Shown one piece after another: positions 1 through 32,523 of a stretch of DNA of 32,523 nucleotides (positions within the stretch are counted from its first letter, which is position 1; the number at the start of each line of letters is the position of its first letter). The position numbers were made by a program, and so were the translations under genes. Origin of the DNA: Candidatus Thorarchaeota archaeon. Lineage in GTDB: Archaea > Asgardarchaeota > Thorarchaeia > Thorarchaeales > Thorarchaeaceae. Location of the stretch: contig JAEOUM010000036.1 in the NCBI GenBank assembly GCA_016839275.1, positions 1-32,523 on the forward strand, in the 5' to 3' direction. A model generated the notes under the pieces. The model was given only the letters and a program-made list of their open reading frames with translations. It searched no databases and had not been told where the DNA came from.

Positions 1-15
1 AACTCAATCCCTGAA

Positions 16-1710
16 TCATTGTTCAATGTCTGGCATCGTTGATTGATTTGCTTTCCTCTTCAATTCTCTCTTCTTCGCAATAACAAGAGCAGTCGATAAT
101 GCCAACACTCCCACAACAATTGCTACAATTGTTGTAATAGGAGCCATATTGTACAGGACAAATTCATCCCATGGAACAGCTTGATCTAGGGGACTGAAGC
201 CATGGAAGTATTCCCATGCATCAGGTATGAAGTCACCATCTGAATCATAGGATGAAACATTCGTACCTATGGAACGTTCCAGAGAATTCGTTAAGCCATC
301 GAAGTCTTCATCGATGTCTTTCAAGCAGTAAGTGTAGGAAAAATCGTCTGTTCCTCCTCGACAACTCCAATAGAGATCACTTCCTGAGGATTGAGGCTCG
401 ATTGCATATAGTCCCAAGCCAGTTCCATATCCAAAGCATGGCACTACTATATCTAACAGTCCGTTGTTATTGACATCCCCTATAGCGGGCACATACTGAC
501 CTTGAACCCCCTCTGACGACATCTCATGATACCACTGGTTCGATCCATCTTCTGCGTTTACTGCTACAATTGACGAATCTTCGCTAGACACAACAATTTC
601 ATATCTCCCATCACCATCAAAATCCCCTATGTTCGGACGGTAGATCTCTCCAAGGCCACCCCCATTATACACCCAGAATATTGAACCATCGCGACCATGT
701 AGTGAATAAACATAATACCTATTTTCAGTAAACACGACCTCTAGCTGGCCATCACCATTAAGATCTGCAAGTGCAACAGGCCCTGTCGGGAAATCTATAT
801 CCCCAAGATTTTTCTTATATGACCAGACAACAGCGCCATCAGCACCATTCAGAGCCGTGACTTCCTCTGTTGTTACAACAAGGACTTCAATTCTGTCATC
901 TCCATTGATGTCACCAATGATCGGCGTTGATGTTTCCATGAAGACGAATTCATGGGTCCAGGGATGGATCCAGAGAGGAGTTTTATTCCCGACACTATAG
1001 GCGTACGTGTAATCATTCTCACAATTCACTACTACTTCTTTTCCGGATAGACCATCAATATCCCCAACAGCAAGCGAGTTTCGGATACCACTACCTGTGT
1101 TTACTGACCAAAGAGATTCACCAGTACTACCATTGAGAATGAGAATTTTTCCTTCGGATGATGGCATAACTATCTCGAAACCTGAATTTCCAAGAACATC
1201 AGAAATGGTTGGTGTTATGAAGATCGAAGCCTCAAGCATGATATCGGAATGAGTCCAGTATATACTACCGTTTCCTCTAAAGGCAAATATACCCACACCT
1301 GTAATCCCGCAGATTATTTCAGGATACCCGTCGTTGTCTAAGTCGCAAAGAGCAACATCGGTTATCTCTCGATTATTAAACTCGTGAAACCACTTGCTCT
1401 CTCCTGTATCTCCCCTTCGGACCACAAGGCGTGAAAGGTAATCATTCCAAGATGATTCAGTTACAACTACTTCCGTACCAGCTTCGGAATCTACATTTCC
1501 TACCGCCACAGAGTAAGTCCAACTCTCTGGCATCGTGTTGTTTGCCTTCCAGAGAAGGTTAGGAGAGTTTCTTTCAATGCGGTCCCAATGAGGCCCTTTT
1601 GGCCATAGAGAAATGACAAAGGGTGCTGTCACAATAAGGATGATTAATAGAACGCATACCCTGCCGGAAGTAATCCTGGGAATCGTGAGCCTCATAGAAA
1701 CAGTCCCCAT
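16..1710 (-). CDS. Membrane-anchored extracellular beta-propeller protein (FG-GAP/VCBS-like repeats)
   Basis: 564 residues. The N-terminus has a basic stretch followed by a hydrophobic segment at about 17-36, a signal peptide or anchor. The body carries about eight repeats of the form G-D-hydrophobic-D/N-G-D-G-x-x-E-hydrophobic-V-V (examples GDINGDDRIEVLVV, ADLNGDGQLEVVFT, GDFDGDGRYEIVVSS). They alternate with A-L-N-G-x-D-G-x-x-x-W strands, as in FG-GAP/VCBS and PQQ-like propellers. At about 467-511 there are acidic D-x-D-x-D-G loops like thrombospondin type 3 or dockerin calcium sites. A second membrane helix lies at about 526-545, followed by a basic cytoplasmic tail. By inference it is a surface protein with a calcium-stiffened stalk, used for adhesion or polymer binding; the ligand is unknown. 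Met6 (1695) is an alternative start. It has no operon partner in the window. Confidence 0.85.
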   Translation of the reverse strand: MGTVSMRLTIPRITSGRVCVLLIILIVTAPFVISLWPKGPHWDRIERNSPNLLWKANNTMPESWTYSVAVGNVDSEAGTEVVVTESSWNDYLSRLVVRRGDTGESKWFHEFNNREITDVALCDLDNDGYPEIICGITGVGIFAFRGNGSIYWTHSDIMLEASIFITPTISDVLGNSGFEIVMPSSEGKILILNGSTGESLWSVNTGSGIRNSLAVGDIDGLSGKEVVVNCENDYTYAYSVGNKTPLWIHPWTHEFVFMETSTPIIGDINGDDRIEVLVVTTEEVTALNGADGAVVWSYKKNLGDIDFPTGPVALADLNGDGQLEVVFTENRYYVYSLHGRDGSIFWVYNGGGLGEIYRPNIGDFDGDGRYEIVVSSEDSSIVAVNAEDGSNQWYHEMSSEGVQGQYVPAIGDVNNNGLLDIVVPCFGYGTGLGLYAIEPQSSGSDLYWSCRGGTDDFSYTYCLKDIDEDFDGLTNSLERSIGTNVSSYDSDGDFIPDAWEYFHGFSPLDQAVPWDEFVLYNMAPITTIVAIVVGVLALSTALVIAKKRELKRKANQSTMPDIEQ

Positions 1711-2035
1711 GACAGGCTCGTTCTGAGTCCTATTAAGGGTGATGTTTCTATGATGTATACAAAATGAGCGAAATAGAACGAGCGCCTCTCAATAACCGCA
1801 CCAATTCTGAAATCATCCAGCTTCAGACAACCATGATACTGAGCTTAATGGAAGTATTTTCTATTACTACTCTGCAAGGACATCCACAAATGCATCTCGG
1901 TGTACATATTACATTTTATTCTAGAATCGAGACTTGCATTGAGTGAGTGGTGCGCATAGTCAATTCCGGTGCAATTACCCGCATCCTGCGTATATTGTTA
2001 ACTGATAGTGCTTGTCATATGCCTGAAACACTATT
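1711..2035. other. Intergenic region, no convincing gene
   Basis: This 325-base gap separates the surface-protein start from the end of the next minus-strand gene. A perfect 9-base inverted repeat, GCTCGTTCT at 1716-1724 and AGAACGAGC at 1775-1783, lies just upstream of the surface-protein start and flanks AT-rich, TATA-like sequence. It could be an operator, or chance. Two short plus-strand frames here have no homology I recognise and no ribosome binding site. Confidence 0.4.
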
Positions 2036-2434
2036 CTATGGATTATCTCCAAATTCTGCAGTCACACGTTTCAGTAGTGGAGTACTTACTGTTCTGTGTA
2101 CTAATTTCACTCCAGATTCTGTTAGTGTACCTTTGATGTAATGAACTCCTGCTGATTGAATATAGACGAGACTTTTACTCTTGAGATTCTGGAGGCTCTT
2201 TAGTACAATTTGAGTTAACTCTTCCTCTGTCATATCGATCCCTCCACCTGGAACCTGTAGAACTTCACTCATCTTGAGAACGTTTCTCATGGAACTGATT
2301 TGACGGCGATGGCTGTCATATGGATTCGAGTACATCCATAACAAAACGATTAGGTCGATAACATCGAGACCGATATCTGGGTATCTCTCCAGTGTCTTTT
2401 TGGCCACGAGTTCGACAATCGGCATATGAATCAC
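2036..2434 (-). CDS. Unrecognised small protein, winged-helix-like C-terminus
   Basis: 132 residues from a GTG start (alternative ATG at codon 4, 2425). I do not recognise the family. The N-terminal half is helical and hydrophobic (I-D-L-I-V-L-L-W-M). The C-terminal half has the helix-helix-strand-strand look of a winged helix: T-E-E-E-L-T-Q-I-V-L-K-S-L-Q-N-L-K-S-K-S-L-V-Y-I, then G-x-H-Y-I-K-G-T-L-T-E-S-G, which resembles the wing and 'L-T-x-x-G' end of archaeal transcription regulators. No cysteines, signal or membrane segment are evident. It lies 40 bases downstream of the zinc-ribbon/winged-helix gene on the same strand, so the two may be co-transcribed. A DNA-binding role is inference only. 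Confidence 0.6.
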   Translation of the reverse strand: MIHMPIVELVAKKTLERYPDIGLDVIDLIVLLWMYSNPYDSHRRQISSMRNVLKMSEVLQVPGGGIDMTEEELTQIVLKSLQNLKSKSLVYIQSAGVHYIKGTLTESGVKLVHRTVSTPLLKRVTAEFGDNP

Positions 2435-2474
2435 GTACCTTACTTTTTCATTCCTCTTGAATGATTCGAATAGA

Positions 2475-3191
2475 TTAAACTAGGCTAACATACCCAACAA
2501 TTGGCTGGAAAATATCTCCACTTCGCATTAGTCGTTCAAGTGAATCATCAACCGAGTCTTCAGAGATTCCCATTTCTTGAAAATGATGCACAATGTCAAC
2601 AACTCTTGCCTTTTCTTTGCACGTTCTCAAATATGCAATAATTTCTCCTGACACATCCTGGATAGTATTCCTCATTGGGACGGCATCTGTTGATGTTTCT
2701 ACCAATTGTACTTCCCATGGTCGAGGGAATATGAGTGCACCAGCATTAGATAAGGCTTGAATATTCTTCTCAACCCAGTCCCAATTAAGACCTTGAGCTG
2801 TGCACAATTCCTCGAATCTACCAAGGGTGCATGGTTTGTCCTTTGCCTCCTCTTCCAGTATTGCCATCAGACGCGCTCGCTTTCCTGGAAGGACAGTGTG
2901 CTCATCATCATCAGATATGATCTTCTCAATGTCTACTGGGTTCTCCGGCATCAAAGATCTGAATCGTTCTCGTGATCGTTCGACTGCTTTGTGAAATTCC
3001 TCTCCCCCTCTTGCAGCATTGAACTCCTTGACAGCAACTAGTGCCTGGTCTGGACCATCAAACAGAGCGCAGTTGGCCTTTGTGATGTCTATTATTGTGC
3101 CACAATAGCTGCATCGCCTACGTTTCTGACCTATAGGGGAATTTGTAAAATTTCTACACTTGGAGCACATGAAAACCACGAATTGTTTCAA
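2475..3191 (-). CDS. Zinc-ribbon protein (DUF1922-like) with tandem winged-helix-like domains
   Basis: 238 residues. The N-terminus is a compact zinc ribbon, C9-x2-C12 and C27-x2-C30, followed by an A-L-F-D-G-P-D-Q-A-L segment like the archaeal DUF1922 domain. Residues 40-90 are charged and helical. Residues about 110-165 look like a helix-turn-helix (L-G-R-F-E-E-L-C ... V-E-K-N-I-Q-A-L-S-N-A-G-A-L-I). The last 55 residues (I-I-A-Y-L-R-T ... S-V-D-D-S-L-E-R-L-M-R-S-G-D-I-F-Q-P-I-V-G-Y) resemble the winged helix at the C-terminus of archaeal MCM helicases. No ATPase module is present. A nucleic-acid-binding role, possibly around replication or transcription, is inferred. It is divergent from the ferredoxin gene. 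Confidence 0.75.
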   Translation of the reverse strand: MKQFVVFMCSKCRNFTNSPIGQKRRRCSYCGTIIDITKANCALFDGPDQALVAVKEFNAARGGEEFHKAVERSRERFRSLMPENPVDIEKIISDDDEHTVLPGKRARLMAILEEEAKDKPCTLGRFEELCTAQGLNWDWVEKNIQALSNAGALIFPRPWEVQLVETSTDAVPMRNTIQDVSGEIIAYLRTCKEKARVVDIVHHFQEMGISEDSVDDSLERLMRSGDIFQPIVGYVSLV

Positions 3192-3269
3192 AGGTGGAAC
3201 ACCTACATCACTACAGTATTGTCGAACCTAGCTATTTAATGGTCTTCCTGTCTGGTCGAATGAATATTG

Positions 3270-3277
3270 TTATATCT
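3270..3277 (+). promoter_or_regulatory. TATA-like box for the ferredoxin gene
   Basis: TTATATCT lies 42 bases before the ATG at 3312. That predicts a transcript start near 3300 with a short leader, and argues against an upstream TTG start that would lie inside the box. Confidence 0.45.
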
Positions 3278-3311
3278 AATGCAACCGGCGAGTGTCCACG
3301 GGATCAGAACG

Positions 3312-3536
3312 ATGACAAGGAAGGCGAAGCAAATCTCTATTGACGCCAAATTATGCAAGGGGTGCCATATCTGCATCTCTGTTTGTCCTCATGATGTCTT
3401 GAAGAAATCTGATGATGTTGATGATCGTGGTTACTTTCTTCCCGTTGTAGTGGATCTTGAGTCATGCAAGGTTTGTCATATCTGTGAAATGGAATGTCCC
3501 GATTTTGCAATATCCGTCGAAGAATATGAGGAATAG
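3312..3536 (+). CDS. 2[4Fe-4S] ferredoxin (KorD/PorD-like)
   Basis: 74 residues from ATG. It has two classic clusters, C-K-G-C-H-I-C-I-S-V-C-P and C-K-V-C-H-I-C-E-M-E-C-P, each C-x2-C-x2-C-x3-C-P, with I-x-V-x-x-x-L-C in front of the first. It is a soluble low-potential electron carrier. The size and the spacing of the second cluster resemble the delta subunits of 2-oxoacid:ferredoxin oxidoreductases (KorD, VorD), but no alpha, beta or gamma subunit follows, so it is either a free ferredoxin or a displaced delta subunit. A frame extension back to 3267 exists but overlaps the TATA-like box. It is a plausible acceptor or donor for the Hdr complex further along; that link is inference. Confidence 0.88.
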   Translation: MTRKAKQISIDAKLCKGCHICISVCPHDVLKKSDDVDDRGYFLPVVVDLESCKVCHICEMECPDFAISVEEYEE

Positions 3537-3627
3537 ATCGCCTGTCACACTCGGTTTCTATGAGCACTAATAATACATGCAGTGATATATCATTAGACAT
3601 TGACTTGAATAGTCGATAGTCTAGTAG

Positions 3628-4206
3628 GTGGATAACTTGGAGAATTCAGATATTCAACTTCTTCTTAATATTCGAACAAAGCTGAATGAAGAAGTAGATA
3701 GACTAAGAGATATGATTGCGCGTCTTGAGGAACATATCGAAACTCTTGATGGCCAAATTGCCAAGGCTAGTTTCACCACAGCAGATGCAGCCTTGAGTAA
3801 GACGCCACGAGCTGACGCTCCAATTCCTATTTCATCACCAGCTAAGACTACTGAACCTCAGAGCATTGTTATTATGAACAAGGCCGGCAAACTCGAGCTT
3901 GGAATCTTCGAGGTCATCGAGCAGACGATACGGTTTCTCCCTGCTGAGGGTGCTGTCTATGATATCACTCGTGGAGCATTTGCCCGTTTCTTTGTTGAAC
4001 GAATACTCGGGAAATTCCAACAGGAAGATCGCCATAGAGTAGAAAATGGTGAGATTGAGTGGGAGGACGCCTTTGATTTCGAGGTACATGCTGAAGATAA
4101 TATTCTCGGAGAGATGATTATTAGGAACTATGGCGATGAAAATCGTATGAAGGAAATCCAGTCCACACTCCGCTGGGCTCTTGAAAAGACCTACAGTGCT
4201 AGATAG
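3628..4206 (+). CDS. Unrecognised protein with N-terminal coiled coil
   Basis: 192 residues from GTG (TTG at 3637 is an alternative). Residues about 8-47 form a heptad-rich coiled coil (L-L-L-N-I-R-T-K-L-N-E-E-V-D-R-L-R-D-M-I). A Pro/Ala/Ser/Thr-rich linker follows at about 50-80. The C-terminal globular domain (about 85-192) starts with K-L-E-L-G-I-F-E-V and includes aromatic and acidic helices (R-G-A-F-A-R-F-F-V-E-R-I). No cysteines, signal or membrane helix. The coiled coil suggests oligomerisation or a partner protein. I do not recognise the C-terminal domain. A palindromic AT motif (GATATATC, near 3583-3590) upstream may be its TATA element. Confidence 0.7.
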   Translation: MDNLENSDIQLLLNIRTKLNEEVDRLRDMIARLEEHIETLDGQIAKASFTTADAALSKTPRADAPIPISSPAKTTEPQSIVIMNKAGKLELGIFEVIEQTIRFLPAEGAVYDITRGAFARFFVERILGKFQQEDRHRVENGEIEWEDAFDFEVHAEDNILGEMIIRNYGDENRMKEIQSTLRWALEKTYSAR

Positions 4207-4322
4207 TATGAATGATGGCGCCTTTGAGAACTTACCTTAACTTCCTTTGCAAAAGAATATAACTTGCATTTGGCTTTCCAAGAATCGGATTAGCCTGCAG
4301 AGTATAATCGGGAGTAAAGCAC

Positions 4323-4937
4323 ATGGCATCTCATCAAGGCGCAGAAGACCTATCAGTCAATCCACAGGTCATTGTAGAGGCTGTGCTTAATGCTCATGAG
4401 TTTTTCAAGGAGAATCGTATAGAAGCAAGGTACGAAAAGATGGCTCTTGATCTTGTAAGGAGGTATGTATCACAAGAAGGCAAATCTCGAGAAGAGGATC
4501 CCTTTTTTGCTGCAGCTCTCTACATTGTTACAAGACACCCTTGGAGCCACCCAAATCCCCTCACGAAAACTGAGTTTGCTAACAAACTCAATATGAAAGA
4601 ATCCAGTCTAGAATGGTATACCGAGAGTATCTGTGACAAGCTTGGGTTTTCTACCCTACATGACAGTACTCAATTACCTTTCTTCATGGATCCTCTAGGA
4701 ACAATTGCCAGTGTCGTTGACTCTGTTGTTCGAGCGAATGTTGGTGAAGAGCTTGTGACTAGTATCGTGAGTCGTAATGTACTTTCACCAGAATATCTCG
4801 CTGAGAAGATTGTCGACCAACTATGTAGTGTCGTAAAGATAATCCCTCAAGTCTTCGAACAGGAGCTTTATGCCCTTGTTCGCAAGAAGATTGAGGTTGA
4901 GAGTAAGAGAATGTCCGATCAGATTCAGAGAAGATGA
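4323..4937 (+). CDS. Cyclin-box-like protein (distant TFB-like fold?), function unknown
   Basis: 204 residues. GGGAG at 4310-4314 with an 8-base spacer supports the ATG. Residues about 38-115 read like one cyclin/TFIIB repeat: a long helix, D-P-F-F-A-A-A-L-Y-I-V-T-R, then a helix-turn-helix-like L-T-K-T-E-F-A-N-K-L-N-M, then W-Y-T-E-S-I-C-D-K-L-G-F. This is the same order as 'A-A-x-Y-x-A ... T-Q-x-E-I-A ... V-T-x-x-T-I-R-N-R-Y' in TFB. There is no zinc ribbon and no recognisable second repeat; the C-terminal half is helical. It is convergent with DUF211 (7 bases between stops). The fold assignment is from pattern only, so the protein could equally be an unrelated helical family. Confidence 0.7.
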   Translation: MASHQGAEDLSVNPQVIVEAVLNAHEFFKENRIEARYEKMALDLVRRYVSQEGKSREEDPFFAAALYIVTRHPWSHPNPLTKTEFANKLNMKESSLEWYTESICDKLGFSTLHDSTQLPFFMDPLGTIASVVDSVVRANVGEELVTSIVSRNVLSPEYLAEKIVDQLCSVVKIIPQVFEQELYALVRKKIEVESKRMSDQIQRR

Positions 4938-4944
4938 TGCTAGT

Positions 4945-5250
4945 CTATGAGTTCTCAGGTTGAAGGGTTACTTCTTCAACGAAGGTCTTTCCAGCAACCA
5001 CTTGGTCGATTGAGTGAATCACAGCTCCAGCTTGCTCAAGTATCTCCTTGATGCTATCATAACTGAGATCATCGCCCTCAAGGGTGATAGCAATACTTTC
5101 AGTATTCTGATCCACTTCCTTCAGTGAAATATTGACGCCACTTACACGTGCATCGCGTGCAAGCATCAAAGACAATTCAGTCAGCCGTGGGCTGTGCGGT
5201 TTCAAAACATCTAATACAATTCTTCGAATGCCATGAGGCAATAATCGCAT
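4945..5250 (-). CDS. DUF211 family protein (MTH889-like)
   Basis: 101 residues. The sequence follows the DUF211 consensus: G-I-R-R-I-V-L-D-V-L-K-P-H near the N-terminus, V-S-G-V-N-I-S-L-K-E-V-D in the middle, I-T-L-E-G-D-D-L-S-Y-D-S-I-K, then G-A-V-I-H-S-I-D-Q-V-V-A-G near the C-terminus. The family is archaeal, with a small ferredoxin-like/ACT-like alpha-beta fold known from structural genomics to form oligomers and bind divalent metal. No enzymatic role is established. The gene has its own 188-base upstream region shared with the divergent gene at 5439. Length is typical for the family. Confidence 0.93.
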   Translation of the reverse strand: MRLLPHGIRRIVLDVLKPHSPRLTELSLMLARDARVSGVNISLKEVDQNTESIAITLEGDDLSYDSIKEILEQAGAVIHSIDQVVAGKTFVEEVTLQPENS

Positions 5251-5413
5251 ACTCCATTTTGACCATTAGGCCATAATTTGATACATGGATTGCTTTTTTT
5301 CATTGGCTTGTTAAATCTTGCTACAGTGTACAATTACATCTTTTTCATTTATAGAAGGCTGAAACAGATATCTGGCGCGACTCTCTCTGAAAACAGGGTA
5401 AGCTCCCCAAGGC

Positions 5414-5420
5414 TTATATC
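5414..5420 (+). promoter_or_regulatory. TATA-like box directly upstream of the gene at 5439
   Basis: TTATATC is centred about 22 bases before tandem ATG codons at 5439 and 5442. A start site about 26 bases downstream of the box would fall on the ATGs, so the message is probably leaderless. Confidence 0.45.
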
Positions 5421-5438
5421 GATTAAGCTGAAAATCCT

Positions 5439-5807
5439 ATGATGTGTCCATTGTTTTGGACTACGCCGGGAAAATTCAGGTTGGATGCAATTTTGAAACA
5501 GTCAAGACTTACTGACGCTGATAAGAGTAAAGACAAGTCCAAGGACTTGCCAAACATTCGCTCTATCCAGTATGAATCCGGGAGAACGATTGATATTGAT
5601 GTAGCTGATTTCAAAGGTCATCCGCTATGGAAGATATTAATTGAAACAGCACGGAATAATCCTCTATTTGCTGGTAATGCTGGATATGCTCACAACCACA
5701 TCATTCCTGAGGACCCAAAGATAACACCGAAAGAGCTTGCCAGTAAGTTATCTATTACAGTTGGTGAAGCGCTGGCAATTCTTGAAGGTTATGAACCCAA
5801 ATCCTGA
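5439..5807 (+). CDS. Unrecognised small protein with C-terminal HTH-like motif
   Basis: 122 residues (121 if the second ATG is used). I do not recognise the family. A lysine/aspartate-rich, probably disordered stretch (A-D-K-S-K-D-K-S-K-D) at about 27-36 precedes a strand-rich middle (R-S-I-Q-Y-E-S-G-R-T-I-D-I-D-V). The end, I-T-P-K-E-L-A-S-K-L-S-I-T-V-G-E-A-L-A-I-L-E-G-Y, looks like a short helix-turn-helix. Two histidines and an Asn sit in A-H-N-H-I-I-P. The TATA placement suggests a leaderless transcript. It stands alone, 65 bases before hypD on the same strand, and a link to hydrogenase maturation cannot be supported. Confidence 0.65.
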   Translation: MMCPLFWTTPGKFRLDAILKQSRLTDADKSKDKSKDLPNIRSIQYESGRTIDIDVADFKGHPLWKILIETARNNPLFAGNAGYAHNHIIPEDPKITPKELASKLSITVGEALAILEGYEPKS

Positions 5808-5872
5808 GATCATTTTGAACAAATATCTTCATTTTTATGTAGTAGCCACTAAGAACACGCGGTTATATTGAA

Positions 5873-6952
5873 ATGAGTGAACTTCCCGGATTTCGAGACG
5901 CTCGATATGCTCAAGCTATGAAACGCGAGATTGAGAATCTGAGTGAGAATCGACAACTACGAATAGTCCATGTCTGTGGTACGCATGAAGACACGATAAG
6001 CCAACATGGCATCAGATCTCTTATCCCTAGAAATCTGGGACTTGTTGCTGGTCCGGGTTGCCCGGTATGTGTTTGTGCAGCTGAAGATGTTGACATGGCA
6101 ATTGCTATTGCAAAGCAGGGTCATATTGTGACGACTTTTGGTGATATGTTCCGTGTTCCATCTACAGAGTCGTCCCTTGCGAAGGAACGAACGAAAGGCG
6201 CTGATGTTCGAATCGTATATGGTGCTATTGATGCTGTGGATATAGCTAGAAAAAATCCTGAGAAGGAAGTTGTGTTTGTAGGAGTTGGTTTTGAAACTAC
6301 AGCACCTACAATTGCTCTAGAACTCCTACGTAAACCGCCTCCCAATTTTTCGATTCTTACTTCATTGAAAGTAATTCCTCCTGCGATGGATCTTCTAGTA
6401 AATATAGAGGGGTTTTCGGTTGACGGTTTCATTACTCCAGGACATGTGTCTGCAATCATAGGAACAAATGCCTTCCAGCCTTTTGTAGAAAAGCATCATG
6501 TGCCCTGTGTTGCCGCTGGCTTTGAGCCGCTAGATGTGCTCGAAGCAATCCGAATGCTATTGGTACAAATTAATGAGGGTCGAGCAGAATCAGAGAACGA
6601 ATACACACGTGTGGTTCTTCCTGAGGGAAATATTGCCGCGCAAAGGGTACTAGCACAAGCATTTCGAATCGATGACGCTCCATGGAGAGGTTTAGGAATC
6701 ATAGAGAAGTCAGGCTACTTTATCCAAGAGGAGTTCGCAGAGCATGACGCACGACTCCGGTTCAACTTTCCTGATATCGAGTCTGTTGACATCCTTCCTG
6801 GATGTAGGTGCCATGAAGTGATTCTTGGTATGGTGGATCCTGTTGACTGCAAGCTATTCGGTAAGCGTTGCACACCAGAAGATCCCTACGGTCCATGTAT
6901 GGTTGGTCATGAAGGTACCTGTAGAATTCGTCATGAAAACTTAATCTTGTAA
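5873..6952 (+). CDS. hypD: [NiFe]-hydrogenase maturation protein HypD
   Basis: 359 residues, normal length. HypD is the iron-sulfur scaffold that, with HypC, builds the Fe(CN)2CO group of [NiFe] hydrogenases. The diagnostic motifs are intact: H-V-C-G-T-H-E (C35), G-P-G-C-P-V-C (C63, C66), T-T-F-G-D-M-x-R-V-P near 90, V-G-F-E-T-T, P-G-H-V-S-x-I-I-G, A-A-G-F-E-P-L-D, and the C-terminal cysteine block G-C-R-C ... D-C-K-L-F-G-K-R-C ... G-P-C-M-V ... G-T-C (C311, C313, C326, C333, C342, C350). No other hyp gene or hydrogenase subunit lies in the window, but the hdr/mvhD operon begins 700 bases further on the opposite strand. This implies a [NiFe] hydrogenase elsewhere in the genome. Confidence 0.98.
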   Translation: MSELPGFRDARYAQAMKREIENLSENRQLRIVHVCGTHEDTISQHGIRSLIPRNLGLVAGPGCPVCVCAAEDVDMAIAIAKQGHIVTTFGDMFRVPSTESSLAKERTKGADVRIVYGAIDAVDIARKNPEKEVVFVGVGFETTAPTIALELLRKPPPNFSILTSLKVIPPAMDLLVNIEGFSVDGFITPGHVSAIIGTNAFQPFVEKHHVPCVAAGFEPLDVLEAIRMLLVQINEGRAESENEYTRVVLPEGNIAAQRVLAQAFRIDDAPWRGLGIIEKSGYFIQEEFAEHDARLRFNFPDIESVDILPGCRCHEVILGMVDPVDCKLFGKRCTPEDPYGPCMVGHEGTCRIRHENLIL

Positions 6953-6983
6953 TTTCTCTTTCCTAATAATATAGACTAAGTCG

Positions 6984-7604
6984 CTATCTGTGTCTATCCC
7001 TAACTTCTGCAGTCCGTAGTTCCTTCAATGTATTGAAGTTCTTGAAAGTCTCTAGTTTTAAATCGAATTGTTTCAAGGTTTCTGTGGATACATATAGAAC
7101 ATTTTGAAGTCGTTCGAGCATGCTACTCATTTTATAGGAACCGCTCTCTGTCACTTCCAGTCCGTGATAATAGGCGTGTTCTGTCAGGTAGACTGAGTGA
7201 AGTGGTTCGATATATCCTAATGGCCATGATGGCACAACAGCACCATGTTTGGGGCTCATCTCAACGAGTATTTTCAGTAGACTAGGTCGCGCAAGTGGTG
7301 CATCGATGGGTAACAAGAGAGTATGTTCTGTCCCTGCGTGTTCAAATGCTGTGATGGCTCCACTCAGGGCACACCTAATGCTACCCTCTGGATCCACAAC
7401 CACTCGTCCATTCTTAATATAGGGTCTAATCTTCTCCAACTGTGCGTCTTCAGAGACCACGATAAGGATGTTGTTGGAGATTTTGCGAGCGATATCTAAC
7501 ATATGAGATATGAGGGGCCGCTCTTGGAACTTTGCTAACGCTTTCTCTGAACCAAATCGTTTTGAGTTGCCACCCGCCAAAATCGCCACAGTCAAATCTA
7601 TCAT
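6984..7604 (-). CDS. mobA: MobA-like molybdenum cofactor guanylyltransferase
   Basis: 206 residues from ATG; a GTG at 7613 would add three. MobA transfers GMP from GTP to molybdopterin to make the guanine dinucleotide cofactor of DMSO-reductase-family enzymes such as formate dehydrogenase. The signature nucleotide loop A-I-L-A-G-G-N-S-K-R-F-G-S-E-K-A-L is at the N-terminus. The metal/nucleotide motif L-L-L-P-I-D-A-P-L follows; most MobA proteins have D-M-P there. E-P-L-H-S-V-Y matches 'P-L-x-A-x-Y', and the ending F-K-N-F-N-T-L-K-E-L matches 'F-x-N-x-N-T-x-x-E-L'. It is the last gene of the hdr operon, 49 bases after hdrA. A related nucleotidyltransferase of another cofactor pathway is possible but less likely. 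Confidence 0.85.
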   Translation of the reverse strand: MIDLTVAILAGGNSKRFGSEKALAKFQERPLISHMLDIARKISNNILIVVSEDAQLEKIRPYIKNGRVVVDPEGSIRCALSGAITAFEHAGTEHTLLLPIDAPLARPSLLKILVEMSPKHGAVVPSWPLGYIEPLHSVYLTEHAYYHGLEVTESGSYKMSSMLERLQNVLYVSTETLKQFDLKLETFKNFNTLKELRTAEVRDRHR

Positions 7605-7653
7605 TCTTACCACTGCCTACTAGTCGAAATATTTCCGAGTAATATCTCTCCTA

Positions 7654-9624
7654 TCAAGCCCCTTCTCGGGTGGAAAGGTACTCTTGAATCATTGCTGATA
7701 TTTGTCCATCTGTATAGTGCTGGGAAGATATCGCTCCACTTGCACATGTTGAAGTGCATGTACCACAACCCTTGCAGAGTGCAGGATTCACCTCTGCGTA
7801 TCCTCTCTCGTTCAATGCCACAGCGTTGTATGGACACACCGAGATACATACCTGACATCCCGCGCACCTATCTTCATCCACCACAGAATAATAGGGCTCA
7901 ACATTGATTTTTCCTTTCCCCATGAGAGCCATTGCGCCAGATGCTGCTGCCTTTGCCTGTGCCACGGTGTCTGGAATATCTTTTGGCCCCTGTGCCATGC
8001 CTGCTACGAAGATGCCATCATTGAAAGAATCTACAGGACGGAGTTTGGGATGTGCTTCGAGTAGAAATCCGTCTGGCGATATGCTCAGGTTCAAAGCATG
8101 AGCGATTTTATTTGTTGCATCTGCAGCCACTACACCGGTCGATAGCACGACAAGGTCCACATCATCCAACTGAATGGGTTTCCCAAGTAGAGTATCCTCA
8201 CCCCGTACCGTCAGGGACATTGTTTCGTCGTTCTGGAGAATCTCACCGACGCGTCCTCGAATGAATGTGACGCCTGCTGCAGCTGTGCTTTCATAAAATT
8301 CCTCATAGCCCTTACCAAATGTTCTGAGATCGATGTAGAATACATAGATAGTAGCCCCTGTCTTGTCGCGAATCATTCGAGCCTGTTTGATTGCTGTCAT
8401 GCAACAGACTCGTGAGCAGTATTTGTTGGAGAGTTCATCACGACTTCCAACACACTGTACGTATACAATCTTCTTTGGTTCCTTAAGATTTGATGGTTTC
8501 ACGACATGACCCCGTGTTGGTCCTGCTGAGCTAAGCATTCGTTCAATCTCGCCAAGATTGACAACATTTGGGAAATGACCGTAGCCGTATTCTTCTTTCT
8601 TGGAAGCCTCAAACAAATCAAAGCCTGTTGATACAATGATTGTGCCCACCTCAACCTCGATGATCTTTTCTTTGTCATCATAGCTGATTGCTTTCGCCTC
8701 GCACTTATCTTCACATTTTCCGCACTTGACCGCCTCTACACCAAGGCAGTTGTCCATATCTAGAACATATGCGGAGGGTACTGCCTGGGCAAAGGGGATA
8801 TAGATTGCTTTTCGATAAGTAAGAAACGCATCAAACTCAGCAGGTATGTCAACAGGACAAATGTCTGAACAGTCACCACATGATGTGCATTTCTCGATGT
8901 CTACATATCTGGGATTTTGTCTTATCTTTACCTTGAAATTTCCAACGTATCCCTCAACTTCTTCAACCTCTGCCATGGTCAGGAGTGTGATATTCTCATG
9001 ATTTCCAACCTCTGCCATTCTAGGTGTCAGAATACAGCTCGAGCAATCCAAGGTCGGGAAGGTCTTGTCCCAGCGACTCATTTTTCCTCCAATACTGGGT
9101 TCTTTCTCAACGAGGTACACGTTAAAGCCAGCATTTGCCAGGTCCAAAGCCGCAGAGATCCCTGCTATGCCAGCACCAACTATGAGCGTTGCTTTTTTGA
9201 TTGTCACCTCTGTTTCTTCTAATGGCTCTAAAAGTCTAGCTCGAGCGATTGCCATTCTGACAAGATCAATTGCTTTCTCTGTTGCTGCTTTTGGATCATC
9301 AGCATGAATCCAACTCACATGTTCCCTGATATTGGCAATCTCCAATAGGAATGGATTGAGCCCTATCTCACGAAGTGCCTGTCTAAAAGTGGGCTCGTGC
9401 ATTCGCGGAGAGCAAGATGCAATCACGATACCATTCAGTTTATGTTTCTTTATACTATCCTTGAGAATTTTCTGTCCGGGCTTTGAGCAGACATACTTGT
9501 AATCAGAAACAACCTCGACATCTGGAAGATTCTCGACTGCTTGTCTGAGGACCTCTAGGTCAACCACACCAGCAATGTTACTTCCGCAGTGGCAGAGAAA
9601 AACGCCAATTCTTCTTTCAGGCAT
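7654..9624 (-). CDS. hdrA: Heterodisulfide reductase-like subunit A (FAD, Fe-S), HdrA copy 1
   Basis: 656 residues. The start chosen is the ATG at 9624, because GGAAAGGAG lies just upstream and the protein begins directly at the conserved R-I-G-V-F-L-C-H-C-G; the frame extends to 9690. HdrA holds the bifurcating flavin of Hdr complexes. Seen: N-terminal domain with C11/C13; S-C-S-P-R-M-H-E near 70-77; Rossmann motif G-A-G-I-A-G at 150-155; D-C-S-S-C-I-L at 193-199; a ferredoxin insert with C246, C249, C252, C256 and C301, C304, C308; the C-V-G-S-R-D ... Y-C-S-R-V-C-C region; two C-terminal [4Fe-4S] motifs. In the last motif the usual Pro after the fourth Cys is Ala. C197 occupies the position that is selenocysteine in some methanogens. 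It follows hdrB in the operon and precedes mobA. Confidence 0.95.
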   Translation of the reverse strand: MPERRIGVFLCHCGSNIAGVVDLEVLRQAVENLPDVEVVSDYKYVCSKPGQKILKDSIKKHKLNGIVIASCSPRMHEPTFRQALREIGLNPFLLEIANIREHVSWIHADDPKAATEKAIDLVRMAIARARLLEPLEETEVTIKKATLIVGAGIAGISAALDLANAGFNVYLVEKEPSIGGKMSRWDKTFPTLDCSSCILTPRMAEVGNHENITLLTMAEVEEVEGYVGNFKVKIRQNPRYVDIEKCTSCGDCSDICPVDIPAEFDAFLTYRKAIYIPFAQAVPSAYVLDMDNCLGVEAVKCGKCEDKCEAKAISYDDKEKIIEVEVGTIIVSTGFDLFEASKKEEYGYGHFPNVVNLGEIERMLSSAGPTRGHVVKPSNLKEPKKIVYVQCVGSRDELSNKYCSRVCCMTAIKQARMIRDKTGATIYVFYIDLRTFGKGYEEFYESTAAAGVTFIRGRVGEILQNDETMSLTVRGEDTLLGKPIQLDDVDLVVLSTGVVAADATNKIAHALNLSISPDGFLLEAHPKLRPVDSFNDGIFVAGMAQGPKDIPDTVAQAKAAASGAMALMGKGKINVEPYYSVVDEDRCAGCQVCISVCPYNAVALNERGYAEVNPALCKGCGTCTSTCASGAISSQHYTDGQISAMIQEYLSTREGA

Positions 9625-9725
9625 GTGTAGTACTCCTTTCCAATGATGACTCTGGTCGTATATATCACCATCAGCAATCTCGCGCGTCATAACGTCAGTA
9701 ATAAAGTGTTTCGGGATTGAGCTGC

Positions 9726-10643
9726 TTATGGACTTGACGGAATAGAATCTTTAGCTCCTGTTTTTCTTTCTTCCTTTGTTTCAGCACTTGCTGGAAGTTC
9801 AATCTTCACTCTATGCTCTGCTAGTAAGATATCCATCCCGGGCAAATTCATTGCAATGGCAAGAAGCTCTGTGTAATAGAAGACCGGGAACTTGAAATCA
9901 GTTCCAAAGATCCTGTTTGCAACTCGCTGACCAGACTCAAACGTTATGAAGCAAGTTGGGCAAAACACAACTATTGCATCTGGTTCGACCATCGCAATGC
10001 TTGTCATCTTCTCCCGCAGAACCGCATACGAGGTAACTGAGTTTGTCTTTCTGACCCCTGCGCCACAACACATGGTCTTGTCCATATAATCCAGCGGCAC
10101 CATGCCTATTGCTTCACATAGCATATCTAGTTTCACAGGCACCTCCGCGCTATCAACATGGAGGATTCTCTCAGGTCGCAAGAGGTGGCATCCTGTGTGA
10201 GTCACAACTTTGATTGGAACTGGCTTAACAACTTTCGAAGAAATTGTTTCAATGCCAATCTCATCGAATAGTTGCTGATGCATATGGACAATCTTTGATG
10301 TGCCTCTATACTCAAGACCAAGGCCTTTCAGAAGCTCGTTTACTTTATTCTTTCTTTCAGGCTTTTTGTCCAATTCATGTTTTGCAAGAGATAATGATTC
10401 ATGGCATCCTGCGCAAGCAGTAAGAATATCAAGTCCTTCCGCTTCTGCAAGTGCAATATTTCTTGCGGCGAAAGTTATCCATGTGTCATCAGACAAGGCT
10501 CGAACGGTATTTGGCTCCGGACAACATGTGAATGCTAAATCAACTAATTCAATGTCAAAATGAGGTGCTACCATTCTGATGGACTTTTCTGCAAAAGGTA
10601 GTCGATATGCCATTGTACAACCGGGGAAAAAGGCGAACTTCAC
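9726..10643 (-). CDS. hdrB: Heterodisulfide reductase-like subunit B (HdrB, two CCG domains)
   Basis: 305 residues. HdrB carries two noncubane [4Fe-4S] clusters that cleave a heterodisulfide such as CoM-S-S-CoB in methanogens. Both CCG motifs are complete: C9, C40-C41, C77, C80, and C152, C192-C193, C228, C231. The start overlaps the hdrC stop by four bases (ATGA). The last roughly 40 residues, after A-E-H-R-V-K-I-E-L, are a polar lysine/glutamate/serine tail not needed for the fold. The physiological disulfide in a non-methanogen is unknown, since HdrB-like proteins also act on other thiols or merely pass electrons. Its neighbours show that it belongs to an HdrABC-MvhD complex. Confidence 0.96.
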   Translation of the reverse strand: MKFAFFPGCTMAYRLPFAEKSIRMVAPHFDIELVDLAFTCCPEPNTVRALSDDTWITFAARNIALAEAEGLDILTACAGCHESLSLAKHELDKKPERKNKVNELLKGLGLEYRGTSKIVHMHQQLFDEIGIETISSKVVKPVPIKVVTHTGCHLLRPERILHVDSAEVPVKLDMLCEAIGMVPLDYMDKTMCCGAGVRKTNSVTSYAVLREKMTSIAMVEPDAIVVFCPTCFITFESGQRVANRIFGTDFKFPVFYYTELLAIAMNLPGMDILLAEHRVKIELPASAETKEERKTGAKDSIPSSP

Positions 10644-11146
10644 TCAGACGCCTCCTCTACCGCTTTTCTATTTAGTTCCACAACCTCTGCTGCCCCAGTA
10701 GCTCGAAATAGCATCTGCACATCTGCAGGATTTGCTCTAGGCAATTTTGGTAATCCCATATCCTCTCTCTGCTTCTCAGACCTACTAGATATGGGCGACT
10801 GACAACCATCCGCCATCAAGGACTCTGCGGATTCGATAACATCTGGAGGTGCTTTACCCTCCCTTGCTGAAATGTTTTTGATTACCATCAGGATTTCAGC
10901 GAGTGAAACTCCCATCGGACATCTTTGATCACACATGAGACAATAGGCACATAACCACTCATTCCCTTCTGATGGGACCTTTCCTCTACTGATGATCGAA
11001 TCAACTGATAACCTCGGATTCAACTCAGGTGACACTCGAAAGACTGGACAGGATGAAGAACATACTCCACACTGAAAGCATGGAAGTGCTGTTTCCTTGA
11101 GTTCCTTGAGCTGGTTTCTTTGAAAATCTTCACCCATGTCACTCAC
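10640..11146 (-). CDS. hdrC: Heterodisulfide reductase-like subunit C (HdrC)
   Basis: 168 residues. HdrC passes electrons between HdrA and HdrB through two [4Fe-4S] clusters. Both motifs are intact: C23-x2-C26-x2-C29-x3-C33-P and C66-x2-C69-x2-C72-x3-C76-P, followed by the usual G-V-S-L-A-E-I-L helix. Four-base overlaps at both ends, with the hdrA-mvhD stop and the hdrB start, show tight translational coupling. Length is near that of methanogen HdrC. The C-terminal region after about 100 is polar and variable, with L-P-K-L-P-R-A-N-P resembling an interaction segment. Confidence 0.95.
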   Translation of the reverse strand: MSDMGEDFQRNQLKELKETALPCFQCGVCSSSCPVFRVSPELNPRLSVDSIISRGKVPSEGNEWLCAYCLMCDQRCPMGVSLAEILMVIKNISAREGKAPPDVIESAESLMADGCQSPISSRSEKQREDMGLPKLPRANPADVQMLFRATGAAEVVELNRKAVEEASE

Positions 11147-13689
11147 TTCTTCCTTGTAGTCTTCTTCTGACTCGCACCCTTGCTAGGGCTACGTGGTTTT
11201 CCTGCTTGTTTGTCTTTAGACGTGGTCTTTGTTTTTGATTTAGCAGACTTTTCTGATTTGGCGACGGTTTGTGTTTTGGGCGTAGGAATATTCTTCCTAG
11301 GTGTCTTTACCGCATTTGCCATCTCTGTCATGATGGTTTGCCACTTCTTTCCTTCTCCAGCGGACACCCACTCCACTCTGAACCGTTCGTCCTCAATATT
11401 ATTTCTCTTCATCCATCCTCTGATTCTAGGTTCTCGCTTTGCCATCCACACATTACCTGTCTGAAAATGGCAATCTGCTGGTAAATGACATCCTGAATAG
11501 AGGACAGCCCCCGCTCCAAGTTCAAATGCCTTCTGAGCGAACTTGACAGAATACCTTCCAGAGCACATTGCTCGAATAACTCGTGCATTTGTTGGATATT
11601 GCATGCGTGACACACCAGCAAGATCAGAGCCTCTATATGAGCAAAACGCACACGCGAAAGCAACTATCTTATCACTTGGATTTTCTGCAAGTGCTGTCTC
11701 AATCTGAGCTTCTATCTGCTGACTTGTAAAGTTCGGCATGTAGATTGCATCTTGTGGGCAGTCTCCAGCGCACGTCCCACATGCTTGGCAGAGTGCTCCC
11801 ATAATTGTGAATTTGCCTGTCCCATCCTGAGAAATAGCGCCATAGGGACAGCGGCTCACGCATGTACCGCATCTACTACAGAGATCTTGCATTATCTTTG
11901 CACTCAAGGCTTCAATGGGGTATCTTCCTTTTTGTAGAATAATTGCTGCTCTGCCAGCAGCTGCACTTGCTTGGATTACCGAGTCACGGATATCCTTTGG
12001 GCTCTCTGCGCCGCCGCAAATGAAAACGCCTGCTGAGCTTGTATCAACAGGTTTCAATTTTGGATGGGATTCGATGTAGAATGAATCACTTGTACAAGAG
12101 ATCGGCAGTGGAAAATCCCCGGCTGCGCCTTCCGCTCCCATTGAAAGGATGACCATGTCAAAGGTTTCCATGCTCAGTTTGTTATGGGTAGTGTCTTCTA
12201 CACTCACTCTGAGATTCTTTGTATCTGGATATTGTTGAATCTCTCCAACTCTGCCCCTGATGAACTTCACGCCCTCCTCTCTCGCCTTAAGATATTGGTC
12301 TTCGAAGTACTTTCCGTGCATCCGTAGGTCTTGGTAGTAGATGGTCACCTCAGTATCAGGATAGTGTTCCTTGATGAGGAGTGCGCACTTGACCGACTCT
12401 GCACAACAATAGTTCGAACAAGCTGAACGCGTCCCAATATCTCTTGACCCCACACACTGGGCAATTGCGACTGATGTGGGTTTTATGAGGTCCGATGGAC
12501 GAACCAACTTACCTTCAGTGGGTCCTGCCGCGTTGATGAGGCGCTCAAACTCTAAGGTTGTAATGACATTAGGAAACCTGCCCCAACCTAGACGCGGCGT
12601 CTTACTAGGGTCTGCTGGTTTGAATCCTGTTGCCAGAATGATGACTCCTACATCAAAGTCGATGTATTTTGCTTTGTCTGATGGGATTATCGCTTCTTGT
12701 TCGCAACGGTCGATGCATTTACCACACCTAATAAGATCCATTCCAAGACAGGCTTCCGGATCTATGAAGTATGAGGATGGTACAGCTTGAGGAAATGGAA
12801 TCTGAATGGCTTTCTGCCAGGTGAGGTTCTGATCTGTCCTACTTGGAACATCCACAGGACAGACTTCAACACAGTCTCCGCAGGAGGTGCATTTGTCCAT
12901 GTCCACATATCTAGGACGTTGCTTAACACGCACCTCAAAATTCCCCACATAGCCTGATATGGATTCGACCTCTGCCATTGTTATCAGGCTGATGTTCGGA
13001 TGTTTTGCCACATCAACCATCTTTGGCCCTAAGATACAGATTGAGCAATCGTTCTGAGGAAAGACCTTGTCAAGTATAGCCATGATGCCACCAATGGTGG
13101 GCTGCCGTTCTACCAGATGTACCTTGAATCCTGCATCAGCAAGGTCAAGAGCCGCTTGCATCCCAGCAACACCAGCACCCACTATAAGAGCTGCCTGAGT
13201 CACTGGAACATCAAGCTCTGGTTGGGCAACAAGAGTTGCTGCTTTTGCTACTGACATTGCTATGAGGTCCATCGCCTTCTGAGTTGCAGATTTAGGATCG
13301 TGTTGATGAACCCATGATACATGTTCCCGGATGTTGGTCATAATACAAAGATATGGATTCAAGCCTGCAGCCTTCACAGTCTTCCTGAAAGTATCCTCAT
13401 GCATCGTGGGACTACATGAAGCAACTACGATTCTGTTGAGTCCATGCTGAGTAATTGCTTCCTGTATCTCTCTTTGTCCTGGATCCGCGCAAGTGTAAGT
13501 ATTGACTTGAACATGAACAACACCAGGGAGGGTCTTTGCATATTCTGCGACAGCATCAATATCTACAACAGCTCCAATGTTTTTTCCACACTTGCATGGA
13601 AAGACGCCAATGCGAAGCTCAGGCTCTGAGGAAACCACTTCCGCTTCCGGAGGTCCTGCACTACTTCCTTTTGGATGGCTTGTGGTCAT
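11143..13689 (-). CDS. hdrA: HdrA-MvhD fusion protein with lysine-rich tail
   Basis: 848 residues, first gene of the operon; the upstream GAGGA supports the ATG. Residues about 25-670 are a full HdrA: C-K-C-G near 32-35, S-C-S-P-T-M-H-E, Rossmann G-A-G-V-A-G near 171-176, D-C-S-I-C-I-L at 214-220, ferredoxin motif C-T-S-C-G-D-C-V-E-V-C-P, and two C-terminal clusters (C-S-R-C-G-T-C-V-S-R-C-P and C-Q-A-C-G-T-C-A-G-D-C-P). Residues about 673-795 are MvhD/FlpD: F-A-C-A-F-C-S-Y-R-G-S-D-L-A-G, R-A-M-C-S-G-R, S-G-C-H-L-P-A-D-C-H-F, W-V-S-A-G-E-G. MvhD links Hdr to a hydrogenase or formate dehydrogenase; HdrA-MvhD fusions are known in some archaea. The last 53 residues hold about 15 lysines and no acidic balance. 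C218 stands at the position that is Sec in some methanogen HdrA. Confidence 0.95.
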   Translation of the reverse strand: MTTSHPKGSSAGPPEAEVVSSEPELRIGVFPCKCGKNIGAVVDIDAVAEYAKTLPGVVHVQVNTYTCADPGQREIQEAITQHGLNRIVVASCSPTMHEDTFRKTVKAAGLNPYLCIMTNIREHVSWVHQHDPKSATQKAMDLIAMSVAKAATLVAQPELDVPVTQAALIVGAGVAGMQAALDLADAGFKVHLVERQPTIGGIMAILDKVFPQNDCSICILGPKMVDVAKHPNISLITMAEVESISGYVGNFEVRVKQRPRYVDMDKCTSCGDCVEVCPVDVPSRTDQNLTWQKAIQIPFPQAVPSSYFIDPEACLGMDLIRCGKCIDRCEQEAIIPSDKAKYIDFDVGVIILATGFKPADPSKTPRLGWGRFPNVITTLEFERLINAAGPTEGKLVRPSDLIKPTSVAIAQCVGSRDIGTRSACSNYCCAESVKCALLIKEHYPDTEVTIYYQDLRMHGKYFEDQYLKAREEGVKFIRGRVGEIQQYPDTKNLRVSVEDTTHNKLSMETFDMVILSMGAEGAAGDFPLPISCTSDSFYIESHPKLKPVDTSSAGVFICGGAESPKDIRDSVIQASAAAGRAAIILQKGRYPIEALSAKIMQDLCSRCGTCVSRCPYGAISQDGTGKFTIMGALCQACGTCAGDCPQDAIYMPNFTSQQIEAQIETALAENPSDKIVAFACAFCSYRGSDLAGVSRMQYPTNARVIRAMCSGRYSVKFAQKAFELGAGAVLYSGCHLPADCHFQTGNVWMAKREPRIRGWMKRNNIEDERFRVEWVSAGEGKKWQTIMTEMANAVKTPRKNIPTPKTQTVAKSEKSAKSKTKTTSKDKQAGKPRSPSKGASQKKTTRKK

Positions 13690-13784
13690 TTATCTATCCT
13701 CTTTCAGCAGAACACAATAATCAGCTTCATTCAACATTAGTAATAAAGGTTGAGAATAACAAACATTTAGGACTTCACAATATT

Positions 13785-13812
13785 TCAGATGTGGTACAAT
13801 ACGAACATCTGA
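13785..13812. repeat. 8-base perfect inverted repeat, possible operator
   Basis: TCAGATGT (13785-13792) and ACATCTGA (13805-13812) are exact reverse complements separated by 12 bases. The right arm also begins a smaller nested palindrome, ACATC-T-GATGT. It sits about 95 bases upstream of the hdr operon start and 200 upstream of GGGP synthase. It could be a dimeric regulator site or a chance repeat. Confidence 0.3.
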
Positions 13813-13997
13813 TGTCCATAATCGAACACATTGGTAACAATAATGAACGGATTTATTCAAGACTCCTATTTACTCTCTCCTTCTCATTGCAATATGTGCT
13901 AAAACCAGAGTATTTTCCCTCTTGTTTGGGTCTAGACTATAAAGTAGGGAATCACCAAAAGCGTAAAAAGCCCGACAAGGAGGAGCACCTATAGCTT

Positions 13998-14002
13998 GGA
14001 GG
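13998..14002 (+). promoter_or_regulatory. Shine-Dalgarno site of GGGP synthase
   Basis: GGAGG with a 7-base spacer before the ATG at 14010. It fixes the start. Confidence 0.7.
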
Positions 14003-14009
14003 CTATATA

Positions 14010-14783
14010 ATGGTCGGAAAGGTCTGGAAGTACATCACTGAAAAGCTTGAATCAGAAGGTGCCCTTCACTTTTCTCTTCTCGATCCTGATCCATTGTCTA
14101 CTACAATTGAGAACGTTGTGGAAATCGCTACGCTCGCAGAGAAAGCTGGAAGTGATGCAGTGATGATAGGAGGCAGCACAGTCTTTGGTGTGATTGATGA
14201 AGCGGTTGCCAAGATAACTGAGGCTGTGGATATTCCGACTATTCTATTTCCTGGAAATATCACCGGAGTTTCTGAACATGCTGATGCCATGTTCTTTATG
14301 ACCCTGCTGAATAGCATGAATCCCTACTGGATTATCGGTGCGCAGGCTCTTGCGGCACCGAAGATTAAGATGACAGGTATTGAAACCATCCCCATGGCAT
14401 ATCTTATGGTGGCTCCAGGAAAGACCGCAGCATGGGTTGGTGATGCAAAACCTTTCCTACGTGATAAACCAAAGATTCCTGCGATGTACGCCATGGCGGC
14501 TGAACTATTAGGAATGAAACTGGTCTATCTTGAAGCTGGTAGTGGTGCTGAGGGTGGTGGTGTTCCATCAGAGATGATCGCCATGGTTTCCAAATTTATT
14601 GAGATACCTGTAATCACTGGAGGCGGCTTTAATGATGCAGAATCCGTTGTACGAGGTGTTGAGGCTGGAGCGTCAATAGTCGTCCAGGGTACTTATCTCG
14701 AGAAGCACGTACAGAAAGATAAGGGTGAAGGGCTTAAGTTGATAGTCAAAGCCCTGAAAGAAGCAGGCGCCAAGAGAGTTTAA
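14010..14783 (+). CDS. Geranylgeranylglyceryl phosphate synthase (GGGPS)
   Basis: 257 residues. The enzyme joins sn-glycerol-1-phosphate to geranylgeranyl diphosphate, the first committed ether bond of archaeal membrane lipids. It is a TIM barrel. Visible hallmarks: H-F-S-L-L-D-P-D at 20-27 (metal/diphosphate-binding Asp), I-G-G-S-T-V-F-G at 53-60, F-P-G-N-I-T-G-V, the phosphate-binding Y-L-E-A-G-S-G-A and I-T-G-G-G-F-N-D loops, and a late G-A-S-I-V-V-Q-G-T motif. It resembles the longer group II archaeal enzymes rather than bacterial PcrB. A Roadblock protein and MAP2 follow on the same strand. Its presence confirms an archaeal host with isoprenoid ether lipids. Confidence 0.96.
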   Translation: MVGKVWKYITEKLESEGALHFSLLDPDPLSTTIENVVEIATLAEKAGSDAVMIGGSTVFGVIDEAVAKITEAVDIPTILFPGNITGVSEHADAMFFMTLLNSMNPYWIIGAQALAAPKIKMTGIETIPMAYLMVAPGKTAAWVGDAKPFLRDKPKIPAMYAMAAELLGMKLVYLEAGSGAEGGGVPSEMIAMVSKFIEIPVITGGGFNDAESVVRGVEAGASIVVQGTYLEKHVQKDKGEGLKLIVKALKEAGAKRV

Positions 14784-14816
14784 ATACTTGACACCCCCTT
14801 TTCACTCAGTTTCCTT

Positions 14817-14824
14817 AGGGAGGT
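14817..14824 (+). promoter_or_regulatory. Shine-Dalgarno site that supports the TTG start of the Roadblock gene
   Basis: AGGGAGGT with a 10-base spacer to TTG at 14835. A nearer ATG (14825) is out of frame. A TATA-like TTTAAATA at 14780-14787 overlaps the GGGPS stop, suggesting a separate promoter. Confidence 0.55.
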
Positions 14825-14834
14825 ATGCAATACC

Positions 14835-15230
14835 TTGTCTTCAAAGACCGAATTACTGAAAGAACTTCTTATAGATTTGAGTAGGGCCTCCCAAGGCAAT
14901 GTGGAAGCTAGTGCCATCATCTCAAAGTCACAAGGACTCCCAATTTACTCGCTCTACCCTGAGGGTCCTGATGATAAACGAATCCCTGAAGAGGATGTCA
15001 TCGCAGGACGATCCACACAGATACAAGAGGCCACCCGAAAAGTGTTCAAACAATTGAAGCGTGGTCCATTGGTCAGGATGCTCATCGAAGGCGAGAACGG
15101 CTATGTCATTATCTGTGATGCTGGAAATGATGCTATCTTGGTAGTACTTACCAATAAACGCGCCAATATTGGATACATGTTCTTCTCGATGTCCAGAACA
15201 GCTCGACGCATAGAACAAGTATTGTCATAG
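14835..15230 (+). CDS. Roadblock/LC7 domain protein
   Basis: 131 residues from TTG. The pattern is a Roadblock/LC7 (MglB/longin-like) fold over about 15-125: a helix (L-L-K-E-L-L-I-D-L-S-R-A), then strand A-S-A-I-I-S-K-S-Q-G-L-P-I-Y-S, a long helix (Q-I-Q-E-A-T-R-K-V-F-K-Q-L), strand V-R-M-L-I-E-G, G-Y-V-I-I-C-D-A-G, A-I-L-V-V-L-T, then a final amphipathic helix. Roadblock proteins dimerise and act as regulators or scaffolds of small Ras-like GTPases. They are unusually abundant in Asgard genomes. No GTPase gene lies nearby. It sits between GGGPS and MAP2, which does not itself suggest a partner. Confidence 0.85.
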   Translation: MSSKTELLKELLIDLSRASQGNVEASAIISKSQGLPIYSLYPEGPDDKRIPEEDVIAGRSTQIQEATRKVFKQLKRGPLVRMLIEGENGYVIICDAGNDAILVVLTNKRANIGYMFFSMSRTARRIEQVLS

Positions 15231-15285
15231 GATTCTGCTTCATCGTCACTTTTATCAGTCCACCCAATGACGAGCAGTCAGGTCG

Positions 15286-16227
15286 GTGATTATTGTGCCA
15301 GCTGAAAAACCAATTAAGAAAGACGTAGATGAGGAACCCGAGGAAGTGTGGGAAAATTGGAGACGTGCGGGAGTAGTTGCTCGTGACGCCCTCGCCCTTG
15401 CACGGCCAATGATCGAACCTGGAGTGAAGGTACTTGACATCATTAATACTGTTGAGAACTACATACGCGAAAATTCTTCAGGCACATCATTTCCTTGCAA
15501 TGTTTCTCTGAACAATATCGCGGCACACTATACTTCCCCACTCAATGATGAAACAGAAATCCAGGAAGGCGACCTTGTCACTGTGGATTGTGGTTCACAT
15601 GTTGATGGTTGTATTGCGGATACTGCATTCACTATAGCACTAAATCCTGATCATTTGGACCTTGTAAAGGCTGCAGAGGATGCGACTAATGTGGCCATCA
15701 AGATGATGCGTCCTGGTGCCAAGCTCAATACAATTGGAGCTCTCATCGAGGACACAATCACAAACGCAGGATTCAAGCCTATCAAACAATTGACGGGACA
15801 TCAGTTGAAGGAATACGAGCTTCATGGCGAGAAACAAGTACCCTGTGTCAGTGGGAAATCGGAGGTTCTTGTTGAGGAAGGCGAGGTATATGCAATTGAG
15901 ACATTTGCTAGTACTGGGTCAGGAAACATAACCGATCTTCCAAATCCTACAATCTACCAACTTCTACCCATCCGAGTACCATTACGGTTTAGTGGTTCAA
16001 AGCAATTCTTAGGAATTGCCAGAAAAGAATATCGAGAGTTCCCGTTTGCTGAACGTTGGCTTGCTGAACGAATGAAGCATGCAACACTTAAGATGGCTAT
16101 CAAGGAGCTTCGGCAGAACGGTGCCCTCTTTGCACATCATATTCTTGCAGAAGAGAAGGGTGAGTTCGTTTCCCAGCATGAACACACTGTCATCATCACC
16201 GAGAGAGGCCACGAAAAAACCACCTAA
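15286..16227 (+). CDS. map: Methionine aminopeptidase, type 2
   Basis: 313 residues from GTG; a GTG three codons later is equally possible. It removes the initiator Met from nascent proteins. All five metal ligands of the pita-bread fold can be placed: D101 and D112 (V-D-C-G-S-H-V-D-G-C-I-A-D-T), H172 (T-G-H-Q-L), E205 (A-I-E-T-F-A-S-T) and E299 (H-E-H-T-V-I-I-T). H81 in A-H-Y-T-S-P is the conserved active-site His. The helical insertion between about residues 215 and 275 marks the type 2 (archaeal/eukaryotic) class. There is an acidic N-terminal extension of about 20 residues. It is monocistronic or co-transcribed with the Roadblock gene (55-base gap). Confidence 0.96.
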   Translation: MIIVPAEKPIKKDVDEEPEEVWENWRRAGVVARDALALARPMIEPGVKVLDIINTVENYIRENSSGTSFPCNVSLNNIAAHYTSPLNDETEIQEGDLVTVDCGSHVDGCIADTAFTIALNPDHLDLVKAAEDATNVAIKMMRPGAKLNTIGALIEDTITNAGFKPIKQLTGHQLKEYELHGEKQVPCVSGKSEVLVEEGEVYAIETFASTGSGNITDLPNPTIYQLLPIRVPLRFSGSKQFLGIARKEYREFPFAERWLAERMKHATLKMAIKELRQNGALFAHHILAEEKGEFVSQHEHTVIITERGHEKTT

Positions 16228-16402
16228 ACGTCTTCCTAACGCATTTTTTAGTACTTTCACGGCAGTCGAACCAAAATTCGGCGGACTCAGAAGGGTTAAA
16301 AGTATTGGTTCATAATTCTACAATTGTGGGTCCTGGGAGACTGTCATCTGTACCTCGACTTGTCAGTGAATACTGGCGGTCTTAATCCCGTCCCATCATT
16401 TC

Positions 16403-16409
16403 GGAGGAG
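16403..16409 (+). promoter_or_regulatory. Shine-Dalgarno site of TFB (TTG start)
   Basis: GGAGGAG, 5-base spacer, then TTG at 16415. It fixes a non-ATG start for the transcription factor. Confidence 0.65.
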
Positions 16410-16414
16410 AGCGA

Positions 16415-17395
16415 TTGGGCCGCACAGGAAGTACCGACGACCGGAAAGAAGGAACATTAGACGTATCAACTGAGATCGTTAAGTGTCCTGAGTGTAAATC
16501 TGCGCTTGTCGTTGAGGATTCAACTCGAGGAGAACGTGTTTGTGGAGGATGTGGACTTGTTCTATCCGACCATCGAATTGATACAGGTGCCGAGTGGAGG
16601 GCTTTTAGCTCTGAGGAAAGTGATTCTCGGAGTCGGGTTGGTGCACCTCTTCGTTACACAGTACACGATAAGGGGCTCTCAACGATTATTGACTGGAGAG
16701 ACCGAGACACTTCTGGAAAGAAACTCAGTCCAACAAGAAGATCGGAGATTTATCGACTCCGTAAGTGGCAGATACGAAGTCGTGTCCATAGCTCTCTAGA
16801 CCGTAATCTCGCTCAAGCAATGTCCGAGCTAGAGCGACTCTCGTCACAGCTTGGCATCCCTGAGCCAATCCGCGAGCTTGCGGCTCTTCTGTACAGAAAA
16901 TCAATCATCAAGAAGCTTGTGAGAGGTCGGTCGATCGAAGCCATGGTCGCAGCTACACTCTATGCAGCATGTAGAATACGTCTTAAGCCACGCCCTCTCG
17001 ACGAGGTGGCTGATGGTTCTAGGATTGATCGTAAGAAACTGGGTCAATGCTATCGCTTGCTTCTTCGAAGTCTTGATATCAAGATACCACTCTCCAACCC
17101 AATTGACTACATCTCCCGTTTTGCATCTCAGCTTGAGCTATCAAGTCCAGTTCAACTACGCACCGTAGAGATACTCCAGCAGAGTCGTGACATAGGTCTT
17201 ACTATTGGCAGAGACCCTCTGGGACTTGCAGCTGCTGCAATCTATGTAGCCTCAATCATGCTTGACGAACGACGAACTCAACGAGAGATTGCTGAGGTTG
17301 CTCGCGTGACTGAAGTCACAGTGAGGAATCGTTACAAAGAGATTGTTAAAAAGCTGGGAATTGACTCTCTAGGTCTAGAGCCAATGGATTTCTGA
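16415..17395 (+). CDS. tfb: Transcription initiation factor IIB (TFB)
   Basis: 326 residues from TTG. TFB bridges TBP at the TATA box and RNA polymerase. The N-terminal zinc ribbon is C24-x2-C27 and C43-x2-C46 (V-K-C-P-E-C ... V-C-G-G-C-G). The B-reader/linker with E-W-R-A-F and R-V-G-A-P follows at about 60-80. Two cyclin repeats cover about 125-220 and 225-320, with A-A-T-L-Y-A-A-C-R in the first and A-A-A-I-Y-V-A-S in the second. The BRE-contacting helix-turn-helix is T-Q-R-E-I-A-E-V-A-R-V-T-E-V-T-V-R-N-R-Y. Length and order are standard. Whether it is the only TFB of the genome cannot be told here. Confidence 0.97.
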   Translation: MGRTGSTDDRKEGTLDVSTEIVKCPECKSALVVEDSTRGERVCGGCGLVLSDHRIDTGAEWRAFSSEESDSRSRVGAPLRYTVHDKGLSTIIDWRDRDTSGKKLSPTRRSEIYRLRKWQIRSRVHSSLDRNLAQAMSELERLSSQLGIPEPIRELAALLYRKSIIKKLVRGRSIEAMVAATLYAACRIRLKPRPLDEVADGSRIDRKKLGQCYRLLLRSLDIKIPLSNPIDYISRFASQLELSSPVQLRTVEILQQSRDIGLTIGRDPLGLAAAAIYVASIMLDERRTQREIAEVARVTEVTVRNRYKEIVKKLGIDSLGLEPMDF

Positions 17396-17455
17396 CCTAT
17401 CTTCCTCTGAAATACTATATTCTGAACCATGAGTTCCCGAATAGGTAAGTACTGT

Positions 17456-17800
17456 CTATCTTCTTCCCGTTGATTGAAACGACCAATCAATCTGGACCAT
17501 GTCTTCAGGAAATCCAAGTTTTGCAAGAACATCTCCAATTGTACCACGATGGTCTCCTTGGAGCTCGATATGACCATGTTTTGCTGCACCTCCGCAGGCT
17601 AGCTTACCTTTCAATTTCGTTGCAAGGTCGCCGAGGTCAATATTCTTGTCAAAACCTTCAACAATGGTGGTCAAACGACCCCATTTTCTTCGTTCTATAC
17701 TCACACTAATTCGTGCCTCTTCCTGTGCGATAGTTTCACAGACACACAGGTCTAAAGGCAACCCACAATTGGCGCATATTCCGCCGTCGTCATTACTCAC
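17456..17800 (-). CDS. Translation initiation factor aIF1 (SUI1/eIF1 family)
   Basis: 114 residues from GTG; GGAG lies 11 bases upstream, and a nearby ATG is out of frame. aIF1 binds the small ribosomal subunit and checks start-codon selection. An N-terminal zinc ribbon, C9-x2-C12 and C19-x1-C21 (I-C-A-N-C-G-L-P-L-D-L-C-V-C), precedes the SUI1 domain. The domain has the usual T-T-I-V-E-G-F-D, L-A-T-K-L-K-G-K-L-A-C-G-G-A, and I-E-L-Q-G-D-H-R followed by a G-F-P-x-D-x-V motif. The gene is convergent with TFB (60-base gap) and divergent from the radical SAM gene. Confidence 0.95.
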   Translation of the reverse strand: MSNDDGGICANCGLPLDLCVCETIAQEEARISVSIERRKWGRLTTIVEGFDKNIDLGDLATKLKGKLACGGAAKHGHIELQGDHRGTIGDVLAKLGFPEDMVQIDWSFQSTGRR

Positions 17801-17927
17801 TAAGTTATGTACTCCTTAGATTTGGTTTTAGCAATTTGCTTAGGGAGGCTTGCAATTTCCCGCATATAAGTTCTGCCGTCCGTAATGAGCAAGAGTAAAG
17901 AACGACTTGGTGTTATAACTCGCACAT

Positions 17928-19511
17928 ATGTCCGGTCGGATTCTTATCATTGATGCACTTAGCGCTGGCACTGGTCAACGTCGTAGTTCACGGGATTCTA
18001 TAGGTTGCGGACCCCGGGCCATTGCGGGGATATTCGAGAAGCACGGAGTGAATAGCAGAATCCATAGGGCTGAGGCAGTCCTTTCTAAAACACGCATTTT
18101 GAAGCAATTCGACCATCTAGCCATTAGTGCCATGAGCATGGATCTTCCTGCAGTCAGAACGTTGGTAAAACAATGGCGCAGTAAGAACCGTTCTCCCGGG
18201 AAAGTAATCATCGGCGGTCCCATTGCGTCTTCTCCCGAAATATTGAAAGATCTAGCCGCTGATGTGTTGGTGATAGGAGAAGGAGAAGCGACTCTTGAGG
18301 AATTGGTACTCAAGCGATTCTTTGAAAGTGCTCTCGATCTATCAACTGTGAAGGGTATTGCCTATCGTGAAGCTGAAACGATGCATATCACCTCTCCTCG
18401 GGAGTTTATCTCATCAGAGGTGCTCTCACGTGATTATTTGCCTTCAGTAACCCGGATAATCGATTATCCCGCGTATCAGGCAAGCAAGGTCTATGTTGAG
18501 GTAACTAGAGGCTGTTCGAATTTCAGAAGAACAAGGCTCCCTCTAAAAGATGGACGGCATTGCACTGATTGTGGCAATTGTGACTCAAAGAATCCAGACA
18601 TTAGAATGGAGTGTCCAGAAGATATTCCTCCTGGCTGTGGCTTTTGTAGTGTCCCTGGCACTTGGGGACCCCCCCGAAGTCGTTCACAAGAAATCATAGT
18701 ACGTGAAGTCAGGGAATTGTTAGATTTGGGTGTCCATCGTATTGTATTGGAATCTCCTGGATTCCTTGATTATATGCGTGGCACTGAGCCACTGACAGAT
18801 CCCTGTTATCCCCCTGCAAATCTCGACGCTATTACAGATCTCTTAAAGCAGCTCAATTCACTACCCCAAGTTATTGATCGGACAGCACACATTGCCATTG
18901 AAAATATGAAAGCCTGTCTGTTCACAGATGATGTCGCGAAGATGTTGACCGAATCCATGATGGCAAGCTCTCCAAATATCGGTCTTGAAACTGGTTCCGA
19001 ACGACACATGCAGGCTATCGGAAAATGTGGAAGTCCTGCTGATGTAATCTCTGCTGTGAGAATTGCTGTCAATCATGGAATGAAACCCTTTGTTTATTTC
19101 ATCTATGGACTGCCAGGAGAGGATACAGAGAGTACCAAAGAATCGATTAAGGCGATGCGTGAGATTAGTGAAGCTGGCGCTGAACGAATAATTCTCTATG
19201 GATTTAGATCCCTACCTGGGTCTGCTTTTGAGGGATTTTCAGAATCATCAACAAGGGATGAGTTTGGGATACAACTGCGTAGAGAGGCAGAACGGATTAA
19301 TCGCAAGAAGAAGAACGACTATATTGGACTCGTGGTGAGAGGGATTGCTGCGGAATCCTCTTGGGCACGTGCTGGATATACTATGGTTTATCCTTTGGAG
19401 GAAGGACCCATTATGACTGTTCCTGGAGGATTTTCGGCAGGTACAATAGTTGACATTCGGATTCTTAGAGTCCTTAGTAGTGGTCTTGTTGAGGGAGAAG
19501 TTGCTACATGA
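17928..19511 (+). CDS. B12-binding-type radical SAM protein with split cysteine motif and TRAM-like tail
   Basis: 527 residues. Residues about 1-130 form a Rossmann-like cobalamin-binding-type domain (I-I-G-G-P-I-A-S-S-P and I-G-E-G-E-A-T are typical), without an obvious D-x-H-x-x-G cobalt-ligand motif. The radical SAM core begins at E-V-T-R-G-C196. Instead of C-x3-C-x2-C, C196 is followed by S-N-F-R-R, and the pair C237-x2-C240 (P-G-C-G-F-C) comes 40 residues later. The insertion holds four more cysteines, C212, C215, C218 and C229. Later core motifs include I-G-L-E-T-G-S and F-I-Y-G-L-P-G-E. The last roughly 70 residues are a strand-rich TRAM-like domain, as in MiaB-type RNA-modifying enzymes. 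It resembles archaeal MJ1487-type radical SAM proteins (from memory). The substrate is unknown; an RNA is possible. Confidence 0.85.
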   Translation: MSGRILIIDALSAGTGQRRSSRDSIGCGPRAIAGIFEKHGVNSRIHRAEAVLSKTRILKQFDHLAISAMSMDLPAVRTLVKQWRSKNRSPGKVIIGGPIASSPEILKDLAADVLVIGEGEATLEELVLKRFFESALDLSTVKGIAYREAETMHITSPREFISSEVLSRDYLPSVTRIIDYPAYQASKVYVEVTRGCSNFRRTRLPLKDGRHCTDCGNCDSKNPDIRMECPEDIPPGCGFCSVPGTWGPPRSRSQEIIVREVRELLDLGVHRIVLESPGFLDYMRGTEPLTDPCYPPANLDAITDLLKQLNSLPQVIDRTAHIAIENMKACLFTDDVAKMLTESMMASSPNIGLETGSERHMQAIGKCGSPADVISAVRIAVNHGMKPFVYFIYGLPGEDTESTKESIKAMREISEAGAERIILYGFRSLPGSAFEGFSESSTRDEFGIQLRREAERINRKKKNDYIGLVVRGIAAESSWARAGYTMVYPLEEGPIMTVPGGFSAGTIVDIRILRVLSSGLVEGEVAT

Positions 19512-19587
19512 CTATGATTTCAACTATGACAGCTCTAGGCAAAGCTTCATATTGCTAAGGCTCTGGGAGTCTGAATGGTGGCACACC

Positions 19588-19731
19588 GTGGTATACACTT
19601 GTCATAACTGTCATCGAGAAGTAACCCCAGATGGTCTTAAAACACTGCCAGGCGTTAAATGTCCATACTGCGGTGGTAGGATTCTATACAAGATTCGTCC
19701 GCCAGTAGTTAAGCGTGTGAAAGGCGCGTGA
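19588..19731 (+). CDS. rpoP: DNA-directed RNA polymerase subunit P (Rpb12-like)
   Basis: 47 residues from GTG at 19588, with G-G-T-G-G six bases upstream; the open frame reaches back to 19450, but that extension overlaps the previous gene. RpoP is the small zinc-ribbon subunit of archaeal RNA polymerase. It is visible as V-Y-T-C-H-N-C-H-R-E-V, then G-V-K-C-P-Y-C-G-G-R-I-L-Y-K-I-R-P-P, giving C-x2-C and C-x2-C. The P-x-x-V-K-R-V-K end is typical. The length matches the family (about 45-50). It lies 76 bases after the radical SAM gene on the same strand. Confidence 0.92.
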   Translation: MVYTCHNCHREVTPDGLKTLPGVKCPYCGGRILYKIRPPVVKRVKGA

Positions 19732-19751
19732 TTTGTTCACTTCTTGTATCA

Positions 19752-19853
19752 TTACACTAATCCTAGAATTAGCATTGTCGTTACAACAACAGATGCTATA
19801 AGCAATAATAGAAAGATGAGAGAATAGATTTTTCTCCGAGTTTCACGTCTCAT
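19752..19853 (-). CDS. 33-residue single-helix membrane microprotein coupled to get3
   Basis: The ATG at 19853-19851 overlaps the TGA of the get3-like gene as ATGA. The frame ends at TAA (19752-19754). The peptide begins M-R-R-E-T-R-R-K, a strongly basic head, followed by about 24 hydrophobic residues (I-Y-S-L-I-F-L-L-L-L-I-A-S-V-V-V then T-T-M-L-I-L-G-L-V). A canonical GGAGG sits on the same strand at 19865-19861, seven bases before the ATG and inside the last codons of get3. Overlap, strong ribosome site and hydrophobicity make chance unlikely. It has the shape of a small tail-anchored or single-pass protein, the substrate class of Get3/TRC40 ATPases, so a substrate, receptor or regulator role is attractive but unproven. 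Confidence 0.7.
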   Translation of the reverse strand: MRRETRRKIYSLIFLLLLIASVVVTTMLILGLV

Positions 19854-20821
19854 GTTTCATCCTCCGAGTCACCAATTAAAATCATGCCAAGTCTTGTAAG
19901 TTCTTCGACTCCTCTGATCTCACCATCAAACAGTGGCACCTCCGTGATATCGATATCTGAGAAAAGATCTCTAATATCTTTCAGGTTTGTCTGCTGCATT
20001 TCATATCGTTTTGTACAAAATGTGCAAGCGGGATTTGGAGGAACTAACTGATTGACAACCATATTTGTTGCAGGGATATGCCATGTATCAAGACTGGCAA
20101 GCAGTCGTTGTGTCTCGAAGACTGCCATTGCTTCAGGAATCATCACTACGATAAACTGTGTAGTATCTGGATCTGATAGTTCGATGCGAGCTGCACGAAT
20201 CTTATCCTTAGTCTGTTGGATCATCTCCCATGAATTGTCCTCTTCTTGGTTTCCCCCACCAAACATACTCCTCAGTCCTCCCATCATTGAGCTTAGTCGT
20301 TGACGAAGTGTGAGAATTTTGCCTAGCCAGCTATCAAGGAGATCTGGTAATTCGAGCAGCTTCAGTGTATGTCCTGTGGGTGCTGTATCGAAGATGACCC
20401 GATCATAGGAAGAGTCCTCGATGAACTCGAGAATCTTTCCAAAGGCCATTGCCTCGTCAGAACCAGGAGGTGTCATACCTGTCATGTCTCCCATCAGGTT
20501 TGCAGCCATTTGTGCCTCAGGACCTACTGCACCATCGCCAATAATATCTTGGAACTGCTGCATTCCTTTCTCTGTGTTTATCTCCATGCCCCAGAGATTA
20601 TCGAATCCATCTATGGGAATAACCTCTCCACCAGAGAGATCCTGGTCGAAGCTGTCACTAAGACTATGGGCTGGGTCAGTAGATAGAACCAATGTTCGAA
20701 ATCCATGACGTGCTGATAAGACGGCTACTGCACCCGCGCAACTTGTCTTTCCTACTCCTCCCTTGCCTCCAGAGAGGATGAACTTGACCGAGTCCTTGTA
20801 AACAATATCCCTGAGAGTCAT
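19850..20821 (-). CDS. Get3/TRC40/ArsA-family ATPase
   Basis: 323 residues from the ATG at 20821; the frame runs back to 20890, but TATA-like sequence lies there. The family delivers tail-anchored membrane proteins to the membrane (Get3/TRC40) or pumps arsenite (ArsA). Seen: deviant P-loop G-G-K-G-G-V-G-K-T at 18-26, switch I S-T-D-P-A-H-S-L-S-D-S-F, switch II D-T-A-P-T-G-H-T-L, and a Met/Gly-rich helical insert (M-G-D-M-T-G-M, then M-M-G-G-L-R-S-M-F-G-G-G) suited to bind hydrophobic helices. It also has the zinc-binding C-T-F-C-T-K-R that dimerises TRC40-type proteins. One ATPase domain only, which favours Get3 over ArsA. Met-rich, TRC40-like features make the targeting role more likely. Confidence 0.93.
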   Translation of the reverse strand: MTLRDIVYKDSVKFILSGGKGGVGKTSCAGAVAVLSARHGFRTLVLSTDPAHSLSDSFDQDLSGGEVIPIDGFDNLWGMEINTEKGMQQFQDIIGDGAVGPEAQMAANLMGDMTGMTPPGSDEAMAFGKILEFIEDSSYDRVIFDTAPTGHTLKLLELPDLLDSWLGKILTLRQRLSSMMGGLRSMFGGGNQEEDNSWEMIQQTKDKIRAARIELSDPDTTQFIVVMIPEAMAVFETQRLLASLDTWHIPATNMVVNQLVPPNPACTFCTKRYEMQQTNLKDIRDLFSDIDITEVPLFDGEIRGVEELTRLGMILIGDSEDET

Positions 20822-20988
20822 TCTTAGACCTGAAAAAACCAAATCTCTGCTCTCTCTATTAATGCTTCTATAGGTTAATGAGCTCATCACGGAGAGAATG
20901 AACGAGTGTATGTTGTAGTAGGACAGTCAGCAAAACTTATTCAACAAGTCAATTCACACCTTTATGTATTGTTTAGAGGAAAGAGCAA

Positions 20989-21714
20989 ATGTCGTTCCCA
21001 CAGATCCGAACCACTGCAGTGGAGTTCCCCTCAACTATCCTTAGACTACTCGGTCTAGAGATTCCAGAAGGGCTCTATCAAGCAAATCAGGAACTTGTTA
21101 GTAAGTTTAGCCCCAAAGCTGTGGTTATGGTTGTAATCGACAACTTTGGACTCTTTGAGGCTGTAGTGTACAAACCAGAGGCGCTCATAAAGAACATGGA
21201 GGCGCTTGCCCTCATTGAAACTGAGGATCCTTATGCCCTCCCTCTAATGAAGACCCTCTTACAAGGTCCTGTCAACGGATTTCATATGATTAATCACATC
21301 AAAAGCTATGGGAAGGCTATCAAGGTCATTTGTAGAGAGGATGATCAGACTACTTTTGGATTCGACCCATCATATACTGTCAATCCTCGAGATGACATGG
21401 CAACCTACATCGAAGCCACTAAGCACATCTTCAAGAGTGAGCTTCTTTATCTCCACTTTTTAGATTTTGAAAGTCTCTATGCTCAATATGGTCATAGAAC
21501 CCCTCCAAAGACGCTTCTAGAGAAGATAGTTCGACGAACCGACAACTGGATAAAAGTTCTACTCAGACAAGCTCGTGAAAACACGTTATTCATTGTCATC
21601 GGTAACCATGGTCGACATCCAGTTCCCTTAGACTATGATGGCAAACTGGCTGAATGGCGCAAAGCAAACGCACCGATTGCTATCATGTTTCAAAAACGCA
21701 GCGAATCTTCCTAG
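20989..21714 (+). CDS. Alkaline-phosphatase-fold protein, probably degenerate
   Basis: 241 residues. The pattern fits the alkaline phosphatase/phosphopentomutase superfamily. A strand ends in the first metal Asp (V-V-M-V-V-I-D51-N-F-G). L-Y-L-H-F-L-D159-F-E-S-L-Y-A-Q-Y-G-H169 corresponds to the 'D-x-x-x-H/G' lobe. L-F-I-V-I-G-N206-H-G-R-H210 corresponds to the 'D-H-G' metal loop with Asp replaced by Asn. I cannot place the nucleophilic Ser/Thr that normally follows the first Asp. At 241 residues it is much shorter than most members (usually 380 or more). It may be a binding protein or an enzyme with altered chemistry. Its stop overlaps the convergent uppP stop by four bases. Confidence 0.65.
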   Translation: MSFPQIRTTAVEFPSTILRLLGLEIPEGLYQANQELVSKFSPKAVVMVVIDNFGLFEAVVYKPEALIKNMEALALIETEDPYALPLMKTLLQGPVNGFHMINHIKSYGKAIKVICREDDQTTFGFDPSYTVNPRDDMATYIEATKHIFKSELLYLHFLDFESLYAQYGHRTPPKTLLEKIVRRTDNWIKVLLRQARENTLFIVIGNHGRHPVPLDYDGKLAEWRKANAPIAIMFQKRSESS

Positions 21715-22514
21715 ACTAGATTGATGAGAGCAGGAATTCCAAAGATTATAGCAATAAGAGCCAGGATTAGACACAGTTTCCAGAAATTGACTCTTCTTGC
21801 TAGACGCAGGAGAAATTCCATGGAAGCAAGGCCCACGATGAATACTATTCCTTCAATGATAGCCAAGTCAAGAATTCCAACACTTGATGGGATTGTATTC
21901 CCTGTGAGGATCTCTATAGCTAGAATACCAATTACAGCTGGAACACTCATCAGGAAACTGAATTTCAGTGCAGTTTCCCTGTCAACCTTTTGAATCAATA
22001 AAGCAGACACTGTGACGCCTGAACGGCTGAGCCCCGGCAATACAGAAGATCCCTGAACTAAGCCAGTTAGCAGTGCCTCTTTGTTAGTTGGTTCCTTTGC
22101 ATCCCCGGTGCTTAATATGTCCCCTTGACGAGTAGGCAAGTACAAAACTAGTGCAGTGAAGAGAAGCAGTGCTCCCACTAGAATGTTCAATAGTTCTCCT
22201 TGGAAGACAGCGATACTACTCTTCAGAAAAACATACAGGGGAATGGCTGTAACTGCAGTTGCAACTGTCGCAATGAGTAATAATCGTGTTAGCGTCTTAT
22301 CCTTTAATGATATAATGTCGAATATAGTCTTAGGATATCTGGCAATGACTGCAAGTGCAGTTCCCAAATGAAGCCAGACTACCAAGGACACCACCTCATC
22401 CAATGGCACTGCTGTGAAGTTATAGACGAAGAAGACAACCTGTCCCTCACTGCTGATCGGTAGCCACTCGACAAGTCCCTGCAAGAGCGCAACAATAATC
22501 TGCCACAGTTCCAT
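21711..22514 (-). CDS. uppP: Undecaprenyl/polyprenyl-diphosphatase UppP (BacA family)
   Basis: 267 residues from the ATG at 22514. A longer frame to 22646 adds 44 polar residues and would overlap the divergent gene, so it is rejected. UppP is an integral membrane phosphatase that recycles polyprenyl diphosphate carriers. The two signature loops are Q-G-L-V-E-W-L-P-I-S-S-E-G-Q near residues 12-25 and G-S-S-V-L-P-G-L-S-R-S-G-V-T in the second half. Several hydrophobic helices surround them. In the first loop bacterial S-G-H is E-G-Q, so the catalytic-site His is Gln; I recall this variant from archaeal homologs. In archaea the substrate is probably dolichyl or another polyprenyl diphosphate used for glycosylation. 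Confidence 0.92.
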   Translation of the reverse strand: MELWQIIVALLQGLVEWLPISSEGQVVFFVYNFTAVPLDEVVSLVVWLHLGTALAVIARYPKTIFDIISLKDKTLTRLLLIATVATAVTAIPLYVFLKSSIAVFQGELLNILVGALLLFTALVLYLPTRQGDILSTGDAKEPTNKEALLTGLVQGSSVLPGLSRSGVTVSALLIQKVDRETALKFSFLMSVPAVIGILAIEILTGNTIPSSVGILDLAIIEGIVFIVGLASMEFLLRLARRVNFWKLCLILALIAIIFGIPALINLV

Positions 22515-22587
22515 TGTACCACTTCCGACTCGAAAGCGATGTCCAGAAGAATTAAAAAGATACTCCAACCGACTCCAGCTCAAGTGG

Positions 22588-23259
22588 GTGAGCATCATGG
22601 TGTTGGATAATGATAGATTCCTTAACTCAGAACTAAGTAACATCACTCAGATGTTAGAGGAACATTTCAGGGCAGCGTTAGCTGCCAGTAAGATGGTACA
22701 CAATGCTGTAAATGACTGGCTGGCTGGAGAGAGCAACATTACAGCAGCAGACCTGAAAGCTGTAACAGACCTTGAAGAAAAGGGTGATGACCTGAAGCAC
22801 ACTATACTTACTGAACTAGCAAAAGCAAACACTCTGATGCAACGTGAGGATCTTCTACGCCTGGTACATTATAATGACAAACTAGCTGATGGTGCAGAAT
22901 GGTGCATGTATCATCTAGCAGCAATCGCAGGTTCTTGGCAGCCTGAGGGTGAGCTCAAAGAGAAGATTGCCAAGATGAATGACCATGTGATTGAAGAAAT
23001 AACTCAACAGAGAGAGGCAGTGCGCTTTTTATCCATTAACATGGAGGAATCAATAAAACGAGCAGATGAGATTTGCAAGCTTGAGAAACAGGTGGATGTA
23101 GTCCAGCGAGAGATTGTCACACTCCTCTATCCTGCGAATATACCCATTGCAATTCTCTTAAGATTCCGCGACTTCATCAACATGATGGAAGATATTGCTA
23201 ACTTCGGCGAAGATGCTGCAATCACAATTAGAACTCTCTCACTCACACTAAATATGTGA
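22588..23259 (+). CDS. DUF47/PhoU-like protein
   Basis: 223 residues from GTG (ATG at 22597 is equally likely). It is all-helical, with the DUF47 pattern: an N-terminal L-E-E-H-F-R-A-A-L-A-A-S-K-M, then L-K-A-V-T-D-L-E-E-K-G-D-D-L-K-H (metal-binding E/D motif of PhoU folds), L-V-H-Y-N-D-K-L-A-D-G-A-E-W, a second I-C-K-L-E-K-Q-V-D-V-V-Q-R-E, and a C-terminal F-R-D-F-I-N-M-M-E-D-I-A-N-F-G-E-D-A-A. DUF47 proteins usually regulate or accompany Pit-type phosphate transporters. No pit gene is next to this one. It is divergent from uppP, with a shared promoter gap of about 75-80 bases. Confidence 0.9.
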   Translation: MSIMVLDNDRFLNSELSNITQMLEEHFRAALAASKMVHNAVNDWLAGESNITAADLKAVTDLEEKGDDLKHTILTELAKANTLMQREDLLRLVHYNDKLADGAEWCMYHLAAIAGSWQPEGELKEKIAKMNDHVIEEITQQREAVRFLSINMEESIKRADEICKLEKQVDVVQREIVTLLYPANIPIAILLRFRDFINMMEDIANFGEDAAITIRTLSLTLNM

Positions 23260-23278
23260 TACTAGCTGGTGCCATGTT

Positions 23279-23845
23279 TTGACTGAAAACACCCAAAGGA
23301 TTGCAGTTGCAAGATTAGTTGGTGATAGAGCAATTGTATGGGATCCCGAGGATGGGATGTTCCTATATAATCAAGGTTACTTTGGTCAACCTGTAGGCAT
23401 TCGGAAACCCAAGTCCGCTGTCTTTGACAAACCACTAGAACTCTCGCTTCTTGAGAGCGCATTTCTGACCCGTGAGAAGAAACTCCATGTTCTGGACACG
23501 ACTGGTGACCATATATTGAACCTTGACGAGATTCTGACCCTCGGTCTTAAACGGTCTGAGGAGTTCAAAGATCAATATCTGGTCTACGCACAACTTCGAG
23601 AACGAGGGTATATCGTGCGTCCAGGCTTGAAATTCGGGACTGACTTCGCAGTCTATGAGAAGGGTCCAGGACTGGACCACGCACCTTTCCTAGTACACGT
23701 AATTCCACAGAAGAAAGGAGTCGTACCACTGGACATTGTACGTGCTGGAAGACTCGCCACTAGTGTGAGAAAAAGGTTCATCATTGCCACAGTGAAGTCC
23801 AATGGTGAAATTGCTCACTATTCATTCATCTGGCACCGACCTTAG
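23279..23845 (+). CDS. endA: tRNA-splicing endonuclease (EndA)
   Basis: 188 residues from TTG, with GGTG a few bases upstream. It cuts introns from pre-tRNA at bulge-helix-bulge motifs. The catalytic domain shows K-F-G-T-D-F-A-V-Y-E-K-G-P-G with Y126, H134 in L-D-H-A-P-F-L-V-H, and K165 in S-V-R-K-R-F-I-I-A. This is the Tyr-His-Lys triad of the family with near-standard spacing. The preceding R-E-R-G-Y-I-V-R-P-G is also diagnostic. One catalytic domain of about 180 residues suggests the homotetrameric (alpha4) type or a heteromeric subunit, not the long fused alpha2 type. It lies 19 bases after the DUF47 gene and may be co-transcribed. Confidence 0.92.
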   Translation: MTENTQRIAVARLVGDRAIVWDPEDGMFLYNQGYFGQPVGIRKPKSAVFDKPLELSLLESAFLTREKKLHVLDTTGDHILNLDEILTLGLKRSEEFKDQYLVYAQLRERGYIVRPGLKFGTDFAVYEKGPGLDHAPFLVHVIPQKKGVVPLDIVRAGRLATSVRKRFIIATVKSNGEIAHYSFIWHRP

Positions 23846-23927
23846 CTCTCATACTATCCATGAGCAAAACAAATAAGTTCGCAGACAAGGACATTTGCAT
23901 AACATCTAGCCCCGAGGATGAATCCTG

Positions 23928-24245
23928 ATGGCTGATAAAGCTGAAAACGCAAAGGCTTTTGGCGTGCTGTTAGCAGAAGCCTGGGAGAACACTCCCTCAT
24001 TTATCTGCAGCAACGAGGACTACATTTACTGTATCTATCCAGCTGATGACACTAAGGCTAAGTGGATTGAAGCATCGCTTACGTTTCCTGATGGGTCTTT
24101 GGACAAGAAGGAGATTGATTCTGTAAAGGCGATTGCACTCTTGGTGGAGGAGCTGAAGGTGTTGCCCACGTATGGGGCGGATACAATCGTCACAACTAAG
24201 GCGCAACTCGACGAAGTTGCGAGCCGCTTGGGCACCCTGAAGTAA
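23928..24245 (+). CDS. Unrecognised small soluble protein
   Basis: 105 residues. The GAGGATG upstream of the ATG is a plausible ribosome site. I do not recognise the family. It is acidic and alpha/beta, with two aromatic-rich strands (D-Y-I-Y-C-I-Y-P-A) and a C-terminal pair of helices (A-L-L-V-E-E-L, L-D-E-V-A-S-R-L-G). No signal, membrane helix or metal motif is seen; two cysteines lie at about 27 and 35. It is followed after 59 bases by the zinc-ribbon coiled-coil gene on the same strand. Confidence 0.6.
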   Translation: MADKAENAKAFGVLLAEAWENTPSFICSNEDYIYCIYPADDTKAKWIEASLTFPDGSLDKKEIDSVKAIALLVEELKVLPTYGADTIVTTKAQLDEVASRLGTLK

Positions 24246-24304
24246 GCTGTCAATTGATTTGAGGTCTACTATGGACCGATGGATGATGTGGACGGAGCAG
24301 GAGA

Positions 24305-25102
24305 ATGCCAGAACCTCTGATTGAATGCCCTTTCTGTGGTCACGAAGTTCCTAACGGGAAGTACTGCAATCTCTGCGGAGAATCTCTACCTTCCAGAGGC
24401 GCTAAAGATGAATCCACAACTAACCTAGCTACAGGTTCAGCAGAAATAGAGGAAGAGTCTGCTCCTATTGAACCTCTATCACTCCCTCATTTTGATATAG
24501 TAATACAAGACATGCCCTATGAAACTGCTGTCGTTCTTCTTTCCAGCGCTGAACTCGTGGTTCTTGATGACGAGTTGGATCGCATTATTGGGCAGACCAA
24601 AGCAACCCGCCAAGCGCTTCAGCTTCGACAGGCTGACAAAGAAGTACTGACAGCACGTGCAGAAGTTCTCCGTGAAGAATTTGAACATGCCAAGCAACGG
24701 AAACGTGAACTGACATCCGTGAAAGAAAAACTTGTCCTTGAAACAATCTTGGATGCCCTTGATAAACACGAAGCTCGGCTATCAAAACTAGAAGGAGCTT
24801 CAGGCACTCTTGACAAAGATGTGTACGAAGAACAACGAATAGAAATTCTTCAGACCATCAAGGAACTCCGGAAAAGCCTCAAGGAAGCTATCAAGTTAGG
24901 TAACAAGTGGTCCAAAGGGATCAAGAACACTCTGAAGGCTCTTCAAAAAGAGATGAGTCGACTAGATGCGAAGTTCAAGATTGGGGACCTCTCAAGAGAC
25001 AAATATGAATCTTCAAAGGCGCGGATGGAACGCGGTGTCCGCATTATTGAAGGTGGACAAAAAAGGCTAGATGAACTACTAGAACTTACTAAGAAGAGAT
25101 GA
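24305..25102 (+). CDS. Zinc-ribbon protein with long coiled coil
   Basis: 265 residues; GGAG directly upstream. The N-terminus is a zinc ribbon C8-x2-C11 and C21-x2-C24 (C-P-F-C-G ... Y-C-N-L-C-G). A flexible acidic linker follows (about 30-60), then a hydrophobic strand/helix module (F-D-I-V-I-Q-D-M-P-Y). From about residue 90 to the end it is almost entirely heptad coiled coil, rich in K/E/L with repeated K-E-L-R-K-S-L-K-E-A and R-D-K-Y-E-S-S-K-A-R-M-E-R patterns. Such ribbon-plus-coil proteins are common in Asgard genomes and of unknown function. A scaffold role is inferred. It overlaps the next gene by four bases (ATGA). Confidence 0.78.
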   Translation: MPEPLIECPFCGHEVPNGKYCNLCGESLPSRGAKDESTTNLATGSAEIEEESAPIEPLSLPHFDIVIQDMPYETAVVLLSSAELVVLDDELDRIIGQTKATRQALQLRQADKEVLTARAEVLREEFEHAKQRKRELTSVKEKLVLETILDALDKHEARLSKLEGASGTLDKDVYEEQRIEILQTIKELRKSLKEAIKLGNKWSKGIKNTLKALQKEMSRLDAKFKIGDLSRDKYESSKARMERGVRIIEGGQKRLDELLELTKKR

Positions 25103-25440
25103 AAAGACGAAGAAACATGATCTTGGAGCGAATTGTTATGGCAACAGGTTATGTGGAATGTAATGCACTCTGTAAGAGCTTTAGATGTGAGAAGAAGCCC
25201 CCTGCTATGAAAATCATACAGAAAGGGGGGAAGAAGACAGTATGGTGCACATGGATCGATGAGGAATGCGATGGTGCATGGTGCCAGTTTTCAAAATGTA
25301 TGGAACGCCGGATGACAGACGATGGCAAATGCAAGCCTCCAGCACAAAAGGTGAGCCCTGTGATTGACATGGGACCTGATGATGAATACCCCGATGCGAT
25401 CCCGAAAGATATAGCTAAGAAACTAGGTAGCAAAGTATGA
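25099..25440 (+). CDS. Cysteine-rich protein, possible metal or Fe-S binder
   Basis: Up to 113 residues. The ATG at 25099 overlaps the previous stop (ATGA). An internal ATG at 25138 has GGAG nine bases ahead and may be the true start (100 residues). Eight cysteines: C21, C25, C30, C50, C57, C62, C67, C78 (long-form numbering), in patterns C-x3-C-x4-C and C-x6-C-x4-C-x4-C. The sequence between C50 and C67 holds W-C-T-W-I-D-E-E-C-D-G-A-W-C-Q-F-S-K-C. I do not recognise the family. The regular spacing suggests one or two zinc or iron-sulfur sites, not disulfides, as no signal peptide is present. The C-terminal 30 residues are acidic and proline-rich. Confidence 0.72.
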   Translation: MKRRRNMILERIVMATGYVECNALCKSFRCEKKPPAMKIIQKGGKKTVWCTWIDEECDGAWCQFSKCMERRMTDDGKCKPPAQKVSPVIDMGPDDEYPDAIPKDIAKKLGSKV

Positions 25441-25524
25441 AGTTCCACGTGGATGATTCACATAGGGCCCGTAATGTCTATAAGCAACACGAAGTCCCTC
25501 GTAATCACGCGAAGGTGAAATACA

Positions 25525-25650
25525 GTGTTTGAGGAAATCCGTCCAGAGATGAGAGCCCTCATCTATTTTACGATTGGAATATCATTCCTGGGTATTGGCA
25601 TCCTGCTAGGACAGATAGCCTTCGTCGTTGGTTTTCTCACTGGGCCATAG
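25525..25650 (+). CDS. 41-residue membrane microprotein
   Basis: GTG start at 25525 with AGGTGA (25513-25518) six bases ahead, ending at TAG 25648-25650. The N-terminus is charged (V/M-F-E-E-I-R-P-E-M-R-A), followed by a single hydrophobic helix (L-I-Y-F-T-I-G-I-S-F-L-G-I-G-I-L-L-G) and a second short hydrophobic stretch ending in G-P. A TATA-like TCTATAAG near 25474-25481 fits a separate short-leader transcript. It lies 30 bases before the AIR-synthase-like gene and may be co-transcribed with it. I do not recognise a family; a small membrane regulator or subunit is possible. Confidence 0.6.
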   Translation: MFEEIRPEMRALIYFTIGISFLGIGILLGQIAFVVGFLTGP

Positions 25651-25680
25651 GGGAAAGGGATGCACACGGAGTGACTTCCC

Positions 25681-26673
25681 TTGACGCGCCTTGATGACAT
25701 TGTTGATTTATTACTCAACTTTGATGGCATCTCGCGTAAGTTCGTCCTTCCATCTATTATTGACAAGTTACGACTGAGTTCCTTCAAGGGAGATACACCT
25801 CATGGCCTCGGAGAGGATTCTGCTGCTATCTTGACAAACTCTAATGATGTTGTCCTTCTTACAACGGATGCTATCGTGGAAGACTTATGTCTTGGTCACC
25901 CTAGAGCTGCTGGATTTAACGCAGTACTCGCAAACATCATGGATATCTACGCAGCAGGTGGTACCCCAACTTCATTTGCTGTTGCATTATCCTACTCCGA
26001 CCCTGAGATTGGAAGTGCGATGCTCGACGGACTGATTGCTGGTTCACACACTTTCAAGATTCCTATTGTGCGAGGGCATACCAATCCTCGCTCATCATCG
26101 ACTTATGTTGTAGGATCTGCCACAGGTACTGTACAGAAGGATGACCTGCTCACTGCTGGCGGAGCCATGGCTAACAATATTCTTGTCCTTCTTTTCGATC
26201 GAAACGGTCAGAGGGGTGCACATTATACTCTTGGTTGGGATTCAGTCACTGACCGCCCCTCTGATGAGATTGTGCACAGATTATCAGTCATGAACATTCT
26301 TGCTGAACAGCACCTTCTCACTGCATCAAAAGATGTTTCCGTGGCTGGCATTGTGGGAACCGCCGTCATGATGCTAGAGTATTCTGGGAAGGGTGGTACA
26401 CTCTTCCTAGATGAGATCGAGAAGTCAAGACCATCAGAAATCCCGTTAGAAGACTGGCTCAGAATGTATATCTCTCTGGGTTTTCTTGTCGCTACATCGA
26501 AAGAGAACTACTCGAAGCTAGAACATATTGCAAGGGATCACTCTCTGTCTCCCTGTATAATTGGAGTTGTTGATAATTCAAGAGAAATCAAGCTAGCTCT
26601 TGAAGGAGAGGAGCGTATAGTCTTTGATTTCACCAAAGGACCAGTACTCACTCCAAAGAATGACCACGAATGA
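25681..26673 (+). CDS. AIR-synthase-related protein (PurM/ThiL/HypE superfamily, Sll0787 or methanogenesis-marker-2-like)
   Basis: 330 residues from TTG, with GGAGTGA six bases ahead. The superfamily makes acyl-phosphate or ATP-activated intermediates (PurM, ThiL, HypE, SelD). Seen: H-G-L-G-E-D-S-A-A-I near 41-50 (the 'G-x-D-A/S-A' ATP/metal strand), L-L-T-T-D-A-I-V-E-D at 59-68, A-A-G-F-N-A-V-L-A-N-I-M-D-I-Y-A-A-G-G, P-I-V-R-G-H-T-N-P, and S-K-D-V-S-V-A-G-I-V-G-T-A-V-M-M-L-E. The pattern is closest to the Sll0787/marker-2 subgroup as I recall it. It is not SelD: the N-terminal Cys/Sec-containing glycine loop is absent. The exact substrate is unknown. Confidence 0.8.
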   Translation: MTRLDDIVDLLLNFDGISRKFVLPSIIDKLRLSSFKGDTPHGLGEDSAAILTNSNDVVLLTTDAIVEDLCLGHPRAAGFNAVLANIMDIYAAGGTPTSFAVALSYSDPEIGSAMLDGLIAGSHTFKIPIVRGHTNPRSSSTYVVGSATGTVQKDDLLTAGGAMANNILVLLFDRNGQRGAHYTLGWDSVTDRPSDEIVHRLSVMNILAEQHLLTASKDVSVAGIVGTAVMMLEYSGKGGTLFLDEIEKSRPSEIPLEDWLRMYISLGFLVATSKENYSKLEHIARDHSLSPCIIGVVDNSREIKLALEGEERIVFDFTKGPVLTPKNDHE

Positions 26674-26944
26674 CACCTGCGTTAGCGTTATATTGTCTAA
26701 CTACTCGTTGACTACCGAAGTGTCTCAGGTGTCGTCTACAAAGGAATGCAGTATTGTCGGTTGCAGAAAGGAATCGAAGAGATCTTTTGCAACGGTGAGA
26801 ATCATGGAAAGCATTACCAACTCAGGTCTTAAGGTAAAGGATGCTCGAGCAAGGAAAATCTATGTCTGTGCGGATCACTGGAAAACAGTAAAGAAGGCGT
26901 TCAAGAAAGAAACAAAACCTGAGCGGCTCCGCTGGGGTCATTAA
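26660..26944 (+). CDS. Small zinc-finger-like protein (C-x4-C ... C-x2-H)
   Basis: 94 residues from the ATG at 26660, which overlaps the end of the AIR-synthase-like gene by 14 bases. A later start (valine codons near 26720) is possible, because conservation probably begins at E-C-S-I. One likely metal site: C30-x4-C35 and C70-x2-H73. The region between is a helix/strand pair, and the basic C-terminus (K-K-A-F-K-K-E-T-K-P-E-R-L-R-W) could contact nucleic acid or ribosome. I have an impression of similar short proteins in Asgard genomes but no named function. Confidence 0.6.
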   Translation: MTTNDTCVSVILSNYSLTTEVSQVSSTKECSIVGCRKESKRSFATVRIMESITNSGLKVKDARARKIYVCADHWKTVKKAFKKETKPERLRWGH

Positions 26945-26999
26945 ATCAACTTCTTTGATCATAAAGACAGAACTTTTAACTTGGCTGGAGTGTGGTGAA

Positions 27000-27359
27000 A
27001 TGCCCACGAAGAAAGGTACTGAACATGGTCTAAGGCCAAATTACAAATTATGGTTTGAAACGAATGGTGAGTATATCTTTGGTCCTGGAGCATGTGCTAT
27101 CTTAATTGCTGTCCTTGAGGAGGGCACATTGACTAAGGGCGCTGAAAGGCTCGGCATGTCATACCGCTATGCGTGGGGCGTAATCAGAAAAATCGAAAAG
27201 AAACTAGGCACTCGGCTCATTGAGACCTACAAGGGTGGAAAAGTAGGCGGGGGTGGAGCCAGAGTGACTGAACAGGGATTGAAGTTCATAAAAGCCTATT
27301 CTGAACTACGCGAAGCTTTTGAGGGCGTCTTGAGAAAGACTGGCTCACTTAATCTATGA
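27000..27359 (+). CDS. ModE-like N-terminal HTH regulator without molybdate domain
   Basis: 119 residues from the ATG at 27000; a TTG frame to 26955 is less likely. It matches the winged helix of ModE: L-R-P-N-Y-K-L-W-F-E-T-N-G-E, F-G-P-G-A-C-A-I-L, E-E-G-T-L-T-K-G-A-E-R-L-G-M-S-Y-R-Y-A-W, then I-E-K-K-L-G-T-R-L-I and G-G-G-G-A-R-V-T-E-Q-G. Full ModE binds molybdate through C-terminal MopI domains, which are absent; single-domain archaeal homologs exist and may sense differently or not bind metal. It fits the MobA/Hdr theme. The stop overlaps the end of the convergent NapH-like gene by six bases. Confidence 0.88.
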   Translation: MPTKKGTEHGLRPNYKLWFETNGEYIFGPGACAILIAVLEEGTLTKGAERLGMSYRYAWGVIRKIEKKLGTRLIETYKGGKVGGGGARVTEQGLKFIKAYSELREAFEGVLRKTGSLNL

Positions 27360-28415
27360 GAAACGAATTACTATTGCATCGTTCGGGCAATGGCTCTTGC
27401 AATCTAAGCACATGATGCAGTCTGGACTGTGCATGTGTTGGTATGGATATTTCCTGATTCGGATATTCATTGGACATACGACTTCACAGACGTTGCATGT
27501 ATCTGGTGTGCACCGTGCTGGATTTCTACCAATTCCTATCAACGCTTCTCTTGAAAAGACACTGTACAGCCATCCTGCTGGGCAAAGCCACCTGCAGAAC
27601 CATCTCGGAACCCATACGGAAACCAAGAATACAAAGACAACAAATGCAAGCTGTAGAAGCGCAGTTCCCCACTGGGTAATATACCAAAGTGTACCTATGC
27701 TATTAGGCCAGAGTCCTGCATCCTGGAGGCCTGGCAATATCTTGAACAGAATGTATGCTGGATTCAGAGGTGCAAAGGCATCAGAGGCAAATACACCAAG
27801 AATCGCTTCAAGCGTCTCTTCTCCACCTGCTACCCGGCTGACTCCTAACCATACTGCAAGTCCAGTTACAATGACTAGGATATAGAATTTGAACTTTCTC
27901 AACTCTGTTTCCGTTGAAGCTGATGGTCTGGTCTTCGTTCGTTTTGGTAGGGTCACAAAGTCTTGAATTGTCCCTATTGGACAGATCCATCCACATGGCG
28001 CTCTGCCAATGAAAATCAGAATAATGATCATAGAGCCAATTGTAAAGAATGGGAACAGACCTGTTGTGAAGGTTCGCTGCATTGTATCAAACGAGCCTGC
28101 AATAACTGCAAAAGGTGCCTCCAATGGAGAAAGTATTGGTATGCTAGGCATAATATCCCTTATAGCTATCCAAAAGGCTGTGATGTACTCTGCACCAAAC
28201 CACGCCGTAAATATGTAGGCATTGATACCTAGTAAGAAAATAATCTGAACCACCCTGCGAAGCATACGAAGATTGAAGAGCATTCCTAGTGGATTCCTTC
28301 TGGGTTTCTTTTCCTTCTTCTTTTCACTAATTTCAGGTTTCTTAACCGGTTCTTCTGATTCGGGAATTTCCTCTTCCTCGCCCGTTTCTTCAAGCCTTTC
28401 GGCATCTTCAGCCAT
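27354..28415 (-). CDS. NapH/MauN-like membrane polyferredoxin
   Basis: 353 residues; GAGG nine bases ahead of the ATG. An acidic/lysine-rich cytoplasmic N-terminus (about 1-42) is followed by about four or five transmembrane helices (near 52-72, 120-137, 176-192, 252-270). Two characteristic C-x3-C-P loops flank them: C141-G-W-I-C145-P-I-G and C274-R-W-L-C278-P-A-G. Two C-terminal [4Fe-4S] clusters are C302-x4-C307-x2-C310-x3-C314-P and C333-x2-C336-x2-C339-x3-C343-P. The family (NapH, MauN, CcoG-like) moves electrons between the membrane or quinone and soluble partners. The first C-terminal motif has an enlarged C-x4-C spacing. No other nap gene is adjacent. It may accept electrons from the ferredoxin pool or Hdr complex (inference). 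Confidence 0.88.
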   Translation of the reverse strand: MAEDAERLEETGEEEEIPESEEPVKKPEISEKKKEKKPRRNPLGMLFNLRMLRRVVQIIFLLGINAYIFTAWFGAEYITAFWIAIRDIMPSIPILSPLEAPFAVIAGSFDTMQRTFTTGLFPFFTIGSMIIILIFIGRAPCGWICPIGTIQDFVTLPKRTKTRPSASTETELRKFKFYILVIVTGLAVWLGVSRVAGGEETLEAILGVFASDAFAPLNPAYILFKILPGLQDAGLWPNSIGTLWYITQWGTALLQLAFVVFVFLVSVWVPRWFCRWLCPAGWLYSVFSREALIGIGRNPARCTPDTCNVCEVVCPMNIRIRKYPYQHMHSPDCIMCLDCKSHCPNDAIVIRFS

Positions 28416-28519
28416 GGATTCATTCCTCGCCTAGGTGCAGATATCGGCGACAACTTGTGCCCTGATTAAAAACGTTATGCTGAAATGAAAGCGCCATTCG
28501 AATCAATCATAATTTATAA

Positions 28520-28930
28520 TTATAATGAAATCCACGTGTGTGTAATTTGTATCACATTCGAAACCATGGTGAATATCATGTTGTAATTGCCTGCCTCTGT
28601 AGGCGGGTTAATGGATAGTTGATGGTTATAGGTCTCGGACCATCCTGTCTGTTGGCCATCTATTAACACATTGATCGTCAATGTGTTCCCGTTCACAGTC
28701 ATTGTTACTCCGGTCGGTACATGGACTTGGATGGTCAAATTCGTGAGTTCCTCATTATCTATGCGGTTCACGGCTGTGAAAATATTCTCTGCAGCAATCT
28801 GTGCATCTTCGAGATGAGCAGAATAGGACATTGTGTTGATTGCGTATAGGAGAACAGGTACGCCGATAATGACTGCTGTTGAGAGCCCGACTGCAATCAG
28901 CATCATCTTCTCAAGAGACCTAGACACCAT
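28520..28930 (-). CDS. Type IV pilin-like membrane protein
   Basis: 136 residues from the ATG at 28930, preceded by GGAG with an 8-base spacer; the frame reaches 28957. M-V-S-R-S-L-E-K is followed by a hydrophobic helix (M-M-L-I-A-V-G-L-S-T-A-V-I-I-G-V-P-V-L-L-Y) at about 9-30, then a polar helix (S-A-H-L-E-D-A-Q-I-A-A-E-N-I) and a beta-rich domain (I-Q-V-H-V-P-T-G-V-T-M-T-V-N-G-N-T-L). This is the layout of archaeal pilin/archaellin-like proteins, with the helix next to a basic/polar leader, but no perfect class III cleavage motif is seen. No pilus-assembly ATPase is nearby. It is divergent from selB. Confidence 0.65.
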   Translation of the reverse strand: MVSRSLEKMMLIAVGLSTAVIIGVPVLLYAINTMSYSAHLEDAQIAAENIFTAVNRIDNEELTNLTIQVHVPTGVTMTVNGNTLTINVLIDGQQTGWSETYNHQLSINPPTEAGNYNMIFTMVSNVIQITHTWISL

Positions 28931-29028
28931 ACATATCTCTCCTACATTCCACCACATAAACTACTCTGATTTCGTTTTGTAATGACCAAGGGTTTATGTT
29001 CTCTTTGCACTGTGTCTTGCAGAGAGAT

Positions 29029-30426
29029 ATGATGGACTCACTACTCCCTGTTCATGTTGGTCTGATGGGTCATATCGACCATGGAAAAACTGCATTAGCT
29101 CGGGCATTGAGTGAACAGGTTTCTACTGCTGGACTTGATAAACATCCCCAAGCGCAGCAACGCGGTATCACCATTGATCTCGGATTCACAATGTTCGCGC
29201 TTGATAAGTACCTAGTGACGTTGGTTGACGCCCCAGGTCACGCTGATCTAATTAGAAGTGTTGTTGCCGGTGCAAACATAATAGATTCTGCTATTTTGAC
29301 TGTGGCAGCAGATGAGGGTCCTAAGGTCCAGACCGGTGAGCATTTGGTGGTTCTTTCTTCACTAGGTATTGACTCCGTTGTGGTTGCTATTACTAAGATC
29401 GATAGTGTGAGTAATCAACAAGCTGACAATGTTGAAACTCGGATGAGAAGTGTGATTGAGGATACTGGTTTCAAAAACGTGGCGTTTGTTCAGGTGTCCG
29501 CTCATAGAGGAGTAGGTATTGACAAGTTACGTAAAGCCCTTCTCAGTGTACTTGTCCCTAGAGTCCGTGATAAGGATAGTCCTTTTCTAATGCCTATTGA
29601 TCACAGTTTCCCGATTAAAGGACATGGCACCGTGACAACTGGTACGATACTTCGGGGAAAAGTTGCGCAAGGAGATTTGATTGAAATCGCTCCACTTGGT
29701 GTGAGTAGTAGAGCCCGTTCCATTCAGACCTTTAGCCAAAATCGGGCTGACGCAGCAGCAGGAGATCGTGTCGGAATCAATATTCCTGAGGTTGAGCACT
29801 CACTGATTACTCGCGGTAATTATCTATGTTCTCCTAAGAGCGTCCCTTCCTCTGATTGTCTTATTGTTCATATTGCCACAAATCCATTATATCGTGGAAA
29901 AATAACAAAGAAAATGGTTGTGAGTGTTGCTTTGGGCATGCCGGTTCTAACAGGACAGATTATCCCCTTTCAGCTGGAAAAAGGTCTTCGAGTTGTAATG
30001 GATTCGATTGATGAGGATGAGTTTGATGCAGCTCTAGTACTACAGCAATCTGCGGCTATAGATGTACAAGCTAAGATTCTACTTCTGAGGACAGACCTAC
30101 CTCCTACTCAGATGAGGATTATAGGGTCTGGCACAATTTCTGAAATTCCAGATAGTATTCTTTTGCACAAGAGAAGGTCCCGCACGGGCAAAGTCCAACG
30201 CATTCGAGATGGAGACATTCTTGTTGAAGGACTCGCTTCTAGTAAGAAGGCTGCGGAGCAGTTGATAGGCTTTCAAGCGAGGACCAGAAGTGGAGTAGAC
30301 GGAATTATTAAGGCATCATTTGGAACAAGAGGCGTCGTTTCCGTAGAGTTTGATACTCCAATAGGAGATAATGAAGAAGTCGTCTATGAGCGGTTTATAG
30401 AGGAGGAGTATAACTTTGGACCATGA
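29029..30426 (+). CDS. selB: Selenocysteine-specific elongation factor SelB (aSelB/EFsec)
   Basis: 465 residues from the first of tandem ATGs (29029, 29032); the frame opens at 28996, but no homology supports the extension. SelB is the GTPase that brings Sec-tRNA to in-frame UGA codons. Translation-factor motifs: G1 G-H-I-D-H-G-K-T, Q-R-G-I-T-I-D-L-G-F (switch I; the I-T-I-D-L-G-F pattern is typical of SelB, in place of the I-T-I-x-x-A-x of EF-Tu), D-A-P-G-H, T-K-I-D, and S-A-H-R-G-V-G-I. K-G-H-G-T-V-T-T-G-T starts domain II. The short domain IV at the C-terminus matches archaeal/eukaryotic SelB and lacks bacterial winged helices. Its stop overlaps the sepSecS start. Confidence 0.95.
   Translation: MMDSLLPVHVGLMGHIDHGKTALARALSEQVSTAGLDKHPQAQQRGITIDLGFTMFALDKYLVTLVDAPGHADLIRSVVAGANIIDSAILTVAADEGPKVQTGEHLVVLSSLGIDSVVVAITKIDSVSNQQADNVETRMRSVIEDTGFKNVAFVQVSAHRGVGIDKLRKALLSVLVPRVRDKDSPFLMPIDHSFPIKGHGTVTTGTILRGKVAQGDLIEIAPLGVSSRARSIQTFSQNRADAAAGDRVGINIPEVEHSLITRGNYLCSPKSVPSSDCLIVHIATNPLYRGKITKKMVVSVALGMPVLTGQIIPFQLEKGLRVVMDSIDEDEFDAALVLQQSAAIDVQAKILLLRTDLPPTQMRIIGSGTISEIPDSILLHKRRSRTGKVQRIRDGDILVEGLASSKKAAEQLIGFQARTRSGVDGIIKASFGTRGVVSVEFDTPIGDNEEVVYERFIEEEYNFGP
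30402..30408 (+). promoter_or_regulatory. Shine-Dalgarno site of sepSecS (TTG start)
   Basis: GGAGGAG within the last codons of selB, seven bases before TTG at 30416. It shows translational coupling. Confidence 0.7.
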
Positions 30427-31735
30427 TGAGATTGACAGGATCTTGGACAAAACAATTCCCGAAAGCATTGCGCGCCGAGGTCGAACAACTATTGATGCTC
30501 TGATGGCTCCGATTAGGGATGTTTTGAATCGACGTGTTTTCCCAGACAAATCAATGACAGATTCGCAGCTAGAGTTACTAGTCCAGATTCTCTCGTCAAT
30601 GGACACCGATAAGGATCCAGAAGCTGCACGAGTAGGTGAACGTGAAGCTCGAATCGCGTCGCCATTCATCGGTACCCTTTCAGCAGGTTTCAATCATGGA
30701 ATTGGAAGAAGTGGTCAACTTGATGCACCTCAACCGAAGGCCGCTGGCGCTACTCTGATGCAGCAGATTGCCAATACCATTGCACTTGATGCTATTCGAA
30801 AGCTCGGATTAAGTAATGTGAAATCTGGTATTGTAACTCCACTGTCTACAGGAATGACACTTGGTCTTGTACTAGGGGCTATGCGGAGAGAGTTGCATGT
30901 TCAGAGAGTGCTATACCCTCGAATTGATCACCTCTCACCCCGGCGAGGAATTGCTCTGAGTGGACTAGAGGAGGTGCGGGTATCAACATTGATAGAAGAT
31001 GATGCTGTCAGAGTCGATATGGGTGATTTAGAGAAGCACATTTCCAAGACCAAGTCCTCTGCAGTCTTATCTACTTCAACCTTCTTTCCACCAAGAGAGT
31101 CTGATCCCATCAAGGCAATTGCACGACTTTGTGCGGACAATGATACCCCTCACATTGTCAATAATGCCTATGGTGTTCAATCACAGGAAGTCATGGCACA
31201 ACTACGGTCTGCTATTGATGCTGGTCGTGTTGATGCAGTTGTCCAAAGTAGTGACAAGAACTTCATGGCTCCAGTAGGAGGTTCTATTGTAGTTTCTCCG
31301 AAACCAAATATCATTGAATGGACAGCTGATACTTATGCAGGTCGAGCTTCAGCAGCTCCCGTAGTACAGACACTGTCGGCTCTTCTGGCGCTAGGTCTTG
31401 ATAGGTATAAGGTCCTCCAAAAACAACAGGTAGAGAATCTTGCACTTCTCAAAGAGCACCTTCAAAAAGTTGCTGACAATCATGAGCAACGAATTCTTGA
31501 TGTCAAAAATCCTGTAGCCTATGCTATAACCATGAACGGACTTGATGTTAACGAGATTGGAGCTCGGCTCTATAATGCTCGAGTCACTGGTCCAAGGGCT
31601 ATTGATGCTGGAGCTTTCGGCTCTTCTGTTGATAAATATCCTCATAGCTATATTGTGATGAATGCAGCGATTGGAGTGAGCCCTGAAGATGTTGTGACTG
31701 CGACAACCAAACTTGATAAGGAAGCTGGCAGATAA
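30416..31735 (+). CDS. sepSecS: O-phosphoseryl-tRNA(Sec) selenium transferase (SepSecS)
   Basis: 439 residues from TTG, overlapping selB by 11 bases. A PLP enzyme that converts Sep-tRNA-Sec to Sec-tRNA-Sec with selenophosphate. Hallmarks: G-I-G-R-S-G at 95-100 followed by Q-P-K-A-A-G (phosphate/substrate loop, nearly identical to the human protein), P-L-S-T-G-M-T-L near 142-149, N-N-A-Y-G-V-Q near 249, and the Schiff-base lysine K281 in Q-S-S-D-K-N-F-M-A-P-V-G-G. Length matches archaeal members. Its presence means Sec is made by the archaeal/eukaryotic two-step route, so PSTK and selenophosphate synthetase must be encoded elsewhere. Confidence 0.96.
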   Translation: MDHDEIDRILDKTIPESIARRGRTTIDALMAPIRDVLNRRVFPDKSMTDSQLELLVQILSSMDTDKDPEAARVGEREARIASPFIGTLSAGFNHGIGRSGQLDAPQPKAAGATLMQQIANTIALDAIRKLGLSNVKSGIVTPLSTGMTLGLVLGAMRRELHVQRVLYPRIDHLSPRRGIALSGLEEVRVSTLIEDDAVRVDMGDLEKHISKTKSSAVLSTSTFFPPRESDPIKAIARLCADNDTPHIVNNAYGVQSQEVMAQLRSAIDAGRVDAVVQSSDKNFMAPVGGSIVVSPKPNIIEWTADTYAGRASAAPVVQTLSALLALGLDRYKVLQKQQVENLALLKEHLQKVADNHEQRILDVKNPVAYAITMNGLDVNEIGARLYNARVTGPRAIDAGAFGSSVDKYPHSYIVMNAAIGVSPEDVVTATTKLDKEAGR

Positions 31736-31764
31736 TCAATAGACCCTGAGGGAGTGCAAGACAA

Positions 31765-32418
31765 ATGACCGCAGCAGAAGAACAAGCAAAGGTTTCTCGA
31801 ACTATAAAATACAGCTCCGAAGAGGCTGCAGCAGTGTTTCGCATTGCTTGGTATATGATAGCCTCTAAGCCTAATGTTCTCCTTGAAGAATATAGTGAGG
31901 GCGAAGGTCAAGAATTCAGTGGCACAGCTCGCTTCTCTCTAAAGATCGCAGGAGAAGATGCTATGGCAGCAATTCGTCTAGACGGTGCACAATCATCATT
32001 GGAGATTGATACAGCAGGTATGGATGAAGTAGCACTTGGAGCGTACGTAAATGGCTTCATTGACTCAATCAAGGATGCTATTAACAAATACCAATCCCTA
32101 CCAGAAGAGGATCGTGGGCGTCTTCGGAGAGCGTTGATGGCAAAGAGCTGCTGGGACCGTATGGTTCGTGAGATTCTGAACAAGGCTCCTATGACTAATA
32201 TCTACTATCAAATAGCTCACGGAAGAGAGATGATAATTAAGGCACTTGAGGGCGATCCTGGTGTGTATCCAATCACTCTGACAACCTCTGCTTGGTTATC
32301 ACAAATAGAAACACATCCCAAGGATGAAACCCTTCCAGGATTTGTTGCCTCTGAACTGGCTAAGAAAAGCGTTGAGTGGAAACGGGAAACTCAAGAAATC
32401 ATCAGCCGTTACATTTAG
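31765..32418 (+). CDS. Unrecognised 217-residue protein in the selenocysteine cluster
   Basis: 217 residues; GGGAG upstream of the ATG and 29 bases after sepSecS, so almost certainly co-transcribed. I do not recognise the family. It has an N-terminal helix (E-E-A-A-A-V-F-R-I-A-W-Y-M-I-A), a strand-rich middle (about 35-85), and a helical C-terminal half with basic patches (R-G-R-L-R-R-A-L-M-A-K; H-G-R-E-M-I-I-K; A-K-K-S-V-E-W-K-R). One cysteine (C129), no zinc ribbon, no P-loop. It is therefore not PSTK, and it shows no SelD glycine loop. It lies between sepSecS and the tRNA-Sec gene, so a role in Sec synthesis or decoding, such as an RNA-binding factor, is a reasonable guess but not shown. 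Confidence 0.8.
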   Translation: MTAAEEQAKVSRTIKYSSEEAAAVFRIAWYMIASKPNVLLEEYSEGEGQEFSGTARFSLKIAGEDAMAAIRLDGAQSSLEIDTAGMDEVALGAYVNGFIDSIKDAINKYQSLPEEDRGRLRRALMAKSCWDRMVREILNKAPMTNIYYQIAHGREMIIKALEGDPGVYPITLTTSAWLSQIETHPKDETLPGFVASELAKKSVEWKRETQEIISRYI

Positions 32419-32422
32419 ATTG

Positions 32423-32430
32423 TTAATAAT
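32423..32430 (+). promoter_or_regulatory. TATA-like box for tRNA-Sec
   Basis: TTAATAAT, centred about 35 bases before the predicted 5' end of the tRNA. This allows an 8-10 base leader. Confidence 0.35.
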
Positions 32431-32461
32431 ATCGCCATTAACTGATTCTTAGGTTATAACT

Positions 32462-32523
32462 GGCCTTCTACAGAGCTAGTGGTCTGGCTCCGTGGGCTTC
32501 AAACCCATGATCGTGCAAGCGAT
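32462..32523 (+). tRNA. selC: Selenocysteine tRNA (tRNA-Sec, anticodon UCA), 3' part beyond the window
   Basis: Predicted 5' strand of a 9-base acceptor, GGCCTTCTA, starts at 32462. Two linking bases (CA) follow. The D arm is 7 pairs with a 4-base loop: GAGCTAG / TGGT / CTGGCTC (32473-32490). The anticodon arm is 6 pairs around the loop CTTCAAA (32491-32509), with anticodon TCA at 32499-32501. A variable arm ATCGT / GCAA / GCGAT (32510-32523) then reaches the window end. A 7-pair D stem with 4-base loop is the archaeal tRNA-Sec type; a 6-pair anticodon stem and long variable arm are general tRNA-Sec features. The T arm and acceptor 3' strand are outside the window. It lies 43 bases after the unknown gene of the Sec cluster. 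Confidence 0.88.

Follow-up and report, generated by a model that had tools for sequence, protein, structure and literature searches.

The protein encoded at positions 31765 to 32418 of the Thorarchaeota contig analysed here (the window, 32,523 nucleotides in all) is a member of the Asgard-specific family Sel_Asgard, and we tentatively favor reading it as a two-domain adaptor that likely serves the SepSecS step in archaea that use selenocysteine (Sec) and that would also have a Sec-independent role, with partners that we infer from gene order and fold. The original prediction had presented it as a candidate new Sec factor, possibly the missing link from the SECIS element to SelB. The Sec association and the Asgard-specific occurrence both hold up, whereas the novelty does not (NCBIfam NF045535; PMC11227280). 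The SECIS-to-SelB link is disfavored by retention of the gene in Sec-less families, by its absence from the Sec user M. jannaschii, by a fold typical of interaction modules and by the acidity of the protein.

The locus and the family

The gene order at the Thorarchaeota locus is selB-sepSecS-ORF-tRNA-Sec, with the following features.

28996 to 30426, + strand: selB (aEFSec, Sec-specific elongation factor); TIGR00475 at 295 bits, cut-off 242; aSelB_III
30416 to 31735, + strand: sepSecS (O-phosphoseryl-tRNA(Sec) selenium transferase); TIGR03531 at 452 bits; PF05889 at E 1e-111
31765 to 32418, + strand: Sel_Asgard (NF045535) gene, 217 aa, ATG start; from NCBIfam, AlphaFold, VIA-align and alignment
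32462 to 32523, + strand: tRNA-Sec(UCA), 5' part, 62 nt; truncated RF01852 match, gene cut by the contig end

The shared operon with selB and sepSecS that had been proposed is confirmed by Pfam and NCBIfam, as both genes score above the cut-offs of curated models; the two overlap at ATGA, and sepSecS is the conserved gene immediately 5' of the Sel_Asgard gene. The ORF itself is also real. Specifically, its reading frame is intact, a Shine-Dalgarno-like GAGGGAG lies immediately 5' of it, homologs occur throughout the Asgard phylum, and a comparison of two Thorarchaeota relatives (dN 0.034, dS 0.43) indicates purifying selection. It does directly precede tRNA-Sec, as had been claimed. The 62-nt tRNA-Sec fragment gives a 3'-cut, sub-threshold RF01852 match and is identical at 60 of 62 positions to the tRNA-Sec of a close relative (G007), with no call by ARAGORN on this truncated gene.

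The protein matches NF045535 with 219.7 bits (cut-off 132), residues 19-214 aligning with positions 3-195 of the 195-position model, and the earlier view that it is neither PSTK nor SelD is supported. This family carries the name Sel_Asgard, 'putative selenocysteine system protein', with no stated mechanism, and in Thorarchaeota relatives its members likewise lie beside Sec machinery genes. Single-sequence searches of Pfam, PDB sequences and viral contigs returned nothing usable, and family searches with the protein and its relatives gave no significant match to an RNA-binding family. Huang et al. (2024, ISME J, PMC11227280) describe an Asgard-exclusive hypothetical protein (e.g. MBD3157761.1) that is often encoded in the vicinity of secS, efSec and pstk, and propose that it is potentially associated with Sec; this protein is presumably Sel_Asgard. 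The ORF is thus not an unrecognised gene, being a clear member of NF045535 with a Sec link that was flagged in 2024. What is new here is the structural and evolutionary reading of the family, which argues against a SECIS-to-SelB mechanism; the passages of PMC11227280 concerning the Asgard-only protein do not report its fold, its invariant motif or its retention without Sec.

Further upstream, the window contains several genes that recur near Sel_Asgard in other lineages.

23928 to 24245, + strand: 105-aa protein, synteny marker; conserved Asgard cluster, common to Sec-less lineages
24305 to 25102, + strand: Zn-ribbon coiled-coil protein, synteny marker
25681 to 26673, + strand: AIR-synthase/SelD-superfamily (AIRS-like) protein; nearest NCBIfam models below cut-off
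26726 to 26944, + strand: KCS, small C-x4-C...C-x2-H protein; adjoins Sel_Asgard in Hermod and in families f3, f12 and f29
27354 to 28415, - strand: Fer4_5 (NapH-like) membrane protein, synteny marker; adjoins Sel_Asgard in Hermod

The cluster at 22588-25440 (DUF47, tRNA-splicing endonuclease, 105-aa protein, Zn-ribbon coiled-coil protein, Cys-rich protein) is kept near the Sel_Asgard locus from Odin-like f3 to Thor, and neither its 105-aa nor its Cys-rich protein matches a Pfam family. The AIRS-like protein, whose nearest NCBIfam models are methanogenesis marker 2 and sll0787, is encoded next to Sec genes in Thor, Frey, f16, f26 and f27. It was rejected as a Sec-specific SelD relative, as it is widespread without Sec and occurs also in Hermod and f12, at sites other than this locus. 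KCS is lysine-rich, is widespread in Asgard (with copies at loci including L068, L070, L072 and L076) and has no Pfam family above cut-off; its distribution is broader than that of Sel_Asgard, which excludes it as an obligate partner.

Gene order and occurrence across Asgard archaea

SepSecS lies directly upstream of Sel_Asgard on the same strand in all 113 cases where both are on one contig, covering eight family-level groups, and the distance is at most 1.2 kb in 111 of these. The matches in f24 and f27, which are stand-alone C-half or weak matches, are not beside Sec genes. SelB is found just 5' of SepSecS in f1, f11, f16, f26 and f5; in f2 it lies at a distance of about 6 kb, mostly in inverted orientation. 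In f18 no contig is shared with SelB, and 26-300 kb separate tRNA-Sec from Sel_Asgard, and yet SepSecS adjoins the latter in 6 of 6 cases; the same adjacency persists in Loki, where the remaining cluster is likewise dispersed. In f1 tRNA-Sec is located 3' of Sel_Asgard, within 1.2 kb in 33 of 34 cases (median 59 bp from the profile match), and in f26 it is close on the opposite strand; outside these two families it is not beside Sel_Asgard. Overall, SepSecS is the most durable gene partner of Sel_Asgard, while SelB and tRNA-Sec drift away. Note that genes with no evident Sec role (UppP, DUF47, EndA and those for the 105-aa and Zn-ribbon coiled-coil proteins) are also near Sel_Asgard across classes. 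This neighborhood rearranges slowly, so linkage is weaker evidence here than it usually is.

NF045535 scores above cut-off in 126 of 227 Asgard genomes. A Sel-clade protein occurs in 12 of 13 Sec-using families versus 3 of 16 families without Sec (Fisher p = 1.2e-4, with families that are not independent of each other and with f4, f5, f12, f24, f27 and f28 scored on sub-cut-off or partial matches). Among the Sec users, f24, f27 and f28 are represented only by a stand-alone C-half or by a weak, partial match, and f13, which has SepSecS and SelB and no Sel_Asgard homolog, is a true exception. Several Sec-using f1 and f2 genomes without Sel_Asgard have a SepSecS gene cut at a contig edge (G033, G138, G140), and the sole Sec-using f16 genome (G103) has a listed contamination of 12%. 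None of 14 control genomes, including that of Sec-using M. jannaschii, contains Sel_Asgard.

The expectation that the gene would occur only in genomes that encode Sec was thus borne out as strong co-occurrence but not as exclusivity, so that the refuting observation named beforehand, homologs that are common where Sec is lacking, applies in part. Sel_Asgard is present in 8 of 8 Hermod (f9) genomes, in Odin-like f3 (G048) and in f12, with Hermod and f3 copies above the NF045535 cut-off, and in these three families none of SelB, SepSecS, PSTK and tRNA-Sec was found above cut-off. The best tRNA-Sec-like match in f9 scores 45.3 bits, lies in Hermod genome G097 and is a tRNA-Arg according to ARAGORN. 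Statements in PMC11227280 agree, in that clades other than its listed Sec users appear to be without Sec. The Hermod, f3 and f12 copies reside in the same gene cluster as in Sec users, with the Hermod order essentially that of Thor, except that the Sec genes and a small number of further genes are missing. They also fall in the Sel clade of the tree and keep all of the invariant residues given below, and those of Hermod are under purifying selection as judged by the sole unsaturated Hermod pair (dN 0.027, dS 0.42). The simplest reading is that Sec was lost from these families and that Sel_Asgard stayed, which would make its core function independent of Sec.

Predicted fold and domain relatives

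The AlphaFold model of Sel_Asgard, built from an alignment of 30 window and locus sequences (pLDDT 93.3, pTM 0.89), has an N-terminal domain (residues 8-111) with a beta-alpha-beta4-alpha, helix-grip or platform-like fold and a C-terminal four-helix bundle (residues about 112-214). The helical nature of the C-terminal half had been predicted correctly. The basic patches for RNA that had been ascribed to it do not stand up, given a pI of 5.1, a net charge of +1 for this half (-8 for the N-half) and a charge that is not conserved, with pI values across the family of 4.7 to 9.2. Invariant residues of the alignment are F25, D131, Y147, R154 and E155.

Among 1000 re-aligned chains, the top VIA-align match of the C-domain is the C-terminal domain of ESCRT-I Vps28 (2j9w_A; Z 13.3, rmsd 2.4, 100 of 101 residues), although four-helix bundles match easily and a Z of 13 is by itself no proof. 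For this reason an independent profile test was applied. In hhalign the C-half scored 93.8% against Asgard Vps28 C-terminal domains and at most 0.2% against its controls, namely the Vps28 N-terminal part and the unrelated helical DUF47; all controls for either half were at or below 2.7%. Sel_Asgard does not behave as a Vps28 subunit, with 0.2% for its halves against the Vps28 N-terminal part and with Pfam VPS28 not among the best 25 of 28 families for 23 Sel_Asgard members. Vps28 shares the four-helix fold and has an N-terminal steadiness-box hairpin where Sel_Asgard has the helix-grip domain, and the Y-x6-RE motif is specific to Sel_Asgard, not being found in the paralog and Vps28 sequences compared.

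The N-domain modelled alone (pLDDT 92.4) matches the AP2 beta-appendage platform in Foldseek (prob 1.00, E 0.01) and 1e42 at Z 9.1, in both cases tied with other helix-grip families, and the METTL16 VCR is among its fold matches; Sel_Asgard has no Ig ear. As structure alone gives a several-way tie, the putative platform assignment rests partly on the architecture of the following paralogs.

L061:2929-5295(-), L062:680-3061(+) and L170-L179: ~790-aa paralogs, Loki-type f2 and f18
L063:1666-3513(+): 615-aa paralog, f29

NF045535 weakly matches the C-terminus of these ~790-aa Loki proteins. They have a Cys/His-rich N-terminus, then tandem winged helices matching PCI, UFL1 and DDRGK, a weak adaptin-ear (GAE-like) match, and a C-terminus that reaches about the Pfam cut-off for VPS28. 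In hhalign the Sel_Asgard N-half scored 97.0% against the N-half of their terminal region and the C-half scored 85.5% against the paralogs, and in the tree all 31 Sel_Asgard rows are split from them with a support of 100/100. An mBio survey of ESCRT proteins from 2024 (PMC10936438), the text of which does not contain the word selenocysteine, reports that many Asgard proteins pair an adaptin appendage (IG plus TBP-fold) with a Vps28 C-terminal domain. In such proteins and in the ~790-aa paralogs the two C-terminal domains have the same order as in Sel_Asgard, which lacks their Zn finger, winged helices and Ig ear. On the basis of the paralog alignments and these published architectures, Sel_Asgard is best read as a short appendage-platform plus Vps28-C protein. 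A profile search and structure prediction have placed it in a family named for the Sec system but with a fold of protein-interaction modules.

Two side observations concern these domains. The ~790-aa paralogs combine PCI/UFL1/DDRGK winged helices, a platform-like domain and a Vps28-C bundle in one protein, and may connect UFM1-ligase-type modules with those of adaptin appendages and of ESCRT-I. In addition, Sec-using lineages contain stand-alone Sel_Asgard C-halves of ~120-130 aa that have Y-x6-RE and are encoded away from Sec genes.

L064:2320-2721(+): stand-alone C-half protein
L065:5487-5885(-): stand-alone C-half protein
L078:9778-10140(-): stand-alone C-half protein

Loki genomes also have a full-length Vps28-type gene on the strand that carries Sel_Asgard, at a distance of about 7-8 kb.

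G104:C2:179368-179973: Vps28-type gene near Sel_Asgard
G118:C57:19168-19707: Vps28-type gene near Sel_Asgard
G112:C41:165597-166181: Vps28-type gene near Sel_Asgard

Proposed roles within and beyond Sec metabolism

In the reading that we tentatively favor, Sel_Asgard would be a small adaptor with kinship to the Asgard proteins of the appendage plus Vps28-C family, in which an adaptin-appendage-type helix-grip domain is followed by a Vps28-C-like bundle. By analogy with Vps28-C domains and appendage platforms it would act by binding proteins. In Sec-using Asgard it would most likely bind proteins of Sec-tRNA synthesis, with SepSecS as the prime candidate, and may scaffold or regulate that step. 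A second, Sec-independent client is also proposed, because lineages that appear to have lost Sec keep the gene.

An alternative, which we regard as a real possibility, is that Sel_Asgard is a Sec-independent adaptor of housekeeping or trafficking type and that its gene adjoins the Sec genes only by virtue of a conserved Asgard cluster. Three Sec-less families keep the gene, its synteny and its invariant motif (in Hermod under purifying selection), the cluster includes genes with no evident Sec role, the domain relatives are ESCRT-type proteins, and a Vps28 gene is nearby in Loki. However, this alternative does not account well for the strong co-occurrence with Sec or for a SepSecS adjacency that survives in f18 and Loki despite dispersal of the cluster. 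At the other extreme, an ESCRT/adaptin-type adaptor may have been recruited as an essential Asgard-specific scaffold that ties together SepSecS, Sec-tRNA and SelB and does part of the work of SBP2 and SECp43, which we consider unlikely. The likeness to these eukaryotic proteins is at most one of role, as accessory Sec factors, with no relation in sequence or fold seen in the present analysis.

A dedicated role for Sel_Asgard as a reader of SECIS or tRNA-Sec is unlikely because the gene is kept without Sec, is absent from M. jannaschii and encodes an acidic protein. For an SBP2-like factor that would bind to Asgard SECIS elements and recruit SelB at the ribosome, which is improbable, one can cite the operon with selB, the fact that some helix-grip domains (such as METTL16 VCR) bind RNA, and the difference between Asgard and methanogen SECIS elements, a lokiarchaeal SECIS having been reported as non-functional in Methanococcus maripaludis (PMC11881835). 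These points are countered by the three Sec-less families, by the lack of a conserved charge or of a significant RNA-binding family match, and by a linkage to SelB that is looser than that to SepSecS. Finally, a tRNA-Sec chaperone or SECp43-like partner of the SepSecS-tRNA-Sec complex is very improbable, as the SepSecS adjacency, the proximity of tRNA-Sec in f1 and the resemblance of the N-domain to tRNA-bound Pcc1 of KEOPS (Z 9.1, 26% identity over 74 residues) are offset by close tRNA-Sec linkage being limited to f1 and f26, by retention of Sel_Asgard without tRNA-Sec, and by an hhalign score against Asgard Pcc1 of 0.8%, on which an identity with Pcc1 was rejected.

To our knowledge the link between the SECIS signal and SelB in archaea is not established, and it is in Asgard archaea that SECIS elements of a eukaryote-like kind appear. 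Of the accessory genes, Sel_Asgard has the firmest link to the Sec operon, and it should not be called an archaeal SBP2. Its adaptor-type relation to Vps28-C proteins and its survival beyond Sec in three families instead turn a 'candidate factor' into testable options, those of a SepSecS partner or a Sec-independent adaptor.

Follow-up and report, generated by a model that had tools for sequence, protein, structure and literature searches.

The selenocysteine gene cluster and its truncated tRNA gene

The stretch of DNA that was analysed, here called the window, spans an entire contig, 32,523 nucleotides long (G000:C214:1-32523), in a Thorarchaeota draft assembly of 239 contigs that is 84% complete. 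The window closes with a cluster of selenocysteine (Sec) genes in which a tRNA-Sec gene stands last and runs into the end of the contig. The genes of the cluster and the arms of the tRNA are as follows.

28996..30426, + strand: selB / aEFSec, selenocysteine-specific elongation factor (TIGR00475, 294.9 bits, over the cut-off; Pfam aSelB_III)
30416..31735, + strand: sepSecS, O-phosphoseryl-tRNA(Sec) selenium transferase (TIGR03531, 452.5 bits, over the cut-off)
31765..32418, + strand: Sel_Asgard family protein (NF045535, 219.7 bits, over the cut-off; synteny; AlphaFold2 mean pLDDT 93)
32462..32523, + strand: tRNA-Sec, the 5' 62 nt or first two thirds (covariance models; 62/62 identity to the complete gene L019)
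32462..32470, + strand: acceptor stem 5' strand GGCCTTCTA, 9 nt (pairs 9/9 with TAGAAGGCC in the congener gene L019)
32473..32490, + strand: D arm, 7-bp stem GAGCTAG/CTGGCTC and 4-nt loop TGGT (7/7 pairs; covariation in relatives)
32491..32509, + strand: anticodon arm, 6-bp stem CGTGGG/CCCATG and loop CTTCAAA (sequence and covariance-model alignment)
32510..32523, + strand: variable arm ATCGT-GCAA-GCGAT, 5 pairs (sequence; its last base is the contig end)

A two-base linker, CA, joins the acceptor strand of the tRNA to the D arm, and the UCA anticodon lies at 32499-32501, inside the loop CTTCAAA. A lineage covariance model (R1), built from 26 complete tRNA-Sec genes with the window gene and the identical L019 excluded, picked out 32462-32523, at 63.9 bits and E 4.8e-14, and no other part of the window. 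When the short stretch was scanned alone, the Rfam model RF01852 matched the same positions as a 3'-truncated tRNA-Sec (23.8 bits, E 0.0054), a score that falls below the gathering score of 47 because the gene lacks one third of its length. Scanned over its full extent, the window gave no match with Rfam and no call with ARAGORN; as the short-stretch scan showed, both misses arise because the gene is cut and 31 of the 91 model positions are absent. The matches to the two models bear out the sequence-only reading that first named this stretch a tRNA-Sec, and the D, anticodon and variable arms that it described are all present in 32462-32523.

Relatives provide a second line of evidence. Complete tRNA-Sec genes of relatives exceed the RF01852 cut-off in 31 of 59 genomes, and across the tRNA-Sec structure 72 cells are changed on both sides of a pair, versus 17 in shuffles. 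Among the 26 relatives compared for the D-arm helix, 97% of cells are paired and five of the seven pairs have changed on both sides, as have three of the five pairs in the variable arm. The 7-bp D stem, another element of the original description, holds up well: all seven pairs form in the window, and a D arm of seven stem positions and a 4-nt loop is found in each of the 30 related tRNA-Sec genes that were scored (7/7 pairs in 25, 6/7 in 5).

The T arm, G73 and the acceptor pairing were read from a congener, genome G010 (L019/L194), since the window ends at 32523. The G010 gene is identical to the window over 62/62 nt and then runs on as AAGAGTTCGATTCTCTTAGAAGGCC-GCCA, with a 4-bp T stem (AGAG/CTCT), the acceptor strand TAGAAGGCC paired 9/9, G73 and CCA, so that its stems measure 9/7/6/5/4. 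The T arm and acceptor 3' strand expected past 32523 would thus read AGAGTTCGATTCTCT-TAGAAGGCC-G or an equivalent. A complete 9/4 acceptor/T arm with G73, which had been named as support for the original identification, is accordingly present in the identical G010 gene, while the window itself holds only the 9-nt 5' strand. The missing 3' third (T arm and acceptor 3' strand) was sought elsewhere in the window's own assembly and was not found there. In another genome (G023, L201) the contig likewise ends inside tRNA-Sec, as would be expected if a stretch common to related strains breaks the assembly, and we infer that near-identity of this stretch between co-occurring strains caused the break in the window as well. 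G010 also has about 1.9 kb of inserted sequence that the window lacks, with two open reading frames (179 and 201 aa) between Sel_Asgard and tRNA-Sec (L194:6263-7429).

The failure of ARAGORN and of the whole-window Rfam scan is what might be expected of a chance fold, or of another long-arm tRNA (Ser or Leu) mistaken for tRNA-Sec. That reading has a negligible probability in the face of the UCA anticodon, the 7+4 D arm, the 9-nt acceptor strand, the neighbouring Sec genes and the E value from the lineage model, and it is refuted by the complete, identical gene of G010, which ARAGORN called as tRNA-SeC with anticodon tca. Positions 32462-32523 are a genuine tRNA-Sec, ordinary for its lineage, and the window almost certainly ends inside a standard Thorarchaeota (Asgard) tRNA-Sec gene of archaeal type, of which an assembly break has left the 5' two thirds.

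The order selB-sepSecS-Sel_Asgard-tRNA-Sec places the tRNA within its presumed pathway. Nearly all relatives have Sel_Asgard between sepSecS and tRNA-Sec, and most members of the family keep the order sepSecS-Sel_Asgard-tRNA-Sec with a convergent PSTK gene just past the tRNA; PSTK was not found in the window's own 84%-complete genome. The translation start of selB is probably a few codons downstream of 28996. SelB and SepSecS are encoded in the window and SelD elsewhere in the same genome. Going by the known pathway, SerRS would charge tRNA-Sec with serine, PSTK would phosphorylate the Ser-tRNA using the 13-bp acceptor/T helix and the D arm, SepSecS would exchange the phosphate for selenium from SelD-made selenophosphate to yield Sec-tRNA, and SelB would bring the Sec-tRNA to UGA codons of SECIS-bearing mRNAs. 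The AIR-synthase gene at 25681-26673 was examined as a possible SelD and set aside, with 31.5 bits against the TIGR00476 model, whose cut-off is 125. The HdrA genes of the window were likewise rejected as selenoproteins, their translated frames having no internal stop. Positions 7654-13689 hold HdrB- and HdrC-like genes flanked by two HdrA2-like genes, and the 848-aa HdrA2-like copy has a C-terminal VhuD/MvhD-like domain with Cys, not Sec.

Archaeal and eukaryotic characters of the tRNA

A question of wider interest is whether this tRNA is in part eukaryotic. The sequence-only reading saw in it a mosaic, joining a D stem of archaeal type to a core like that of eukaryotes, that could mark an intermediate toward the eukaryotic Sec system. 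The core consisted of AGTGGTCTGG in the D arm and GGCTTCAAACC in the anticodon arm, which that reading gave as identical to the mammalian tRNA-Sec. With the Rfam consensus as a guide, eukaryotic tRNA-Sec also resembles the genes described here in the 9/4 fold, the TGGT D loop and the CTTCAAA loop; it differs in a 6-bp D stem and the pair U6:U67, whereas in the relatives scored here the D stem has 7 bp and positions 6 and 67 are paired.

The anticodon-arm string does not discriminate between the two types, because 27 of 30 relatives have it and the CUUCAAA loop belongs to the Rfam consensus, with which GGCTTCAAACC agrees and in which the loop and its flanking G-C pairs are marked as conserved. 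The D-arm string is found in only two of the 30 relatives (L019 and L026), with GGTGGTCCGG, GGTGGTCTGG and others in its place elsewhere in the genus, and the D stem that holds it varies by compensating pairs across the family. The match of AGTGGTCTGG, apart from the TGGT loop and the closing G-C, thus reflects just one of the states through which this stem drifts. The case for a eukaryote-like core is therefore weak, one string being the family consensus and the other a rare state of a freely covarying stem.

Other characters give the same picture. The eukaryote-specific pair U6:U67 (PMC9499178) is absent from all 30 relatives (T-T in 0/30), and 6:67 is paired in every one; position 6 of the window tRNA-Sec is a T, and in the identical gene of the congener this T pairs with A. 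With seven D-stem pairs, the window gene does not have the 6-bp D stem of the eukaryotic type. A D stem of 7 bp is the norm in published archaeal tRNA-Sec; it has been described for Methanococcales and Lokiarchaeota (PMC5330540), and a 6-bp D stem for the tRNA-Sec of Sifarchaeia (PMC9723677); both lengths thus exist among Asgards, which indicates that stem length is labile and is no marker of a step to eukaryotes. The best solved relatives of two proteins of the cluster are archaeal: SepSecS reaches 348 bits with 2z67 but 247-254 with mammalian chains, and SelB reaches 340 bits with 4ac9 but 203 with eEFSec, although evolutionary rate may contribute to these differences.

The mosaic reading can draw on the Asgard lineage of the genome, on the eukaryote-like SECIS of selD and on published arguments for a transition in the Asgard Sec machinery (PMC11227280, PMC9723677). 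We nevertheless consider it very unlikely, given that its eukaryotic strings are a family consensus or a rare state in the genus, that U6:U67 is found in none of the 30 relatives, that methanogen chains give SelB and SepSecS better scores than mammalian ones do, and that a published tRNA-Sec tree was poorly supported and Asgards differ among themselves in the length of the D stem (PMC9723677). The proposed evolutionary intermediate is not borne out, and the tRNA has no feature that places it between the archaeal and eukaryotic types. Asgard Sec systems as such are already published and are not new here. The comparison thereby settles a claim that was tempting to make: although it looks part-eukaryotic, this Asgard tRNA-Sec is a normal archaeal one, in which the shared strings are either conserved family-wide or free to vary within the genus. 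Evidence for a transition from archaea to eukaryotes is to be sought in SECIS elements and protein trees, and not in this tRNA.

By published description (PMC5330540), the tRNA-Sec of Methanococcales is like that of the window in its 7-bp D stem with 4-nt loop, UCA anticodon and long variable arm, and in the 9/4 fold with G73, seen here in the congener. The relatives of the window differ from these in a genome-encoded CCA, which follows G73 in all 30 Asgard tRNA-Sec genes scored (L005-L034); according to a review, the CCA of archaeal tRNA-Sec is not genome-encoded (PMC9499178). Lokiarchaeota share with the window and its relatives the 7-bp D stem, the 9/4 fold, the sepSecS and Sel_Asgard neighbours and the encoded CCA. 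As cited in two later papers (PMC5330540, PMC9499178), the published Lokiarchaeota tRNA-Sec of Mariotti et al. 2016 has a 31-nt intron in its T arm, whereas the Thorarchaeota tRNA-Sec genes have none.

Sel_Asgard and the apparent loss of Sec in congeners

Two congeners, G006 and G011, appear to have lost Sec. Both lack SepSecS, of which the syntenic site retains a short remnant. PSTK and an above-cut-off SelD were not detected in either genome, and SelB was not found at the locus. G011 (L196, G011:C387:25500-31500) has kept its tRNA-Sec in degraded form, and in G006 (L174, G006:C136) no tRNA-Sec was detectable at the locus. These losses, and the degraded gene persisting in G011, raise the possibility that the window tRNA-Sec is itself a pseudogene or a decaying copy. 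We regard this as highly improbable, as all visible pairs of the window gene are intact and the same genome has selB, sepSecS and a Sec-containing selD; the reading of a standard gene cut by the assembly is the one we retain.

Sel_Asgard is intact in both congeners, with a dN/dS of 0.078 between G011 and the Sec-using genome G009. The G011 protein is 89% identical to that of G009 and 68% identical to that of G006, and this disparity suggests that Sec was lost separately in G011 and G006. Such recent losses inside one Thorarchaeota genus merit a separate study. Sel_Asgard is also present in Asgard genomes without detected Sec genes (e.g., G052), and it therefore probably has a Sec-independent role, its name notwithstanding.

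The AlphaFold2 model of Sel_Asgard (pLDDT 93) has a C-terminal helical domain that is like the C-terminal domain of VPS28 (2j9w; TM 0.71 by target, with a weak E of 0.18). A related Lokiarchaeota protein of 788 aa (L202:2402-4768; L203:147-2495) matches the Pfam families PCI, E3_UFM1_ligase (UFL1), DDRGK and VPS28, and its VPS28 match covers the region corresponding to the C-terminal domain of Sel_Asgard. The predicted VPS28-like domain is a lead rather than a result. One might speculate that a VPS28-like Sel_Asgard has, besides a job independent of Sec, a part in the synthesis or insertion of Sec, and that the cassette, not the tRNA, would be the Asgard-specific step toward the eukaryotic system, but we think this unlikely.

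Insertions in Lokiarchaeota tRNA-Sec and the SECIS-like element of selD

Six of the eight Lokiarchaeota tRNA-Sec genes have an insertion of 29-34 nt in the 5' strand of the D stem (L119, L089, L070, L095, L058 and L207), and its removal restores 7/7 D-stem pairs in all six. Four of the six have, in addition, about 30 nt inserted in the T arm, a feature known from published work. The D-arm insertion is flanked by GTCGGAA or a similar sequence on one side and CGATAAG on the other, which is compatible with a bulge-helix-bulge splice site, and we regard it as a putative intron. The literature searched described no D-arm intron in Lokiarchaeota tRNA-Sec, the T-arm intron being the only one found; Sun et al. 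(PMC9723677) reported that some Lokiarchaeia have unusual insertions and deletions. The putatively intron-bearing genes are missed or mis-aligned by standard searches, and they too merit separate study.

The selD gene of the window's own genome (L035, G000) has an in-frame TGA at the catalytic site (HG-U-SCK) and an eSECIS-like element at its stop codon. This SECIS-like element covaries in 22 Thorarchaeota selD genes, that of G000 included (51 both-side cells, against a shuffled mean of 14.8). In 21 of the 22 (drawn from L035 and L219-L239), the UGA stop forms part of the [A/G]UGA core of the SECIS, the coding sequence includes the 5' strand of the lower stem, and an additional covarying hairpin precedes the 3' strand. 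A stop codon that overlaps the SECIS core has been published for Lokiarchaeia, and a GUGA core for the selD of Thorarchaeia (PMC11227280). Six relatives (L211-L216, e.g., L216 in G007) have a Cys-containing SelD homolog over the SelD cut-off, with the motif G[LM]GCACKLR, in open frames of 532-782 aa, the length of which suggests a fusion protein.
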